Source of the DNA: Komagataeibacter xylinus
Lineage (GTDB): Bacteria; Pseudomonadota; Alphaproteobacteria; Acetobacterales; Acetobacteraceae
Assembly (NCBI RefSeq): GCF_009834365.1
Contig: NZ_CP041348.1
Location: 1,736,501 to 1,800,500 of the forward strand
Reading direction: 5' to 3'
Length of the DNA stretch: 64,000 nt
Both the position numbers and the translations under genes were made by a program. The notes below the pieces were generated by a model that was not told where the DNA came from, made no database searches, and saw nothing but the letters and a program-made list of their open reading frames with translations. The stretch's first letter is position 1. Every line of letters starts with the position of its first letter. Shown here piece after piece: positions 1 through 64,000 of the stretch.

Positions 1-838
1 TGGCGTTGATTAGTGCGGGGTCAATGGGCCGGTCGCGCACGCCATGGGCCAGAATGTCCACGCCCGCGGCCACCAGCGCGCGGGCATCGGCCAGGTCATG
101 AATATGGGCCGCAACCCGCTTGCCCCTTGCGTGCGCCTGCGCAATGGCGGCGCGGTAGATTGCAGGCCGCATCTTGGGCAATGGGTGCGCGCCAGGCACG
201 CCGTTACGGAAATCATCCACCCACAGCTTTATCAGGTCCGTGCCTTCATTGACCATGCGATCGACAGCGGCGCGTGTCTCGGCAGGCGTTGTGGGGCGAA
301 AGACCTGATCGGAGCCGATATGGAACATGTTTTCAGGCGGCACGCCATCGGGCGCGCCAATGCCCTGATCCACGCCAAACAGGTCAGAGCCGGGGTTGAG
401 GCCCGCATGCTGTTCGTGGCGCAGGTCATCGAATAGCGGGGAGCGGTTCAGTCCGAGCGCGACCACTGTCGTCACGCCATAGCGTTCATACTGCGCGAGT
501 TCGGCAAGGATGTTGGCGCGGGTATAGTTTTCCGCCCCGTTACGGGTACCGCTGACCTGGCCCACATGGCTGTGATCCGAGATCAGCCCTGGCAGCACGC
601 TTGCACCCGACAGGTCGAGCACGCTGGCATGGGCAGGCGGCTTAAGCTTATGCCCTGTGGCGGCAATATGCCCGTTTTCGATCAGGATATCCGTATCGAC
701 CTGTGCAGGCTGCCCCGTGCCGTCAATCACGGTGGCATGGCGCAGCAGCACGGGTCTGGCCGTCTGGGCCTTGGCGGTGCCGCACAGGGCGGGCAGGCTG
801 GCCAGAATGGCCATCAGGGCAGGGCGGACGCGGGGCAT
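1..838 (-). CDS. Secreted amidohydrolase (imidazolonepropionase-like), C-terminus cut by window edge
   Basis: Translating the minus strand from ATG at 838 gives an open frame to base 1, so about 279 residues are visible and the C-terminus lies outside. The N-terminus (MPRVRPALMAILASLPALCG, then TAKAQT) looks like a signal peptide cleaved after AKA, so the enzyme is probably periplasmic. Metal-binding features of the amidohydrolase superfamily are present: HSH after GLISD near residue 90, a candidate bridging lysine in DLIKLWVDD, AAHIHD and ILAHGVRD. The family hydrolyses C-N bonds in cyclic amides, dipeptides and similar substrates; the substrate here cannot be named. The family is clear; the exact function is not. 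Confidence 0.8.
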   Translation of the reverse strand, partial: MPRVRPALMAILASLPALCGTAKAQTARPVLLRHATVIDGTGQPAQVDTDILIENGHIAATGHKLKPPAHASVLDLSGASVLPGLISDHSHVGQVSGTRNGAENYTRANILAELAQYERYGVTTVVALGLNRSPLFDDLRHEQHAGLNPGSDLFGVDQGIGAPDGVPPENMFHIGSDQVFRPTTPAETRAAVDRMVNEGTDLIKLWVDDFRNGVPGAHPLPKMRPAIYRAAIAQAHARGKRVAAHIHDLADARALVAAGVDILAHGVRDRPIDPALINA

Positions 839-915
839 GCAGACCTCCATCGGGCACGGGCAATAGTGCAGTGTTGCCCATCGGGTGGGCCCGCGTCCAT
901 TCACGTCCGTGCCGG

Positions 916-1254
916 TCAGGCGGTTTGGGCGGGCAGGCGGGTCGCGCCCCCTTCAATCAGGTCGGCAAAGGCGTCCTGCACGTCGCCACTTTCAGGAAAA
1001 CAGACAAGAACGTCGTCGCTTTCCACTTTCGCCTCACGCGCGGGTTTGACCACGCTCTCCCACTGGCGCGAAAGGGATGTGACCGTGCCGATTTCGGGCT
1101 CAAGAAACTGCCATGACCCACCCTTGGCCGTTGACCCCATGACGGTGGTGAGCAGAAACACGCCCGCCTGGTCCGGCAGGGGCGAGGGCACGCGATGAAA
1201 CTGGTAAAGCGTGCCGGATTTTCCAAACAGCGTGAATGAATTCCACGGTTCCAT
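916..1254 (-). CDS. Hypothetical protein, 112 aa
   Basis: I do not recognise this protein. The start at 1254 (MEPWNSFTLFGKSGTLYQFH) is preferred over an upstream ATG at 1338 because GGGAGG lies about 10 bases before it. The product is soluble, without signal peptide or membrane segment, and carries an acidic C-terminal part (ESDDVLVCFPESGDVQDAFADL). It lies 77 bp upstream of the amidohydrolase on the same strand and could be cotranscribed, but nothing links the functions. The N-terminus reads like a small beta-rich domain. Confidence 0.6.
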   Translation of the reverse strand: MEPWNSFTLFGKSGTLYQFHRVPSPLPDQAGVFLLTTVMGSTAKGGSWQFLEPEIGTVTSLSRQWESVVKPAREAKVESDDVLVCFPESGDVQDAFADLIEGGATRLPAQTA

Positions 1255-1366
1255 AAGCCTGTTACCTCCCTCGGTAGCGAGGCAGTATGCCATACTTCGC
1301 CATGATGGTGGAAAGGTGACGCAGGGCCTGCCAGCCATGCGGGCGGGGCCAGAACAGGGGGGGGAG

Positions 1367-1449
1367 TCAAAGTTTTCAGGTGCTGCCCTATTTTAAAAAA
1401 GGCGGCCTTTACGAAGCTTTTTGAAAAATGCTTCACCAAAAACTTTTGA
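1367..1449. repeat. Full-length palindromic repeat element, copy 1
   Basis: This 83-bp element has imperfect terminal inverted repeats (TCAAAGTTTTCAGGTG at left; the reverse complement of the right end reads TCAAAAGTTTTTGGTG). Two internal hairpins follow one another: GCTGCC/GGCGGC around an A/T loop, then GAAGC/GCTTC around TTTTTGAAAAAT. It lies between the 3' end of tRNA-Glu and the 112-aa gene. Related copies sit near 19883, 37605, 42496 and 47373. It resembles a small non-autonomous (MITE- or REPIN-like) element that may also fold in RNA. Confidence 0.7.
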
Positions 1450-1561
1450 TGATTTCCGGGAGAATGAAAACCCGTCAGCCATGGAAATGACTGGCAATCT
1501 GGCAAATCAGGAGAAAAGCCTGTCTTCAGCTGATACGCGCATTGATCTGCGGTAAAGTAGC

Positions 1562-1637
1562 TGGCGTCCCGTACGGGATTCGAACCCGTGTTGCCGCCGT
1601 GAAAGGGCGGTGTCCTAGGCCTCTAGACGAACGGGAC
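1562..1637 (-). tRNA. tRNA-Glu (anticodon TTC)
   Basis: The minus strand folds as a complete 76-nt cloverleaf with encoded CCA. The acceptor stem is GTCCCGT/ACGGGAC with G as discriminator, the anticodon loop CTTTCAC is closed by CCGCC/GGCGG, and the T arm carries GGTTCGAATCC. Anticodon TTC reads glutamate codons. A palindromic repeat element lies about 110 bp downstream. Confidence 0.97.
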
Positions 1638-1706
1638 TAAAGGCGTGAGCGGTAACTATCCCGCCACGGGGGGCAGGTCAACCCCCAGATGCAAAAAAGA
1701 CTGAAA

Positions 1707-3554
1707 TTATTGAGCGATCGCCACATCGCGGATGAAGAACGTGGCTGATGTCCGCCCGTTCCAGCTCTCCGCCCGCAGCCAGCCCGCAAGGTGCAGCGGG
1801 GGTGTGTCGCGGTCTTCCAGCACCGGGGCGATCGGGCTTTCATTGGCGCGGAATACCAGCGCCTTGAGCCGTGGGCCCCGGCCTTCGCCCTGTAGTGTCA
1901 GGCGCAGGGTGTTGCCCTCGCGCCCGATCCGCTCGGCATAGGCCACGCGCACGCGGGGCAGGGCGATGAGTGGTTCGTCATTGCCCGCGCCAAAGGGGGC
2001 GAGGCGATCCATATTGGTTGCCAGCGCCACGTCGGCGGCGGCCACGTTCACCACGGCATCAATGGTCAGGTCCACCGCATCGGGCAGGTCGGCGGCGGAG
2101 GCCAGGTACCGGTCGAGAAAGTCGTGCAGCGCCGGAACCCCTTCGGCGGGCAGGCCAAACCCTGCCGCCATGGCATGGCCACCGCCCGAGGTGAGCAGCC
2201 CCGCCTGCCGCGCGGCAATGATGGCGCCGCCCAGATCCTGCCCCGGCACGGAGCGGGCCGAGCCCTTGACCGTGCCATCATCGAGTTCCGCGCCCACCAG
2301 CACGGGGCGGTTGAATTTTTCCTTTATGCGCCCGGCCACGATGCCCACCACGCCGGGGTGCCAGTCGCGCCCGCTCAGCACCAGCACGGCATGACCCTGT
2401 TCGCGCTGGGCGGCGGCGAGTTCCATTGCGCGGTCCAGAATGCCGGCTTCCACGCTCTGGCGGTTATGGTTGACCGAATTCAGCTTGTCGGCCAGCGCCT
2501 GCGCCTCGGCGGCATCATCCGACAAGAGCAGCCGCAGCCCCAGCCCGGAATCGGCAATGCGCCCCCCGGCATTGATGCGCGGGCCAAGCGCAAACCCGCA
2601 GGTAAAGGCCGAGAGCGGATCACGGGCGCCCGCGGCCTCGAGCAGGGCGGCAAGCCCCGTGCGCCCGCGCTGCGCCATGATGTTCAGTCCGTGGATCACG
2701 AAGGCGCGGTTCAGCCCGGTCAACGGCATCACGTCGCACACGGTGGCCAGTGCCACCAGGTCGAGGCTGTTCTTGAGCTGCGGGTCGGGGTGGGTGTCAA
2801 ACCACCCTTCGCTGCGCAGCAGGCGCGTGGTGGCTCCGGCTGCCAGAAAGGTCACCGCCGCCGCGCAGATGTGGCGCAGGCCGGAGGGGCAGTCAGGCCG
2901 GTTGGGGTTGACCGTGGCCACCACGCGGGGCAGCGCGCCCTGCACCTGATGGTGATCAAGCACGATCACATCGCAGCACTGGCTGACATGCTCGAGCACA
3001 TCGACTGCCGCCGTGCCGCAGTCGAGGCAGATGATCAGGCTCGCCCCCTGCGCCTGCATGGTTTCGATGGCGGGGATATTGGGGCCGTAGCCCTCTGTCA
3101 TGCGGTCGGGGATGTGGGTAAGCACCGTGCAGCCCTGCGTGCGCAGGAAGGCGGTCAGCAATGCGGTGGAGCACGCGCCATCCACGTCATAATCGCCAAA
3201 CAGGCCTACGGTCTCGCCATTGCGGATGGCGCGTGCCATCCGCTCGGCAGTCACGTCCATGTCCACCAGTGTCGAGGGGTCGGGCAGCATCTGGCCCATG
3301 GCAGGCTTGAGGTAGCTCTCCACCTGCGCAGGGTCGATATGACGCAGGGCCAGCATGCGGGCCACGATCTCGGGCAGGCCGGTCTGCTGGGCAATGGCCA
3401 TGCCCATGCGGTCGACATGGCTGGCCTGACTGCCCGCGCGCCATGTCCATCGCCGCCCTGTCACGCTGTGGGTCACCCCCAGCACGGCGGGCGCTACCCC
3501 GTCCTCAACCAGTTGCGCTTCAGGGGCGGGAGATGTCAGCTCGGTAACAGGCAC
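1707..3554 (-). CDS. recJ: Single-stranded-DNA-specific exonuclease RecJ
   Basis: This 615-residue protein has the usual RecJ length. RecJ is a 5'-3' exonuclease on single-stranded DNA acting in recombinational repair and mismatch excision. DHH-family motifs are visible: LFGDYDVDGACS near residue 120 (motif I), CLDCGT, VIVLDHHQ (the DHH motif) and, in the C-terminal DHHA1 part, SGGGHAMAAGFG. A C-terminal OB-like segment follows. The start at 3554 (MPVTELTSPAPEAQ) leaves a non-conserved leader of about 30 residues, so a slightly later start is possible. It lies 73 bp downstream of hom on the same strand. Confidence 0.95.
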   Translation of the reverse strand: MPVTELTSPAPEAQLVEDGVAPAVLGVTHSVTGRRWTWRAGSQASHVDRMGMAIAQQTGLPEIVARMLALRHIDPAQVESYLKPAMGQMLPDPSTLVDMDVTAERMARAIRNGETVGLFGDYDVDGACSTALLTAFLRTQGCTVLTHIPDRMTEGYGPNIPAIETMQAQGASLIICLDCGTAAVDVLEHVSQCCDVIVLDHHQVQGALPRVVATVNPNRPDCPSGLRHICAAAVTFLAAGATTRLLRSEGWFDTHPDPQLKNSLDLVALATVCDVMPLTGLNRAFVIHGLNIMAQRGRTGLAALLEAAGARDPLSAFTCGFALGPRINAGGRIADSGLGLRLLLSDDAAEAQALADKLNSVNHNRQSVEAGILDRAMELAAAQREQGHAVLVLSGRDWHPGVVGIVAGRIKEKFNRPVLVGAELDDGTVKGSARSVPGQDLGGAIIAARQAGLLTSGGGHAMAAGFGLPAEGVPALHDFLDRYLASAADLPDAVDLTIDAVVNVAAADVALATNMDRLAPFGAGNDEPLIALPRVRVAYAERIGREGNTLRLTLQGEGRGPRLKALVFRANESPIAPVLEDRDTPPLHLAGWLRAESWNGRTSATFFIRDVAIAQ

Positions 3555-3627
3555 AGGCGGGTCCTTGAGCAGGGGGCCAGGGTCAGCAACGGGGCGCGGA
3601 TGGACGCATGCCCATCCGCAGCCGTTC

Positions 3628-4968
3628 CTAGCCCGCGTCGATGCGGATCAGGGCGGGCTCGTCCAGCACGGCGGCCAGTTCGGCAATATGATGCAGGGCG
3701 TGCTGCATGGCCGCTTCGTTGGTCTTGTGGGTCAGCAGCACCAGCGGCACGGCATGGGTGCCGTCGGGGCGGGTCTCATGCGCATCGGCATGCTGGAGCA
3801 TGCTGCGCAGCGAGACGCCATTGTCGCGCAGCACGGCGGTGATGTCGGCAATCACGCCGGGGCGGTCTTCCACGTTCAGGCGCAGGTAGTATTCGCCCAC
3901 GAACGACTTGGCGGCCAGGGCCACGGCCTGCGTCAGGCTATCGGCATCGCAGCCCCATACGGGAATGGCGGCCCCACGCGCGATGTCGATCAGGTCGGCG
4001 CATACGGCGGTGGCCGTTGGCCCTTCGCCCGCGCCCCGGCCCTCGAGCATCAGGCGGCCGACAAACGCACCTTCCGCCACCACGGCGTTGAACACGCCAT
4101 TGACCTGCGCGATCGAGGCATCCTGCGGCACGAGGCACGGATGCACGCGGGCCTCGATGCCGTTTTCATGCTGGCGGGCAATGCCCAGCAGCTTGATGCG
4201 GTAGCCCATCTTGCGTGCGAACTGCAGGTCCAGCGCGCCAATGCGGCGGATGCCCTCGATATAGACGGAGGCGAACACCACCGGCCGCCCGAAGGCCAGT
4301 CCCGCCAGAATGGCCAGCTTGTGCGCGGTATCGACGCCGTCCACATCCGTTGAGGGGTCGGCCTCGGCATAGCCCAGCTTCTGGGCATCGGCCAGGATCT
4401 CGGCAAAGTCGCGGCCGGTCTCGTGCATCACGCTCAGGATGTAGTTACACGTGCCGTTGAGGATACCGCCGATTTTAAGGATGCGGTCCGCCGCCAGCCC
4501 CTCGCGCACGGTCTTGATGGCGGGAATGCCACCCGCCACCGCCGCCTCGAACATCAGCGGCACGCCTGCGGCCTGCGCGGTGCAGGCCAGTTCCGCGCCG
4601 TGGATGGCGATCAGCGCCTTGTTGGCGGTCACCACCGGCCTGTGGTTTTCCAGCGCGCGGGTCACGGTCAGGCGGGCAGCGCCTTCGGCGCCGCCAATCA
4701 GTTCGGCCACCACGTCCACATCCGGGTGGGTGGCGAGTTCTTCAGGCGTGTCGCACCACGCAACGCCCGACAGGTCGACCCCGCGGTCGCGCGTGCGGTC
4801 GCGCGCGCTCACGGCGGTCACCACCAGTTCGCGTCCGGCGCGGGCGCGGATCAGGGCCGCGTTCTCGCGCAGCAGTTTCATGACGCCAGCACCAACCGTG
4901 CCCAGCCCTGCAATGCCGATGCGCAGGGGCGGTTTGGGTGCGGGCGAAGAAGAAGGTTTAGAAGTCAT
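3628..4968 (-). CDS. hom: Homoserine dehydrogenase
   Basis: The enzyme reduces aspartate semialdehyde to homoserine, the branch point to threonine and methionine. The 446-residue product begins MTSKPSS and shows the NAD(P)-binding GIAGLGTVGAGV at about residues 18-30. The catalytic domain contains AAVAGGIPAIKTVREGL and GILNGTCNYIL, and an ACT domain (VEDRPGVIADITAVL) closes the C-terminus, implying threonine feedback. ATG at 4968 follows GACGGAAAACAG. An in-frame ATG at 4998 overlaps the alaC stop as ATGA and is a real alternative through coupling. It is cotranscribed with alaC. Confidence 0.95.
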   Translation of the reverse strand: MTSKPSSSPAPKPPLRIGIAGLGTVGAGVMKLLRENAALIRARAGRELVVTAVSARDRTRDRGVDLSGVAWCDTPEELATHPDVDVVAELIGGAEGAARLTVTRALENHRPVVTANKALIAIHGAELACTAQAAGVPLMFEAAVAGGIPAIKTVREGLAADRILKIGGILNGTCNYILSVMHETGRDFAEILADAQKLGYAEADPSTDVDGVDTAHKLAILAGLAFGRPVVFASVYIEGIRRIGALDLQFARKMGYRIKLLGIARQHENGIEARVHPCLVPQDASIAQVNGVFNAVVAEGAFVGRLMLEGRGAGEGPTATAVCADLIDIARGAAIPVWGCDADSLTQAVALAAKSFVGEYYLRLNVEDRPGVIADITAVLRDNGVSLRSMLQHADAHETRPDGTHAVPLVLLTHKTNEAAMQHALHHIAELAAVLDEPALIRIDAG

Positions 4969-4994
4969 CTGTTTTCCGTCAACCGAGTAGGGCG

Positions 4995-6236
4995 TCATGA
5001 ATGGGCGGGCTGCGTGTCGGGCAGGGGAGCGGCCTGCTCGCTGGTCGGGGCGACGCCGCCATGTTCCGTCATGAAATGGCGGATGGAGCGGCAGGCCTGT
5101 CGCAGGCGCTGGGTGTTTTCCACCAGGCCGATGCGCACGAAGCCTTCGCCATGCTCGCCAAAGCCAAGGCCCGGAGCCACGGCAACGCCTGCTTCCTTGA
5201 GCAGAAGCTTGGAGAAGCCCACGCTGCCGAGTTCGCGGAACTGCTTGGGAATCGGCGCCCAGGCGAACATCGAGCCCTCGGGCGAGGGCACGTCCCACCC
5301 TGCCGCGTGCAGGCCCTGGATCAGCACGTCGCGGCGCTTGCGATAAATGTCGCGGATTTCGGCAACGCAGTCCTGCGGGCCGCTCAGGGCCGCCACCGCC
5401 GCAACCTGAATGGGAGTGAACGCGCCGTAATCAAGATAGGACTTGATGCGTGTCAGCGCCGAGATCAGCTTGGGGTTGCCCGCCGCAAAGCCCATGCGCC
5501 AGCCTGCCATGGAATAGGTCTTGGACAGCGAGGTGAACTCGACCGCGATATCTTTTGCCCCCGGCACTTCAAGGATCGAGGGGGGCACGTTGTCGCCAAA
5601 ATAGATCTCGGCATAGGCTAGGTCGGACAGGATCCAGATCTCGTGCTTGCGGGCAAACGCCACCAGCTTGCGGTAGAAATCAAGGTCGGCCAGGTACGCG
5701 GTCGGGTTTGACGGAAAATTGACGATCAGCGCCGTGGGCTTGGGCACCGAATGGCGCACCGCGCGGTCGAGGGCCTCGAGCATTTCGTCATCCGGCGTGG
5801 CCGGAATCGAGCGCACCGAGGCGCCAGCAATGATGAAGCCGAACTGATGGATGGGATAGGACGGGTTGGGCACCAGAATGGTGTCGCCCGGGCTGGTGAT
5901 GGCGGAGGCGAGATTGGCCAGCCCTTCCTTTGAGCCAAGGGTCGCGATCACCTCGGTCTCGGGGTCGAGCTTTACGTTGAAGCGGCGCTCATAATATCCC
6001 GCAAGCGCCCGGCGCAGGCCGGGAATGCCCCGGCTGACCGAATAGCGGTGCGCGCGCGGGTCGGCCACGGTCTCGACCAGCTTCTGCACGATGTGCGGCG
6101 GCGTGGGCGTGTCGGGATTGCCCATGCCGAGATCGATAATATCCTCCCCCCGCGCTCGGGCGGCGGCCTTGGCCTTGTTGACTTCAGCGAAGACATAGGG
6201 CGGCAGGCGGCGGATACGATGGAATTCTTCGGTCAT
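4995..6236 (-). CDS. alaC: PLP-dependent aminotransferase, AlaC-like
   Basis: This 413-residue class I aminotransferase closely follows E. coli AlaC (glutamate-pyruvate aminotransferase) along its length as I remember it: FHRIRRLPPYVFAEVN at the N-terminus, DIIDLGMGNPDTPTPPHIV, ATLGSKEGLANL, VPNPSYPIHQFG and the PLP-lysine motif SLSKTYSMAGWRMGF. Annotators often call such proteins aspartate or LL-diaminopimelate aminotransferase. Synthesis of alanine is the best guess; its place directly before hom fits an amino-acid role. Its stop overlaps a possible hom start. Confidence 0.88.
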   Translation of the reverse strand: MTEEFHRIRRLPPYVFAEVNKAKAAARARGEDIIDLGMGNPDTPTPPHIVQKLVETVADPRAHRYSVSRGIPGLRRALAGYYERRFNVKLDPETEVIATLGSKEGLANLASAITSPGDTILVPNPSYPIHQFGFIIAGASVRSIPATPDDEMLEALDRAVRHSVPKPTALIVNFPSNPTAYLADLDFYRKLVAFARKHEIWILSDLAYAEIYFGDNVPPSILEVPGAKDIAVEFTSLSKTYSMAGWRMGFAAGNPKLISALTRIKSYLDYGAFTPIQVAAVAALSGPQDCVAEIRDIYRKRRDVLIQGLHAAGWDVPSPEGSMFAWAPIPKQFRELGSVGFSKLLLKEAGVAVAPGLGFGEHGEGFVRIGLVENTQRLRQACRSIRHFMTEHGGVAPTSEQAAPLPDTQPAHS

Positions 6237-6324
6237 GGGACGCTCTGTTACGGGCGCGCGCGAAAGCGCGCCGGGTTGCGAATCAGGTCATTGCAGGCCC
6301 GCGTACCGGGCCGGCGGCACCACT

Positions 6325-7347
6325 CTAGCGCAGCACGGCAATTCTTGCACCATTGCCAAAGGCATGGGCGCGTACCACGATTTTGCTGGCGGGCACGCCG
6401 CGCGCCACGAGCATGGCGGTGATGGTGCGGGTGCGCAGGATGGCGAGGTTGAGGGCGGCGGTCTGCCCTTCCGCCGTGGCGTTGCTGGCATTGCCGTAGC
6501 CGTTCACGATCAGGGAACGGCTTTCGCCGCGTTCCTTCACGGCATTGTCCACCACTTCCTCCTCGCCATCGGCAATGTGATCCGATCCGGGCAGGAAGTG
6601 CACCGTTGGCCCGTCATCGGCGCTGGCAAGGTGGTAGTTCGGCAGGTCCAGCCCGTCACGCGCCGCGTTGTCAGGCAGGCTGATGCCACCCACATTGGGC
6701 AGGGCGGGCGCTGCCTGGGCTATGGGCGGCAGGTTGGCGGGAATGGCCTCGGGGTGTTCGCTCACTATGGTCGAGACCTCGGGCATGAGCAGCTGGCCGT
6801 TGCTGCCATAAAGCGGGCGGCCGTCCGGGCCGGTCTGCTGGGCAGATGTGCTGTCCGGCGCAGGGGTGGCCGTAGCCGTGGTGCCGGTGGGGCTGGTGGC
6901 AGGCGTGTCAGGACTGTCCGCCGCCTTGAGCGAGGCGGACTGCGTGCCGAACTGCGTGCGCGAGGGGATGGGCGGAATATCCGCCATCGTGGGCATGGTG
7001 CCCATGATCGCATCCTGACGCTGGTTGAGTTCGTGCTGGGCCTCGAGGTCGGCGGTAATGTCCTCGCGCAGGTCGGGCGAGGGGAGTTCAGGCGCCTTGC
7101 GCGGGCCAAGCCCGATCTTGGGGTAGGGCTGGTGGGTGCCCGGTGGCGGGGGGCGCTGGTGGCTGATCACGCCGCCCTGGTACTGGTGGTACCACTGCGT
7201 CACGGTATCGACCGTGTCCTGGTGGTGCACGCAGCCCGCAAGCGCTGCCGCGCACAGGGCCAGCGTGGCCGCCCGTGCGGCACGCGCGCTGCATGATGGC
7301 GGAAAAAAAAATCTTCCGGGACTTGGCGATGGCACCCGCTTTCCCAA
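6325..7347 (-). CDS. OmpA-domain lipoprotein
   Basis: This 340-residue protein has a signal sequence ending in the lipobox LAGC (Cys about residue 39), so it should be lipid-anchored. The middle is low in complexity (proline-, threonine- and alanine-rich). The C-terminal ~110 residues resemble an OmpA-like peptidoglycan-associated domain: SLIVNGYGNASN, QTAALNLAILRTRTITAMLVARGV and KIVVRAHAFGNG. The start is TTG at 7347, supported by GGGAG seven bases upstream; no ATG in frame would keep the signal sequence. It is divergent from clpP. It probably stabilises the cell envelope. Confidence 0.75.
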   Translation of the reverse strand: MGKRVPSPSPGRFFFPPSCSARAARAATLALCAAALAGCVHHQDTVDTVTQWYHQYQGGVISHQRPPPPGTHQPYPKIGLGPRKAPELPSPDLREDITADLEAQHELNQRQDAIMGTMPTMADIPPIPSRTQFGTQSASLKAADSPDTPATSPTGTTATATPAPDSTSAQQTGPDGRPLYGSNGQLLMPEVSTIVSEHPEAIPANLPPIAQAAPALPNVGGISLPDNAARDGLDLPNYHLASADDGPTVHFLPGSDHIADGEEEVVDNAVKERGESRSLIVNGYGNASNATAEGQTAALNLAILRTRTITAMLVARGVPASKIVVRAHAFGNGARIAVLR

Positions 7348-7558
7348 TCTCTAGCTCCCATGGCCCTTGTGGCCTGCACACGACACGACCGGGGCAAACT
7401 AGCCTGCAATGCCGCTCTTAGCGAGAGGGGTTGCGTCACTTGCGTCATGACGTGCGCCACCTCTTTACCCGATTGCACGGTCGGGACTTGGCACCGGGCG
7501 CAAGGCAGCGCAGGATAAGGGCATGACCAGGACAGTCCCGGAGAAGAGGGAGAACCCG

Positions 7559-8233
7559 ATGAACGGCATGCAGCCGAACTACCGCATCCGCATGGATGAT
7601 GAAGACCCGAGAGATCCCGATATCCCCGAACCCCAGGGCCCGGAAACCGAGGAGCCCGACAAGAACCGCACGCTGTCCTCGCCCATTGGCGAGCTTGAAA
7701 GCCGCCTGTTCGACCAGCGCAAGGTGCTGGTGTTCGGCCCGATCAATGACAAGATCGCCCGTGACGTGACCGGCCGCCTGCTCGCCCTTGCCGGTGCATC
7801 CGACAAGCCGATTGATGTGTACGTCAACTCGCCCGGCGGCCATGTGGAAAGCGGCGACACCATTCACGACATGATCCGCTTTGTCGATTCGCTTGCCCCG
7901 GTGAACATGATCGGCACGGGCTGGGTTGCCTCCGCTGGCGCGCTCATCTTTGCCGCGGGCAACAAGGAGCGGCGCTACTGTCTGCCCAACACGCGCTTTT
8001 TGCTGCACCAGCCCATGGGCGGCGTGCGCGGGCCTGCCACCGATATCGACATCGAGGCCCGCGAGATCATCAAGATGCGCGAGCGGCTCAACCGCCTGTT
8101 TGCCCGCGAGACCGGCCAGCCTTACGAGAAGGTGTGCAAAGACACCGACCGTAACTACTGGATGTCCGCTGATGAAGCGATTGCCTACGGTCTGGTGACG
8201 CGCGTGATCGACAAGATCTCGGACCTGCATTGA
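7559..8233 (+). CDS. clpP: ATP-dependent Clp protease proteolytic subunit (ClpP)
   Basis: The serine peptidase chamber subunit degrades proteins with ClpA or ClpX. Catalytic residues are recognisable: Ser in GWVASAGALIF (the usual SMG is SAG here), His in FLLHQPMGG and Asp in CKDTDRNYWMSADEAIAYGL. The start at 7559 (MNGMQPNYRIRMDDED) has GAGGGAG just upstream; an in-frame ATG at 7523 has a weaker site. The acidic, proline-rich 40-residue N-terminal extension is longer than in E. coli ClpP and may be processed. The A-for-M change next to the nucleophile suggests a divergent ClpP branch, perhaps one of several in the genome. Confidence 0.9.
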   Translation: MNGMQPNYRIRMDDEDPRDPDIPEPQGPETEEPDKNRTLSSPIGELESRLFDQRKVLVFGPINDKIARDVTGRLLALAGASDKPIDVYVNSPGGHVESGDTIHDMIRFVDSLAPVNMIGTGWVASAGALIFAAGNKERRYCLPNTRFLLHQPMGGVRGPATDIDIEAREIIKMRERLNRLFARETGQPYEKVCKDTDRNYWMSADEAIAYGLVTRVIDKISDLH

Positions 8234-8283
8234 TCTAGGGCAAGGCGAGGTTTCGGGCTCGCCCATAATGCTGGTGTTCCGTT

Positions 8284-8313
8284 CCGCAGGAGGGGCCAAA
8301 ACCCCTTCTGCGG
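8284..8313 (+). terminator. Stem-loop after clpP
   Basis: CCGCAGGAGGGG and CCCCTTCTGCGG pair over 12 positions with one mismatch around a CCAAAA loop, about 50 bases after the clpP stop. There is no long T run, so it may be a weak terminator or an mRNA-stabilising hairpin. Confidence 0.5.
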
Positions 8314-8445
8314 ATTCCAGATAACAGTTCTGCACTTTGCATGGACTTATGATATGGGAACCGGCAACGAGGGTGTCAGGCAGTTTGAATGAACGCCTCA
8401 TCGGCCGGCGTATTCACGCGACACCGTTCCGAACAGCGAGCCGAC

Positions 8446-9450
8446 ATGACGAAATCACTTTCTGACATTTACACAACCCTGCCTGAAGCCCGTGATCCGG
8501 GCGCCGCCACGCCGGATGCCGTGGCGAAGGCCGATTTCAATGCGCGGCACTGGTCCAGCCCGGTTGCAGGCCCCCTCAAGCCGGGTTCGCCTGCGCACAA
8601 GAAGGCCGTGGCGGACATGTTCCGCGAGACCTTCAACCCCTACAAGCCATCCGTCATCGAGTGGCCCGAGCTGGATGCCGAGACGCTGCAGCGCGTCACC
8701 TCCCTGCCGATCTGGGACATTGCGGTCCAGACCGAAGGCAAGGCCCGCCTGCGCATGGCAGCCTATGCCCGCCTGATCGACGATCCGGACATGAAGGATG
8801 CCCTGTCACGCAATGCGTGGGAGGAGAACCGGCATAAGGAAGTGCTGTCCAAGATGGTGGAGGCCTACGGCATTCCGCTGGCGTCCGAGCCGCCTTACAT
8901 CGAGCCGCGCGATGTGGAATGGGCCTATATGGTTACCGGTTTTTCGGAATGCGTGGACAGCTTCTTCGCATTCGGCCTGTTTGCCATTGCCCAGAAATCC
9001 GCCTTCTTCCCGCCTGCGCTGATCGACACGTTCGAGCCGGTGATGCAGGAGGAATGCCGCCACATCCTGCTGTTTGCCAACTGGCTGGCCTGGCACCGCG
9101 CCACCATGCCGTGGTGGAAGCGCCCGTGGTTCGAGGCGCGCGTGCTCGGCGTATGGTTCTTCCTGCTCTATGAGCGGCTGGGCATGGTCACCACGTTCGA
9201 TGCCGATGGCAACAAGCATGAGCAGGACAACAACTTCACCGTCAACGGCACCAAGGAGGTGGCCGATGTCGATGTAAAGCTGCGTGACATGATCGATATC
9301 TGCCTGATCGAGAACGAGCGCCGCTTCTCGGGCTATGACCCGCGCCTTGTGCGGCCGAAGCTTGCGCCCAATCTTGCGCGCATCATCCGCTTCTTCCTGC
9401 CGCGCACGCCCGATTCAGCCAGCCTTGAAAGCCAGCCCGGCGCGGCGTAA
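8446..9450 (+). CDS. Ferritin-like diiron-domain protein
   Basis: This soluble protein of about 334 residues carries two carboxylate-histidine motifs typical of ferritin-like four-helix bundles: EENRHKEVL and QEECRHILLF, about 80 residues apart. It is probably a diiron or dimanganese protein acting in oxidation or oxygen detoxification; no substrate can be assigned. The start at 8446 (MTKSLSDIYTT) has only a poor ribosome site, and an in-frame ATG at 8389 would add 19 residues. A stem-loop separates its end from the convergent gene. Confidence 0.7.
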   Translation: MTKSLSDIYTTLPEARDPGAATPDAVAKADFNARHWSSPVAGPLKPGSPAHKKAVADMFRETFNPYKPSVIEWPELDAETLQRVTSLPIWDIAVQTEGKARLRMAAYARLIDDPDMKDALSRNAWEENRHKEVLSKMVEAYGIPLASEPPYIEPRDVEWAYMVTGFSECVDSFFAFGLFAIAQKSAFFPPALIDTFEPVMQEECRHILLFANWLAWHRATMPWWKRPWFEARVLGVWFFLLYERLGMVTTFDADGNKHEQDNNFTVNGTKEVADVDVKLRDMIDICLIENERRFSGYDPRLVRPKLAPNLARIIRFFLPRTPDSASLESQPGAA

Positions 9451-9463
9451 CCCGCTGCCGGAA

Positions 9464-9497
9464 CATTCCCCGCCCGCTTGGCGCGGGCGGGGGAAAA
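9464..9497. terminator. Stem-loop between convergent genes
   Basis: TTCCCCGCCCGC pairs with a GC-rich arm ending GGGGGAAAA. The hairpin lies between the ferritin-like gene (plus) and the 173-aa gene (minus). Its position and its symmetrical A/T borders suit a bidirectional terminator. Confidence 0.6.
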
Positions 9498-9502
9498 CGG
9501 GT

Positions 9503-10024
9503 TCAGCCCAGCGTGGGCACGGCGGGGCCTGCCCCGAAATCAAGCTGCCCCAGATAGGCTACGCGCTCACCGGGCACGATATCGCCAATCCGGCCGCCTT
9601 CGATGCGGGCATAGGCAAAGACCTTGCTTTCCTCCTCATCTGACGAGCCGATGGCAAGGCCGGTGAACGGCTTGCCTGCCGCATCCTTCAGTTGCCACAC
9701 ATCGCCGCGCACCACGGCATCGTATTTGTAGCGAAAGCCCGGCACGATTTTTGTCAGGAGCAGCGGCATGGCGGCGGTGACATCAATGGCCGTGCGCACG
9801 AAGGCGGTGCAGGCGTCATCGGGGGCGAAATAGCCGCGGGCATCCGCCGTCATCAGGATCAGCCCCGGCGTTGTGCCATTGGGGCCGACAAGGCGGCTGC
9901 GGATGACGATCTTCTGGTCATCGCGCGAGACCTCCGAGGCAAGCATCACGGTGCCAGCCGGTGCTGCGAGCAGGTCAGGCACCACGATGAGATCTGACAG
10001 GGGAAGGGTGGCGAGTCTGGTCAT
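9503..10024 (-). CDS. Hypothetical protein, 173 aa
   Basis: I do not recognise this protein. ATG at 10024 has GGAG eight bases upstream. There is no signal peptide or membrane segment. The sequence reads as a soluble beta-rich protein (MTRLATLPLSDLIVVPDLLA; DVWQLKDAAGKPFTGLAIGS; FAYARIEGGRIGDIVPGER). It stands alone, convergent with the ferritin-like gene and divergent from the secreted protein at 10272. Confidence 0.6.
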   Translation of the reverse strand: MTRLATLPLSDLIVVPDLLAAPAGTVMLASEVSRDDQKIVIRSRLVGPNGTTPGLILMTADARGYFAPDDACTAFVRTAIDVTAAMPLLLTKIVPGFRYKYDAVVRGDVWQLKDAAGKPFTGLAIGSSDEEESKVFAYARIEGGRIGDIVPGERVAYLGQLDFGAGPAVPTLG

Positions 10025-10271
10025 TTTTCATTCTCCATCGCGATGGTTGCCAGGGGATGACGGGAACGGACTGTGCGCTTCGTTACGTTTCATGACAACC
10101 ATCCAGCCCTGCGGTTGTTACATGCTACATGATACGCACATGCCCCATGCGTGGCAGGAATATCCCGCCGTTCATGCATGCATGATAAACATTGGTAATA
10201 TGGGGCCTGTGCCCCAATTTAAAAGACGGGTATGGAGACAGTTCCGTGCCTCATAGAGGGAGAGTAACCGC

Positions 10272-10640
10272 ATGACGGGTCACATCAGGAAGGGACTAAC
10301 GGCTGTCGCGCTCGGGCTGATCCTGGTCAGCGGGGCAGGCGGCGTGGCCCATGCCCGCAGTCACTCGGCCAGTGCGGCTCCCGGCGCCAGCAGTTATGTG
10401 CCCAGCCAGGATGAAGGCGATGGCGTAGGCATGCCGCCATCCTACAGCGCCCCCGAGACCGGTAATGGCGGTGGCGTGCCGCAATTCGGCAATGACAATG
10501 CGGAGGCCGACCAGATGAGCGGGGCGATGATGATGCCCGGCTCCGCGTCTGGCAGTGCCGCACCCGGCATGACCGATGGCAGCTACACCAATATGAACAT
10601 TGGTGGCGAAGACAGCGCAATTCTGCCAGGCGTCAACTGA
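10272..10640 (+). CDS. Small secreted protein, 122 aa, low complexity
   Basis: The start has GGGAGAG seven bases upstream. A signal peptide (MTGHIRKGLTAVALGLILVS, cleavage after AHA) precedes a mature chain rich in Gly, Ser, Pro, Met and Asn (EADQMSGAMMMPGSASGS). It is probably a periplasmic or surface protein without a fixed fold. No family is recognised. A cytochrome b561 gene follows 57 bp later on the same strand. Confidence 0.55.
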   Translation: MTGHIRKGLTAVALGLILVSGAGGVAHARSHSASAAPGASSYVPSQDEGDGVGMPPSYSAPETGNGGGVPQFGNDNAEADQMSGAMMMPGSASGSAAPGMTDGSYTNMNIGGEDSAILPGVN

Positions 10641-10697
10641 CGGCTGGCCGGGGTGCCCACGGCCTTCTTATAGGTAATTTTGATTAGAGGCTGCCGG

Positions 10698-11249
10698 ATG
10701 ACCGCATCTTCTCTTCCCTCGCCGCCTGCGCATTACAGTTGGGAGACACGGTGGCTGCACTGGCTGACCGCCGTGCTCGTGCTCGAACAGTTCGTTGTGG
10801 GGCAGGTGGGCTGGCATCTCATGGCCCGCACGGCGGCATGGCGGCCTTTTCTGGTCGCGACGCATACCTCGCTGGGCGTGGTGCTGGCTACGGTGTTCAT
10901 CATTCGTGTGGTATGGGCCATGACCGGTGGCCGGGCCATTCATTTCCCCATCGTGACAATGCAGGACCGCGTGGCGCGCAGCGTGCATCGCCTGCTCTAT
11001 ATGCTGCTCGGCGGTGAGATCGTGTTCGGCTACATGGCGCGCTGGTCTACCGGGCGGCCCGTCATGGCGTTTGGCGTGCCGATCAATTCGCCCCTGCCCA
11101 TGCTGATGCACGGAACGCATTCCTTTTTCTCAGGATTACATCACTGGAATGCATGGTTACTGTTTTGCGTGGCGCTCTTTCATGGGTTTGCAGGATTTTA
11201 CCATCTGTTCATTTATCGTGACCGAATTTTTCAGAGAATGTTACCTTGA
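10698..11249 (+). CDS. Cytochrome b561-type membrane protein
   Basis: This 183-residue protein has four predicted membrane helices and conserved histidines suited to two b-type hemes: WLHWLTAVLV, LVATHTSLGVVL, LMHGTHSF and LHHWNAWLL/ALFHGFAGFYH. Such cytochromes carry electrons between quinone and periplasmic donors or oxidants. ATG at 10698 has AGAGG seven bases upstream. A weak hairpin (ACAGAG/CTCTGT) follows the gene near 11297. Confidence 0.85.
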   Translation: MTASSLPSPPAHYSWETRWLHWLTAVLVLEQFVVGQVGWHLMARTAAWRPFLVATHTSLGVVLATVFIIRVVWAMTGGRAIHFPIVTMQDRVARSVHRLLYMLLGGEIVFGYMARWSTGRPVMAFGVPINSPLPMLMHGTHSFFSGLHHWNAWLLFCVALFHGFAGFYHLFIYRDRIFQRMLP

Positions 11250-11637
11250 TGAGTGTGGATAAGGCGGGTTGTCCTAATAGCGCCTGCTAATGGTACAGAG
11301 CGCTTCTCTGTAAATAAAAAAATAGGAATATAAGCCTAAAAACCACTATTCTGGAATTTGTCTGCGGCGCTTTTAAATAGGAAATATCTTTAACTGCCAG
11401 GGCTGAGACTGCTCTAAGGTATTCATTAAATTTCTTTAGGATAATTTTTTGTTGCATTGTGAATGAATGTTTACTAATATCTGATTAATCTCAGCAAATA
11501 TAAAAATAAATGGCTGATTCTCCGTTGGATGCCCTTGTTGTAAGCGGTTGATGCCAGAAGGTTTCCACAATGCCCATGTGGAGCCAGGTGTTTGTTGAAA
11601 CTTGTTTTCGTAAACGCATGGTATCGGGCGCTCAAAA
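11250..11637. other. AT-rich intergenic region before the c-di-GMP genes
   Basis: This 388-bp stretch holds no convincing gene. It is much richer in A/T than its neighbours, with many runs of A and T, and probably carries the promoter and a long leader for the three-gene GGDEF-EAL cluster. I see the small hairpin ACAGAG/CTCTGT near 11297 and an imperfect palindrome CCACAATGCCCATGTGG near 11566. I could not assign a -35/-10 pair. Confidence 0.4.
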
Positions 11638-13722
11638 ATGGAAGTCATGAGCAATCATATCTATGAACTGAAGGTATATGATCCCTTCCTGCTCGCTGGT
11701 GCGCTGATTGTATGCGTAACAGGCGCGTGGATTACGATGCGGCTGGTAACCCGGGTGGCGCAGACCCGTGGCCGTCAGCGGCTGGGCTGGTACTGCCTTG
11801 CCAGCATGGCGGGGGCGAGTTTCGTGTGGTGCACGCATTTTGCCGCCATGCTGGCCTATCACTGCAATGCCCATGTACATCTTGACCCGCTGAACACGGG
11901 GCTTTCGCTGCTGGTCATGCTGGTTGCCATGCCGCTGGCGGTGATGCTGGCCGTGCGCCTGTATGGCCGTGGCGGCTGCATGCTCGGTGGCCTGGTGCTC
12001 GGGCTTGGCATTGCCGGCATGCATTATGCCGGCATGGCCGCCTACGGGGTTGATGCGCCCGTGGTGTGGAGCGGCCTGCTTGTGGCGGTGTCGATCGTAA
12101 TCGGCATTGCACTGTCCGCCACTGCCCTTGTGCTGGCATTGCGGCCGGTCAATCCACGCCGCGAGGTCGAGACGACGCTGGCCCTCGTCGGCGCTGTCGC
12201 CGGGCTGCATTTTACCGGCATGGAGGCCATGCATGTGGTGGCCATGCCCCAGCACATGCTGGCTATGCACGATAACGGGCAGTTTCTGGCGTTGGGGCTC
12301 TCGGTCATCGGGGGTACGATGCTCATGCTTATTGCCGGTATCGCCTCGTTCGTCATTGATGGCAGCGCACGGCAGGAATCCTATGAGGAACTGCATCGCA
12401 TGGCCATGTCGGACGGGCTGACCGGCCTGCCCAACCGCATCAGCTTCAATGAGCGGCTGCAGAACGAAGTCAGCCGGGCCGACCGCGATGGCGAACAGTT
12501 TGCCGTTATTGGCATTGACCTGAACAAGTTCAAGGAAATCAACGATACCCGAGGCCATGCCGCAGGTGATATCGTGCTCACCACGCTGGCCGAGCGCTTC
12601 AGTGCCCTGCTTGCGGATGGCGAGTTCGTGGCCCGTCTTGGCGGTGATGAGTTCATCGCCATCCACCGCACGTCCGACAGCGCCGAACTGCATGGTTTTG
12701 TCGAGCGGATCCAGCAGGCGCTCAACCAGCCGATCCCCATCGAGGATTACGTGGTGACCAGTGGCGGCAGTATTGGCGTTGCGGTCTACCCCGTGGATGC
12801 GACCGACAGCGAGACCCTGATCTCGCGCGCGGACATGGCCATGTATCGCGCCAAGACCGACCCGCATCATACCATCTGGTATTATGAAAGCGCGCTCGAC
12901 CAGAGTATGCGCGAACGCCGTGCACTTGGCGGGGACCTGAGGGCCGCCATGGCCAACGGGCAGCTTTCGCTGTTCTATCAGGTGCAGACCGTAGTGGCCA
13001 CGGGCGAGGTTTCGGGTTACGAGGCGCTGCTGCGCTGGGAGCACCCCGAACGCGGGGCGATCGAACCGCGCGAGATCCTGCAGATTGCCGATGAGAGCGG
13101 CCTGATCATCAAGCTCGGTGAATGGGTGCTCAGGACCGCCTGCGAGGCGGCGGCAGGGTGGGATGAAAACATCCGGGTCGCGGTCAATATGTCCGCTGCC
13201 CAGTTTCTCCAGCCCCGCTTTGTCGTGGCCGTGCAGGAAAACCTTGCCCGCAGCGGGCTTGCGCCCGATCGCCTTGTCATCGAGATCACGGAAGACACCG
13301 TGCAGCGCAATCTTGACCGCGCGCTTGCCATGGCCAACAGCCTGCAGGCCCTTGGGGTGCGCCTTGCACTTGATGAGTTTGGCGGTACCCATTCGGTGCT
13401 GCACATGTTGCGCGTGTTTCCGTTCAGCAAGCTCAAGATCGATCGTTCGCTCATGCAGCAGGTCGATACCGCCCCGGTGGTGGCGCAGCTTGTGCGCTCC
13501 ATCCTGCTCATGGGCCACGCGCTGCGCATATCGGTGCTGGCGCAGGGGATCGAAACCAGAGGCCAGTTCAGCATAGCCTCCGCCGAAGGGTGCGACGAAG
13601 GCCAGGGCTACCTGATCGGCCACCCCGCGCAGTCGGCCCAGGGCGCAGCCATGACAGGGGTGGGATCTCCCGCCGCTTCCATACGCGCCGTCTCTTCTCC
13701 CGTATTCAGTCCTGATACCTGA
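11638..13722 (+). CDS. MHYT-GGDEF-EAL protein, probable diguanylate cyclase
   Basis: The ~694-residue protein starts with seven hydrophobic helices holding MHYT-type metal-sensing motifs (WCTHFAAM, GMHYAGM, LHFTGMEAMHV). The MHYT domain is thought to sense O2, CO or NO through a metal. A GGDEF domain follows with an intact signature at 335-339 (RLGGDEF), then an EAL domain (GYEALLRWEHP, E462). The EAL domain looks inactive: the DDFGTG loop reads DEFGGT and the EGVE motif reads QGIE. Net activity is therefore predicted to be c-di-GMP synthesis. No RxxD inhibitory site is seen. The start could be ATG at 11638 or 11647. The next gene begins 16 bp later, so they form an operon. Confidence 0.88.
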   Translation: MEVMSNHIYELKVYDPFLLAGALIVCVTGAWITMRLVTRVAQTRGRQRLGWYCLASMAGASFVWCTHFAAMLAYHCNAHVHLDPLNTGLSLLVMLVAMPLAVMLAVRLYGRGGCMLGGLVLGLGIAGMHYAGMAAYGVDAPVVWSGLLVAVSIVIGIALSATALVLALRPVNPRREVETTLALVGAVAGLHFTGMEAMHVVAMPQHMLAMHDNGQFLALGLSVIGGTMLMLIAGIASFVIDGSARQESYEELHRMAMSDGLTGLPNRISFNERLQNEVSRADRDGEQFAVIGIDLNKFKEINDTRGHAAGDIVLTTLAERFSALLADGEFVARLGGDEFIAIHRTSDSAELHGFVERIQQALNQPIPIEDYVVTSGGSIGVAVYPVDATDSETLISRADMAMYRAKTDPHHTIWYYESALDQSMRERRALGGDLRAAMANGQLSLFYQVQTVVATGEVSGYEALLRWEHPERGAIEPREILQIADESGLIIKLGEWVLRTACEAAAGWDENIRVAVNMSAAQFLQPRFVVAVQENLARSGLAPDRLVIEITEDTVQRNLDRALAMANSLQALGVRLALDEFGGTHSVLHMLRVFPFSKLKIDRSLMQQVDTAPVVAQLVRSILLMGHALRISVLAQGIETRGQFSIASAEGCDEGQGYLIGHPAQSAQGAAMTGVGSPAASIRAVSSPVFSPDT

Positions 13723-13738
13723 GAGACGCGAATTTTTC

Positions 13739-16018
13739 ATGAAACAGCAAGAGCATGTAATGAACCCTCACGATGCCTCCGCGATGACGTCTGGACAGAC
13801 CCCCGCCAGCGAACTTGACATGACTGCCGATGTCAGCCTCCAGCTGCTTGAGCAGGCGACGGACGGTGTGGTCATCATCAACGAACGCAACGAGGTGGTC
13901 TTTTTCAATCCGGCGGCCGAGAAGCTGTGGGGCTATTCCGAGAGCGAAGTGCTGGGTCGTAACGTGAGCTGCCTCGTGCCGTCGGTCTATCGTGGCGATC
14001 ATGACAGCTACATCTACAAGAACCGCAAAACGGGCGTGAACCGCATTGTCGGCACCTCGCGCGAGGTAACGTTCGAGAACAAGGCGGGTGACTACATCTC
14101 GGGCGAGATGTCGATCTCGACCGCACTGCTCGGGCCGGAACAGAAACGTTATTACATGGCCTTTATGAAAGGCGTGACCGAGGAGAGCCACCGCCGCAAG
14201 CTGCTCGACCTGCAGAATACGGTGTTCCAGGCCATCTCCAACGACATGCTGGTTGAAGACGTGGCCGATCTGGTGTGCCGTGAGGTGGAAAGCTTCGTGC
14301 CCAACACGGTCTCGGTCATCATCTTGCTTGATGAGAACAACCGCCTGAGCATCCTGTCGGGCCCCGGCCTGCCGCGCCGTTATGCCGCGGCACTCGAGAA
14401 CATGGCCCTGACCGAAGGCGACCTTGCGGCACTGGGCAATGACTTGTCGGAAGCCAACAGCATCGTGTGGGACAGCTACCGCTCGCTCGGCATCTCGCTG
14501 GGGCTGCACAACTGCTGGGCCTCGGCCATCAAATCGCGCAACGGGCGCATTTCGGGCATTTTCGCGCTGTATTCACGCAACCAGTACAAGCTGAGCGACT
14601 GGCCGCAGAAGATCGTGTCGGGCTGCGTGCCCTTCTGTAGCGTGGTGATCGAGAACTACGAGGCGCAGCAGCATATCTCCCAGTTGGCCAACCACGATTC
14701 ACTGACCGGCTTCCTCAACCGCACCGCCATCCACACGGTCATCAAGTCGATGATCGACCGCCCGGGTGACAATGAGTTCGCGGTGTTCATGATCGATATC
14801 GACCGTTTCCGCGATATCAACGACACGCTCGGCCACATGAATGGCGATGCCTTCCTCAAGGCGGTGGCCCAGCGGCTCAAGGACCTGTCGCGCAGCAATT
14901 ACATCCTCAGCCGATCGGGCGGCGATGAGTTTGTCATCGTCGTGCCCGACTGCGATGAAGACAAGGCCGTGAGTTTTGCAGAGAGCCTGATCAAGGCCAT
15001 GCAGGAACCCATCGAGATCGCGGGTAACCTGCTTGTTGTCTCCCTAGGCATCGGCATCAGCCTGTTCCCTGAGAACGGGCCGGATAGCGAATCCCTGCTT
15101 GGCCATGCCGAGATTGCCATGCGCCGGTGCAAGAAAGAGGCGCGTGGCGGCTACTGCGTGTCCAGCACGGCCGATAACCGCGCCGCCCAGGACCGGCTGC
15201 TGCTCGGCTCGGCGCTGCGGGATTCACTGGCCAAGGGCATGCTCAACCTGCATTACCAGCCGCAGGTCGATATCCAGACCGGCAAGCTGTATGGCGTGGA
15301 GGCGCTCTCGCGCTGGAAGCACCCGACGCTGGGTAACATCTACCCCTCGCGCTTCATTGCGGTGGCGGAGGATACCGGACAGATCGAGACGATCGGCACC
15401 TGGTCGCTGGAGGAAGCGACAAGGCAGATCCTCGACTGGGAGCGCGCCGGGCTTTACGTGCCGACCGTTTCGGTCAACCTGTCGGCGGCGCATTTCCGCA
15501 ATCGCGGGCTGCCCGCGCTGATCGAGCGCATCCTCAAGGACCGCCACATCTCGCCGGACCGCCTGTGCGTGGAAATTACGGAAAGCGTGATGATGGACGA
15601 AAACGAGGATACGATGGAAGGCCTTGCCGCCATCCGTAACCTTGGGGTTGGTCTGTCGATGGATGATTTCGGCACGGGGTATTCGTCGCTTTCGAGGCTG
15701 ACGCGCCTGCCGCTGACCGAGATCAAGATCGATCGCAGCTTCATCATGAACCTCGAGCATGATGCCAACGCCCAGGCCGTGACCACGGCGGTGATCGGCA
15801 TCGGCAACCGCCTGGGCATGACCGTCGTGACCGAAGGTGTCGAGACCGAGGCCCAGCTTAAGCTGCTGCAGGGGCTGAACTGCGATGTGGTGCAGGGCTA
15901 TCTGTTCGCGCGGCCGATGCCGCCGGCGGAACTGCTTGAATGGTCGCAGGGGCCAGCCAAGACGCTTGCGCTCGAACTGATTGCCTCTGATAAGGCCGAA
16001 AGCAAAACCAAGAAATAG
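13739..16018 (+). CDS. PAS-GAF-GGDEF-EAL c-di-GMP enzyme with heme-type PAS
   Basis: This 759-residue protein has the E. coli DosP-like order: PAS (about 28-140), GAF-like (165-310), GGDEF (320-480) and EAL (495-745). The PAS core VVFFNPAAEKLWGY matches DosP closely. His88 aligns with the DosP heme ligand His77, while the distal Met95 position is Thr106, so a five-coordinate, O2-binding heme is likely. GGDEF is intact at 394-398, without an RxxD inhibitory site. The EAL domain keeps all catalytic motifs (EALSRW E521, VNLSAAHF, EITES, DDFGTG, KID, EGVE, QGY). Both activities are possible. The family includes the cellulose-regulating Dgc/PdeA enzymes of Komagataeibacter. Paralogue follows downstream. 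Confidence 0.9.
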   Translation: MKQQEHVMNPHDASAMTSGQTPASELDMTADVSLQLLEQATDGVVIINERNEVVFFNPAAEKLWGYSESEVLGRNVSCLVPSVYRGDHDSYIYKNRKTGVNRIVGTSREVTFENKAGDYISGEMSISTALLGPEQKRYYMAFMKGVTEESHRRKLLDLQNTVFQAISNDMLVEDVADLVCREVESFVPNTVSVIILLDENNRLSILSGPGLPRRYAAALENMALTEGDLAALGNDLSEANSIVWDSYRSLGISLGLHNCWASAIKSRNGRISGIFALYSRNQYKLSDWPQKIVSGCVPFCSVVIENYEAQQHISQLANHDSLTGFLNRTAIHTVIKSMIDRPGDNEFAVFMIDIDRFRDINDTLGHMNGDAFLKAVAQRLKDLSRSNYILSRSGGDEFVIVVPDCDEDKAVSFAESLIKAMQEPIEIAGNLLVVSLGIGISLFPENGPDSESLLGHAEIAMRRCKKEARGGYCVSSTADNRAAQDRLLLGSALRDSLAKGMLNLHYQPQVDIQTGKLYGVEALSRWKHPTLGNIYPSRFIAVAEDTGQIETIGTWSLEEATRQILDWERAGLYVPTVSVNLSAAHFRNRGLPALIERILKDRHISPDRLCVEITESVMMDENEDTMEGLAAIRNLGVGLSMDDFGTGYSSLSRLTRLPLTEIKIDRSFIMNLEHDANAQAVTTAVIGIGNRLGMTVVTEGVETEAQLKLLQGLNCDVVQGYLFARPMPPAELLEWSQGPAKTLALELIASDKAESKTKK

Positions 16019-16092
16019 TTTCGCCGCAATTTCTGGCTTGTTCGCTGTCCCCATGCCTGGTTGGAAACAGGCCTGCTTAACCTTGGATCCCT

Positions 16093-18315
16093 ATGAAAAC
16101 GCAGAATCCCACCCCTTCGCCAGCTGTCGTGGCCATTCCTGAAATCAGTTTTGAACTGTTACATCAGGCACATGACGGCATGGTTATCATCGATGACCAT
16201 AATACGATCCTCTATGCCAATCCGGCAGCCGAGACGTTATGGGGCTACGACCCGGGCGAGCTCACGGGGCGGCCCGTGGGGGAACTCATGGCTGCATCTG
16301 TGGAAAATGGGGCAGCACCCTTTGACATCGATGCCTCGGTCCAGGCGGTTGAGCCGGTATCGGGGGAGGTCACGTTCGAGAACCGCAGCGGCGACTACAT
16401 CTCTGCCGAGGTCAGCCTGACGGCGGCGCGCGTAGGGGCCGGCGGCCGCCGTTACCGCCTGATGATGGTGCATGGCACTACCGGCGCGGGCCATCGCAGC
16501 CGGGTGGTCGAACTGCAGAACACGGTGTTCCGCTCGCTGTCGAGCGAGATCCAGATCCAGGACGTGGCGGACATGGTCTGCCGCGAGGTCGAGACGCTGG
16601 TGCCCAATACGGTTGCCGTGCTGATCCTGCTTGATGAGCAGAGCCGCCTGCGCATCCTGTCGGGTCCCGGCATGCCGCGCCGCTTTGCCGCAGCCCTGGA
16701 AGACATGCGCCTGACCGAGGCCGATATTGCCGCCCTCGCCAATGACCTGAACGAGGCGACCACCATCGTCTGGGACAGCTACCGCTCGGTTGGCATCTCG
16801 CTGGGGCTGCATCATTGCTGGGCTTCGGCCATCCGCACGCGCAACGGGCGCATTACGGGCATTTTTGCGCTGTATTCGCGCTCCGAGCGCAACCGGGGCG
16901 GCTGGCCTGCGCAGATCGTGAACAGCTGCGTGCCGTTCTGTGGCGTGCTGATCGAGCAGCATGAGGCGCGCCAGCACATCTCGCAGCTGTCGAATTACGA
17001 CCCGCTGACCGGCTTCCTCAACCGTACGGCGGTGCACAAGGTCATCCGCTCGCTGATCGGCCAGCCGGGTGATAATCATTTCGCGCTGTATATGATCGAT
17101 ATCGACCGCTTCCGCGATATCAATGATGCGCTGGGCCATATCAATGGCGATGGCTTCCTGAAATCCGTTTCCGAGCGGCTCAAGGGTGTGTCGCGCAGCA
17201 ATTACGTGCTCAGCCGTTCCGGCCCGAACGAGTTCCTGATCATCGTGCCCAACACGCGCCGGGATGATGCGCTCAGATTTGCCGATATCCTGCACGGCTG
17301 CGTCAAGCAGCCCATCGAGATTGGCGGCAACATGATCGTGCCGACGCTGGGCATCGGCATCAGCCTGTTCCCCGAGAACGGGCCGGATGGCGAATCCCTG
17401 CTCAGCTATGCCGAGCAGGCCATGCGGCACGCCAAGCGCTCGGGGCTGGGCATGACCCACCTTGCCCGCTCGGAAGACAACAAGGCCGCGCAGGACCGGC
17501 TGCTGCTGGGCTCGGCACTGCGTGAATCGCTGGCGCAGGGCCTGCTCAACCTGCAGTACCAGCCTCAGATCGACGTGCGCAACAACACGCTGTATGGTGT
17601 TGAGGCGCTGTCACGGTGGAACCATCCCACGCTGGGCAACATCTACCCCTCGCGCTTCATTGCCGTGGCGGAAGAGACAGGGCAGATCGAGGCCATTGGC
17701 ACCTGGTCGCTGGAGCGCGCCGTGCGGCAGATCCTTGAATGGGATGCCCACGGCATTTACGTGCCCACCGTGGCGGTCAATCTTTCTGCCGGTCACTTCC
17801 GCAACCGCAACCTGCCCGGCTTCATTGCCCGCCTGCTCAGTGACAGCAAGCTCGAGCCCCATCGCCTGACGGTCGAGATTACCGAGAGCGTGATGATGAC
17901 TGAAAACGAGGACACGAACATGGTCCTCCAGTCCATCCGCAACCTTGGCGTGGCGCTGTCGATGGATGATTTTGGCACGGGATATTCGTCGCTTTCAAGG
18001 CTGACGCGCCTGCCGCTGACCGAGATCAAGATCGATCGCAGCTTCATCATGAACCTCGAGCACGATGCCAACGCCCAGGCCGTGACCACGGCCGTGATCG
18101 GCATTGGCGGCCGTCTTGGCATGACGGTGGTGACCGAAGGCGTGGAAACCGTGCGCCAGCTTGACCTGCTGTGCCAGCTTGGGTGCGACGTGGTGCAGGG
18201 CTACCTGTTCGCCCGCCCCATGCCGCCTGAAAAGCTGGAGGAATGGCTGCGTGATGATCGTCTCGCCGCCGTGCTGAAGGAAGCCAAGGAAAGTCGCGCC
18301 GCCGCCAGCGAATAA
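16093..18315 (+). CDS. PAS-GAF-GGDEF-EAL paralogue, probable c-di-GMP phosphodiesterase
   Basis: The 740-residue protein has the same domain order as the gene before it and is clearly its tandem paralogue. The GGDEF signature is degenerate (GPNEF, 377-381), so cyclase activity should be lost. The EAL domain is complete: EALSRW (E504), VNLSAGHF, VEITES, DDFGTG, EIKIDRSF, EGVE and QGY. The PAS region lacks the histidine matching heme ligand His88 of its neighbour, so it is unlikely to bind heme the same way; flavin or no cofactor is possible. The gap of 74 bp from the preceding stop fits cotranscription. A terminator follows. Confidence 0.9.
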   Translation: MKTQNPTPSPAVVAIPEISFELLHQAHDGMVIIDDHNTILYANPAAETLWGYDPGELTGRPVGELMAASVENGAAPFDIDASVQAVEPVSGEVTFENRSGDYISAEVSLTAARVGAGGRRYRLMMVHGTTGAGHRSRVVELQNTVFRSLSSEIQIQDVADMVCREVETLVPNTVAVLILLDEQSRLRILSGPGMPRRFAAALEDMRLTEADIAALANDLNEATTIVWDSYRSVGISLGLHHCWASAIRTRNGRITGIFALYSRSERNRGGWPAQIVNSCVPFCGVLIEQHEARQHISQLSNYDPLTGFLNRTAVHKVIRSLIGQPGDNHFALYMIDIDRFRDINDALGHINGDGFLKSVSERLKGVSRSNYVLSRSGPNEFLIIVPNTRRDDALRFADILHGCVKQPIEIGGNMIVPTLGIGISLFPENGPDGESLLSYAEQAMRHAKRSGLGMTHLARSEDNKAAQDRLLLGSALRESLAQGLLNLQYQPQIDVRNNTLYGVEALSRWNHPTLGNIYPSRFIAVAEETGQIEAIGTWSLERAVRQILEWDAHGIYVPTVAVNLSAGHFRNRNLPGFIARLLSDSKLEPHRLTVEITESVMMTENEDTNMVLQSIRNLGVALSMDDFGTGYSSLSRLTRLPLTEIKIDRSFIMNLEHDANAQAVTTAVIGIGGRLGMTVVTEGVETVRQLDLLCQLGCDVVQGYLFARPMPPEKLEEWLRDDRLAAVLKEAKESRAAASE

Positions 18316-18346
18316 GGCGCACACCTGCATCTGTATCCATGATCCG

Positions 18347-18376
18347 CACCCCGGCCCGCAAGGACCGGGGTGTCTT
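18347..18376 (+). terminator. Terminator after the c-di-GMP genes
   Basis: CACCCCGG and CCGGGGTG form an 8-bp GC stem around a 10-base loop, followed by TCTTTGT. It lies 32 bases after the stop of the last GGDEF-EAL gene and before the dihydroorotase start. Confidence 0.7.
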
Positions 18377-18490
18377 TGTATGGGCGGTTTGCACACAGCC
18401 GGGTGCATGCCATACAGGCAGGATCAGCAACCCCCTGCGCCCGCCTGCCGCATGCCGCCGGTTGCGGGTTCATGGCCACAGGATAATTCC

Positions 18491-19831
18491 ATGACCCTAC
18501 CCATTTTTGATCTTTGTCTGAAAAATGGCAGCGTTGTCCTGCCTGACGCCACGGTCGTGACCGATGTTTACGTGCGTGACGGGCGTATTGCCCGCATTGG
18601 CGGCCAGGGCGATGCGGGCCGGGTCATTGACTGCACGGGGCTGACTGTCCTGCCGGGCGTGATCGACACGCAGGTCCATTTTCGTGAGCCGGGGCTGACA
18701 GCTGCGGAAGATCTGGCCACCGGCAGCCTCGCCGCCGTGATGGGTGGCGTGACCGCCGTGTTTGAAATGCCCAACACCAAGCCTGCCACCGACTGCCCCG
18801 AGGCGGTTGTGGCCAAGCTTGAGCATGCGCGCGGGCGCATGTGGTGCGACCATGCCTTTTACGTTGGGGCCACGACCGATAACGCCGATCGCTGCGCCGA
18901 ACTGGAAATGTTGCCGGGCACGGCGGGGATCAAGATTTTCATGGGTTCTTCCACCGGCAACCTGCTGGTGTCCGATGATGCGGTGCTTGAGCGGGTGCTG
19001 CGCTCGGGCCGCCGCCGTGTCGCGATCCATGCCGAGGACGAGACCCGCCTGCTTGAGCGCATGAATGAGCGCAGGGCAGGCGATCCGTCGAGCCACCCGG
19101 TCTGGCGCGATGATGAAACGGCCATGCGCGCAACACAGCGCATCGTGCAACTGGCGCGGCGCACGGGGCGGCGCATCCATGTGCTGCATATCACCACACC
19201 GGCTGAATATGAGTTCCTGGCAGGTCACAAGGACATTGCCAGTTGCGAGGTCACGCCGCAGCACCTGACGCTGGCGGCCGAGGATGCCTATCCCCGGCTG
19301 GGCACGCTGGCGCAGATGAATCCGCCCATCCGTGGCCAGAAATATCGTGATGGACTGTGGTACTGGCTGGGCCAGGGCGTGCCCGACATTATCGGTTCCG
19401 ACCATGCGCCCCATCCGCTCGCGGCCAAGCAGCGCGCCTATCCCGATACCCCTTCGGGCATGCCGGGGGTGCAGACCCTGCTGCCGCTCATGCTTGACCA
19501 CGTAGCCAAGGGGAGGCTGTCGCTGCGCCGGCTGGTGGACATGACATCGGCTGGCCCGCAGCGCCTGTTCGGGCTGGTGCGCAAGGGACGCATCGCGGTG
19601 GGGTATGACGCGGATTTCTCGGTGGTCGATCTGGCTGCGCGCTGGACGGTGCAGCAGGAATGGCTGGCCTCCAAATGTGGCTGGTCGCCTTTTGTTGGCG
19701 CAGAACTGACCGGTCGCCCCATGGGCACCATCATCCGCGGCAATGTAGTCATGTGGGAAAATCAGGTCGCGCCCACCGCGCAGGGTGCGCCGCTGTTGTT
19801 TGAAGCTACGGATCGCCCGCTGACCGCCTGA
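18491..19831 (+). CDS. pyrC: Dihydroorotase (class I-like)
   Basis: This 446-residue amidohydrolase should cyclise carbamoyl aspartate to dihydroorotate in pyrimidine synthesis. Seen: VIDTQVHFREPGLT (the first histidine of the HxH metal pair is Gln61), EMPNTKPAT, GIKIFMGSSTGN (carboxylated lysine), AIHAEDE, VLHITT and GSDHAPH. The Q-for-H change recurs, to my knowledge, in an alphaproteobacterial dihydroorotase branch; an allantoinase-like or non-catalytic role cannot be excluded. ATG at 18491 follows AGGATAATTCC. Its last 188 bp are duplicated at 22140. Confidence 0.85.
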   Translation: MTLPIFDLCLKNGSVVLPDATVVTDVYVRDGRIARIGGQGDAGRVIDCTGLTVLPGVIDTQVHFREPGLTAAEDLATGSLAAVMGGVTAVFEMPNTKPATDCPEAVVAKLEHARGRMWCDHAFYVGATTDNADRCAELEMLPGTAGIKIFMGSSTGNLLVSDDAVLERVLRSGRRRVAIHAEDETRLLERMNERRAGDPSSHPVWRDDETAMRATQRIVQLARRTGRRIHVLHITTPAEYEFLAGHKDIASCEVTPQHLTLAAEDAYPRLGTLAQMNPPIRGQKYRDGLWYWLGQGVPDIIGSDHAPHPLAAKQRAYPDTPSGMPGVQTLLPLMLDHVAKGRLSLRRLVDMTSAGPQRLFGLVRKGRIAVGYDADFSVVDLAARWTVQQEWLASKCGWSPFVGAELTGRPMGTIIRGNVVMWENQVAPTAQGAPLLFEATDRPLTA

Positions 19832-19882
19832 ATGCGGTGACCTGAAAAGATTGCATAAGCACAAGATAATCAAAAAGTCTGG

Positions 19883-19910
19883 ACGCCGCTTTTCTGAAGG
19901 AAGGCGGCGT
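19883..19910 (+). repeat. Half palindromic element after pyrC, terminator-like
   Basis: ACGCCGC and GCGGCGT pair around an A/T-rich loop, preceded by AAAAAGTCTGG and followed by TATTTTAATA. This matches one hairpin plus the tail of the dispersed element and lies 51 bp after the pyrC stop. Relative to its gene it has the same orientation as the copies at 37.6, 42.5 and 47.4 kb. The T-rich 3' flank makes termination likely. Confidence 0.6.
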
Positions 19911-20540
19911 TATTTTAATATATTTAAGTAAATATTTGTAAAATCTGTTAACAGAAGCCTTATGCATTGCAGGTCATTGCATTGAAAGGCGTTCTTGCGT
20001 CTATCCAGACAACATGCCCAAGACGTGGCAGGCCGGTTTTTTAAACCGGCCAGACAGGCCATGAGTGGATTTTGTGAGGAGCGTGTTGATTTTCAATCAG
20101 ATGCCGGTGCCTGTAGCCCATCCGGGCAGGCAATTGGTCGATTGTTTTTCAGGCATGTCACGGTTTGACGCCAAACCTTTAAGGCCAAAGGTGGTTATGG
20201 AGGAGGCTTCACCCGCAAGGCCAGCTTCTATGCATCGTAACGTGCCTGTGCACATGCTTCCTGAGCCCGATAACGCGTATTGCGCACAAGGATGATCATC
20301 ACGGCGTCTGTATCCATGATTTCAAGGCATTGTTAGATCAAAAAAACTTTTTGAATCAGTTATTTATTATAATAACATTGCATATACTGTATATATCCCT
20401 ATATCCGTAATTCTTTATTTAAAAAGAAAGTATTAATATTAGTTTCACCAGAAATATTCATACAATTGTAAAAAAAATGCAAATTGCATCCCTTAGACAT
20501 GTAATGTAATGATTTGAAAAATTTTGAAACGTTTTGAAAC
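19911..20540. other. AT-rich gene-free stretch at the left of the insert
   Basis: I see no credible gene in this 630-bp stretch. A 76-codon frame at 20065 has no family resemblance and no ribosome site. A perfect hairpin (GGCCGGTTT-TTT-AAACCGGCC) lies at 20031-20051. From about 20330 the sequence becomes very rich in A/T and probably holds the promoter of the membrane protein gene at 20541. Confidence 0.45.
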
Positions 20541-21911
20541 ATGGGAACAATGGATTATAGAAGTAATTATCTTACGCCATTATGTTTTTCATCTCTCATG
20601 GCCTGTGTTTCAAGCTGCGTGTTTTTTCCGGGGTTCATGAGCTTCGATTCCTTTTACCAGTATGGGCAGGCCCTTGGGCTGGAACCCCTTAACGATGCCC
20701 ATCCACCCATCATGGCCTATATCTGGGGGGTGCTATGTCATGTGGTGAAATCACCCGGAACATTGCTGTTTTTTGATCAGATCATTTACTGGGCGGCCAT
20801 TTTTCTCTTTTCGTGCGCCGTGTTCGTACGGCCATGGCATCGTGTGATCATGATTGCGGTCTTGGGCCTCTGGCCGCCGCTTTACATCATTTCGCTCCAT
20901 CTATGGGCTGATGCGGGCATGATGGCCTTTCTGGCGCTTGCTGTTGCATGCCTGGCGATCCAGAGCACCGACGAGAGAAAACGCTGGCTTGTCATGGCAG
21001 GGATAGCCTTATTTGTTGCTGCGGCCTTACGGCATAATGCCATAACCGGCGTTATTCCTTTGCTCTGTTATATTGCATGGCGTTTTGCAAAGAATTTTCC
21101 TGTACCAGTTTCGGCCTTTATAAAAATTCTCTGTTCTTTATCCCTGATTTTGGTGATTGGCCTGAAAACCCTGACAATTGGCATCCAGCACCTGCCGCAA
21201 CTGGGCTCAATTTTTGTATGGGATCTGGTGGCGATCAGTGTGGCTGAAAATAAAGATGTCATTCCTGATTATGTTTCAAAGAAAGCCGGCCCGAATTTTG
21301 TCGGGCGCTTACGCTCTCACTGGAGCCCTGACGTAAATATACCTGGATTCAGTGAAGTTTCTCCTGACGTAACCCCTGTGCAGGAAAAGCAACTGATCAA
21401 GGACTGGATTATAGCAGTAATTAATAATCCTGGTGCATATCTTGCCCATCGGATGCACGTGGTTGGAAATATTCTCGACCTGAGGCATGGTGTTTATTAC
21501 CCATATCAATATATTGGTATAGATCAACCAAATCCATATGGAATTGATTTCACTTTCAAAAATCTTGTTCATAAAATAATGCACTCAGTATTCGATAAAG
21601 AAACAAAGTTGATAATATATAGGGTATGGATTTATGATTTGTTGGCGTTGTTGTTAATATTTTTCTATTTATATAAATTATTAGTTACCCATGAAGCGGG
21701 TTATTTTGGTGCATTGCCTGCCATAACCGCATTAAGCGGCATTATGATAGAACTGCCCCTCTTCATTCTTGCTCCGGCATGTGATTACCGATATTCGATC
21801 TGGGTTGTTTTCAGTGCCATTCTTGCGCTTGTCCTGACAATCTGTGGACGGTACATGAAAAATCGGGTTTCTAATTCTACTGCCCTTGAGGCTGTGAGTA
21901 TTGAAGCATAA
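20541..21911 (+). CDS. Polytopic membrane protein, GT-C glycosyltransferase-like
   Basis: This 456-residue protein has about ten hydrophobic segments. Near the N-terminus it carries FMSFDSFYQYGQA and, after the first loop, LNDAHPPIMAYIW; an acidic residue with a following HPP is common in GT-C type lipid-linked sugar transferases and mannosyltransferase-like proteins. A large hydrophilic loop occupies about residues 230-320. Codon use and base composition are far more A/T-rich than in the neighbours, and the gene lies between pyrC and a diverged pyrC 3' fragment, so recent horizontal gain is likely. The donor, sugar and acceptor are unknown. The start may be ATG at 20541 or 20550. Confidence 0.6.
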   Translation: MGTMDYRSNYLTPLCFSSLMACVSSCVFFPGFMSFDSFYQYGQALGLEPLNDAHPPIMAYIWGVLCHVVKSPGTLLFFDQIIYWAAIFLFSCAVFVRPWHRVIMIAVLGLWPPLYIISLHLWADAGMMAFLALAVACLAIQSTDERKRWLVMAGIALFVAAALRHNAITGVIPLLCYIAWRFAKNFPVPVSAFIKILCSLSLILVIGLKTLTIGIQHLPQLGSIFVWDLVAISVAENKDVIPDYVSKKAGPNFVGRLRSHWSPDVNIPGFSEVSPDVTPVQEKQLIKDWIIAVINNPGAYLAHRMHVVGNILDLRHGVYYPYQYIGIDQPNPYGIDFTFKNLVHKIMHSVFDKETKLIIYRVWIYDLLALLLIFFYLYKLLVTHEAGYFGALPAITALSGIMIELPLFILAPACDYRYSIWVVFSAILALVLTICGRYMKNRVSNSTALEAVSIEA

Positions 21912-22139
21912 TGCTCGTACTTCTCTGACGGTACCAGAAAATCATGAAAACCGTCCGTTGGAGGTTCTTCGGTGGGGGCTTGCCCTTCGGACGGATCAGG
22001 TAGTGTCATAAAAGACAGACTGCCTCATGCTCATTACAAACACCAATGTAGTCCGGCCCGTTATCCAGAACCTCACAGGCCCTAAAACCTGCCAGGTGCC
22101 ACTTTCTTGAAAGGAGCACTTTTTTTGAAGTTTTCCAAA
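21912..22139. other. Unassigned junction DNA between membrane gene and pyrC fragment
   Basis: No gene is evident. An inverted repeat CCGTCCG ... CGGACGG spans roughly 21951-21999. A minus-strand frame with protein-like composition (GFRACEVLDNGPDYIGVCN) could be a remnant of a lost gene. The last bases (about 22100-22135) are weakly like the dispersed palindromic element. This may be scar tissue of an insertion event. Confidence 0.35.
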
Positions 22140-22327
22140 GGACGGTGCGGCAGGAATGGCTGGCCCCGAAATGTGGCCGGTCGCCTTTTGCGGGCGAAGA
22201 ACTGACCGGTCGCCCCATGGGCATCATCATCCGCGGCAATGTGGTCATGTGGAAAAACGAGATCGCGCCCACCGCGCAGGGTGAGCCGCTGCTGTTTGAA
22301 GCCATGGATCGCCCGCGCGAAGCCTGA
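22140..22327 (+). pseudogene. Diverged duplicate of the pyrC 3' end
   Basis: The 188 bp from 22140 to the TGA at 22327 align without gaps to the last 188 bp of pyrC (19644-19831), with about 22 differences by hand count (near 88% identity). The encoded tail (RQEWLAPKCGRSPFAGEELT, then GRPMGIIIRGNVVMW) matches the dihydroorotase C-terminus in frame, including the stop. No start or body of the gene is present, so it cannot give an enzyme. It marks the right edge of the AT-rich insert. Confidence 0.85.
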
Positions 22328-22357
22328 CACCACGGATGAAGCGCCTGTTACGGGCTG

Positions 22358-22972
22358 TCAGGCCTGGATTGGGGGGGCGGTGGGGTCAAACAGGCCCGCC
22401 AGATAGGTCGAAACTCCCGCCGTGCTGCCCGGACTGGCGACTTCCAGCAGACTCATGCCCTCCACGATGGAAAGGATAGCCGCCGCCCGCCCAGGCTGGG
22501 CACCCGTGGGCGGTGTGGTCAGGCGTGAGTCGATCCATGCCATCCAGGTCCGGACCACATCGCGCGCGATGCTGTCATAGGGCTGGACCCCTCTGGCGCC
22601 ACGGGCGATGACATCGGTCCATACCTGCATGAAGGGGGCCACGTCCGCCTCATGAGCCAGCGAGAGCACACGGGTCAGGAACTGCCCGGGTGAAAGGCGT
22701 GGCCCTGTACTGTGCTCCGCCAGCAGGCGGCTCAGGCGATTACTGATTTCATGCAGTACGGCCAGAATCATCTGCTCACGGGTCGTAAAATAATAAAGCA
22801 GCATGCGGTCACTGGTGCCCAGTCTGGCTGCCAGGGCGCGCACGCTCATATCCCCCAACCCTTCATGCAGGATAATTGTTGCAATCTCAGCAGTCAGGGC
22901 CGCGTGGCGGGTCGCCTTATCGCCCCGGGCGGTGGGGCGCTTGACGCGCGGGCCGTCTTTAGGCGTTTTCAT
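22358..22972 (-). CDS. TetR-family transcriptional regulator
   Basis: This 204-residue repressor starts at ATG 22972 (MKTPKDGPRVKRPTARGDKA). The N-terminal DNA-binding helix-turn-helix is clear: HEGLGDMSVRALAARLGTSD, then RMLLYYFTTREQMILAVL. The C-terminal ligand-binding part is unassigned. It is transcribed away from the small membrane protein at 23040, and two palindromes in the 67-bp gap are its probable operators, so it should repress both itself and that neighbour. Confidence 0.88.
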   Translation of the reverse strand: MKTPKDGPRVKRPTARGDKATRHAALTAEIATIILHEGLGDMSVRALAARLGTSDRMLLYYFTTREQMILAVLHEISNRLSRLLAEHSTGPRLSPGQFLTRVLSLAHEADVAPFMQVWTDVIARGARGVQPYDSIARDVVRTWMAWIDSRLTTPPTGAQPGRAAAILSIVEGMSLLEVASPGSTAGVSTYLAGLFDPTAPPIQA

Positions 22973-22979
22973 GCAGAAA

Positions 22980-23024
22980 ATGTAGCATGTGCTACATAGT
23001 TCTGATATGTAGTGGGTGCTACAT
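22980..23024. promoter_or_regulatory. Tandem TetR operators
   Basis: Two 18-bp sites lie 27 bp apart in the divergent gap. The first (22980-22997) is ATGTAGCA-TG-TGCTACAT with perfect 8-base arms. The second (23007-23024) is ATGTAGTG-GG-TGCTACAT with six of eight arm pairs. Both probably bind the TetR dimer encoded alongside and overlap the two divergent promoters. Confidence 0.75.
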
Positions 23025-23039
23025 AAGAAAGGACGAACC

Positions 23040-23447
23040 ATGATGCTCCGCCCACGGCAGATCGTGATCTGCACATCGCTTGCCGTTTCCTTCTGGTTGC
23101 TGGCGACACTCTATATTCGCTTCATGCCTGTGTTCGTGACCGATCCCCTGCAGGGGAATATCGGGTTCATGACCAGCATTCCGGTCTGCTGGTTCTGTAT
23201 CTGGCTGACCGTCCGCCTGGCCCGGCTCGAGCCGCAGCAGATCCTTGCGGGCTGCCTGCTTGTACTGGCCGATGCCATGATGATTGACGGCATCGTGCTG
23301 CGCTGGTTTCACGCAGTCTACACAACTGATGAACGGACCGCACGCCTTGGCGCGGCGTGGCTGCTATGGGGATATGGGATTAGTGCGTGGATTGCCCTTT
23401 TCGTGGCAAACCGCAGGGCCCGCCTGCATCAGGCCCCTGACAGGTGA
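23040..23447 (+). CDS. Small membrane protein (DUF5367-like), TetR-controlled
   Basis: The 135-residue protein has four hydrophobic segments (for example IVICTSLAVSFWLLATLYI and WLLWGYGISAWIALFVANR) and no enzyme motif. ATG at 23040 has AGGA seven bases upstream. Length and layout recall DUF5367 proteins; that is a guess. Pairing with a divergent TetR gene and double operator suggests a stress- or compound-induced function. Confidence 0.6.
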   Translation: MMLRPRQIVICTSLAVSFWLLATLYIRFMPVFVTDPLQGNIGFMTSIPVCWFCIWLTVRLARLEPQQILAGCLLVLADAMMIDGIVLRWFHAVYTTDERTARLGAAWLLWGYGISAWIALFVANRRARLHQAPDR

Positions 23448-23526
23448 TCATGGGCGCATACGATCACGCCCCGCCTGCCATATGCAGCGGATGACCTGAT
23501 GAGTGCAGCAATTTCAATGAATTGAA

Positions 23527-23602
23527 TGGTGCCCAAGACCGGGATCGAACCAGTGACACTGCGATTTTCAGTCGCATGCTCTACCAACTGAGCTACTTGG
23601 GC
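23527..23602 (-). tRNA. tRNA-Phe (anticodon GAA)
   Basis: The minus strand gives a 76-nt cloverleaf with encoded CCA: acceptor GCCCAAG/CTTGGGC with discriminator A, D arm AGCTCAGTTGGTAGAGC, anticodon loop CTGAAAA within GCGA/TCGC, and T loop GGTTCGATCCC. It lies just after yacG, as in many alphaproteobacteria. Confidence 0.97.
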
Positions 23603-23660
23603 ACCGGGCCGTTGGTCCGGCTAGGTCATGGGGCAGGGCCGCATGACGTTGGAAAAGCGT

Positions 23661-23870
23661 TTAACCCACCTCATCATCGGGATCAACCCGTCTTGTGTAT
23701 TTTTCATCCATTTCGGAGGGAATTTCAGTAGAGGGCACGCGATACTGCCCCGAGAACCAGCGCCCGAGGTCCACATCCGCGCAGCGCCGCGAGCAGAACG
23801 GCCGGTAGCGCGGGTGGGCCGGCTGGCCACAGATGGGGCAGGGGGCGGCTTTGGGGGCTAGCGCGGTCAT
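23661..23870 (-). CDS. yacG: DNA gyrase inhibitor YacG
   Basis: This 69-residue zinc protein shows the YacG pattern CPICGQP ... FCSRRCADVDLGRWFSGQYR, with four cysteines as C-x2-C and C-x3-C. In E. coli YacG binds GyrB and blocks gyrase. Its ATG at 23870 overlaps the rng stop (ATGA), implying coupled translation. The acidic tail (STEIPSEMDEKYTRRVDPDD) is typical. Confidence 0.9.
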   Translation of the reverse strand: MTALAPKAAPCPICGQPAHPRYRPFCSRRCADVDLGRWFSGQYRVPSTEIPSEMDEKYTRRVDPDDEVG

Positions 23871-24985
23871 GGTTCAAATCTCCAGCCATGGGCGGGCAGG
23901 GCCGTGTCGGCAACGGGCTGGAGCACGCGCCCGGTCAGGCGCATGAAGTCTTCCACCCAGGCCGGATGGTCCTGCATCATCTGCATGATACCATAACCAC
24001 AGGCCAGCCGCACGGGCTGGCCGTTGGGCGGCATGCCGCGATAGGCCTGCATCTGCCCGCGCAGGGCATGCAGCATGCGGCCCTCGCGCGAATGGAACAG
24101 CTCATGCAGCGGAGGGTGCACGCGCGGGCGCACGATCTCGGCCAGGCCCAGCGCCGTAAAACCCAGAAAGCGCGGGCGCAGCGGGTCATCGCGCAGCACG
24201 GTCTCGATCGTGTCACCCAGCGCGCGGCGCTTGCGGATGGCAAGCCCCGCCACGTCAACCACAATTGCGCCCGACAGGTTGCGCAGCCGCAACTGGCGCA
24301 TCAGGTCGGGCAGGGCATCGCGGTTGGCAGCAAACTGCGCGGTCTGCTTGGGGCGGCGGTCCATGCTGGTGGCCGCTCCCCCATCCATGTCGATCGCAAC
24401 AAGGGCCGGGGTGGGCGTAATGCTGGCCGACATGCCGCCGGGCAGGGGCACGGTGGCTTCCTCCAGCGCATCGGCCTGCGCGCGCAGGTCGCTGTCAAAG
24501 GCGGAACTGGCGCGTGACAGGCGCGGGTGCAGGCTGGCAGGCAGCAAGGTAGCAATAGCTGCGTCATCAATGACGATGGGGGCATCGGGGTAACGGGTGG
24601 CCAGCCGCTCCAGCGGGGTGGGACCGCGTCGTAACAGCCGGGGATCGGCACCGCCGGGCAGGTCGGGGGGCAGGTTGCGCGCGCCAAGCCGCACGCCCTT
24701 GCCGCCCTGTGCGCTGCGGGTGACGGTGACAAGTACCGTCTGCCCCTGCGTCAGAGGACCAAGCCCTTCCGAATCGGGCAGGAAGCCCGCCTGTTCCTGC
24801 CCTGGCAGGGTGACAAACGTGCCCCCGAGCGCAGGCGCATGCGCGCTGACACGGGCGCGGTAAATATCGCCCACCCCATCGGGCATGTCAGGCCGCCACA
24901 GGGCGAATTCCTGCAACACGCCATCAAGGGCTACGGCAATGCGGATTTCACCCGGGCTGCTGCTGGCGCAGATGCGCGCGCTCAC
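23867..24985 (-). CDS. rng: Ribonuclease E/G family protein, short form
   Basis: The 372-residue protein starts at GTG 24985, whose bases overlap the maf stop (GTGA). GAAGGGAAG lies about nine bases upstream. An S1-like part (GDIYRARVSAHAPALGGTFV) is followed by the catalytic region with the two aspartates expected to hold Mg: ALVAIDMDGG (usually NSG) and GAIVVDVAGL. It is about 115 residues shorter than E. coli RNase G, and the zinc-link CPxC motif is absent. It should be an endoribonuclease for rRNA or mRNA processing, though the changed motif leaves activity open. Confidence 0.82.
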   Translation of the reverse strand: MSARICASSSPGEIRIAVALDGVLQEFALWRPDMPDGVGDIYRARVSAHAPALGGTFVTLPGQEQAGFLPDSEGLGPLTQGQTVLVTVTRSAQGGKGVRLGARNLPPDLPGGADPRLLRRGPTPLERLATRYPDAPIVIDDAAIATLLPASLHPRLSRASSAFDSDLRAQADALEEATVPLPGGMSASITPTPALVAIDMDGGAATSMDRRPKQTAQFAANRDALPDLMRQLRLRNLSGAIVVDVAGLAIRKRRALGDTIETVLRDDPLRPRFLGFTALGLAEIVRPRVHPPLHELFHSREGRMLHALRGQMQAYRGMPPNGQPVRLACGYGIMQMMQDHPAWVEDFMRLTGRVLQPVADTALPAHGWRFEP

Positions 24986-25611
24986 GAAAGCCAGCTTCCC
25001 TTCTGCCCGCGCAGCAACTGGGCGGTCTCGAACAGGGGCAGGCCCACAATGCCGGTATAGCTGCCCGACAGAAAGCGCACGAACGCTGCCGCATGGCCCT
25101 GTATGGCGTAGCCGCCCGCCTTGCCCTGCCAGTCGCCTGCGGCAATGAGCGCATCGATCTGTGTGGGGGTCAGGCGCGAGAAAGTGACCGTGCTGGCCAC
25201 AATGCGGCTGCCTGCACGCCCTGCCGCCCATGCAGCGGTGGGGCGCAGGGCGATGGCGGTAAAAACGGTATGGCGGCGGCCCGAAAGCCGTTCGAGGCAG
25301 GCGCGCGCCGTCTGCTCATCTTCCGCCTTGGGCAGGATGCGGCGGCCAAGGGCCACGACCGTATCGGCTGCCAGCACGAGTGCGGGGCCTTCGATCTGAC
25401 CAGCCACATGCGCCGCCTTTTCAGCGGCGAGGCGCCCGGCGTAGGTGCGGGGCAGTTCATCGCGCCCGGGCGTTTCATCGATATTGGCTGGAAAGACCTG
25501 ACCGGGCACAAGCCCGATCTGGCGCAGCAGGTCAAGCCTGCGGGGTGAAGCCGAGGCAAGGACAAGCCGCGCCTCCGCCGCCGCGCCATCGGGCGCGGGG
25601 GTTCCGGTCAT
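24982..25611 (-). CDS. maf: Maf-family nucleotide pyrophosphatase
   Basis: This protein of about 209 residues shows Maf motifs: LVLASASPRRLDLLRQIGL at the N-terminus, ADTVVALGRRILPKAEDEQTA, SGRRHTVFTA and KAGGYAIQGHAAAFV. Maf enzymes hydrolyse modified or non-canonical nucleoside triphosphates. ATG at 25611 is used; an in-frame TTG at 25620 is possible. It sits between infA (16 bp upstream) and rng (overlapping). Confidence 0.92.
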   Translation of the reverse strand: MTGTPAPDGAAAEARLVLASASPRRLDLLRQIGLVPGQVFPANIDETPGRDELPRTYAGRLAAEKAAHVAGQIEGPALVLAADTVVALGRRILPKAEDEQTARACLERLSGRRHTVFTAIALRPTAAWAAGRAGSRIVASTVTFSRLTPTQIDALIAAGDWQGKAGGYAIQGHAAAFVRFLSGSYTGIVGLPLFETAQLLRGQKGSWLS

Positions 25612-25627
25612 GACCGACAAGGGCGGC

Positions 25628-25846
25628 TTACTTGAAGCGGAAGGTGATGCGACCCTTTGTCAGGTCATAAGGCGTCATTTCCACATTCACGCGGTCACCG
25701 GCGAGCACGCGGATGCGGTTCTTGCGCATCTTGCCGCTGGTATGCGCGAGGATGGTGTGCTCGTTGTCCAGTGTAACGCGGAACATGGCATTGGGCAGCA
25801 GTTCGGTAACCGTGCCGCTGAATTCGATCATGTCTTCTTTAGACAT
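25628..25846 (-). CDS. infA: Translation initiation factor IF-1
   Basis: This 72-residue S1/OB-fold protein ([20 protein letters not shown], then [20 protein letters not shown]) matches bacterial IF-1 throughout and ends [11 protein letters not shown]-1 binds the ribosomal A site during initiation. AAGGA lies before the ATG at 25846. It heads the infA-maf-rng-yacG group. Confidence 0.97.
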
Positions 25847-25943
25847 CGTGTCCTTCAATCATCAAAAGTGCCGTCCTGCCGCGGGCCCGCGGCGCAGTAC
25901 GGTTGGTTTATGTGGGGAGACTCGCCGCCGGGGTCAAGTTCCG

Positions 25944-27248
25944 TTATTGCGCGCCATCAGGTCCAGCCAGCCGTACCGCCACACTCAGGGCATGGGCATC
26001 AAGCCCTTCGGCCTCGGCAAGGCTTACGGCGGCAGGCCCGATCTTACGCAGCGACTCGGCCTGCGCCTCGATGAACGTGGTGCGCTTGATAAAGTCGAAC
26101 ACCGAAAGCCCTGACGAGAACCGCGCCGTGCGGCTGGTGGGTAGTACATGGTTCGGCCCGCCCACGTAATCACCGATTGCTTCGGGGCAGTAGCGCCCCA
26201 CGAAGATCGCGCCCGCATGCCGTACGCGGTCAAAGACCGGCTGCGGGTTGTCGATCATGAGCTCCAGATGCTCCGGCGCGATCTCGTTTACAAGGTCGGC
26301 GGCTTCATCAAGGTTGCGCACGGTAATGATCGCGCCATGCGCATCCCAGCTGGCGCGGGCAATTTCGGCGCGCGGCAGGGTTTCAAGTTCTCTGGCTACC
26401 GCCTGCTCCACTTTCTGCGCCATGCCAGCATCGGGCGTGATCAGGATGGACTGGGCCATGGGGTCATGCTCGGCCTGGGCCAGCAGGTCGAGCGCAATGG
26501 CGCGGGGGTCGTTATTGCCGTCGGCAATCACCACCACCTCCGACGGGCCTGCAATGCTGTCAATGCCCACCGTGCCGAACACCTGCCGCTTGGCTTCGGC
26601 CACATAGGCATTGCCTGGCCCCACCACGCGGTCAACCGGGGCGATGGTGACGGTGCCGTATGCCATGGCGCCCACGGCCTGGGCCCCACCCACGCGGTAG
26701 ATCTCGGTCACACCCGCGCGGCGGGCGGCGGCGAGCACGAGCGGGTTGAGCACGCCATCGGGCGTGGGCACGCACATGGCAATGCGCTCGACACCGGCCA
26801 CATGGGCGGGGATGGCGTTCATCAGCACGGAGGAAGGATAGGCCGCCTTGCCGCCGGGCACGTACAGCCCCACCGAGTCCAGCGCCGTCCAGCGCATGCC
26901 CAGTGTCACACCCGCGCCATCGACATATTTCATGTCGGTGGGCATCTGCGCCTTGTGAAAGGATTCGATGCGGGTGGCGGCGACTTCCAGCGCCTCAAGC
27001 AGGGCAGGGCTCACCTCGGCGCAGGCGGCCTCGACTTCCTCGGGCGTGATGCGCAGGGTAGCGGGGGTGACGTTGGTGCGGTCAAATCTGTTGGTGAACG
27101 CGCACAGCGCTTCATCGCCGCGCTTGCGCACGGCCGCGAGGATCTCGGTCACGGGGCCATCGACGCGGGCGGTGTCGCTGTCGCGCTCAGCCAGCAGGCG
27201 TTTGAATTCGGCGCGGAAATCCGCCTGGGTGCTTGTAAGGCGCTTCAT
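25944..27248 (-). CDS. hisD: Histidinol dehydrogenase
   Basis: The 434-residue enzyme oxidises L-histidinol to histidine in two NAD-dependent steps. Family signatures are GLYVPGGKAAYPSSVLMNAI, VGPGNAYVAEAKRQVFG and IDSIAGPSEVVVIADGNNDP, with QAEHDPMAQSIL and DHVLPT-like (PNHVLPTSRTARFSSGLSV) near the C-terminus. ATG at 27248 overlaps the hisG stop (ATGA), so both should be made together. Confidence 0.97.
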   Translation of the reverse strand: MKRLTSTQADFRAEFKRLLAERDSDTARVDGPVTEILAAVRKRGDEALCAFTNRFDRTNVTPATLRITPEEVEAACAEVSPALLEALEVAATRIESFHKAQMPTDMKYVDGAGVTLGMRWTALDSVGLYVPGGKAAYPSSVLMNAIPAHVAGVERIAMCVPTPDGVLNPLVLAAARRAGVTEIYRVGGAQAVGAMAYGTVTIAPVDRVVGPGNAYVAEAKRQVFGTVGIDSIAGPSEVVVIADGNNDPRAIALDLLAQAEHDPMAQSILITPDAGMAQKVEQAVARELETLPRAEIARASWDAHGAIITVRNLDEAADLVNEIAPEHLELMIDNPQPVFDRVRHAGAIFVGRYCPEAIGDYVGGPNHVLPTSRTARFSSGLSVFDFIKRTTFIEAQAESLRKIGPAAVSLAEAEGLDAHALSVAVRLAGPDGAQ

Positions 27249-28024
27249 GCCTTGTGCTCCTTGGCCAGTGCTGCGCGGAAACGGTTTATGATCGCGGTAA
27301 TGCGCTCGGGCCGGGTTTTCAGCGCCGTGCGGTTCACGATCAGGCGGCTGGTGATATGGGCGATGGTCTGGGTTTCCTCCAGCCCGTTGGCGCGCAGCGT
27401 GGAGCCGGTATCGACCAGATCGACAATCAGGTGCGAAAGATCGAGCACCGGGGCCAGCTCCATCGCGCCATGCAGATGCACGATGGAGGCATTGATGCCG
27501 CGTGCCGCGAAATGCCGCCGCGTAAGCGAGGGGTATTTGGTCGCCACCCGCACCTGCGAGAGGCGGTTGGGGTTATCTTCCTGCCCGCTGCGGTCCTTGG
27601 GCTGGGCGATGGAAATGCGGCACCCGCCAATGCCCAGGTCAAGCGGGGCATAGATTTCGGGGTAGTCGAACTCCATCAGCACATCGGCGCCGCAGATGCC
27701 GATCTGCGCCCCGCCAAAGGCCACGAAGGTCGCCACATCGAACGAGCGCACGCGCACCACGTCAATGCCGGGGTCGTTGGTCTCGAAACGCAGCAGGCGG
27801 CTTTTGTCGTCGTTGAAGTCCGGGCCGGGCACGATGCCCGCCATATGCAGAAGCGGCGCCGCGGCTTTGAGGATACGGCCCTTGGGCAGGGCGAGTACCA
27901 GCGGGCTATCCGTTTCCGGAATGGCGGTCTGGGCCGGTGACAGGACGGTCAATGCATTCTCCGCACGTGAAGGCAGGCCCACCGCAATCGCGGGCGGGCC
28001 GAAAGTGACATGCGCGCATACCAC
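27245..28024 (-). CDS. hisG: ATP phosphoribosyltransferase, short form
   Basis: HisG makes phosphoribosyl-ATP, the first step of histidine synthesis. Core motifs: LVLALPKGRIL near residue 42, FGGAQIGICGADVLME and LIVDLVDTGSTLRANGLEE. The C-terminal regulatory domain is missing, so this is the short form, which needs HisZ; no hisZ lies in the window. The start is uncertain: GTG at 28024 gives 259 residues, while TTG at 27952 has GGAG six bases upstream and gives a length closer to the family. It is coupled to hisD. Confidence 0.92.
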   Translation of the reverse strand: MVCAHVTFGPPAIAVGLPSRAENALTVLSPAQTAIPETDSPLVLALPKGRILKAAAPLLHMAGIVPGPDFNDDKSRLLRFETNDPGIDVVRVRSFDVATFVAFGGAQIGICGADVLMEFDYPEIYAPLDLGIGGCRISIAQPKDRSGQEDNPNRLSQVRVATKYPSLTRRHFAARGINASIVHLHGAMELAPVLDLSHLIVDLVDTGSTLRANGLEETQTIAHITSRLIVNRTALKTRPERITAIINRFRAALAKEHKA

Positions 28025-28069
28025 ATTCCGCCATCATGCAGGAAGCGCCCTTTTGTCAGGCCAGATGCC

Positions 28070-29332
28070 TCAGCCTGAAACGCGTTCGATATGGGCACCT
28101 ACCTGTGCGAGCTTGCGCTCGACCGCCTCATAGCCACGGTCAAGGTGATAGACCCGGCTCAGGATCGTCTCGCCATGGGCGGCAAGCCCTGCCAGAATCA
28201 GCGAGAACGAGGCCCGCAGGTCGGTCGCCATGACCGGCGCGCCCGAGAGCGAATGCACGCCGCGGATGATGGCCGATGAGCCATGCACGTTGATGCGCGC
28301 GCCCATGCGATTGAGTTCGGGCACATGCATGAAGCGGTTCTCGAAAATGGTCTCGGTCACCATCGAGGCTCCTTCCGCCACCGAGAGCAGGGCCATGAAC
28401 TGCGCCTGCATGTCGGTGGGGAAGCCGGGATAGGGCTCGGTCATGATATCGACCCCGCGCAGCGCGCCGGTGCGCTGCACGCGCACGGCCCCTTCCTCCT
28501 GCACCATTTCCACGCCCGCTTCCTCCAGCGCGCGCACCACGGCGCCCAGATGCTCGACCTGCCCGCCCACAAGGCGCAGTTCGCCGCCGGTAATGGCGGC
28601 GGCACAGGCATAGGTGCCGCACTCGATGCGGTCGGGCATGACGCGGTAGCGCGCACCATGCAGGCCCTCGACCCCGTCGATCACCAGCTTGCCGGTGCCA
28701 ATGCCGGTAATGCGCGCGCCCATGGCGTTGAGGCAGCCGACCAGATCGCCAATTTCGGGCTCGCGCGCGGCGTTGACGATCTCGGTGCGGCCTTTTGCCA
28801 GGCACGCGGCCATGAGCAGGTTCTCGGTCGCCCCCACCGAGGCAAACGGCAGGATGACCCGCTCGCCCTTCAGCCCGTTCGGGGCCTCGGCATGGATGTA
28901 GCCGTTCTCGAGCGTGATTTTCGCGCCCAGCGTTTCCAGCGCCTTGAGGTGCAGGTCAACGGGGCGGGTGCCGATGGCGCAGCCACCGGGCAGCGACACG
29001 CGGGCTTCGCCACAGCGCGCTAGTAGCGGGCCGAGCACAAGGATCGACGCCCGCATCATGGAGACGATGTCGTACGGTGCTTCCGTATTGGTAATCTCGC
29101 CACCGACCGAAAGCGTGCCGCCATCGCCGCTCACGTCTTCCACATTCAGGCCGTGCTGCTCGAGCAGGCGGCGCATGGTGCGGATATCGGCAATGCGGGG
29201 CACGTTTTCGAGCACCAGCTTCCCGGGCGTGAGCAGGCCCGCCACCAGCAGCTTGAGGGCGGAGTTCTTGGCCCCGCCAATAACGATGTCGCCACGCAGC
29301 GGGTGGCCGCCGTGGATGATGAAACGGTCCAT
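28070..29332 (-). CDS. murA: UDP-N-acetylglucosamine 1-carboxyvinyltransferase MurA
   Basis: The 420-residue enzyme transfers enolpyruvate to UDP-GlcNAc, the first committed step of peptidoglycan synthesis. Seen: [20 protein letters not shown] at the N-terminus, the catalytic cysteine in [16 protein letters not shown] (so fosfomycin-sensitive type), and [14 protein letters not shown]. The start MDRFIIHGG at 29332 is standard. It lies 17 bp after dcd and 45 bp before the longest hisG frame. Confidence 0.97.
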
Positions 29333-29349
29333 AGGCTTGCGGTTCCTGC

Positions 29350-29904
29350 TTACATGCGCGGTGGGGCGACGCCGATCTGCCCCATGTATTTGCCCTTGCG
29401 GTCGGCGTAGCTGACCTCGCACGGCGAGGCCCCCTGAAAGAACAGGAACTGGCAGATGCCCTCATTGGCATAGATGCGCGCGGGCAGCGGCGTGGTGTTG
29501 CTGATCTCGATCGTGACCTGCCCCTCCCATTCCGGCTCCAGCGGGGTCACGTTGACGATGATGCCGCAGCGCGCATAGGTGGATTTGCCCAGGCACACCA
29601 CCAGCGTGTCACGCGGAATGCGAAAATACTCCACCGTATGCGCCAGCACGAAGCTGTGGGGCGGAATGGTGCAGCAGTCGCCGTGGCGGGTGACAAAGCT
29701 GTTCTCGGCAAAGTTCTTGGGGTCGACCACCGCGTTGTCCACGTCGGTGAAGATCTTGAACTCGTTAGCGATGCGCGCATCGTAGCCATAGGAAGACAGG
29801 CCGAAGGAGATCACGCCCTCACGGTTCTGTTTTTCCACGAAAGGCTCGATCATGCCGTGTTCCGTGGCCATGCGGCGAATCCACGTATCAGGCATTATGG
29901 GCAT
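29350..29904 (-). CDS. dcd: dCTP deaminase
   Basis: This 184-residue enzyme deaminates dCTP to dUTP for dTTP synthesis. It contains [47 protein letters not shown] and the C-terminal [17 protein letters not shown] at 29904 has GGAGG ten bases upstream. It is followed closely by murA. Confidence 0.96.
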
Positions 29905-29997
29905 GGTGTCCGTTCCTCCGGCATGGATTGCGCGCAGGGCGTGCCCCGTTGCTGCGCGACCACTAACGAAGTGATCGGCCAACCGCAACTGGCAAAA

Positions 29998-30177
29998 TCA
30001 CGCTTCTTTGCAAGATGTATCCTGCGGCGGGGCTTCGGGTGGCGCGGTGCGCGCACGGCTCTGCTGCTTGCGCCGGCGCAGGTTGGCGCGCAGGGCTTCG
30101 GCCTCGCGCTCGAGGCGGGCAAGGCGGGCGGCTTCGGCCCTGTCGGTCAGGCGGGGGGTGTCAGGCCGGTCGGTCAT
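29998..30177 (-). CDS. Small basic protein, 59 aa
   Basis: Reading the minus strand from ATG 30177 to TGA 29998 gives 59 residues: an acidic start (MTDRPDTPRLTDRAEAARLA), a charged helix (REAEALRANLRRRKQQSRAR) and a proline-rich end. It fills an otherwise empty gap between the Rieske gene and dcd. Short proteins with an AEALRxNLRRRKxQxRAR helix occur in alphaproteobacteria; their role is unknown, and nucleic-acid binding is only a guess from the charge. Confidence 0.6.
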   Translation of the reverse strand: MTDRPDTPRLTDRAEAARLARLEREAEALRANLRRRKQQSRARTAPPEAPPQDTSCKEA

Positions 30178-30236
30178 GGCGGTGTTCGTTCAAAAACAGG
30201 CCCATCCGCCCCGGCATGGGGCGGATGGCGCGGCAC

Positions 30237-31385
30237 TCAGGCCGTGGTTTCGGGCTCGGTGGTGCAGGCGGCGGGCGGGACTACGGGCGTGACTTCACCC
30301 TGCTGTGCCGCATCCTTCTGAATGCCGCAGCGCATGAGCAGCTCGCGCAGCGCCTTGACCACGGGGAAGATCTCGACATTGCGGTCGTAGCCCACCTCGT
30401 TCCACGCCGCCTGCTCAAGCTCCACGATTTCCTTGTCCTCAAGGAAAATGCGGTTGGTGAACCAGCCCAGTGCGGGCCAGATCAGGTCGATCAGCAGCGG
30501 GGTCTGCGGGCGCAGGATGGACAGCAGGCCAAAGGCCTGGGTCACGCGTTCGTCCTTGTCCACCGGCACGTAGGCCGTCCACAGATCCATGATCAGGTCA
30601 CCATCCTTGTCGGTGATGCGCAGGGTCTGGTACGGGTATTCGGTGCGGATGGTCACGACTTCCTCAACGGGCTGCTCCTTGCCGTTGAGATCCTTGTGCT
30701 TGCCAAAGATCAGGCGCTCGGCCAGCGGCTGCTGGCCCGCGCAGCGCATGAAGCTGTAGCGCGCCTCGATAAAGTCCTCGCCCTTGTCCTGGCCAAGGAA
30801 GCGCGCCTTGATCTGGCCCATCTGGCGGCGGTGCAGGAACTGATGGTTCATGTCCATCAGGTTCTCGTGCATGAAGGTGTAGTGGCAGTTCACGCGCGGG
30901 CCGAACTGCTTGGTCTTGTAAGCGGGGTTTGCGGTCTGGGCCAGCTTGGGGAAGGGGACGGTCTCGGCCTTGGCCGGATCACCGGGGAAGACAAAGATCA
31001 GCCCGCCTTCCTCGCGCACGGGGAAGGTGCGTACGCCGTTGGGCAGCTTGCCCTTGCCCAGATAGGGCACGTCGATGCAGCGGCCCGAGCGGCCAAAGGC
31101 CCAGCCATGATAGCAGCAGCGCACGGTCTGGCCGTTTACTGTGCCCTTGCTCAGCGGCACCTGGCGGTGGGGGCAGCGATCGAACAGGGCGAAGACGGTA
31201 CCTTCCTCGGGGCGGACGAGCACCATGGGAATGCCCGCAAAGCTGACGGCCAGCGTCTTGTTCTTGCGCAGGGCGGAAGACCACGCCACCGGATACCAGA
31301 AATCCGGATTGGAATTGACCCGCCGCAGGTCGGGCGCGGTGGCCGTGGCGGTGGTGTCTGTCTGGACGGGGGAAATCTGGTTCAT
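30237..31385 (-). CDS. Rieske [2Fe-2S] aromatic-ring-hydroxylating-type oxygenase
   Basis: The protein of about 382 residues has a Rieske domain (DRCPHRQVPLSKG ... CCYHGWAFGRSG, two Cys and two His) and the mononuclear iron motif NLMDMNHQFLH of ring-hydroxylating oxygenase alpha subunits. It belongs to the monooxygenase or demethylase-like branch. No reductase or beta subunit is adjacent. The C-terminus (ELLMRCGIQKDAAQQ) lies after a hydrophobic segment (TPLLIDLIWPALGWF) that may touch the membrane. The substrate is unknown; a lipid or hopanoid is one possibility. ATG at 31385 is preferred over GTG at 31409. Confidence 0.8.
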   Translation of the reverse strand: MNQISPVQTDTTATATAPDLRRVNSNPDFWYPVAWSSALRKNKTLAVSFAGIPMVLVRPEEGTVFALFDRCPHRQVPLSKGTVNGQTVRCCYHGWAFGRSGRCIDVPYLGKGKLPNGVRTFPVREEGGLIFVFPGDPAKAETVPFPKLAQTANPAYKTKQFGPRVNCHYTFMHENLMDMNHQFLHRRQMGQIKARFLGQDKGEDFIEARYSFMRCAGQQPLAERLIFGKHKDLNGKEQPVEEVVTIRTEYPYQTLRITDKDGDLIMDLWTAYVPVDKDERVTQAFGLLSILRPQTPLLIDLIWPALGWFTNRIFLEDKEIVELEQAAWNEVGYDRNVEIFPVVKALRELLMRCGIQKDAAQQGEVTPVVPPAACTTEPETTA

Positions 31386-31616
31386 GTGGTGCAGTCCCGA
31401 AGTGTTCACGTTAAACGGCGGTCAGCGGGCATCCCCGTCCGCCAGGAATCAGAATGTGCCATGGGTGAAGAATTTCAGCCGGGTTGTCGACCGTAAAACA
31501 GCCCCTTGCATATGGCCCATGCTCCGGGCTGGATGCTCGGCCACGGTTTTGGGGCGGCCATGAGGCAGATCAAGGCATTGTTGCACTGTATATGACATAA
31601 TTACGGCGCAGCGCAC

Positions 31617-32846
31617 TCAGCCTGCCTGGGGCAGGGCTTCCTCATCCCACTCCGGGCTGCCCATGGTGGCGTGATAGAACGTGTCCGCCAGCCGGGTATG
31701 CAGGAGTTCATCATAAACGCACAGGGTCGCGTACTGCATGGCCTGGGTGGAATAATGCAGCAGCACGTTTTCGCGCGCACGCACGGCAAGGTCCGCACGT
31801 TCATCTGCCGACAGGTCGGTCACGTGGTGGATGCACGCGGCAAGTGCCTGCGTGTCATCGGGGGGGAAGGCAAAGCCGGTCACGCCGTTCTCCACCGTTT
31901 CCAGCGCCGCGCCATGGGCGGCCACGATCACGGGGCGGCCCATGGCCTGCGCCTCCACCACCACGCGGCCAAACGGCTCGGGCCTGCGTGAGGGCACCAC
32001 GATCATGTCGGCCAGCATCATGGCTGCGGGCATGTCCGCGCAGTGCCCGGCAAAGCGCAGGTGTGCGGCAATGCCGCAGCGCTCGGCCTGGGCCACGAGG
32101 GCGCGGCCTTCCTTCGCATTGGCCTCGCCCACGAAAATGCACACCCAGTCCTGGCCCAGGCCGCCCGTGCGGGTGAGATGGGCCAGCGCCTCGATCAGCA
32201 CGGCGTGGCCCTTCCACCCGGTCACGCGCGCGGGCAGCATGATGACCGTGGCCCCATCGGGGATCTGCCATAGCCCCAGCAGCTTCTGCACCCGGTTGCC
32301 GCGCACGTTATGCGGGTCGAAGCGCAGCATGTCCGCCCCGCGCGGGATCAGGCGCAGGCGGTCGTCGCCCACCCTGTATTCCTCGCGCAGGCGGGTGGCG
32401 ATGTACTGGCTGATGGCAATGACCCGCGCGCCCGAGGCCAGCACGCTGTTATAGCGCTTCTTGCCTGGCAGGTTGGCCGCATGCACCCCGTGCCATGTGG
32501 TGACCAGCGGCACGCCCGCCCGGCGGCAGGCAAGTGATGCCGCCCAGGCAGGTGCGCGCGAGCGGGCATGCACCAGGTTGACGCCATGCTCGGCCATGAC
32601 ATGGCGCAGCCTGCTGGCGTTGCGCATGATGGAGAAGGGATTCTTGGCCCCGAGTTCGAGCGCGATGGGGGTTGCGCCGATATATTTCAGGCGTGGCACA
32701 AGGCGTCCGCCCGCACTGGCCACCAGCGCCGTGCCGCCAGCCTGCACGATGGCCTGCGCCATTTCCAGCGTGCCATGTTCTATTCCGCCGGATTCGAGTG
32801 CTGGCAGCACCTGCAGGATGACGGGTCGGTCAGTAACGGTTTGCAT
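31617..32846 (-). CDS. Glycosyltransferase family 4
   Basis: This 409-residue GT-B enzyme begins MQTVTDRPVILQVLPALESG. Family features: GGIEHGTLEMAQAIVQAGG, VHARSRAPAWAASL, TTWHGVHAANLPGKKRYN, the sugar-nucleotide site RVTGWKGHAVLIEAL, and PEPFGRVVVEAQAMG (E-x7-E pattern). It probably transfers a sugar to lipopolysaccharide or exopolysaccharide. It is divergent from the gene pair ending in a GT9 transferase, so this may be a small LPS locus. Confidence 0.85.
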   Translation of the reverse strand: MQTVTDRPVILQVLPALESGGIEHGTLEMAQAIVQAGGTALVASAGGRLVPRLKYIGATPIALELGAKNPFSIMRNASRLRHVMAEHGVNLVHARSRAPAWAASLACRRAGVPLVTTWHGVHAANLPGKKRYNSVLASGARVIAISQYIATRLREEYRVGDDRLRLIPRGADMLRFDPHNVRGNRVQKLLGLWQIPDGATVIMLPARVTGWKGHAVLIEALAHLTRTGGLGQDWVCIFVGEANAKEGRALVAQAERCGIAAHLRFAGHCADMPAAMMLADMIVVPSRRPEPFGRVVVEAQAMGRPVIVAAHGAALETVENGVTGFAFPPDDTQALAACIHHVTDLSADERADLAVRARENVLLHYSTQAMQYATLCVYDELLHTRLADTFYHATMGSPEWDEEALPQAG

Positions 32847-32946
32847 CACATTCCACCATACCACGAACGCAAAGGAACTGCACGGCCTGCGGATCAATGG
32901 GGCTTTGACCTTGACCTTGGCCGCAGGCAGGCCGACGAATGCGCTA

Positions 32947-33915
32947 ATGAGACCTTTTGCCCAGCCCTCTTTCTGCGCGCCTGCCCTATGGCGCAGCCCT
33001 GCCGCAAGGCCGGTGCCTGTGTTTTCGTATGCCCGGCGCACGGGTGTCATGGTCTTTGGCCTCGTGCTGGCCGCGGGTCTTGCGTGCGGGCGCGCCCGGG
33101 CCGATGAAACCAGTCCCGCAAAAGAGGCGCCACCCCTCATCGCCAGGCCCTCATCCACTCCTCCCGCGACACCGCAGGACTGGGATTTCAGCCACTGCAC
33201 CGCCACCCTGGCCGATGACCCCGATGGCGCCCGCGATTATGCCGAGGACTGGCGCAGCCATGGCGGCGGGCTTGAAGCCGAGCAATGCGCGGCCCTGGCC
33301 CAGATGGAACTTGGCGATGTCGCTACCGCTGCCACGGAACTCGACCGCCTGGCACATGTGCCCGACTGGCCGGCCGGCCCGCCCGCGAACCGGCGGGGCA
33401 GCAGGCAGAATGTGGCTGAAACACCGGCTTCGCGCCTGCGGCGTGCGAGTGTTGCGCAGGCGGCAGCCCGCGCCTGGCAGGCTGATGACAGCCCGAAACA
33501 GGCCTTTGACAGCGCAACCTATGGCCTGATGCTGGCCCCTGATGATCCGGGGCTGAAGCTGGTCTATGCGCGGGTGGCGGTGGAGCTGGGCCAGCCCCAG
33601 CGTGCCATCGACATGCTCACGCCGCTGCCATCCGCGCCCGCCGCGCGTGACGAGGCGCTGGTGGCGCGGGCGGCCGCATGGCGCAAGCTCGGGCGCATCG
33701 ATCAGGGCATGGCCGATATCAACGCCGCCCTGCACGACATGCCCCATAACGGCGCGGCCCTGCTCGAGCGCGGCATTCTGTACCAGCGCCAGGGCCAGAT
33801 GGAACAGGCCCGCGCCGACTGGCTCGATGTGGTGAAGCAGGCCCCGGACTCGGATGAGGCCGATCTTGCGCGTCAGGACCTCGCCCTGCTGGAAACCGAC
33901 CCCGAGGCACCCTGA
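32947..33915 (+). CDS. Secreted tetratricopeptide-like protein
   Basis: The protein has a hydrophobic export segment (VMVFGLVLAAGLACGRARA) and C-terminal helical repeats like TPRs (QAFDSATYGLMLAPDDPGLK; GRIDQGMADINAALHDMPHN; RGILYQRQGQMEQARADWLD). It is probably periplasmic and protein-binding. The start is uncertain: ATG at 32947 gives a long n-region, ATG at 33049 a very short one; neither has a good ribosome site. The GT9 gene begins one base after its stop, so they are coupled. Confidence 0.7.
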   Translation: MRPFAQPSFCAPALWRSPAARPVPVFSYARRTGVMVFGLVLAAGLACGRARADETSPAKEAPPLIARPSSTPPATPQDWDFSHCTATLADDPDGARDYAEDWRSHGGGLEAEQCAALAQMELGDVATAATELDRLAHVPDWPAGPPANRRGSRQNVAETPASRLRRASVAQAAARAWQADDSPKQAFDSATYGLMLAPDDPGLKLVYARVAVELGQPQRAIDMLTPLPSAPAARDEALVARAAAWRKLGRIDQGMADINAALHDMPHNGAALLERGILYQRQGQMEQARADWLDVVKQAPDSDEADLARQDLALLETDPEAP

Positions 33916-33916
33916 T

Positions 33917-34819
33917 ATGGCCCGCATTCTTGTCATCCGCCTGGGCGCGCTGGGCGATTTCGTGCAGTCCTTTGCCCCCTTTGCCGCCATCCGTGCCCAT
34001 CATGCCCATGATGAGGTGGACCTGCTGACCCAGGCACCCTTCGCCGAACTCGGGCGGGCCTGCCCATGGTTCGACCATGTGCTGCTCGACCGCAGGCCAC
34101 CGTGGCGCGACCTTGCCGCCATCATGGCGCTGCGGCGGCTGCTGCGCAGTTATGATTTCATTTACGACCTGCAGACCTCGGGGCGCAGCACGCGCTATTT
34201 TCACCTCTCGGGGCGCAAGGCATGGTCGGGAATCGGGCGGGGCGCGCAGGCGGTGCATGACAACCCCCAGCGGCGCTTCATGCACACCCGCGTCCGCCAG
34301 CGCGACCAACTCAGGCGGGCGGGACTTGATCACCTGCCCGTGCCCGACCTGTCATGGCTGGCCCGGTGCGGCCCGGTGCTGCCCGCACCCTATGCGGTGC
34401 TCGTGCCGGGTGCTGCCGCCCACCGCCCGGCCAAGCGCTGGCCGGTGGCGCGCTACGCAGCCCTTGCCATGCGCCTGCGCGCGCAGGGCCTGCTACCGGT
34501 CGTGGTGGGGGGAACCGGCGAGGCCGGACTGGCCCGCATCATCCGCGAGGCCTGCCCCGATGCCGTTGACCTGACCGGCCGCACCACGCTGCCCGAACTC
34601 GGCGGCGTGCTGGCGCGTGCGGCATGGGCGGTGGGTAATGATACCGGTCCCATGCATATGGCCGCAGCCCTTGGGGTAAAGTGCACCGTGCTGTTTTCCG
34701 CCGACAGCAACCCCGCGCTCACCGCTCCGGTGGGCGTGCGGGCCGGGCAGGTTCAGGTGATTTATGTGCGCGATCTGGCCACCGTGCGCGTGGACAGGGT
34801 TGCAGCAACGCGCGGCTGA
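33917..34819 (+). CDS. Glycosyltransferase family 9 (heptosyltransferase-like)
   Basis: The 300-residue protein begins MARILVIRLGALGDFVQSFA, the typical start of ADP-heptose:LPS transferases, and has WPVARYAALAMRL, VVVGGTGEAG and AVGNDTGPMHMAAALG with the donor-binding DTGPMH motif. It likely adds heptose or a related sugar to the lipid A core. It follows the TPR protein by one base and precedes thrS by 42 bp. Confidence 0.85.
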   Translation: MARILVIRLGALGDFVQSFAPFAAIRAHHAHDEVDLLTQAPFAELGRACPWFDHVLLDRRPPWRDLAAIMALRRLLRSYDFIYDLQTSGRSTRYFHLSGRKAWSGIGRGAQAVHDNPQRRFMHTRVRQRDQLRRAGLDHLPVPDLSWLARCGPVLPAPYAVLVPGAAAHRPAKRWPVARYAALAMRLRAQGLLPVVVGGTGEAGLARIIREACPDAVDLTGRTTLPELGGVLARAAWAVGNDTGPMHMAAALGVKCTVLFSADSNPALTAPVGVRAGQVQVIYVRDLATVRVDRVAATRG

Positions 34820-34861
34820 CGCCATTACAGCGCAGTATCTTCTTACCGGAGCAATGAAACC

Positions 34862-36796
34862 ATGCCTGCCATAACCCTGCCTGACGGATCCGTTCGCCGC
34901 TTTGACGGGGCAGTGACGGGCACTACCGTGGCGCAGTCCATCGGCGCCGGTCTCGCCCGCGCCGCCCTTGCCATGGAAGTTGATGGCAGGCTCATGGACA
35001 TCGGCCGTGAGATCGACCATGACGCCAGCCTGCGCTTCATCACGCGCAAGGACCCCGAGGCGCTGGAAATGATCCGCCACGACGCCGCCCATGTGCTGGC
35101 CGAGGCCGTGCAGTCGCTCTTTCCCGGCACGCAGGTCACGATTGGTCCGTCGATCGAGAATGGCTTCTATTATGATTTCTACCGCAACGAGCCGTTCAGC
35201 CCGGAGGATTTCGCCGCAATCGAAAAGCGCATGGGCGAGATCGTGGCCGCCAACGAGCCCTTCGTGCGCGAAGCCTGGCCGCGGGAAAAGGCTATCGAAT
35301 TCTTCGAGAGCAGGGGCGAGCGCTTCAAGGCCGAGCTGATCCGCGACCTGCCGGCGGATGAGGAAATCTCGATCTACCGCCAGGGCGAATGGCTGGACCT
35401 GTGCCGTGGCCCGCACCTGCGCGGCACGGCCGATGTGGGCCATGCCTTCAAGCTGATGAAGGTGGCGGGCGCCTACTGGCGCGGCGACCACCGCAACCCC
35501 ATGCTTACGCGCATCTACGGCACCGCCTGGCGTGACCGCAAGGAACTCGAGGCCCATCTGCACCAGCTTGAGGAGGCCGAACGCCGCGACCACCGCCGCA
35601 TTGGCCGCGAGATGGACCTGTTCCACATTCAGGAAGAAGCCGTGGGCCAGATCTTCTGGCACCCCAAGGGCTGGCGGCTTTACACCGTGCTGCAGGATTA
35701 CATGCGCCGCGCGCAGACGGCCAATGACTACCAGGAAGTGCGCACCCCGCAGCTTGTCGACCGCGCCCTGTGGGAGGCCTCGGGCCACTGGGACAAATAC
35801 CGCGAGCACATGTTCATCGCCACCGTGGAGGACGAGGACAAGACACTCGCGCTGAAGCCGATGAACTGCCCGTGCCATGTGCAGATCTTCCGCCACGGGC
35901 TGCGCTCGTATCGTGAACTGCCGCTGCGCATGGCGGAATTCGGGGCCTGCCACCGCTATGAGCCCTCGGGTGCTTTGCACGGCATCATGCGCGTGCGCGG
36001 CTTTACGCAGGATGACGCGCATATTTTCTGCACCGAGGACCAGATCGCTGATGAAACCGCACGCTTCGTGCGCATGCTGGCCGATGTGTATCAGGATCTC
36101 GGATTCGAGCACTTCCGCGTCAAATTCGCCGATCGTCCCGAGCAGCGCGCGGGTGATGACGCGACATGGGACCGCGCCGAGAACGCGCTGAAAGTGGCGT
36201 GCGACATGGCGGGCGTCACCTACGAGCACAATCCGGGCGAGGGTGCATTCTATGGCCCCAAGCTGGAATTCGTGCTGCGTGATGCCATTGGCCGTGACTG
36301 GCAGTGCGGCACGCTGCAGGTCGACTACGTGCTGCCCGAGCGGCTCGATGCCTCCTATGTGGGCGAGGACAGCGCGCGCCATCGCCCTGTCATGCTGCAC
36401 CGGGCCATTCTCGGCTCGTTCGAGCGGTTCCTTGGCATCCTGATCGAGCAGCATGCCGGGCGCTTCCCGCTGTGGCTCGCACCCACGCAGGTGGTCGTGG
36501 CCTCGATCGTGACCGATGCGGCCGATTATGCCCAGCATGTGACCGACACCCTGCGCGAAGCCGGGCTGGTGGTGGAGGCCGACCTGCGCAACGAGAAGAT
36601 CAACGCCAAGATTCGCGAGCACAGCCTGGCGCGCGTGCCGGTCATTCTGGTGGTGGGCCGCAAGGAAGCGGAGGAAAACACCGTGGCCATGCGCCGCCTT
36701 GGCGGCAAGACGCAGGAGGTGCTGCCGCTCGAAGAAGCGGTCTCGGCCCTTGCATATGAGGCCCTGCCACCCGATATCCGTCGCAAGCGCGGCTGA
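34862..36796 (+). CDS. thrS: Threonyl-tRNA synthetase
   Basis: This class II synthetase of 644 residues charges tRNA-Thr. An N-terminal TGS domain ([13 protein letters not shown]) and the editing domain ([19 protein letters not shown]) precede the catalytic core: [13 protein letters not shown] with the zinc cysteine, [32 protein letters not shown] and [17 protein letters not shown]. An anticodon-binding domain closes the C-terminus. GGAG lies about eight bases before the ATG. infC follows, as in many bacteria, after a 210-bp gap. Confidence 0.97.
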
Positions 36797-36995
36797 TTAC
36801 CTTTGTCCCGTGCCGGAACTGCATGGCTGTTTTCGCAGGTGCGGGGCAAGACAGTACTTGATCTGGGGCGCGTCTTTGCGTCACATATCTTTCCATAATG
36901 TAAGGTCATTCCTTGCCCGCGTATTTTCCACGGCTTCGGCCTTGGGGCGCGGGCAGCGGGAATGGCCTTGCCTGCCGTTTGAATGCAACAGTTAC

Positions 36996-37009
36996 AGGAG
37001 CTGACCATA
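36996..37009 (+). promoter_or_regulatory. Shine-Dalgarno and ATA start of infC
   Basis: AGGAG at 36996-37000 is followed by six bases and ATA at 37007. No ATG has an equal site: ATG 36983 lies upstream of the AGGAG itself and ATG 37022 is too far away. IF-3 is known in several bacteria to start at a rare codon that IF-3 itself discriminates against, giving negative autoregulation. Confidence 0.7.
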
Positions 37010-37543
37010 GCCAGACCCCCGATGCCCACTCCGCCAAATCGAGAGGGCCCCCGCGTCAATGAAGAGATCCGCGTGCCGCAGGTGCGTCTGATCGATGAAG
37101 AGGGCGAGATGCTCGGCATCATGTCCACGCGTGATGCGCTGGCACGCGCTTATGCCGCTGGTCTTGACCTGCTTGAAATCAGCCCGAACGCCGAGCCGCC
37201 GGTGGCCAAGGTGCTCGATTACGGCAAGTTCAAATACGAGCAGCAGAAGAAGCGCAACGAAGCGCGCAAGAAGCAGAAAGTCATTGAAATCAAGGAAGTC
37301 AAGGTTCGCCCGAACATTGATGAAAATGACTATCAGGTGAAAATGCGCGCGATGAAGACCTTCATCGGCGAGGGCGACAAGGTGAAGGTGACCCTTCGCT
37401 TCCGTGGCCGCGAAATGGCGCATCAGGATCTGGGTGTGAAAGTTCTCGAACGTATCCGCGCCGAGATGGATGAACTGGCCAAGGTTGAGCATATGCCCAA
37501 GCTTGAAAACCGCCAGATGATCATGGTGCTGGCACCGCGTTGA
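37007..37543 (+). CDS. infC: Translation initiation factor IF-3
   Basis: The 178-residue protein has the two IF-3 domains joined by a charged helix: [40 protein letters not shown] and [19 protein letters not shown], then [17 protein letters not shown] and [18 protein letters not shown]-3 prevents subunit joining and checks start codons. The start is placed at ATA 37007 by its ribosome site; ATG 37022 would give a 173-residue product. A strong terminator follows directly, so rpmI and rplT, often next, are not linked here. Confidence 0.95.
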
Positions 37544-37565
37544 CACCTTTGCGGGTGCAGGACGC

Positions 37566-37600
37566 AAAAGCCCGGAGGGATTACCCTCCGGGCTTTTTTT
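37566..37600 (+). terminator. Rho-independent terminator of infC
   Basis: GCCCGGAGGG and CCCTCCGGGC form a perfect 10-bp stem with ATTA loop, preceded by A's and followed by seven T's, 22 bases after the infC stop. Confidence 0.95.
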
Positions 37601-37604
37601 GTGG

Positions 37605-37661
37605 GTAAAAGCTTCAGGAGAACGCCGCCTTTTGAAAAAAGGCGGCGCCCCAAAACTTTTA
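37605..37661. repeat. Palindromic repeat element, copy 2 (partial)
   Basis: A truncated left hairpin (AAAAGCTTC) is followed by AGAACGCCGCC, an A/T loop, GGCGGCGCCC and the terminal tail CAAAACTTTTA. It lies 16 bp beyond the stop of the minus-strand SIMPL gene, in the same orientation relative to that gene as the other copies. It may terminate that transcript. Confidence 0.65.
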
Positions 37662-37676
37662 TTTTATCAAATCTGT

Positions 37677-38432
37677 TTAAGGTTTGAGGATAACCGTGGC
37701 CCGTGCCGTTGCGGTTACATCCTGCTGCCCGGTGGGCGCTTCAGGCGCGATTCCGTCAGCCGGGGCCATGCGGGCCATCATCATCATGGGCATGGGGCGG
37801 GGGAAGTTCTGCTCTTCCAGTGCGACCGAACGGATGGAGGCCACCCTGAGCTTCAGCGTCGCGGCTGCCGCCTGCGCGCGGGCCTGCATGTCTTCCAGCG
37901 CCAGGGTCTCGGCCTTGCGGGTCAGTTCCGCGCGCCTGCCGCGCGAGAGCGACCAGTCCAGCCGGGTCAGCGCCAGGTTTTCGGCCTGGATGCGGCCTAC
38001 GAGCGGCAGCAGCACCTTGCCATCGGCTGCCGTCAGGCGCAGGCCCTGCCGCGCCACCCAGTGCGGCTTGCGGTTCTGGTGCACATCACCTTCATCATGA
38101 TGCACGAAATAGGATTCGGCATTGATCACCAGCCCGTCGGTATGGGCGGTGGCGGCAATGGCCTTGCTGATGAGCGTATTGAGCTGTGCCTGTGCCGCAG
38201 CGGCGGTATCGGCCTGCGCCTCGGCGGTGAAGGTCGCGGTCAGTTCATCGGGCGGGGCCTGCACGGTGCCGGTCGCACTCAGTTCGAGTTCGGTGCCATC
38301 GGGGCGGGTGGAGTCGGGGGACTGGGTCTGGGCCATGCCTGTTGCCGGATGCAGCGCGGCTACTGCCAGCAGGCCGCACAACGCCACCCTTTGGCTGCAG
38401 CGGGCGGGGAACAAAAAATGGGGTCGGGTCAT
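37677..38432 (-). CDS. SIMPL-domain (DUF541) periplasmic protein
   Basis: The 251-residue protein has a signal peptide (VALCGLLAVAALHPATGMAQ) and a SIMPL-like fold: ELELSATGTVQAPPDELTAT at the start of the mature chain and KAETLALEDMQARAQAAAAT later. Methionine-rich PMPMMMMARM occurs in the C-terminal part. The family is linked to the cell envelope and stress, without a defined reaction. ATG at 38432 overlaps the stop of the upstream small gene (ATGA). It ends the transcription unit that contains the two-component system. Confidence 0.82.
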   Translation of the reverse strand: MTRPHFLFPARCSQRVALCGLLAVAALHPATGMAQTQSPDSTRPDGTELELSATGTVQAPPDELTATFTAEAQADTAAAAQAQLNTLISKAIAATAHTDGLVINAESYFVHHDEGDVHQNRKPHWVARQGLRLTAADGKVLLPLVGRIQAENLALTRLDWSLSRGRRAELTRKAETLALEDMQARAQAAAATLKLRVASIRSVALEEQNFPRPMPMMMMARMAPADGIAPEAPTGQQDVTATARATVILKP

Positions 38433-38755
38433 GAATGCGTGGTCTCCTTGAGTTCAACCAACGCGCGACGCAGCCGTACGATGCCCGAGCGGATGCGCCC
38501 CTCGCGGCACATGTCGGCACCCTGCATGCGCAGGCTGTCCACATCCTGTGGCAGGGCAGGGCCATAGGCATCGATGATGTTGAGCAGCCGGTTGCAGTAG
38601 GCCTTGGTGTCGCTGGTAATGATGACCGGCTTGTCACTCCCGCCATCACGCGCGGTCATGATCTGGGGCGTGTCCTCCGGCGCTACCGGTGCAGGTGCTG
38701 CGCCGCAAAGGCAGAAACTCATCACGACGATGGCGGGCGTCACGGAGGATTGCAT
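38429..38755 (-). CDS. Small secreted protein, 108 aa
   Basis: I do not recognise this protein. A hydrophobic N-terminus (MQSSVTPAIVVMSFCLCGAA) suggests export. The mature part contains DTKAYCNRLLNIIDAYGP and QGADMCREGRIRSGIVRLRR, with two cysteines that could form a disulfide in the periplasm. ATG at 38755 has AGGA five bases upstream; ATG at 38761 adds two residues. It lies between the histidine kinase and SIMPL genes with 10-bp and 4-bp (overlap) junctions. Confidence 0.65.
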   Translation of the reverse strand: MQSSVTPAIVVMSFCLCGAAPAPVAPEDTPQIMTARDGGSDKPVIITSDTKAYCNRLLNIIDAYGPALPQDVDSLRMQGADMCREGRIRSGIVRLRRALVELKETTHS

Positions 38756-38765
38756 GGTCATCCTG

Positions 38766-40370
38766 TTACTCTACGCTACTGTTCGTGTCGTGCTGATGGG
38801 GTAAAGGTGACGTTTGAGTCATGCCTGATATGTGCGCGGATGAGGACAGATCCTCTTCCGCTTCAGTCAGGGCGCTTGCGGCTACGGGCAGGGCGAGCGA
38901 AACCGTAAGCCCCGGCGCATGCGAGGAGAGATGCATCTGCCCCCCATGCAGCTGCACGATGGCGCGGACCATCGACAGCCCCAGCCCCGAGCCGGGGGTG
39001 TGGCGGGCCTTTTCCGCACGGAAGAAGCGCTCGGTCGCGCGCGCCATGTCCGCCTCGCTCATGCCAATGCCCTCGTCACTGACCGAAAGGTCGAGCATGC
39101 CCTCGCCCGTGGGGCCGGCAAGGCGCCCTGGCGCGACCTCGCGCAAATGCGCGCGCAGATAAACCGTGCCGCCGGGGGGCGAGAATTTGATGGCGTTATC
39201 AAGCATGTTGGCCACCGCCTGTTGCACCAGCGAGCGGTCGCCGTAAAAGAACAGGCGCGCGGGCAGATCGAGGGCGAGGACAATGCCATGCTCTTCGGCC
39301 ACGGCTTCATAAAGGTCGGCCACATCGCGCAGTACGGGCACGAGGTCAAAGGTCATGAACGCGGAGCGGCGCGCACCTGCCTCGATCTGGGCAATGCGCA
39401 GCAGCGCCTCGAACACGGCGGTCACGTTATCAAGGTCGCCCACCGCGCGGTCGATCGCGCCACGCAGTTCATCGGGCGTGCTGGCGTGGAGTGCGGCATC
39501 TTCAAGCTGGGTGCGCGCACGGGCGATGGGGGTGCGCAGGTCATGGGCAATGGCGTTGGAGACCTGCCGCACGCCATCCATCAGGCGCACGATCCGGTCG
39601 AGCATTTCATTGATGGCCTCGGCCACCTGGTCCATTTCGTCGCCATTGCCCACAAGCGGCATGCGGCGGCTCAGGTCGCCATGCGCAATGGCGGAGGTGG
39701 TGCGCGCCACGGTCTTGACCATGCGGCGGAAGATGCGGTGCACCAGCACCGCCCCGCTGATGGCCAGCAGCGTAACCATGACCCACGCCCACAGCAGCGA
39801 ATCGGTCAGCAGATGGCGCAGGATGCCGCGCGCGCGCACATCACGCCCCACCAGCAGGCGATAGCCGCTATCAAGCTGGCCTTCCGTATGGGTCTGGGCC
39901 GTGCCGGGCAGGTTGTAGCCATGGAGCTGGGCCATGCCGCGCAGCCCCGCGCGGGTATCGGGCAGGTTGTACCACCGGTCGGTGTGCTCGACCTTGCTGG
40001 GCCAGGCGGAGACGTTGCCGGTCAGGTAATTGCCCTGCGGGTCGATGACCAGATAGATCGCGTCATCATCAAGGTTCTGTTCAAGCCGGTCCTCGATGGT
40101 CAGGGCCAGCGTGGGCAGGCCGCCCATGACCCAGCGCTCGGCCAGGCCGCGGGCATCGGCGTTGATGGCGGTTTCCACCTGGCGCTCAAGGAACCCGATC
40201 GTACCCCACCACATGAATGACATGAACAGGATGGAAGACAGCGCGAACATCGTGCCATAGGCCAGCGAAAAGCGCAGGCTGGCCGACCGCCACGCCCGCC
40301 AGCGCGAGCGGCGTGGCGGGCCGGGCGTGGAAAAGGCGGGCGTCGTCATGCCCCCCCGCGCAGCGGGCAT
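38766..40370 (-). CDS. Sensor histidine kinase, HAMP type
   Basis: The 534-residue kinase has an N-terminal membrane helix (AYGTMFALSSILFMSFMWWG), a periplasmic sensor of about 120 residues, a second helix (LLWAWVMVTLLAISGAVLVH) and a HAMP domain. The phosphorylated histidine is in SNAIAHDLRTPIARAR, and the ATPase domain has NMLDNAIKFSP, DEGIGM and GSGLGLSMVRAI. ATG at 40370 has GGGAGG 11 bases upstream; ATG at 40349 is possible. It pairs with the OmpR-type regulator upstream and probably senses envelope stress. Confidence 0.93.
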   Translation of the reverse strand: MPAARGGMTTPAFSTPGPPRRSRWRAWRSASLRFSLAYGTMFALSSILFMSFMWWGTIGFLERQVETAINADARGLAERWVMGGLPTLALTIEDRLEQNLDDDAIYLVIDPQGNYLTGNVSAWPSKVEHTDRWYNLPDTRAGLRGMAQLHGYNLPGTAQTHTEGQLDSGYRLLVGRDVRARGILRHLLTDSLLWAWVMVTLLAISGAVLVHRIFRRMVKTVARTTSAIAHGDLSRRMPLVGNGDEMDQVAEAINEMLDRIVRLMDGVRQVSNAIAHDLRTPIARARTQLEDAALHASTPDELRGAIDRAVGDLDNVTAVFEALLRIAQIEAGARRSAFMTFDLVPVLRDVADLYEAVAEEHGIVLALDLPARLFFYGDRSLVQQAVANMLDNAIKFSPPGGTVYLRAHLREVAPGRLAGPTGEGMLDLSVSDEGIGMSEADMARATERFFRAEKARHTPGSGLGLSMVRAIVQLHGGQMHLSSHAPGLTVSLALPVAASALTEAEEDLSSSAHISGMTQTSPLPHQHDTNSSVE

Positions 40371-40478
40371 CCACGCAGGCGCCTCCCTGCCGCCGGGGGG
40401 CGTGCCGTGCCGGGGGAGGCTGCCCCCTGCGCCGGACAGGGCACGCGGTTGCTCCCGCAGGGCGCTGCGGGTTGCCTG

Positions 40479-41159
40479 TTACTCGGCACGCAGCATGTAC
40501 CCCGCATTGCGGATGGTATGGATGAGGGGCGCGCCGAAGGGCTTGTCCACCTTCTGGCGCAGGCGCGAGACATGCACGTCGATCACGTTGGTCTGCGGGT
40601 CGAAATGGTAGTCCCACACGCCCTCGAGCAGCATGGTGCGGGTCACGACCTGGCCTGCATGGCGGGCAAGGTATTCCAGCAGCCGGAATTCGCGTGGCTG
40701 GAGGTCGATCCTCTGCCCCCCCCGGCGCACCGTGCGCGAGAGCAGGTCGATCTCGAGATCGGCCACTTCCAGCTTGGTCTGGGGCGCGCTCTCGGTGCGG
40801 CCCCGGCGGCCAAGCGCCTCGACGCGGGCCAGCAGCTCGCTGAAGGCGAACGGCTTGGTCACGTAGTCATCGCCGCCTGCCTTGAGGCCCTGCACGCGGT
40901 CATCCACATCCGCCAGCGCCGAGAGCAGCAGCACGGGGGTGGTGTTGTTCTGCGCGCGAATGGTCTCGAGCAGGCGCACGCCGTCAATGCCGCCGGGCAG
41001 CATGCGGTCGAGTATGATCAGGTCGAACTTTTCGCTCACGGCCATGAACAGGCCGTCCTTGCCGTTATCGGTCATCTCGACCAGGTGGCCTGCTTCCTTC
41101 AGGCCCTTGGCCACGAAAGAGAGGACGGTGGGGTCATCTTCAACAACAAGAATATGCAA
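40479..41159 (-). CDS. OmpR-family response regulator
   Basis: The receiver domain has HILVVEDDPTVL, the phospho-accepting Asp in DLIILDRMLPGG and Lys in DYVTKPFAF. The C-terminal winged helix is OmpR-like (LQPREFRLLEYLARHAGQVV; TNVIDVHVSRLRQKVDKPFG). The start is placed at TTG 41159 because GAGG lies five bases upstream and the protein then begins at the receiver core; ATG at 41210 would add 17 residues and overlap the protease gene by 20 bp. It is the partner of the kinase that follows. Confidence 0.92.
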   Translation of the reverse strand: MHILVVEDDPTVLSFVAKGLKEAGHLVEMTDNGKDGLFMAVSEKFDLIILDRMLPGGIDGVRLLETIRAQNNTTPVLLLSALADVDDRVQGLKAGGDDYVTKPFAFSELLARVEALGRRGRTESAPQTKLEVADLEIDLLSRTVRRGGQRIDLQPREFRLLEYLARHAGQVVTRTMLLEGVWDYHFDPQTNVIDVHVSRLRQKVDKPFGAPLIHTIRNAGYMLRAE

Positions 41160-41190
41160 AATGGCCTCGTGTCGGTTGGGGCGGGGTCGG

Positions 41191-42387
41191 TCAGTCGTCC
41201 AGGTCTTCATCAGGGCGGTGGCTTACGCAGGCCTCCAGGCTCATGGTATCGTGGCGACGGCGGATGTGCAGCGTTACGGTGGAATGAGGCCGCTTTGCCG
41301 CGATCGAGCGGATCAGCATCCGCGCGGTGTCGATCGGCTCGTCATTGACCGCCGTAATGACATCGCCAATGCGCAGGTGCGCCTTCATGGCCGGGCCATC
41401 ACGGTCGATTCCCACGATCTGCACGCCGCCATGCCCTGCGCCGTCGGCCAGTGTAACACCAAGCCAGCCACGGTCTATATGCCCGTTCTGGCGCAGTTCC
41501 TCCACAATCGGCGCCACGATCTCCGATGGCAGGCCAAAGCCTATGCCCACCGAGCCGCCGGTGGGCGAGACGATGGCCGTGTTCACCGCCACCACCTGCC
41601 CGCCCAGATTGAAGGACGGCCCGCCGGAATTGCCGGGGTTGATGGGCGCGTCGATCTGGAAAAAGTCATCGAAGGGGCTGGTGCCGATATCACGCCCGCG
41701 CGCCGATACGATGCCTGCCGTAACACTCGAGCCCAGTCCGAACGGGTTGCCCGCAGCCATGATCCAGTCACCGATATTGACCAGCCTGCTGTCGCCCCAC
41801 GGCACGAAGGGCATGGGGTGGGGCGCATGGATCTGGATCACCGCGATATCGGTCAGGTCATCGCTGCCCACGAGGCGGGCCGGGAACTCGGTGCCATCGG
41901 AGAGCGAGACGGTAATCTGGTCAGCACCGCCCACCACATGCGCGTTGGTTACGATCACGCCGCCGGGGTCGATCAGGAAGCCCGAGCCCGCGCCCAGCAT
42001 TTCCTCGCCATGGGCGCGCATGCGCTCGCGGAATTTATGCTCGAACGGCGTGCCCTTCACGCTTGGCGGCAGGGGCTGGCGGGCAGCGGCCTGATGGCTG
42101 TCCTGCGCCTGTGATACGGCGATGTTCACCACCGCAGGCCCAACCTGGCGCACGAGCGGTGCGAAGGTCAGCGGCCCGGTCTGCACCACAGGCGGCACTG
42201 GGGGCGCAAACAGCGAGGGGCTGGCAGGCACGGTGGATGCGGGTGCCGCCACCACATCCTGCGCAAGCGCCTCCGTGCCCGCGCCGGTCATGCCCAGCAG
42301 CAGGACCGGTAGCAGGCGTGATGCCGGACGGGCCGTGGCGATCCATGTCATGCCGGGAGGCGGGAGAATGCGTTCATGATGAAGCAT
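41191..42387 (-). CDS. Periplasmic Do-like (HtrA/Deg) serine protease
   Basis: The protein of about 398 residues has an export signal (LLPVLLLGMTGAGTEALAQ), a trypsin-like domain with the triad His in VTNAHVV, Asp in DLTDIAV and Ser in NPGNSGGPSF, and a single PDZ domain (GWLGVTLADGAGHGGVQIVG; HLRIGDVITAVND). One PDZ makes it DegS-like rather than DegP-like. It should degrade or sense misfolded envelope proteins. The start is uncertain (42444, 42387 or 42351); CGGATAAC precedes 42387. It heads an operon with a two-component system. Confidence 0.88.
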   Translation of the reverse strand: MLHHERILPPPGMTWIATARPASRLLPVLLLGMTGAGTEALAQDVVAAPASTVPASPSLFAPPVPPVVQTGPLTFAPLVRQVGPAVVNIAVSQAQDSHQAAARQPLPPSVKGTPFEHKFRERMRAHGEEMLGAGSGFLIDPGGVIVTNAHVVGGADQITVSLSDGTEFPARLVGSDDLTDIAVIQIHAPHPMPFVPWGDSRLVNIGDWIMAAGNPFGLGSSVTAGIVSARGRDIGTSPFDDFFQIDAPINPGNSGGPSFNLGGQVVAVNTAIVSPTGGSVGIGFGLPSEIVAPIVEELRQNGHIDRGWLGVTLADGAGHGGVQIVGIDRDGPAMKAHLRIGDVITAVNDEPIDTARMLIRSIAAKRPHSTVTLHIRRRHDTMSLEACVSHRPDEDLDD

Positions 42388-42495
42388 GTTATCCGAAAAA
42401 AGCGGCAATGCCATGTCTGCATGGCATGGTAGGGCCAGATGCATGCGTTTTTGGAGGTTGTATAAAAAGCCTGCGCAACACTGCTTGAAAGCCGT

Positions 42496-42579
42496 AAGAC
42501 GTTTTTGGGGAAGCTTTTTTCAAAAAGCGTCGAAACAATACCGCTTTTTTGAAACAGGGGAGCACCCGAAACCTTTTAT
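42496..42579. repeat. Full-length palindromic repeat element, copy 3
   Basis: This copy of about 84 bp has end repeats AAGACGTTTTTGGGG and CACCCGAAACCTTTTA (inverted). The hairpins are GAAGC/GCGTC around TTTTTTCAAAAA, and a degenerate CCGC-A/T-loop-GGGG half. It lies 16 bp after the hrpB stop and before the protease gene, both on the minus strand. Confidence 0.65.
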
Positions 42580-42595
42580 TATTTTAATCTGATTC

Positions 42596-45154
42596 CTACG
42601 CGCCCCGGCGCGGGCGGGGTGGTGGCGGGCTGGCTGTTGCCGGGTTTTCGGGCCAGTCATGGCGGGGGTAGCGTCCGCGCATGTCGCGCCGCATGTCGGC
42701 CCACGACCCGGCCCAGAACCCGGCAAGGTCCGCCGTGATCGCCTGCGGCCTGCCCGCGGGCGAGAGCAGGGCGATACGCAGGTCGAGCCTGCCATCGGCC
42801 AGGCGCGGGGTCTGGGTCACGCCATAGAAGGTCTGGGCGCGGGCGGCTGCCACCGGCACGGGTTGCAGGTAATCGATCGCGGCACGGCCACCGGGCAGGT
42901 CAAGATGGGTGGGCAGCATGCGGTCCAGCCATTTCAGGCTGGCATGGTCCATGGTGGCGCGCAGCATGGCCAGCAGGTCCATCTCCGCCAGCGCCGAAAG
43001 CCGGTTCACCCCGGCCAGCCAAGGGGCAAGCCATGTTTCGGTGGTGGTGGCGAGTGCTGCATCCGACAGGTCAGGCAGGTCCGGGCGGTCAAGCTGCGTG
43101 CGGGCGGTCTCCACCCGTGCCTGAAGCTGGCGGCACGCATCGGACCATGTCAGCGTGGCGGCAAGGTTCTGAGCCGCCTGTGCGCACAGCAGACTGCAGA
43201 CCTCATCGGCGCTGGCGGTGACCGTGCGGTCACGCAGCACGAGGTTGCCCAGCCGTAGCCTGCGCCGGGCCAGCACGCTGCCCGTGGTGGTGTCGAGCGT
43301 GGTTTCCACCTGTTCCTTTGCCCGCGCCAGCAGGGTCTGGGGCAGGTTGTCGCGCTCCAGCGGGGCGGCAAGGCAGATCTCGGCCGCCTTGCGCACATGC
43401 ATGCCCGCCACCGCCAGCAGGGTGCTGCGCGCCAGTTCATCGGTCTTGGAAAGCCGGGCGCTGCCCCCGCCTGCCAGCCGGAAGGAACCGACATCGCCCC
43501 GCGCCTGCGCCACCCGGTCGGGGAAGGCTGCGGCAATCAGGGCGGCAGGGTCGCCCGTGGCCTCGATATCGCGGCCCAGCCCCAGCCGCCTGCGATACTG
43601 CCGGGCGGCGTGGCGGATGCGCGAGAGCGCAGCCCGGTCGGCATCGGGGTGGTCGCCGCCCGCAATCAGGTCAAGGCGCAGGCGGATATCGGCAGGTGCT
43701 GCGGGTGGGGCGCCCCGGCTGCCGCCTGCGGGGCGACGGGGGCGCAGCGGGTCGCGTTCCTCCAGCAGGGCGGCGATATCGGCGGCCATGGCGCGTTCGG
43801 CGGGCGTGCGGGCGGCCAGCATCATGGCGGCAAGGCGGGGATGCGCGCCCAGGGCGGCCATGCGCGTGCCCTCACGGGTGATGCGGCCTTCCTCGTCAAG
43901 CGCGCCGAGGGCCTCAAGCAGGCTGCGCCCGGCCTCGAACGCGCCATTGGGGGGCGTATCGGGGAAGGGGAGATCGGCAGGCTCCGTGCCCATCGCTTCC
44001 TGCCAGGCAGCGGCATCGAGCCGCAGGCCGGTCAGTTCGGCCTCCATCATTTCCGGCTGGTCGTGTGGCGGCATGGCGCGGCTGGTCATCTCTGTCCAGA
44101 GCCGGATGGCAATGCCGGGTGCTACACGGCCCGCGCGGCCCGCGCGTTGCTGGGCGGCGGCGCGCGAGATGCGCACCGTATCGAGTCGCGTCAGCCCCGT
44201 GCCCACATCCAGCCTTGGCACGCGGCGGAACCCGCCATCGACCACAATGCGCACGCCCGGCACGGTGAGCGAGGTCTCGGCAATGGAGGTGGACAGGATC
44301 ACCCGCCTGCGCCCGGCGGACTGCGGTGTAAGGGCCAGGTCCTGCTCGGCGGGGGGGAGTTCGCCATAAAGCGGCAGCACATCGGCATCGATGCCCGCAA
44401 GGGCGGTGCGCGTGCGGTGGATCTCGGCCACGCCGGGCAGGAAGGCCAGCACATCGCCTTCATCCTGCGCAATGGCGGTTCGGATGGCGGCGGCCATGGC
44501 ATCGGGCAGGTCGCGGCGGTGCACGAGGTCACGCGTGGCGTGGCGGATCTCCACGGGGAACATCCGGCCTTCGCTTTCCACCCGCTCGGCATTCATGCGG
44601 GTGGCGAGGGCTGCACCATCCATGGTGGCGGACATGGCCACCAGCCTGAGTTCCGGCCGCAGGCTGCGCTGCAGGTCGAGGCAGAAGGCGAGTGCTGCAT
44701 CGGCATCGACCGAGCGTTCATGAATTTCATCAAAGATCACGCAGGCCACGCCATCAAGCGTGGGGTCGGATAGCAGGCGGCGCACCAGCAGCCCCTCGGT
44801 AATCACCTCGATGCGCGTGCGCTCCGAGCCCGCACCATCAAGCCGGGTGCGGTAGCCCACCAGCCCGCCAACCGGCTCACCCACCAGTTCCGCCATGCGG
44901 GTGGCAGCCGCCCGCGTAGCCAGCCTGCGCGGCTCAAGCATGAGGATGCGCCCATCGCCGCGCCATGGCGCATCAAGCAGGGCAAGCGGCACCAGCGTGG
45001 TCTTGCCCGCACCTGGTGGTGCGACCAGAACGGCGTTGGATGTGCGTGCCAGCGCCGCCTGAAGGGCGGGCAGGGCCTGAGCTGCGGGCAGGGCGGCGGC
45101 GTTCTGGGCCACAAGGGCATGCAGCCGGTTTTGCAAGGTCGGGTCGAAAGCCAT
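42596..45154 (-). CDS. hrpB: ATP-dependent helicase HrpB
   Basis: The 852-residue DEAH-type helicase has Walker A (VLVAPPGAGKTTLVPLALL), the DEIH box (VIFDEIHERSVDAD), motif III SATMD, and motifs V-VI (VILSTSIAETSLTVPGVR; QQRAGRAGRVAPG). HrpB-specific C-terminal sequence follows (FLPGVAEIHRTRTAL earlier; LDRMLPTHLDLPGGRAAIDY near the end). Its cellular role is poorly known; it is an RNA helicase family member. Start ATG at 45154 begins MAFDPTLQNRL. It is divergent from the DsbD-like gene. Confidence 0.93.
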   Translation of the reverse strand: MAFDPTLQNRLHALVAQNAAALPAAQALPALQAALARTSNAVLVAPPGAGKTTLVPLALLDAPWRGDGRILMLEPRRLATRAAATRMAELVGEPVGGLVGYRTRLDGAGSERTRIEVITEGLLVRRLLSDPTLDGVACVIFDEIHERSVDADAALAFCLDLQRSLRPELRLVAMSATMDGAALATRMNAERVESEGRMFPVEIRHATRDLVHRRDLPDAMAAAIRTAIAQDEGDVLAFLPGVAEIHRTRTALAGIDADVLPLYGELPPAEQDLALTPQSAGRRRVILSTSIAETSLTVPGVRIVVDGGFRRVPRLDVGTGLTRLDTVRISRAAAQQRAGRAGRVAPGIAIRLWTEMTSRAMPPHDQPEMMEAELTGLRLDAAAWQEAMGTEPADLPFPDTPPNGAFEAGRSLLEALGALDEEGRITREGTRMAALGAHPRLAAMMLAARTPAERAMAADIAALLEERDPLRPRRPAGGSRGAPPAAPADIRLRLDLIAGGDHPDADRAALSRIRHAARQYRRRLGLGRDIEATGDPAALIAAAFPDRVAQARGDVGSFRLAGGGSARLSKTDELARSTLLAVAGMHVRKAAEICLAAPLERDNLPQTLLARAKEQVETTLDTTTGSVLARRRLRLGNLVLRDRTVTASADEVCSLLCAQAAQNLAATLTWSDACRQLQARVETARTQLDRPDLPDLSDAALATTTETWLAPWLAGVNRLSALAEMDLLAMLRATMDHASLKWLDRMLPTHLDLPGGRAAIDYLQPVPVAAARAQTFYGVTQTPRLADGRLDLRIALLSPAGRPQAITADLAGFWAGSWADMRRDMRGRYPRHDWPENPATASPPPPRPRRGA

Positions 45155-45247
45155 ATCTTCATCTTATGGCGTCGGGCATGGTGGCGGGGCAATCCTTGCC
45201 GTGATGCGTGACTGCGTTTTTCCTTATCCCCGTTTTCTGGTGGAGTA

Positions 45248-47347
45248 ATGTCCGTGCCCTTTCTGTGGCTTGTGTCGATCCTGTGCATGCTGGTCACTGC
45301 TCTGCCTGCTGCCCGCGCCGCCCAGAGCGACCCCGTAACCTCGCCCCGCGCCACCGCCACGCTGGTCACGGATGATGACACCTACAGCCCCGGCCGCGCC
45401 CTGCATGTGGGGCTGCGCCTGCAACTCGCCCCCGGCTGGCACACCTACTGGCTCAACCCCGGTGATGCGGGCGCTGCGCCCACCCTTGTGGTGAACGCGC
45501 AGGGCGGGGCCACAGGTCAGGCCAGCACCATTGAATGGCCCACGCCGCGCGTACTGCATGACGGGCCGCTGACATCCTACGCCTATACCGGCGATGTGCT
45601 GCTGCCTGTCACCCTCACCCCCGTGGCGGGCGATGGCGACGGCCCGCTCACGCTCAACGCCGTGGCGGATTGGCTGGTCTGTGCCGAGGTGTGCGTGCCC
45701 GAGCATGGTACGTTCAGCCTGAGCCTGCCGCGTGGAACATCTCTTCCTTCGGCTCAGGCGCCCGCCTTTGCGCAGGCCGCAGCGGCCCGGCCCGTGGCCT
45801 CGCCGTTTGAGGCAAAGGTCTCGCCAGACGGGATCATGCAGTTGCGTGGGCGCGAACTCTCGGCTGACAGTGTGCACGAGGCCTGGTTCATGCCCGAGGT
45901 AGCGGGCGCGATTGATCACGATGCCCCTCAGGCGGTGACGGTGCGCGATGGCGTGGTGCAGCTTGCGCTCCATCCGGGGCCGGAATTCCATGGGGGCGCC
46001 AACCTGTCCGGCATTGTGGTGCTGCGTGACGGCATGGGGCGTGAGCGCGGGCTGCAGGTCAGGCCGGTGCCGGGGGCGGTGGTGGCCCTTGCCGCTCCGG
46101 TGGCGGCAACGACGGCACGCGCCAATGTAGGGGTGCTGCTGCTCATGGCGTTTGCAGGCGGCGTGATCCTGAACCTCATGCCCTGCGTCTTTCCCGTGCT
46201 GGCCATGAAGATCCTCGCTCTTGAGCGCATGGCGCGCGGGGCGCGGGGGACGGCGCTGGCAGGGGCTGCGGCTTATGGCGCGGGTGTGGTCGTATCCTTT
46301 GTCGCACTTGGCGGCGTTATTGCGGCTTTAAGGGTGGCAGGACACCAGGCGGGGTGGGGGTTTCAGTTCCAGTCCGTAGGGTTCGTGACCGTTATCTGCC
46401 TGCTGCTGTTTGCCGTGGCCCTCAATCTGCTGGGCGTGTTTACCATCGGGCTGCGGCTGATGGGGGTGGGGGGCAACCTGCCCGCCCATGCCGGTGATTT
46501 CCTGACCGGCGTGCTGGCCGTGGTGCTGGCCTCGCCGTGCACGGCGCCGTTCATGGGGGCCGCGGTGGCAGCCGCGCTTGCGGCCTCGCCCGTGATCGGA
46601 GTGGTGGTCTTTGCCGCCTTGGGGCTGGGGCTGGCAGCACCTTATCTTGTGCTGGCCGCCATGCCGGGCCTGCTGGCGTGGCTGCCCAAGCCAGGCAAAT
46701 GGATGGAAACGGTGCGCAACCTGCTGGCCCTGCCGGTGCTGGCAACCTGCGTGTGGCTGGGATGGGTTGCGAAGCTGGAAGGCGGCATGGATGCCCTTGC
46801 TGTGCTGGGCGCAGGGCTGGTGCTGGTGGCCATTGGCTGCTGGAGCCTGCGGCGCGCCAACCATCTTGACCTGCGCGATGCCATGGAGGGGCGCGCCGGG
46901 GTGTACCGCGCGGTGGCGACATTGAGCCTGTTGGCGGCATTCGTGGGGGGGGCTGTGCTGCCGCCCGCCACGCTGCATGACCGGGGGGCAGCGCGCGTGG
47001 CCGATGGCAGTTCGGCCTATTCACCCACCCGCCTGGCTGAATTGCGGCGGCAGGGAAGACCCGTATTTGTGGACATGACGGCGGCGTGGTGCATCTCATG
47101 CCTGGTCAATGAGCGTGTGGCCCTGTCGAGCCAGAGCGTGCAGGCGGCTTTTGCCAAGCGCGGCATTGTGTACATGAAAGGTGACTGGACCCTGCGTGAT
47201 GCGGCCATTACCGCCTTCCTGCAGGCGCATGGGCGCGATGGGGTGCCGTTTTACGCCTACTATCCCGCGCATGGGGAGGAAGTGATCCTGCCTGAAATCC
47301 TGACCCCGGCCATCGTGCTGGAAATGACCGCGCCTGCGGGTAGATAA
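45248..47347 (+). CDS. DsbD/ScsB-like thiol:disulfide interchange protein
   Basis: The 699-residue membrane protein has a signal peptide (MSVPFLWLVSILCMLVTALP), an N-terminal periplasmic domain with AVADWLVCAEVCVPEHG (Cys pair as in ScsB/DsbD alpha domain), eight membrane helices holding LNLMPCVFPVLAMK and ASPCTAPFMGAA, and a C-terminal thioredoxin-like domain with TAAWCISCLVNE. Electrons should pass from cytoplasmic thioredoxin to periplasmic partners, for cytochrome c maturation or protein repair. GGAG lies right before the ATG. Confidence 0.9.
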   Translation: MSVPFLWLVSILCMLVTALPAARAAQSDPVTSPRATATLVTDDDTYSPGRALHVGLRLQLAPGWHTYWLNPGDAGAAPTLVVNAQGGATGQASTIEWPTPRVLHDGPLTSYAYTGDVLLPVTLTPVAGDGDGPLTLNAVADWLVCAEVCVPEHGTFSLSLPRGTSLPSAQAPAFAQAAAARPVASPFEAKVSPDGIMQLRGRELSADSVHEAWFMPEVAGAIDHDAPQAVTVRDGVVQLALHPGPEFHGGANLSGIVVLRDGMGRERGLQVRPVPGAVVALAAPVAATTARANVGVLLLMAFAGGVILNLMPCVFPVLAMKILALERMARGARGTALAGAAAYGAGVVVSFVALGGVIAALRVAGHQAGWGFQFQSVGFVTVICLLLFAVALNLLGVFTIGLRLMGVGGNLPAHAGDFLTGVLAVVLASPCTAPFMGAAVAAALAASPVIGVVVFAALGLGLAAPYLVLAAMPGLLAWLPKPGKWMETVRNLLALPVLATCVWLGWVAKLEGGMDALAVLGAGLVLVAIGCWSLRRANHLDLRDAMEGRAGVYRAVATLSLLAAFVGGAVLPPATLHDRGAARVADGSSAYSPTRLAELRRQGRPVFVDMTAAWCISCLVNERVALSSQSVQAAFAKRGIVYMKGDWTLRDAAITAFLQAHGRDGVPFYAYYPAHGEEVILPEILTPAIVLEMTAPAGR

Positions 47348-47372
47348 CCCGCGAAGGCAGGAGAGATAAAAG

Positions 47373-47415
47373 AACGCCGACTTTTTTGAAAAAAGGCGGC
47401 GCCCGGAAACTCTTG
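47373..47415. repeat. Palindromic repeat element, copy 4 (one hairpin)
   Basis: AACGCCGAC, an A/T loop and GGCGGCG form a near-perfect hairpin, followed by the tail CCCGGAAACTCTTG. It lies between the ends of the convergent DsbD-like gene and the minus-strand secreted protein, eight bases after the latter's stop. Confidence 0.65.
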
Positions 47416-47422
47416 TCCCTGC

Positions 47423-48343
47423 TTACTGGCCCGTGCTGCCCGGCAGGGTCAGGTTGCCCGGTTGTGGTGAGCGCATCTGCGGGGTCGGGGCTGCGGTATC
47501 GCTACCTTCGGAGGAATATCCTTCCGGGAAGATCGCGTCCGGTTCTTCATGGATGGCCTTGGCCCGCGCGGGTGTGGGTGCTGCTGCCGGAGCGGTCGCG
47601 GCCTCCGGGTGGTCATCGGTCGGGCCGCCGCCAATGGTCATGGTATCTGCCCCGGTGGCGGGGCCGGCGGGGGTGGTGGTGGTGACGGCAGGCGTGTCGC
47701 CATCAAGCGGCTGGGCAGCCACGCTGCCCGGTGCCTGCGGCGTGACCAGCCAGTTGCCCAGATTGGCGCGGATCTGGTTTCCCAGCTCCTGGTTCATGTC
47801 CTGCAACATGAGGTTGGTCAGGGTGTTCAGGTTCTGGGGCGTGTCGCTGTTGCCATGCTTTTTCTGGGGGTCGAACGAGCGGGTGACCTGGGCCACGGCA
47901 TAGCCGGTGCGGCGGCCATCGGCGGAGGTTACGTCCAGATGCACGTTCAACTGCCCATCAAGGATGCCGCCCGGCTCATGCAGGATGGAAACCCGGTCGA
48001 TGGTAAACGTGCCGCTACCCCCGCTGCCTGCGGCCAGCAGCCGGTCATGCGCCAGTTGCTTGAGCAGGTCATCAGGCGGGTTGGGCGCGCGGCCCGACAG
48101 GTCGCCCGGCACCAGCCCCGGCCCGCCCCGGTCCACCACCGATATGGTGGCCACATTCAGGCTCAGCGGCGGCTCATCGCCATATTGCGGCCCGGCAAAG
48201 GTGGTCGGCTCGTCATGGTGGTGGCGGCTGTAGGCAGGCGCGCTGACAGCCGTCAGTGCAATCAGGGGCAGGCCTGCGGCCAGCACCACGCGCAGGCTGC
48301 GGCGTAACGACAAGGAGCTAAGCGGCGAACGGTTCGGTCGCAT
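47423..48343 (-). CDS. Secreted protein of unknown function, 306 aa
   Basis: I do not recognise this protein. It has a signal peptide (VVLAAGLPLIALTAVSAPAY), then SRHHHDEPTTFAGPQYGD and an ordered middle (LKQLAHDRLLAAGSGGSGTF; LNVHLDVTSADGRRTGYAVA) that could be a small outer-membrane-associated domain. The last 100 residues are low-complexity, rich in Ala, Pro, Thr and Gly. It lies about 90 bp beyond the hslO stop on the same strand. Confidence 0.6.
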   Translation of the reverse strand: MRPNRSPLSSLSLRRSLRVVLAAGLPLIALTAVSAPAYSRHHHDEPTTFAGPQYGDEPPLSLNVATISVVDRGGPGLVPGDLSGRAPNPPDDLLKQLAHDRLLAAGSGGSGTFTIDRVSILHEPGGILDGQLNVHLDVTSADGRRTGYAVAQVTRSFDPQKKHGNSDTPQNLNTLTNLMLQDMNQELGNQIRANLGNWLVTPQAPGSVAAQPLDGDTPAVTTTTPAGPATGADTMTIGGGPTDDHPEAATAPAAAPTPARAKAIHEEPDAIFPEGYSSEGSDTAAPTPQMRSPQPGNLTLPGSTGQ

Positions 48344-48435
48344 GGATATATCCCGATAACGGCTGGCGCACCCGGCGCGGTCGGTCGATCAGGAGTGTGA
48401 TCGTGCCATGTCCCGCGCCGGGCGCATAGGGGCTG

Positions 48436-49398
48436 TCAGGCGGTCTTGCCGCTGATCTCGCTGCGCTGGAAGTGGAAGTCATGGTTGCAGAACTGGCAGT
48501 TCATGGTGATCGTGCCGTCCTTGGCCATGTGGTCAAGGTCATCGAGCGGAAAGGTTTCCAGCAGGCTCGACAGCCGCGCACGCGAGCAGCGGCAGCCAAA
48601 GGCCAGTGCGCGGGGCTGGCCCGTAATCAGCCCTTCGGCATGGAACAGGCGGTACAGCAGGTCGGCCGAGCCAAGCCGGTCATCGAGCACTTCGCGCGCG
48701 GTAAGCGTGGTGGCAAGCGTGATGGCGGTCTCCCACGCATCATCGCCTTCCTCGGGGGTGATATCGGCTTCAATGCCGCCGCCCATGGCGATCTTTTCCA
48801 TCACCAGCGCGCCCGCGCGCCAGCCAGCTTCCGTTTTGTCACAGAACAGCTTGACCCAGCAGGCATGCTGCTCGGAGGTGGCGAAGTAATGCGCCGCCAT
48901 CTCCGACAGGCTCTCCCCGCTGATCTCGACAATGCCCTGATGGATGTCGGTATCAGGCCCCTGGTCCACGCTGAAGGCAATGTAGCCCTTGCCCAGCAGG
49001 TCGCTCGCGGTGGGGTTGGGGTTGGTCTTGAGCAGTTCGGCCACCGCCTCATCATCCGAGCGGGCATGAAAGCGCAGCGCGCCCGCATCGGTGCAGTCGG
49101 CCAGCAGCAGGCTCAGCGGTCCGTCGCCCTTGGCCTGCAGCGAGAAAGACCCCTGAAACTTGAGCGCCGAGGCCAGGGCCGCGACGAGTGCGAGCGCCTC
49201 GCCCGCAAGCCTGAGCACGCAGTCGGGGTTGTCGTGGCGGGTCAGCAGCGTGTCGGTCAGCACGCCCGGCCGCACGAGGCGGCCGCGCACGGGCCGGTTA
49301 TCGAGATAGAACGGCACCACGCCCTGCGGCACGACCAGATCGGGTGTGTCGGGGCGGCTGGTGTCGAGAAAGGCGGGGGAGGAAATATTGGAGGTCAT
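48436..49398 (-). CDS. hslO: Redox-regulated chaperone Hsp33
   Basis: Hsp33 is activated by oxidation and holds unfolding proteins in solution. The 320-residue product has the N-terminal fold (TLLTRHDNPDCVLRLAGEAL; SLQAKGDGPLSLLLADC) and the zinc-binding redox switch at the C-terminus: CRCSR then NCQFCNHDF (C-x-C and C-x2-C). ATG at 49398 is used; ATG 49419 would add seven residues. argD, argF and hslO stand together, as in many alphaproteobacteria. Confidence 0.94.
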   Translation of the reverse strand: MTSNISSPAFLDTSRPDTPDLVVPQGVVPFYLDNRPVRGRLVRPGVLTDTLLTRHDNPDCVLRLAGEALALVAALASALKFQGSFSLQAKGDGPLSLLLADCTDAGALRFHARSDDEAVAELLKTNPNPTASDLLGKGYIAFSVDQGPDTDIHQGIVEISGESLSEMAAHYFATSEQHACWVKLFCDKTEAGWRAGALVMEKIAMGGGIEADITPEEGDDAWETAITLATTLTAREVLDDRLGSADLLYRLFHAEGLITGQPRALAFGCRCSRARLSSLLETFPLDDLDHMAKDGTITMNCQFCNHDFHFQRSEISGKTA

Positions 49399-49449
49399 GG
49401 CACAAACCCGCTTCATCACGCCCCGCCATTGCAGCAGGGCGCTGGGAAA

Positions 49450-49770
49450 TCAGAGGTTGGCGGTAATATCCGCCTCCAGCGCGGCAAGGCGCTGGTCGAG
49501 GTCTTTAAGCCCGGCGGCGGGCAGCAGGCCCGCGTTTTCTACCGCGCTGAGGGCCTGCTGGCGGCATCGGTCATGTTCCATGTCCAGGTCCTGCGTGCGG
49601 CCCGCACCGGCAAGGCAGTCCAGATAGGCATCGCGGATGGTGTCAAGCCGCGCGTCATGCACCGGCAGGGCGGCAAAAATGTCGCGCGCGCTCTTTTCCG
49701 CCCAGCCGGGCACCTCGGGTGTCTCTTCGGTGCCGGTGGGCAGGGCAGGCTGTTCGGCGGGGCCGGTCAT
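49450..49770 (-). CDS. Hypothetical protein, 106 aa, coupled to argF
   Basis: I do not recognise this protein. ATG at 49770 overlaps the argF stop (ATGA). The chain is acidic and mainly helical (PGWAEKSARDIFAALPVHDA; DLDMEHDRCRQQALSAVENA; LKDLDQRLAALEADITANL at the end), soluble and without signal peptide. Its position between argF and hslO suggests cotranscription but no function. Confidence 0.65.
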   Translation of the reverse strand: MTGPAEQPALPTGTEETPEVPGWAEKSARDIFAALPVHDARLDTIRDAYLDCLAGAGRTQDLDMEHDRCRQQALSAVENAGLLPAAGLKDLDQRLAALEADITANL

Positions 49771-50753
49771 GCGGTGGGTTCCTTTCCATATTGCTGCCAG
49801 TCCGCGCCACACAGCGCCCAGACCAGAATGCCCTTTTGCGCGTGCAGGCGGTTCTCCGCCTCATCGAACACGACGGAGCGCGGGCCTTCAAACACGTCTT
49901 CGGTCACTTCTTCCCCGATATGGGCAGGCAGGCAGTGCAGGAAAAGGGCATCGGGGGCAGCATGCGCCATCAGCGCCGCATCAACCCGGTAGGGCTCGAA
50001 CGCGCTCACCCGCTGGTCGGATGCCTTGTCGGACATGCTGACCCAGGTATCGGTAATGATCGCATCAGCGCCTTTTACCGCGGCAACTGGGTCGGTCGTG
50101 ACCGTGATGTCGCCGCCATGCGCGCGCGCCCAGGCAACCGCTGCAACCGAGGGTGCATGGGTTGGCGGCGTTGCCAGCCGCAGGCTGAAGCCGAACAGGG
50201 CGGCGGCCTCGATGAAGGAGGTGGCGACATTGTTGCCATCACCCACCCAGGCCAGCGTACGGCCCCTGATCGGGCCGCGATGTTCCTCGAACGTCATGAT
50301 GTCGGCCATGATCTGCACGGGGTGCGAATCCGGCGTCAGGCCGTTGATGACCGGCACGCTGCTCCACCGCGCCAGTTCGCGCAGGTTCTCGGTCCTGCCG
50401 GTGCGCAGCACGATGGCATCGACAAAGCGCGACAGCACGCGGGCCGTATCGGCAATGCTCTCGCCGCGTCCGAGCTGCATGTCGGATGGCGCCAGCAGCA
50501 CCACGTTGCCGCCAAGCTGCTGCATGCCCACTTCAAACGAAACACGCGTGCGCGTGGAGGGCTTGGAGAGCATCAGCCCCAGCGCGCGGCCGCGCAGCGG
50601 CAGGGCGGGGTGCATGGGGCGCGCCCTGTGGTCCTGCATGCGCTTGATGCCGCTGGCTACGTCGAGGATGGCGCGCAGCGTTGCGGCATCTATTTCCTTG
50701 AGGTCAAGGAAATGACGGGGCGTGACATGGGTGGGGGTGCGCAGCGCGTTCAT
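49767..50753 (-). CDS. argF: Ornithine carbamoyltransferase
   Basis: The 328-residue enzyme makes citrulline from ornithine and carbamoyl phosphate. Seen: the carbamoyl phosphate site KPSTRTRVSFEVGM, QLGRGESIADTARVLSRF, LTPDSHPVQIMADIMTF, WVGDGNNVATSFI and FLHCLPAHIGEEVT. ATG at 50753 overlaps the argD stop (ATGA). It is part of the argD-argF unit. Confidence 0.97.
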   Translation of the reverse strand: MNALRTPTHVTPRHFLDLKEIDAATLRAILDVASGIKRMQDHRARPMHPALPLRGRALGLMLSKPSTRTRVSFEVGMQQLGGNVVLLAPSDMQLGRGESIADTARVLSRFVDAIVLRTGRTENLRELARWSSVPVINGLTPDSHPVQIMADIMTFEEHRGPIRGRTLAWVGDGNNVATSFIEAAALFGFSLRLATPPTHAPSVAAVAWARAHGGDITVTTDPVAAVKGADAIITDTWVSMSDKASDQRVSAFEPYRVDAALMAHAAPDALFLHCLPAHIGEEVTEDVFEGPRSVVFDEAENRLHAQKGILVWALCGADWQQYGKEPTA

Positions 50754-51955
50754 GCCACATTCTCCGCATTGGTGGCCGCGAGGTGGGCATGCACGCGCGC
50801 AGCCGCCCGGTCCAGCATGGACAGGGCCTCGGCGCAGTCGGCCTCGGTCACGGTCAGGGGGGGGAGCAGGCGCAGCACGTTGTCGCCCGCCGTTACGCAC
50901 AGCATGCCTTCGCCCACGGCCGCATTCTGCACCAGCGCTACGTCGGGCCTGCATTTCAGGCCAATGAGCAGCCCGAGGCCGCGATGGGCGGTGAAAATGT
51001 CGGGATGGGTTGCGATCAGCCGGTCGAAGCCTGCGTCAAGCTGTGCCGCGTGCGCGCGCACGCCTTCAAGGAAGCCGGGGGCGAGGATGATGTCGAGCAC
51101 CGCGTTGGCGGCGGCACAGGCCAGCGGGCTGCCGCCAAAGGTGGTGCCGTGGCTGCCCGGTGTCATGTGCTTTGCAATGGTCTCGGTCGTCAGCACTGCC
51201 CCCATGGGGAAGCCGCCCGCAATGCCCTTGGCGGTGGACAGGATATCGGGCGTGATGTCCGACCATTCATAGGCGAACAGGCGGCCGGTCCGGCCCATGC
51301 CGCACTGCACCTCGTCCACGCCCAGGAACAGGCCATATTCATCGCACGCCGCCCGCAGTTCGCGCATGAAGCGCGGGTCGGCGACATGGATACCGCTCTC
51401 GCCCTGCACCGGCTCGATCATGATGCCAGCCGTCTCGGCGCAGATGGCGTCGCGCACGGCGTTCATGTTGTTGAGCGGTACGTGGTCGAAGCCTTCCACC
51501 CGGGGGCCGAAGCCATCAAGGTATTTGGCGTTGCCGGTAGCCGACAGGGTCGCCAGCGTGCGCCCGTGAAAGGCGCCGTTGAAGCAGATGATGCGCGTGC
51601 GCTCGGGATGGCCGGACTTGGCCTGCGCGCGGCGGATCATCTTGATCATGCCTTCATTGGCTTCCGCACCCGAATTGCAGAAGAAGGCACTGTCGGCAAA
51701 GCTGTTGGCAACCAGCCGCTCGGCCAGCTGCTCGGCCTGCGGCACGCGATACAGGTTGGAGACATGCATGACGCGCTGCGCCTGCTGCGCGATGGCCTGC
51801 ACCAGATGCGGGTTGTTGTGCCCGACCGAGGAGGTAGCGATGCCGGAACCGAAATCGAGGAATCGTCGCCCGTCCACCGTGTACAGCCAGGCACCTTCGC
51901 CACGCTCGAAAGCGAGGTCGGCGCGATTGTAATTCGGCATCAGGGCGGAAATCAT
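50750..51955 (-). CDS. argD: Acetylornithine aminotransferase
   Basis: The 401-residue class III PLP enzyme converts N-acetylglutamate semialdehyde to acetylornithine and may also serve lysine synthesis. Seen: LDFGSGIATSSVGHNNPHLV, FCNSGAEANEGMIKM, FNGAFHGRTLATL, LFLGVDEVQCGMGRTG and the PLP lysine in LSTAKGIAGGFPMGA. ATG at 51955 has AAGG seven bases upstream. A hairpin in the leader may attenuate transcription. Confidence 0.95.
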   Translation of the reverse strand: MISALMPNYNRADLAFERGEGAWLYTVDGRRFLDFGSGIATSSVGHNNPHLVQAIAQQAQRVMHVSNLYRVPQAEQLAERLVANSFADSAFFCNSGAEANEGMIKMIRRAQAKSGHPERTRIICFNGAFHGRTLATLSATGNAKYLDGFGPRVEGFDHVPLNNMNAVRDAICAETAGIMIEPVQGESGIHVADPRFMRELRAACDEYGLFLGVDEVQCGMGRTGRLFAYEWSDITPDILSTAKGIAGGFPMGAVLTTETIAKHMTPGSHGTTFGGSPLACAAANAVLDIILAPGFLEGVRAHAAQLDAGFDRLIATHPDIFTAHRGLGLLIGLKCRPDVALVQNAAVGEGMLCVTAGDNVLRLLPPLTVTEADCAEALSMLDRAAARVHAHLAATNAENVA

Positions 51956-51999
51956 GGAATGGCCTTGCGATTTCGGTTCAAAGAAAAAAAGAATGATGG

Positions 52000-52042
52000 T
52001 CCAGAAACGAAAACAACCCACCGCTCGGGGTGGGCCTCTTTT
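52000..52042 (-). promoter_or_regulatory. Candidate attenuator hairpin before argD
   Basis: On the minus strand CCCACC and GGTGGG form a stem with CCGAGC loop (52017-52034), followed by TTGTTTTCGTTTC, about 60 bases before the argD start. A terminator-like structure at this place would cut argD transcripts unless another fold competes. No leader peptide with Arg codons was found. Confidence 0.35.
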
Positions 52043-52227
52043 CGGTCCTGCTTTTTCCAGGCCGCCTGCGGGAGCTTTGCCCACCGCGCCCGGAGCCGGA
52101 AAAGCGGAAGAATATGGCGCACGGGGGCGAAATGCAACCTTCCGCGCCATTTCCACCCCGCGTTGTGGCCATGCCTGCCATACTGGCATAGGCGCGCGGG
52201 GGCTGATTGTGGCACACTGCGCGCATC

Positions 52228-52869
52228 ATGGTGGCCCGTCCTTCCCGTTCTGCACCCCGCCCGCTGCCGCCAGCGCCCGATGGTGCTGCGCTGCGCGCGG
52301 TCGCACTGGCCTATCTGGCCCGCTTCTCGGCCACGCGGGCAGGGGTGACGCGGGTGCTGACCCGCCATGTCGACCGCTGGGCGCGTCGCGCGGTTGATGG
52401 CGGGATGGACGCCGATGAGGCCGCGCGCAGTGTGCAGCCCGCCCGCGTGCTGATCGAACGCATCGTGGCCGATATGGAAGGGCTGGGTGCGGTGGATGAT
52501 GCCCGCTTTGCGGAATTCCGGGCCCGTTCCCTGGCGCGGGCCGGGCGCTCGCGCCGCATGGTTGCGGCCCATCTGAGCGCGCGCGGCGTGGATGAAGCGA
52601 CGGCAGGAGTGGCGGTGGAGGAAGCGCTGGGCGCGCGTGATGGCGAGGGGCGCGAGACCGAACTGGCTGCGGCTCTCGTGTTCATCCGCAAGCGCCGGGC
52701 GGGGCCTTTCCTGCGGGCCGATGCCGATGAGGCCGAGGCCGCCCTGCGCGACCGCCGTGCGATGGATGCCATGGCGCGCGCGGGCTTTACGCGCGATACG
52801 GCGCGCACGGCGCTGGATATGGACCGTGACGAGGCGGAGGACAGGATCATGCGTATGAGGATGGCGTGA
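52228..52869 (+). CDS. recX: Regulatory protein RecX
   Basis: The 213-residue helical protein shows the RecX three-helix repeats: ALAYLARFSATRAGVTRVLT, DDARFAEFRARSLARAGRSR followed by HLSARGVDEATA, and ALRDRRAMDAMARAGFTRDT. RecX limits RecA filament growth. recA is not in the window. ATG at 52228 is used; no clear ribosome site is seen. Its stop overlaps the GTG start of the next gene. Confidence 0.85.
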   Translation: MVARPSRSAPRPLPPAPDGAALRAVALAYLARFSATRAGVTRVLTRHVDRWARRAVDGGMDADEAARSVQPARVLIERIVADMEGLGAVDDARFAEFRARSLARAGRSRRMVAAHLSARGVDEATAGVAVEEALGARDGEGRETELAAALVFIRKRRAGPFLRADADEAEAALRDRRAMDAMARAGFTRDTARTALDMDRDEAEDRIMRMRMA

Positions 52870-53327
52870 GGCGCGTGCTGGCGCAGGCGGCAGGGGGGCT
52901 TGCGCTCCTGTCGCTTGCGGCGTGCGCGGGGGGCAGCGGGCAGGGATGGCATGGAGCGGTACAGTGCGCGCCCTATGCGCGGCAGGTCACGCATGTGCAG
53001 TTGCGCGGCGATGCGGCCTCATGGTGGGGGCAGGCGCAGGGACATTACCCCCGCACGCATGTGCCCCGCACCGGGGCGGTGCTGGTGTTCAGGGCGACGG
53101 GCCGCCTGCCTGATGGGCATGTCTCGGTCGTGCAGCAGGTGCGCGGCCCGCGTGAGGTACTGGTGGACCAGGCCAACTGGGTGCCAGGAAGGGTAGGTCA
53201 CGGCGAGCCGGTGGTCGATGTATCGGGGCGCAATGACTGGTCGCAGGTCAAGGTCTGGTGGTCCCCCATTCACGCGATGGGCAAAACCGTCTATCCTGCC
53301 TATGGGTTCATCCTGCCACGGGGCTGA
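52866..53327 (+). CDS. CHAP-domain lipoprotein
   Basis: This 153-residue protein starts at GTG 52866, overlapping the recX stop (GTGA). The lipobox LAAC follows a short signal sequence. A CHAP-type cysteine peptidase/amidase core is visible: [11 protein letters not shown] (Cys), [11 protein letters not shown] (His) and VDQANWVPG (Asn region). Such domains cleave peptidoglycan cross-links or stems. GDAASWW also fits the family. Confidence 0.8.
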
Positions 53328-53457
53328 GTGGCGTGAGGCAGGGGAGCTTGCATATCATGCGCTCTCCCCTCACATAGGCGGGGAGGGCAGGCCGCTTCCA
53401 TACAGGAGCGGTGGCCAACACGGCATTTTGCGTCATGGACGCGGATCGAGGGATGCG

Positions 53458-53703
53458 ATGGGTAGCTTGAGCTGGGGACATTGGCTGATCGTACTGGCAG
53501 TGGTGCTGGTACTGTTTGGCGGCGGCGGCAAGATCAGTTCGCTCATGGGTGACATGGCGCGCGGGATCAAGTCATTCAAGAAGAACATGGCCGATGACGA
53601 GCCGCACGAGCCCGTTGCCTCCGGTCACATCCAGGGGCCGGGCAAGGAAAAGGATGCAACCTTTACCGAAGCGCCGCAGCCTTCCACCAATAACGTGAAA
53701 TGA
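53458..53703 (+). CDS. tatA: Sec-independent translocase subunit TatA
   Basis: The 81-residue protein has the TatA pattern: a short N-terminus with membrane helix ([20 protein letters not shown]), a hinge, an amphipathic helix ([20 protein letters not shown]) and a polar tail. TatA lines the pore that exports folded proteins. GAGGGATGCG precedes the ATG. tatB and tatC are not adjacent. Confidence 0.93.
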
Positions 53704-53741
53704 CGCGGCTTTCCGATCGCGCGGGCGGACCGCGTTAAATC

Positions 53742-54365
53742 ATGACGCAGTCCGTTTTTCCCGCAGGGGCCTATTGCCGCGCGGTGGAGCGCATCATCGC
53801 CGCGGGCCAGCGCATGGACCGCTTTGGCTGGGTGCCCGCCACGGCAGGCAACATCAGCATCCGCCTGCCTGATGGCAACCTCGCCATCACGCGCTCGGGT
53901 GGCCACAAGGGGCTGCTCGGGCCGGATGGGGTGATCTGTGTCGATGCCCATGGCCGCCCGCTTGCCGCAGGCGACCGGCCCAGCGCCGAAACACTGCTGC
54001 ACTGCCAGGTCTATGCGCATGACCCGGCAGCAGGTGCCGTGCTTCATGGCCACTCCGTTGCCTCCACCGTGCTGTCGATGGCAGGAGGCGACGCCCTCGT
54101 GCTTGAAGGTTACGAGGTGCAGAAGGTCTTTGCCGGGCAGAACACGCATGCCGCCCACGTAACGGTGCCCATATTCGACAATGATCAGGACATCACACGC
54201 CTCTCGCGCGTGGTGGCCCCGCATCTTGATGGCATGCGCGCGGGCTACATCATCCGTGGGCACGGGGTTTATGTGTGGGGGGCTGACATGGACATGGCCC
54301 TTGCGCGGCTGGAGGGGCTTGAATTCCTGCTTGCCTGCGAACTCGAGAGGAGGAAGCTCGCATGA
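53742..54365 (+). CDS. mtnB: Methylthioribulose-1-phosphate dehydratase
   Basis: This class II aldolase-fold enzyme of 207 residues dehydrates methylthioribulose 1-phosphate in methionine salvage. Seen: WVPATAGNISIRLPDGNLAI, the metal-binding HGHS in GAVLHGHSVAST, and GYIIRGHGVYVWG. It overlaps mtnD by four bases (ATGA) and begins the mtnB-mtnD-mtnC run. Confidence 0.92.
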   Translation: MTQSVFPAGAYCRAVERIIAAGQRMDRFGWVPATAGNISIRLPDGNLAITRSGGHKGLLGPDGVICVDAHGRPLAAGDRPSAETLLHCQVYAHDPAAGAVLHGHSVASTVLSMAGGDALVLEGYEVQKVFAGQNTHAAHVTVPIFDNDQDITRLSRVVAPHLDGMRAGYIIRGHGVYVWGADMDMALARLEGLEFLLACELERRKLA

Positions 54366-54904
54366 GCCGCCTGAACGTTTTTGCCGACAACAATCCCGGC
54401 ACGCCCATCATTCACCTGACCGACCCCGCCCGCATCGCCGCCGAGCTTGCGCCCATTGGCGTGCGCTTCGAGCAGTGGAACAGCCCGGTCACCCCCGACC
54501 GTGCAGCCCCCGAGGCCGAGGTGCTGGCCGCTTACCGCCCCTATCTTGACCAGCTTATGGGCGAGACGGGAGCCGGTTCCGCCGATGTGCTGCGCGTTGG
54601 CCCCGACACGCAGGGCTGGGCGGAAGCGAGGCGCAAATTCCTGTCCGAGCACACCCATGGCGAGGACGAGGTGCGGTTTTTCGTGCATGGGCAGGGTGAT
54701 TTCATCCTGCATGTGAATGGCCGCGTGTATGACGTGCGCTGCACGGCGGGCGACCTGATCTCGGTGCCCGCAGGCACGCCGCACTGGTTTGATGGCGGCG
54801 AGACGCCCGATTTCGTAACGCTGCGCATCTTCACCAACCCTGATGGCTGGATCGCGCGCTATACCGGCAGTGACATCGCAGCCAGCTTCCCCGCTGAAGC
54901 CTGA
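54362..54904 (+). CDS. mtnD: Acireductone dioxygenase
   Basis: The 180-residue cupin oxidises acireductone to the keto-acid precursor of methionine (Fe form) or to an off-pathway product with CO (Ni form). Metal ligands are in EHTHGEDEVRFFVHG and the later histidine in PAGTPHWFDGG. It is translationally coupled to mtnB and 24 bp before mtnC. Confidence 0.95.
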   Translation: MSRLNVFADNNPGTPIIHLTDPARIAAELAPIGVRFEQWNSPVTPDRAAPEAEVLAAYRPYLDQLMGETGAGSADVLRVGPDTQGWAEARRKFLSEHTHGEDEVRFFVHGQGDFILHVNGRVYDVRCTAGDLISVPAGTPHWFDGGETPDFVTLRIFTNPDGWIARYTGSDIAASFPAEA

Positions 54905-54928
54905 GCCGCACCGAAGGAGAACAAGACC

Positions 54929-55645
54929 GTGACCCAGGCCACGCAGCCGCCAGTACGCGCGGTGCTGCTGGATATCGAGGGGACGACCATACCGGTTTCC
55001 TTCGTCCATGCGACCCTGTTCCCCTATGCCCGCAAGGCGCTGCCCGCCCTGCTGCGCACCCATGCGGATGACCCCGAAGTAAAGGCCCAGATCGCGGAAA
55101 TCGCGCGTCTTGCCCCCGGCGTGCCCCCCCTGCACCAGCTGGAAGCGTGGATGGATGCGGATGCCAAGGTGGCGCCGCTCAAGGCCCTGCAGGGCATGAT
55201 CTGGGCGCAGGGCTATGCCGAGGGTGTGCTCAAGGCCGGGCTCTACCCCGATGTGGTGCCCGCCCTGCGCTGCTGGGCTGCTGCAGGGCTTTCGCTTGCG
55301 GTGTATTCCTCCGGCTCGGTGGCGGCGCAGAAGCTGATCTATGGCCATACGACCGAAGGCGACCTGAGCAACGTGTTCGTGGGGTTTTACGACCTGCAGA
55401 TGGGCGGCAAGCGCGATGCCGAAAGCTATCGCCGCATCCTTGATGCCGCGCGCTGGCAGGCGGGCGACGTGCTGTTCCTGTCCGATGTGGTGGCCGAGCT
55501 TGACGCGGCGGCACAGGCGGGCCTGCGCACCTGCCAGATCGTCCATGCCGAGGACGGCACGCAGCCCGGCACCACGCACCCGGTGGCAGGCTCCCTGGCC
55601 GAGGTGGCACAGCGTTTTGGCCTGCCCCACCCGGAGGTGGCATGA
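54929..55645 (+). CDS. mtnC: Acireductone synthase (enolase-phosphatase E1)
   Basis: This 238-residue HAD enzyme enolises and dephosphorylates the MtnB product. The nucleophile motif is VLLDIEGTTIPVSFVH, with VYSSGSVAAQKLIYG (motif II) and DVLFLSDVVAELDAA (motif IV). GTG at 54929 follows GAAGGAG. mtnA and mtnK or mtnP must lie elsewhere if the pathway is complete. Its stop overlaps ribF. Confidence 0.95.
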   Translation: MTQATQPPVRAVLLDIEGTTIPVSFVHATLFPYARKALPALLRTHADDPEVKAQIAEIARLAPGVPPLHQLEAWMDADAKVAPLKALQGMIWAQGYAEGVLKAGLYPDVVPALRCWAAAGLSLAVYSSGSVAAQKLIYGHTTEGDLSNVFVGFYDLQMGGKRDAESYRRILDAARWQAGDVLFLSDVVAELDAAAQAGLRTCQIVHAEDGTQPGTTHPVAGSLAEVAQRFGLPHPEVA

Positions 55646-56601
55646 AGGCGCGGCTGCATACCGACTGGCGCCATACCCCCGATAGCGCGCGCGGGTGCGT
55701 GGCGGCCCTGGGTAATTTTGATGGCGTGCATCTCGGCCATGCCCATCTGGTCCATGCGCTGCATGCCGCCCGCCCCGAGTGTGAACTGGCGGTCGTGACC
55801 TTCGAGCCGCATCCGCGCGAACTCTTCCGCCCGCAGGACCCGCCCTTTCGCCTGACCCTGCCCGAGGAGCGTTTTGCAGCGCTTGCCGCCCTTGGGGTCA
55901 GGCATGTGTTCCAGATCGGGTTCGACCCCGAATTCAGCGCCATGAGCGCCGAGCATTTCGTTACCCGCGTGCTGCATGAAGGGCTTGGCCTGCGCCATGT
56001 CGCCTGCGGCATGGATTTTGCCTTTGGCCACCGCAGGCAGGGCAATGTCGATTTCCTGACCGAGCAGACCGAGGCGCTGGGCATCGGGCTGACGGTGGTG
56101 CCGCCGCTTTCCGATTCGCTTGGGCCGTATTCCTCAAGCCGCATCCGCAGGCTGTTGCAGGATGGCTACCCCGAGCGCGCGGCGGAGGAACTCGGCCGCC
56201 CGTGGTCGATTCGCGGTGTGGTGCAGCATGGCGACAAGCGTGGCCGCCTGCTTGGCTTCCCCACCGCCAACATTTCCCTTGGCCGCCACCTCGAACCCGC
56301 GCGCGGGGTCTATGCGGTGAGCGTGCGCCTGCCTGATGGCCGGGTCTGCCCCGGCGTTGCCAATATCGGCCGCAGGCCCACCATCAATGACGGGCAGGAA
56401 AGCCGGCTGGAAGTGCATCTGCTCGGCTTTGAGGGCGATCTGTATGGTCAGACCCTGTCGGTGGCACTCCATACGCTGCTGCGCGCCGAGCGCCGGTTTG
56501 ACGGGCTTGATGCGCTCAAGGCGCAGATCGCGCGTGATTCCGCGCAGGCCAGCGCGTGGCTTGCCGCGCACCAGTCCGCCAGCCCGCCCGCCAAGGCTTG
56601 A
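55642..56601 (+). CDS. ribF: Bifunctional riboflavin kinase/FAD synthetase
   Basis: The 319-residue enzyme converts riboflavin to FMN and FAD. The N-terminal nucleotidyltransferase has ALGNFDGVHLGHAHLV, TFEPHPRELFRP and SSSRIRRLL; the C-terminal kinase has GDKRGRLLGFPTANIS and GVANIGRRPTINDGQE. ATG at 55642 overlaps the mtnC stop (ATGA). ileS follows after 98 bp. Confidence 0.95.
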   Translation: MKARLHTDWRHTPDSARGCVAALGNFDGVHLGHAHLVHALHAARPECELAVVTFEPHPRELFRPQDPPFRLTLPEERFAALAALGVRHVFQIGFDPEFSAMSAEHFVTRVLHEGLGLRHVACGMDFAFGHRRQGNVDFLTEQTEALGIGLTVVPPLSDSLGPYSSSRIRRLLQDGYPERAAEELGRPWSIRGVVQHGDKRGRLLGFPTANISLGRHLEPARGVYAVSVRLPDGRVCPGVANIGRRPTINDGQESRLEVHLLGFEGDLYGQTLSVALHTLLRAERRFDGLDALKAQIARDSAQASAWLAAHQSASPPAKA

Positions 56602-56699
56602 CCGCGCCGCGCCGCCGCACCCATAAGATTGCGCCCCCTGATGTTACGCGTCCCCTGGGGCCAGCTGAACTTTCCCCTGCCAGAAGAACAGAACAGGCC

Positions 56700-59573
56700 A
56701 TGTCCGAGTCAAAACCACAGGATCTCTACCGGGAGACGGTCTTCCTGCCGACGACCTCCTTCCCCATGCGCGGCAACCTGCCCCGGCGGGAACCCGAGAT
56801 TCTGGCGGGGTGGGAAGGCGAAAAGCTTGATGCGCGTCTGTTCGAGCAGGCGAAGGGGCGTGACGTGTTCATGCTCCATGATGGCCCGCCCTACGCCAAC
56901 GGCCACCTGCATATCGGCCACGCGCTGAACAAGATCCTCAAGGACGTGATCAACCGCGCCCACCGCATGGCGGGCTACGGCATCCATTACGTGCCGGGCT
57001 GGGACTGCCATGGCCTGCCGATCGAATGGAAGATCGAGGAGGAATACCGCAAGCGCGGGCAGGACAAGGACAGCGTGCCCGTGCTGCAGTTCCGCGCCGA
57101 GTGCCGCGCCTATGCCCAGAAATGGCTGGATACGCAGGCCAGCGAGTTCCGCAGGCTGGGCGTGCAGGCGGAGTGGGCAAACCGCTACGCCACCATGGAT
57201 TTCTCGTCAGAGGCGGCGATTGCGGGCGAGATTGGCAAATTCCTGCTCAACGGCCTGCTGTATCGTGGCCTGCGCCCGGTCATGTGGAGCCCGGTTGAAA
57301 AGACCGCGCTGGCCGAGGCCGAGATCGAATATCGCGACCACGAATCCACCGCCATTCACGTGGCCTTCCCCTTCGTGACCGACCCCACGCCCGCAAAGGC
57401 GCTCGAAGATGTGGCCGCCGTGATCTGGACCACTACGCCGTGGACCATCCCCGCCAACCGCGCCATCGCTTACGGTCCGGACATCACCTACGCCGTGGTG
57501 CGGGTTGATGGCGTGAGCGAGAACGCGACGCTGGAGCCCGAAGCAAAGGTGCTGGTGGCCGAGGACCTGATCGCGCCGTTCTGTGAGGCTGCCGGGGTGA
57601 CGGCCCACCACGTGCTGTACACCCTGCCGGGCAGCGCGCTTGAAGGCGCGATCTGCGCCCATCCGCTGCGCGGGCAGGGCTATGATTTTGATGTGCCGCT
57701 GCTACCCGGCGAGCATGTGACGACCGAGGCGGGCACGGGCCTCGTGCACACGGCCCCCGCCCATGGCGAGGACGACTTCAACCTTGGCCGCGCCTATGGC
57801 CTCGAAATCACCGAACTGGTGATGGATGATGGTCGCTACGCCGATTATGTGCCGCTCTTTGCCGGTGGTCATGTGTTCAAGGCCGCCGAGCCGGTGTGCC
57901 AGGCCCTGCTTGAGGCCATGCAGCGTGCAGTGAGCGCGGGCACCGCGCCAAGCGGGCTGGTGGCGCGGACGACGCTGGTCCATTCCTACCCGCATTCCTG
58001 GCGCTCGCGCGCGCCGATCATCTATCGCGCCACCCCGCAATGGTTCATCCGCATGGATGGCGAAGGCCACCTGCGCGACCGCGCGCTGGCAGCCCTTGAG
58101 AAAGTGACCTTCGTGCCCGCGCAGGCGCGTAACCGGCTGACCTCCATGGTCGCGGGCCGGCCTGACTGGTGCATCAGCCGCCAGCGTGCCTGGGGCGTGC
58201 CCATTGCCGTGTTCGTGGAAAAGCGCACCGGCGAGGTACTGCGCGATAAGGATGTGATGGAGCGCATCGTCACCGCCTTCCGCGCGGAAGGGGCGGATGC
58301 GTGGTACAGTTCGCCCGCGTCGCGCTTCCTTGGCGAAGGCCGCAACCCCGATGAGTACGAGCAGGTGTTCGACATCGTGGATGTGTGGTTCGAGAGTGGC
58401 TCGACCCATGCCTTCGTGCTCGGCCATGGCGACATGCCGTTCCCCGCCGACCTGTATCTTGAAGGCTCGGACCAGCATCGCGGCTGGTTCCAGTCCTCGC
58501 TGCTTGAAAGTGTCGGCACGCGCGGCGTCGCTCCCTACAAGGCGCTGGTGACCAATGGCTTCGTGCTCGATGAGCAGGGCCGCAAGATGTCGAAGTCGCT
58601 GGGCAATGTCATTGCCCCGCAGGATGTCAATGACAGTCTTGGCGCCGATATCCTGCGCCTGTGGGTCATGAACTCGGACACCAACGAGGACCTGCGCATC
58701 GGCAAGGAAATCCTCAAGCAGCAGGGCGAGCTTTACCGCCGCCTGCGCAACACGCTGCGCTGGCTGCTCGGCGCGCTTGACGGCTTTACCGAGGCCGAGC
58801 GCGTGCCCTACGGCGAACTGCCCGAGCTTGAACGCTGGGTGCTGCACCGCATGACCGAACTCGGCGGCCTCGTGGCCCGCGCGGTGGAAACGCATGAATG
58901 GGTTGGCGTCTACCCCGCGCTGCATGGCTTCTGCGCGGCTGACCTGTCGGCCTTCTACTTCGACGTGCGCAAGGACACCATCTACTGCGATGGTCCCCAC
59001 AGCCTCAAGCGCCGCGCGGCCCGCACCGTGCTTGACCACCTGCACCGCAACCTGTGCACGTGGCTGGCCCCGGTGCTGGTGTTTACGGCGGAGGAAGCCT
59101 GGCTGGCCCGCCCCGGCAATACCGAGAGCGTGCACCTGCAGGCATTCGAAGAACTGCCCATTGGGTGGAACGACCCCGAACTGGGCGAGCGCTGGGCCAT
59201 GCTGCGCGCCGTGCGCCGTGTCATCACCACCGAGATCGAGACCGCGCGGCGTGACGGGCTGGTCAAGTCCTCGCTGCAGGCAGCGCTCGAACTGCCCCTG
59301 TCGGAAGCGGAAGCCGCACGGTTTGCAGGTGTGGACTGGGCGGAGCTGAGCATTGTCTCGCAGGCCGATGTAACGGTGGTGGCGGGCAGCGGCTCGATCT
59401 ATCTGGGCGAGGACGAGGCGCAGGAGGGCACGCCGCACGGCATTCCCACCATCAGCGTGGCGACCGGTCATAAATGCGCGCGCTGCTGGAAGGTGCTGGA
59501 AGAGGTGGGGCAGGACGCCACCCACCCCGAGCTGTGCCTGCGCTGTGTCGATGTGGTGCAGGGCAAGGCATAG
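56700..59573 (+). CDS. ileS: Isoleucyl-tRNA synthetase
   Basis: This class I synthetase of 957 residues charges tRNA-Ile. It has the HIGH region (YANGHLHIGHALNKILKDVI), the editing domain with WTTTPWTIPANRAIAYGP, RKMSKSLGNVI (KMSKS) and a C-terminal zinc-finger (HKCARCWKVLEEVG ... LCLRCVDVV). ATG at 56700 begins MSESKPQDLYRETVFLP. lspA follows after five bases, a common arrangement. Confidence 0.97.
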   Translation: MSESKPQDLYRETVFLPTTSFPMRGNLPRREPEILAGWEGEKLDARLFEQAKGRDVFMLHDGPPYANGHLHIGHALNKILKDVINRAHRMAGYGIHYVPGWDCHGLPIEWKIEEEYRKRGQDKDSVPVLQFRAECRAYAQKWLDTQASEFRRLGVQAEWANRYATMDFSSEAAIAGEIGKFLLNGLLYRGLRPVMWSPVEKTALAEAEIEYRDHESTAIHVAFPFVTDPTPAKALEDVAAVIWTTTPWTIPANRAIAYGPDITYAVVRVDGVSENATLEPEAKVLVAEDLIAPFCEAAGVTAHHVLYTLPGSALEGAICAHPLRGQGYDFDVPLLPGEHVTTEAGTGLVHTAPAHGEDDFNLGRAYGLEITELVMDDGRYADYVPLFAGGHVFKAAEPVCQALLEAMQRAVSAGTAPSGLVARTTLVHSYPHSWRSRAPIIYRATPQWFIRMDGEGHLRDRALAALEKVTFVPAQARNRLTSMVAGRPDWCISRQRAWGVPIAVFVEKRTGEVLRDKDVMERIVTAFRAEGADAWYSSPASRFLGEGRNPDEYEQVFDIVDVWFESGSTHAFVLGHGDMPFPADLYLEGSDQHRGWFQSSLLESVGTRGVAPYKALVTNGFVLDEQGRKMSKSLGNVIAPQDVNDSLGADILRLWVMNSDTNEDLRIGKEILKQQGELYRRLRNTLRWLLGALDGFTEAERVPYGELPELERWVLHRMTELGGLVARAVETHEWVGVYPALHGFCAADLSAFYFDVRKDTIYCDGPHSLKRRAARTVLDHLHRNLCTWLAPVLVFTAEEAWLARPGNTESVHLQAFEELPIGWNDPELGERWAMLRAVRRVITTEIETARRDGLVKSSLQAALELPLSEAEAARFAGVDWAELSIVSQADVTVVAGSGSIYLGEDEAQEGTPHGIPTISVATGHKCARCWKVLEEVGQDATHPELCLRCVDVVQGKA

Positions 59574-59578
59574 GCACG

Positions 59579-60052
59579 ATGAACAACCGCGTTCTGGGCG
59601 CCGTCTGCCTTCTGGGCGCGCTGGTGGCCGACCAGGCCAGCAAATACTGGATACTCGATATCTATGACCTGCCGGCACGTGAAAGCGTGCCGGTGCTGCC
59701 GGGCCTGAATCTGACCATGGTCTGGAACCACGCCATCACCTTCGGCATGCTGGGCGGCGCGGGGGCTGCGGGCCGCATCATCTTCTCGGTCGCGGCACTG
59801 CTGATCGTGGCGGGGCTGGGTGTATGGATGGCGCGCACCCGGCGGCAATGGGTGGCGGTGGCGCTGGGCATGATCATGGGTGGGGCGATTGGCAACGTGA
59901 TCGACCGGCTGCGTTTTGGCGCGGTGGTCGATTTCATCCATGCCCATGCCTATGGCTGGTCATGGCCGGTGTTCAACATCGCCGATGCGCTGATAGATTG
60001 TGGCGTTGCGATCCTGATCATCGACAACCTGCGTGATCGCGATGCAAACTAG
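59579..60052 (+). CDS. lspA: Lipoprotein signal peptidase (signal peptidase II)
   Basis: The 157-residue membrane protein has four helices and the two catalytic aspartates in IGNVIDRLRFGAVVDFI and FNIADALI. It cleaves prolipoproteins after lipid attachment. ATG at 59579 lies five bases after the ileS stop. A lipoprotein gene follows immediately, which fits its role though not as proof. Confidence 0.95.
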   Translation: MNNRVLGAVCLLGALVADQASKYWILDIYDLPARESVPVLPGLNLTMVWNHAITFGMLGGAGAAGRIIFSVAALLIVAGLGVWMARTRRQWVAVALGMIMGGAIGNVIDRLRFGAVVDFIHAHAYGWSWPVFNIADALIDCGVAILIIDNLRDRDAN

Positions 60053-60110
60053 GGGAGGCGGAGCGTGCATATGCTTGCCGAACCGTTCCACTAACGGTAA
60101 TAGGCGAGAT

Positions 60111-60635
60111 ATGGCGATTTCAGCTCTCAGACCCCTTTCCTGTGCATTGCTTGTCTCGAGCGGTTTCATGCTCTCGGGGTGCACGGGTGCCGATGTTTCG
60201 CGCGCTTTCGGGCTCGAGCGCAGCCTGCCGGATGAATACACCGTCACCACCCGCGCGCCGCTGTCCATGCCGCCTTCGGATGAACTCGGCGCACCCAACA
60301 GCAACGCGGTCCAGCGCGCGCAGGATACCAACCCGCGCATGCAGGCGCTTGAAACCCTCTCGCCCAACGTGGCGCTGCAGGGTGCTGATGGCACGGGCAG
60401 CGTGGGGCAGACCGCCCTTGTTGGTGAAGCGCAGGAAGCCGCGAACGAGCCAGACAAGGGCGAGATGGGCCGGGCTGATACCAGTTTTGTGGACAAGCTG
60501 ATGTTCTGGCATGGCGGCGGGGCGGGGAGCCTGGTCAATGGCAAGGCAGAAAATGCCCGCCTGCGTGAGGATTCGGCCCTTGGCCGCAACCTGACCCAGG
60601 GGGCGACCCCTACCGTAAGCGGCCCGACCAAATAA
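60111..60635 (+). CDS. DUF3035 lipoprotein
   Basis: The 174-residue protein has a lipobox (LSGC) after a short signal sequence, and the DUF3035 signature LERSLPDEYTVTTRAPLSMP. The family is found downstream of lspA in alphaproteobacteria and is probably an outer-membrane-associated component; its function is unknown. ATG at 60111 follows AGGCGAGAT. The remainder is low in complexity. Confidence 0.8.
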   Translation: MAISALRPLSCALLVSSGFMLSGCTGADVSRAFGLERSLPDEYTVTTRAPLSMPPSDELGAPNSNAVQRAQDTNPRMQALETLSPNVALQGADGTGSVGQTALVGEAQEAANEPDKGEMGRADTSFVDKLMFWHGGGAGSLVNGKAENARLREDSALGRNLTQGATPTVSGPTK

Positions 60636-60692
60636 GAGGCTGGCCTTGCATGGGCAGCATCATGCTGCTCCACCAACTGCCGGTTTATCTGC

Positions 60693-62558
60693 ATGAACAC
60701 GTCTTCCACGCCTGAACTGCCGGTCATCCGTCGCCTGTCGGAGCAGGTGGTCAATCGCATTGCCGCAGGCGAGGTGATCGAGCGCCCGGCAGCCGCACTC
60801 AAGGAACTGGTGGAAAACGCGCTGGATTCGGGCGCACGGCGCATTGGTATCCGCCTCGACCGGGGGGGGATCGACCGCATCGAGGTGACCGATGACGGCT
60901 GCGGCATGTCGCCCGATGACCTGTGCCTTGCCGTGGAGCGGCACTGCACCTCCAAACTGCGTGACGAGACGCTGGTGCGTATCTCCACCCTTGGCTTCAG
61001 GGGTGAGGCGCTGCCCTCCATCGGGGCTGCGGCGCGGCTTACGGTCATGTCGCGTCGGCATGGGGCGGATTCGGCGTGGTCCATCCGCGTGGAAGGGGGG
61101 GCTGTCAGCCAGCCCGAACCCTGCGCCGGGCCTGCGGGCACCCGCGTGCTGGTGGAGGACCTGTTCTTTGCCACCCCCGCGCGGCGTAAATTCCTCAAAA
61201 GCCCGCGTGTCGAATCCAGTCATGCCGAGAACGTGGTGCGCAGGCTCGCACTCTCCGCCCCGCATGTGGCGTTCAGGCTGGAATTTGACCAGCGCGTGGT
61301 CCTTGACCTGCCCGCGCAGGATCGCGCCGCCCGCGTTGCGGCCATTCTTGAGGCCGGTCAGGCTGATGGCCTGCTGGCGGTTGAAGGCCAGCGTGGTGAC
61401 CTGAAACTGAGCGGCTATATCTGCGCGCCATCGGTGCACCGGGCTACGGCAAACGGACAGATGCTGCTCGTCAACGGCCGGCCGGTGGTCGATCCCGTGC
61501 TGCGCACAGCGGTGCGGGTGGCCTATCGTAACGTAATGGAGCACGGGCGGCATGCGGTGGTTGCCCTGTCGCTGGAAATTCCGCCCGAGCAGGTGGATGT
61601 GAACGTACATCCCGCCAAGACCGAACTGCGCTATGCCGACTCGGCTGCGGTGCGCGCACTGGTCATTGGCGCGCTGGGCCGCGCCCTTGGCACCGGTGCG
61701 GGTGTGGCAGGCGTGCGGCCCGACCTGCTTCAGTCGCGCGGTCCATCATCGGCGCGGATCTGGTACCCGCCCGAGCGCGGGAATGACGCGGCGGACCTGT
61801 CCACCCGCATGGCGGCCCCGCAGGCGTCCGCTCCGCAGGCCGATCCGGGTCTGCCGCCTGGCTTTGCCGAGTCGTCGCTGCCGCTCGCAGCCCTGCCTGC
61901 GGCCCGCAAGGCGGTGCCTGAAGCCGTGCTTGAGCATGCGGACACCACGGCGGCCATGGCCCACCCGCTGGGGGCTGCGGTGGCGCAGGTGCTGGGCACC
62001 TATATCCTGTCACAAACGGCGGATGGCGCGCTTGTGCTGGTGGACCAGCACGCCGCCCATGAGCGCCTGACGCATGAAATCCTGCGCGCGCAGTATCTTG
62101 GTGGCGAGATCCGCGCCCAGCGACTCCTGCTGCCCGAGGTGGTGGACCTGCAAGCCCGGCAGGTGGCGGTGCTGCTGCCCTTTGCACCCGCGCTGGCCCG
62201 GCTGGGCATCGAGATCGAACCCTTTGGCGGCACGGCGGTGCTCGTGCGCGCCCTGCCTGCGCTGCTGGGCAAGGAAAATCCGGCGGCCATGCTGCGCGAT
62301 CTGGCCGAGGAACTGGAGGCGGACGAGCTTTCTGACCCCACCCAGGCCGATGCGCTGGACAGCCGTATGGATGCGATCATTGCCCGCATGGCCTGCCACG
62401 GCAGCGTGCGGGCGGGCCGCAGGCTCACACACGAGGAAATGAACGCCCTGCTGCGCGACATGGAACGCACGCCGCGCGCGGGCACCTGCTCGCATGGCCG
62501 CCCCACCTGGCTGAAGCTGGAAAAGGCCGATCTGGAGCGGATGTTCGGCCGCCGCTAG
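60693..62558 (+). CDS. mutL: DNA mismatch repair protein MutL
   Basis: The 621-residue protein has the GHKL ATPase motifs (NRIAAGEVIERPAAALKELV; ELVENALDSGA; DDGCGM; TLGFRGEALPSI). The C-terminal domain carries DQHAAHERLTHE, which fits the endonuclease motif DQHA(X)2E(X)4E, and CSHGRPTWLKL. It should therefore nick DNA itself, as in MutH-less bacteria. It stands between the DUF3035 gene and nuoM. Confidence 0.95.
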   Translation: MNTSSTPELPVIRRLSEQVVNRIAAGEVIERPAAALKELVENALDSGARRIGIRLDRGGIDRIEVTDDGCGMSPDDLCLAVERHCTSKLRDETLVRISTLGFRGEALPSIGAAARLTVMSRRHGADSAWSIRVEGGAVSQPEPCAGPAGTRVLVEDLFFATPARRKFLKSPRVESSHAENVVRRLALSAPHVAFRLEFDQRVVLDLPAQDRAARVAAILEAGQADGLLAVEGQRGDLKLSGYICAPSVHRATANGQMLLVNGRPVVDPVLRTAVRVAYRNVMEHGRHAVVALSLEIPPEQVDVNVHPAKTELRYADSAAVRALVIGALGRALGTGAGVAGVRPDLLQSRGPSSARIWYPPERGNDAADLSTRMAAPQASAPQADPGLPPGFAESSLPLAALPAARKAVPEAVLEHADTTAAMAHPLGAAVAQVLGTYILSQTADGALVLVDQHAAHERLTHEILRAQYLGGEIRAQRLLLPEVVDLQARQVAVLLPFAPALARLGIEIEPFGGTAVLVRALPALLGKENPAAMLRDLAEELEADELSDPTQADALDSRMDAIIARMACHGSVRAGRRLTHEEMNALLRDMERTPRAGTCSHGRPTWLKLEKADLERMFGRR

Positions 62559-62692
62559 GCCCGGCAGCAGGGTTGCCGGGGTGTAGGGCAGGGGCGCCAT
62601 GGCATGCGTCATGCCGGGGTTGCTCTGCATAATGTGAGCGGGGTGTGGCTGGATTCTGAGCCGCCAACGCTCCTAGGGTCAGCGCATCATTC

Positions 62693-64000
62693 ATGGATGA
62701 TGTGAGACCGAATGTGCATCCGATCCTGCTCTCCCTAGTTACGTATCTGCCCCTTGTCGGGGCTGCGGCCATCCTGCTCACGCGCGGCACGGCCCAGAAC
62801 ATCGAGACCGCCGCACGCTGGGTGGCGTTGTGGACCAGCGGCATCGTGTTCGTGCTGGCCGTGATCATGTGGGTGCAGTTCAACCCTGCAAGGCCCGGCA
62901 TCCAGTTCGAGCAGCAGGTCGGGTGGGCCAGTGGCGCGGGCATCTCCTACCATGTGGGGGTTGATGGCATCAGCCTCATGTTCGTGCTGCTTTCCGCCTT
63001 CCTCACGCCGCTGGCCATCATTGGCGGGTGGCGGCAGGTCACGGGCCGGGTGCGCGACTACATGGTCGCCATGCTGGTGCTGGAAACGACGCTGATCGGC
63101 CTGTTCTCGGCGCTGGATCTGGTGCTGTTCTATGTGTTCTATGAAGCAACGCTGCTGCCCGCCAGCCTGATGATTGGCGTATGGGGCGGCCCGCGCCGGG
63201 TCTGGGCCTCGCTGCAGTTCTTCCTGTTCACCTTTGGCGGGTCGCTGTTCATGCTGCTCGCCCTGCTGGCCATGTGGAACGCCACCGGCACCACCGACAT
63301 AGTGGCCCTGCAGCATCATGGCTTTGGCCATGGCATGCAGTGCTGGCTGCTGGCGGGCTTCATCATTGCCTTTGGCGTCAAGCTGCCGCTGTTTCCGCTG
63401 CATGCGTGGCTGCCCGATGCCTACACGGAGGCCCCAACCCCGGCCTCGGTCATGCTCTCTGGCGTGCTGTCAAAGGCGGGGGCATACGGCCTGCTGCGTT
63501 TCGGTGTGATGATGTTCCCCGATGCGGCGCGGCTGTTCGCCCCCGTGGTGCTGACGCTGGGCGTGATTGCGGTGATCTACGCCGCCATCATCGCACTGGC
63601 GCAGACCGACATGAAGCGCGTGATCGCCTATTCCTCGTTCTCGCATATGGGGGTGATTGCCATCGGGCTGTTTACGCTGACACCCGAGGGGATTGATGGC
63701 GCGATTTTCCAGATGCTGTCGCATGGCATCGTGATTGCGGCGCTGTTCTTCTGTGTCTCCGCCGTGTCGTGGCGGGCGGAAACGCGCGAGATCAGCGCAT
63801 TCTCCGGCGTGGCGCACAAGATGCCGGTGCTCGCTACGCTCGCCATGCTGTTCGTCATGGCCAATATCGGCCTGCCGGGCACGGGTGCCTTCGTGGGTGA
63901 GTTTCTGGTCATGGTGGGCGCGCTGCATGTCTCGTTCTGGCTGGCCTTCCTCGGCGGCACGAGCATGATCCTGGGGGCGGTCTATATGCTGGTGCTTTAC
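62693..64000 (+). CDS. nuoM: NADH-quinone oxidoreductase subunit M, 3' end cut by window edge
   Basis: The frame runs from ATG 62693 to the last base, so 436 residues are visible. It is a polytopic proton-channel subunit of complex I. Key charged residues are in FYVFYEATLLPASLMIGVWG (Glu in helix 5) and FGVKLPLFPLHAWLPDAYTE (Lys in helix 7), with EAPTPASVMLSGVLSKAGAY. A start at GTG 62714 (MHPILLSLVTYLPLVG) would match family N-termini better. No nuoL precedes it; mutL does. Confidence 0.93.
   Translation, partial: MDDVRPNVHPILLSLVTYLPLVGAAAILLTRGTAQNIETAARWVALWTSGIVFVLAVIMWVQFNPARPGIQFEQQVGWASGAGISYHVGVDGISLMFVLLSAFLTPLAIIGGWRQVTGRVRDYMVAMLVLETTLIGLFSALDLVLFYVFYEATLLPASLMIGVWGGPRRVWASLQFFLFTFGGSLFMLLALLAMWNATGTTDIVALQHHGFGHGMQCWLLAGFIIAFGVKLPLFPLHAWLPDAYTEAPTPASVMLSGVLSKAGAYGLLRFGVMMFPDAARLFAPVVLTLGVIAVIYAAIIALAQTDMKRVIAYSSFSHMGVIAIGLFTLTPEGIDGAIFQMLSHGIVIAALFFCVSAVSWRAETREISAFSGVAHKMPVLATLAMLFVMANIGLPGTGAFVGEFLVMVGALHVSFWLAFLGGTSMILGAVYMLVLY

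Follow-up and report, generated by a model that had tools for sequence, protein, structure and literature searches.

Organization of the Locus

Three open reading frames encoding GGDEF-EAL proteins of 694, 759, and 740 amino acids, termed W1, W2, and W3, lie head to tail on the + strand of the window (the whole 64,000-nucleotide stretch of DNA analyzed here), as do all features given below with coordinates, with a cytochrome b561 gene upstream and an amidohydrolase gene downstream. W1 (11638..13722) is separated from W2 (13739..16018) by a gap of 16 bp, and a further 74 bp separate W2 from W3 (16093..18315). Pfam matches show an MHYT domain in three stretches together with GGDEF and EAL domains in W1, and a PAS, a GGDEF, and an EAL domain in each of W2 and W3. 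Taken with the conservation of individual sites, these matches describe W1 as a predicted membrane diguanylate cyclase with a dead EAL domain and W3 as a predicted phosphodiesterase with neither heme nor cyclase site, and with additional matches to DosP and FixL they describe W2 as a predicted heme-controlled phosphodiesterase resembling AxPDEA1 and DosP. The nearest named loci are those of K. nataicola, K. xylinus, and K. melomenusus, in which the trio proteins are 90-98% identical. The head-to-tail trio with its patterned loss of sites, as drawn in the initial annotation, is confirmed with exact coordinates. The same losses are seen in the relatives that were compared and are a conserved property, not an oddity of one strain.

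The 4.0-Mb genome contains 18 GGDEF and 18 EAL matches, all within the same 18 proteins (a false open reading frame of 150 amino acids, L013, was dropped from the set), and 15 of these proteins lie outside the trio. Such hybrids are described as the majority of GGDEF and EAL proteins in the genus (PMC6528568). Three pairs of the pdeA-dgc type (L012, L014, and L018) are present elsewhere in the genome in the usual order, one of them directly behind a Crp-type gene, a placement also described for cdg1a (PMC6667682), and the three pairs presumably correspond to cdg1-3. Four PilZ matches were found in the genome, three of them in frames of 1503-1563 amino acids, as would be expected for cellulose synthases.

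Functional Sites of the Three Proteins

The GGDEF signature of W1 (12640..12654) is intact. The metal residues and the GG are kept in all 17 alignable sequences and the two signature residues after the GG in 16 of 16, giving W1 the GG[DE]EF motif and metal residues of a diguanylate cyclase. Its EAL domain is altered in two places, with loop 6 (13372..13389) reading DEFGGT for DDFGTG and Gln636 (13543..13545) replacing the last catalytic glutamate, that of EGVE. Both changes are general, the second Asp of DDFG being changed and the glutamate being replaced by glutamine in 17 of 17 alignable sequences, one of which is the C-terminal piece of the split gene of genome G013. The damage thus comprises one of the seven critical EAL residues (ENEEDKE) named in PMC13141831, plus loop 6, and leaves the seven-residue set incomplete. 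The letters E-A-L are still present despite the loop 6 change and the Glu to Gln replacement, and in K. swingsii the EAL asparagine of W1 is lost as well. The three MHYT stretches (PF03707) carry the histidines of the repeats in 14 of 14 sequences. W1 most likely makes c-di-GMP.

In heme-binding PAS domains of the DosP and FixL type, the pocket comprises a proximal histidine that ligates the heme and a distal arginine, with Met95 as a further ligand in DosP. The roles of these residues are in part those given in PMC4263535. His88 of W2 (14000..14002) aligns with the proximal ligand and Arg108 (14060..14062) with the distal arginine of DosP, and both are present in 17 of 17 sequences, which places W2 by its residues among the heme PAS proteins of the FixL/DosP/AxPDEA1 type. 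The PAS domain matches DosP with an E value of 5.2e-25 and FixL with 1e-15, and DosP is the best match of W2 to a solved structure over the full length. Alignment to DosP places a threonine at the position of Met95, and because this ligand is replaced while the arginine is kept, a five-coordinate, FixL-like heme is suggested for W2. The AlphaFold model of W2 (mean pLDDT 78, pTM 0.42) has a helix at residues 82-98 around His88, with a modest local pLDDT of ~60. The GGDEF signature (14918..14932) is intact together with the metal residues in 16 of 17 sequences, the exception being GADEF in G013, and the seven catalytic EAL residues are complete in 17 of 17. The three pdeA-type proteins encoded in this genome, 57-60% identical to W2, each have an intact GGDEF signature as well, and because these phosphodiesterase-type proteins keep it the signature of W2 is no argument for cyclase activity. 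Published descriptions of AxPDEA1 make it a phosphodiesterase under O2 control (PMC4263535 and PMC6667682). W2 is most likely a heme-controlled phosphodiesterase with mainly hydrolytic activity.

The former heme F-helix stretch of W3 (16294..16371) is degenerate. In the alignment within this genome the stretch matching the heme histidine region of W2 is 3 residues shorter and unrecognizable as such, and the heme motif (HD and VGTSRE) is not recognizable in any of 15 sequences. A stray histidine occurs in the ligand column in two of the 15 (K. rhaeticus and G012) and an arginine in the distal column in one, never both together. The PAS domain of W3 matches DosP weakly (2.4e-8), and its AlphaFold model (mean pLDDT 75, pTM 0.45) has no helix at the position of the W2 helix, with pLDDT there mostly below 50. 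In place of GGDEF, W3 reads GPNEF (17221..17235), the second position being proline in nine sequences and serine in six and the third asparagine in all 15 (G[P/S]NEF), with the metal residues kept. The seven EAL residues are complete in 14 of the 14 sequences that are not cut by a contig end. In the trees W3 belongs with the PAS phosphodiesterases as a deep paralogue, not with dgc, and it is most likely a phosphodiesterase without heme. The RxxD inhibition site is absent at its usual place from all three window proteins.

These results agree with the site assignments of the initial annotation, which had given W1 an intact GGDEF and a broken EAL domain, W2 an intact GGDEF and EAL with the heme histidine at residue 88 (where it is found exactly), and W3 a complete EAL domain after loss of the heme histidine and GGDEF. 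The alignment of PAS domains to DosP that it proposed identifies a heme PAS motif of the DosP/FixL type in W2, and its reading of W3 is supported at the sequence level in that the GGDEF site is dead while all EAL residues are present.

Transcriptional Organization

Upstream of W1 an AT-rich region of 388 bp (11250..11637) contains blocks conserved in an alignment of seven genomes and is the presumed promoter region, although a consensus scan found no sigma-70-like site on the + strand within it. The promoter scan returned three sites compared with 2.8 in shuffled sequence, none of them in either intergenic gap, and a consensus scan for terminator-like sites likewise found none in the W1-W2 or W2-W3 gap. 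Between W2 and W3 lies a small inverted repeat (16055..16072) whose sequence is conserved in the alignment of seven genomes but whose folding is no stronger than that of shuffled sequence (z -0.52). A GC-rich hairpin lies 3' of W3 (18346..18373) in 12 of 12 aligned genomes and is a possible operon terminator. The copy in the window has a folding energy of -22.5 kcal/mol (z -3.07), but its T-run is weak and it was not among the sites flagged by the consensus terminator scan. K. melaceti has no W3, and there a hairpin is placed directly 3' of W2. An Rfam search of 11000-18700 gave three matches, all far below gathering scores. Gaps with neither terminator-like nor promoter-like sites and a hairpin positioned behind W3 or, in K. 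melaceti, behind W2 fit one transcript, and the trio is likely a single operon. Expression of GGDEF-EAL genes is reported for K. xylinus E25 (PMC6667682).

Distribution and Origin of the Trio

Of 19 genomes sampled from the genus, 16 contain W3; it is absent from G005 (which is K. melaceti, L027), G010, and G013. Wherever W3 is present both W1 and W3 are open frames (16 of 16 genomes, with a contig end truncating one W3). Of the three genomes lacking W3, W1 is open in G005, split in G013, and not found in G010, which gives a hint, and only a hint given that the three may be one clade, that the integrity of W1 tracks the presence of W3. In K. melaceti and G013, which lack W3, the heme and EAL residues of W2 are retained. 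In the wider family, W2-like proteins (E value of 1e-120 or better) occur in four of 80 sampled genomes, representing three of 79 genera. Repeats of named loci (L099 and L101-L106) were left out of site counts and trees, and the sets for the related genes D1 and D2 described below are also without L119, L120, and L124.

The locus has a simpler form in Novacetimonas, to which genome G090 was assigned by its identity with the named N. cocois locus. In four of four genomes a single W3-type protein is encoded beside the b561 gene, at the same locus as the trio, and the spacing between the two genes is too small for W1 or W2. This protein keeps the heme motif (HDSYI...IVGTSRE) and has the signature GANEF in all four genomes. 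In quick trees built without the PAS domain it groups with W3, with an SH-aLRT support of 95.6 for four Novacetimonas sequences and 90.7 for one, whereas a quick tree that includes the PAS domain does not settle the fork between the Novacetimonas protein and W3. If the grouping holds, loss of GGDEF would precede loss of heme in the W3 line, because the Novacetimonas orthologue has the heme motif alongside GANEF; the heme would then have been lost later, in Komagataeibacter, where W2 adjoins W3, and the species lacking W3 would have lost it.

A related MHYT-PAS gene pair, D1 and D2, is also present, D2 encoding the PAS protein. D2 has a perfect GGDEF signature, yet its metal-binding aspartate is asparagine in 12 of 12 sequences, and judging by the signature alone is therefore misleading. 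D1 is frameshifted in this genome, and the heme stretch of D2 varies between species. An origin of W2 as a copy of D2 was considered, and a clade of W2 and D2 is rejected (AU p 0.0013).

Selection on Individual Domains

dN/dS was calculated by domain for the trio from 15 genomes, which do not include K. melaceti, G013, G010, or Novacetimonas, with NG86 counts and 2000 codon bootstraps; the comparison sets comprise 11 genomes for D2, 11 for X and Y, and seven for Tb (L109 and L117 left out), and dS over all sets is 0.34-0.87. Every trio domain is far below 1, ranging from 0.028 to 0.227. The values are 0.227 (MHYT), 0.096 (GGDEF), and 0.203 (EAL) for W1; 0.028 (PAS), 0.030 (mid region), 0.103 (GGDEF), and 0.079 (EAL) for W2; and 0.187 (PAS), 0.060 (mid region), 0.062 (GGDEF), and 0.034 (EAL) for W3. 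The pattern of constraint mirrors that of the site losses, with the minimum for each protein falling on the PAS domain of W2, the EAL domain of W3, and the GGDEF domain of W1. Within W1 the EAL domain is 2.13-fold (1.39-3.54) looser than the GGDEF domain. Between W3 and W2 the PAS ratio is 6.95 (bootstrap 3.1-20.8), and the EAL ratio of W2 to W3 is 2.36 (1.25-4.67), which amounts to a 16.7-fold (6.0-60.8) contrast of PAS versus EAL between the two proteins. The mid region of W2, at its low value among genomes with W3, stands against 0.223 in one comparison to the K. melaceti W2. The single W3-less pair compared, K. melaceti versus G013, gives a less strict PAS domain (0.132) and a similar EAL domain (0.095) in W2.

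The comparison sets qualify how this pattern is read. Two canonical pdeA-type proteins that have the heme residues show PAS values of 0.191 and 0.166, relaxed like that of W3, and a relaxed PAS domain is therefore no proof by itself of sensor loss; the striking feature is the strict PAS domain of W2 rather than the loose one of W3. One canonical pdeA protein has an EAL domain whose constraint is not distinguishable from that of the W3 domain (ratio 1.39, 0.70-2.98), and the strictest EAL domain among all sets is that of D2 (0.025, with 0.200 for its PAS domain). The dead GGDEF domain of W3 is not looser, and if anything tighter, than the intact one of W2 (W2/W3 ratio 1.69, 0.83-3.37), and therefore constraint does not simply follow catalysis; a structural role or GTP binding is the probable reason for its retention. 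The GGDEF domain of W2 is about as constrained as that of W1 (ratio 1.08, 0.57-2.02). Around residues 618-690 of W2, some local gene conversion with W3 may have taken place.

Interpretation and Alternative Readings

We consider it reasonably probable that the trio constitutes one c-di-GMP turnover operon of Komagataeibacter whose members are specialized as a cyclase, a heme phosphodiesterase, and a heme-less phosphodiesterase. The data show the sequences, their conservation and constraint, the gene layout, and, given the grouping above, the order of the two losses; the activities, the binding of heme, the direction of the O2 effect, cotranscription, and the link to cellulose synthase are what we infer in the following scheme. 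W1, a membrane MHYT protein, would synthesize c-di-GMP, its own EAL domain being dead. W2 would sense O2 through a FixL-like heme and act mainly as a phosphodiesterase, and by analogy with AxPDEA1 (PMC4263535 and PMC6667682) O2 would inhibit the enzyme, which would be active in its absence. W3 would derive from a heme-bearing phosphodiesterase already without a cyclase site, and would then have lost the heme pocket in the lineage where W2 adjoins, leaving it with no gas sensing by itself. In the presence of O2 the balance would move to synthesis and cellulose, and in its absence to breakdown.

A doubtful alternative is a split, O2-gated phosphodiesterase, a hetero-oligomer in which W2 would be the heme sensor and W3 would supply the main phosphodiesterase site, with the O2 signal crossing between subunits. 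On this view W3, a heme phosphodiesterase without its cyclase site, would have passed sensing to the neighboring paralogue and kept only catalysis, and W1 would be the opposing cyclase on the same mRNA. The reciprocal constraint on the PAS and EAL domains of W2 and W3 would fit such an arrangement, as would the loss of heme in W3 only in the genus where W2 adjoins and the nearly frozen mid region of W2 in genomes with W3, which differs strongly from that of K. melaceti, and the members of an O2-responsive trio in Kosakonia are described as binding each other (PMC13141831). However, W2 keeps every catalytic EAL residue, its heme and EAL residues persist in K. melaceti and G013 where W3 is missing, and D2 combines the same relaxed PAS and strict EAL domains with no such neighbor seen.

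The initial annotation had instead taken W2 as a true bifunctional enzyme switched by heme ligation, with a dedicated cyclase on one side and a dedicated phosphodiesterase on the other, which appears quite unlikely. The retention of both motifs in nearly all sequences and a GGDEF constraint close to that of W1 are in its favor, but both motifs are equally present in the genome's own pdeA-type proteins, the activity described for AxPDEA1 is that of a phosphodiesterase (PMC4263535), and W2 of G013 reads GADEF; this part of the annotation is not supported. It is very improbable that the three are redundant paralogues in functionless drift, a view to which the 18 GGDEF-EAL proteins of the genome and the decay of D1 (frameshift), W1 of G013 (split), and the D2 heme stretch (variable) might lend themselves; the joint integrity of W1 and W3 in every genome with W3 speaks against it, and neutral decay of the trio is rejected on the low dN/dS in every domain. 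The parts of the earlier interpretation that have sequence support are the conserved division of labor, the heme motif of W2, the dead GGDEF and complete EAL of W3, and, as a probability, the single transcription unit, whereas the bifunctional W2, the reordered cdg operon considered below, and the self-contained O2 unit are not supported, the last in view of the 15 further GGDEF-EAL proteins.

O2 control of cellulose output in this bacterial group is not settled, though c-di-GMP was discovered there, and a review states that direct evidence for the O2 correlation is still missing (PMC6559022). The locus offers a natural series, from Novacetimonas, where the heme motif accompanies a dead GGDEF, through most Komagataeibacter, where the heme motif is missing, to K. 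melaceti, which has no such gene, that lets the worth of the sensor and of the catalytic site be tested separately. The trio also illustrates how GGDEF-EAL hybrids become one-way enzymes in a genome in which all such proteins found are hybrids.

Comparison with Known Systems

The first system for comparison is AxPDEA1 with the K. xylinus cdg operons (pdeA-dgc). W2 shares the PAS-GGDEF-EAL plan, the heme residues, and the intact GGDEF signature with the pdeA-type proteins of its own genome, and in both systems genes for opposing enzymes adjoin. One difference is that the cyclase-type gene is first in the trio and encodes an MHYT membrane protein, and another is the presence of two PAS proteins, one of them lacking the heme motif and GGDEF. 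The gene order is MHYT, PAS, PAS and not pdeA followed by a short PAS-GGDEF-EAL dgc. The initial annotation had viewed the locus as departing from the usual pdeA-dgc order by having GGDEF first; a rearranged cdg operon is ruled out, given the three pdeA-dgc pairs elsewhere, a W3 that is no dgc, and an MHYT protein as W1.

DosC-DosP of Escherichia coli opposes a cyclase to a heme-PAS phosphodiesterase, as the trio is predicted to do, and the GGDEF domain of DosP is described as without cyclase activity (PMC4263535). The sensor of DosC is a globin whereas that of W1 is MHYT, the Met95 ligand of DosP is replaced in W2, and the trio adds a third, heme-less predicted phosphodiesterase. CoxC of Afipia carboxidovorans shares the MHYT domain with W1, in which there are three repeats with histidines, and differs in that it regulates transcription and uses copper to sense CO (PMC11347149).

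Among the literature matches listed there is no description of the W1-W3 trio, although Zhang et al. 2025 (10.1021/acs.jafc.4c07301), cited in PMC13068021 for ten tandem GGDEF-EAL genes of K. xylinus 2955, may cover these genes and include knockouts of them, and the term MHYT is absent from the main texts of PMC6528568, PMC6559022, and PMC13068021. A putative cyclase/phosphodiesterase gene beside dosP_3 is described in K. intermedius (PMC13068021) and may be part of the same locus. A parallel in organization is KoBdcA/KoBdcB/KoBpdA of Kosakonia oryzendophytica, described in PMC13141831 as three clustered c-di-GMP genes of a cellulose producer with heme-PAS control and a GGDEF-dead phosphodiesterase, and as an O2-responsive group to which a weak heme binder can belong. 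The Kosakonia trio comprises two cyclases and one phosphodiesterase, its weak heme binder being a cyclase, and it adjoins the cellulose operon (PMC13141831), whereas W1-W3 adjoin the b561 and amidohydrolase genes.

Conservation and Divergence within the Trio

The two PAS-GGDEF-EAL genes of the trio, W2 (with a heme-PAS domain) and W3 directly downstream (window 13739-18315), show an unusually high similarity around W2 residues 618-690. The likeness of the two proteins at W2 residues 661-690 averages 0.909 within genomes compared with 0.875 between genomes, and this average excess of likeness within genomes hints at gene conversion between W2 and W3 around residues 618-690. Just upstream of W3 is a small inverted repeat (window 16055-16072) whose sequence is conserved in seven genomes; in K. 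rhaeticus it appears to carry a paired change.

At locus L107 of the Komagataeibacter genome G013, which does not have W3, W1, the MHYT-GGDEF-EAL gene of the trio, is split into two ORFs and W2 has the signature GADEF, a pattern that looks like decay on the cyclase side.

Related GGDEF-EAL Genes Elsewhere in the Genome

The whole genome (G000) yields 18 GGDEF and 18 EAL matches, all within the same 18 proteins, and no protein with GGDEF alone or EAL alone was found among these matches. A further tandem pair of heme-PAS GGDEF-EAL genes is located at G000:C1:711816-716278 (L011), the first having a SADEF signature with the metal Asp replaced by Asn and the second a GGDDF signature.

The second MHYT gene of the genome, D1, lies on the minus strand at about G000:C1:3265139-3267200 (L019) and contains a frameshift within its MHYT region, apparently formed by a short tandem duplication; the copies compared from relatives are open frames of 669-696 amino acids. 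Its PAS-GGDEF-EAL partner, D2, was compared across 12 loci (L019 and, in relatives, L033-L040, L053, L116, and L121). The metal Asp is Asn in all 12 despite a perfect GGDEF signature, and the heme stretch is drifting with the His kept in nine.
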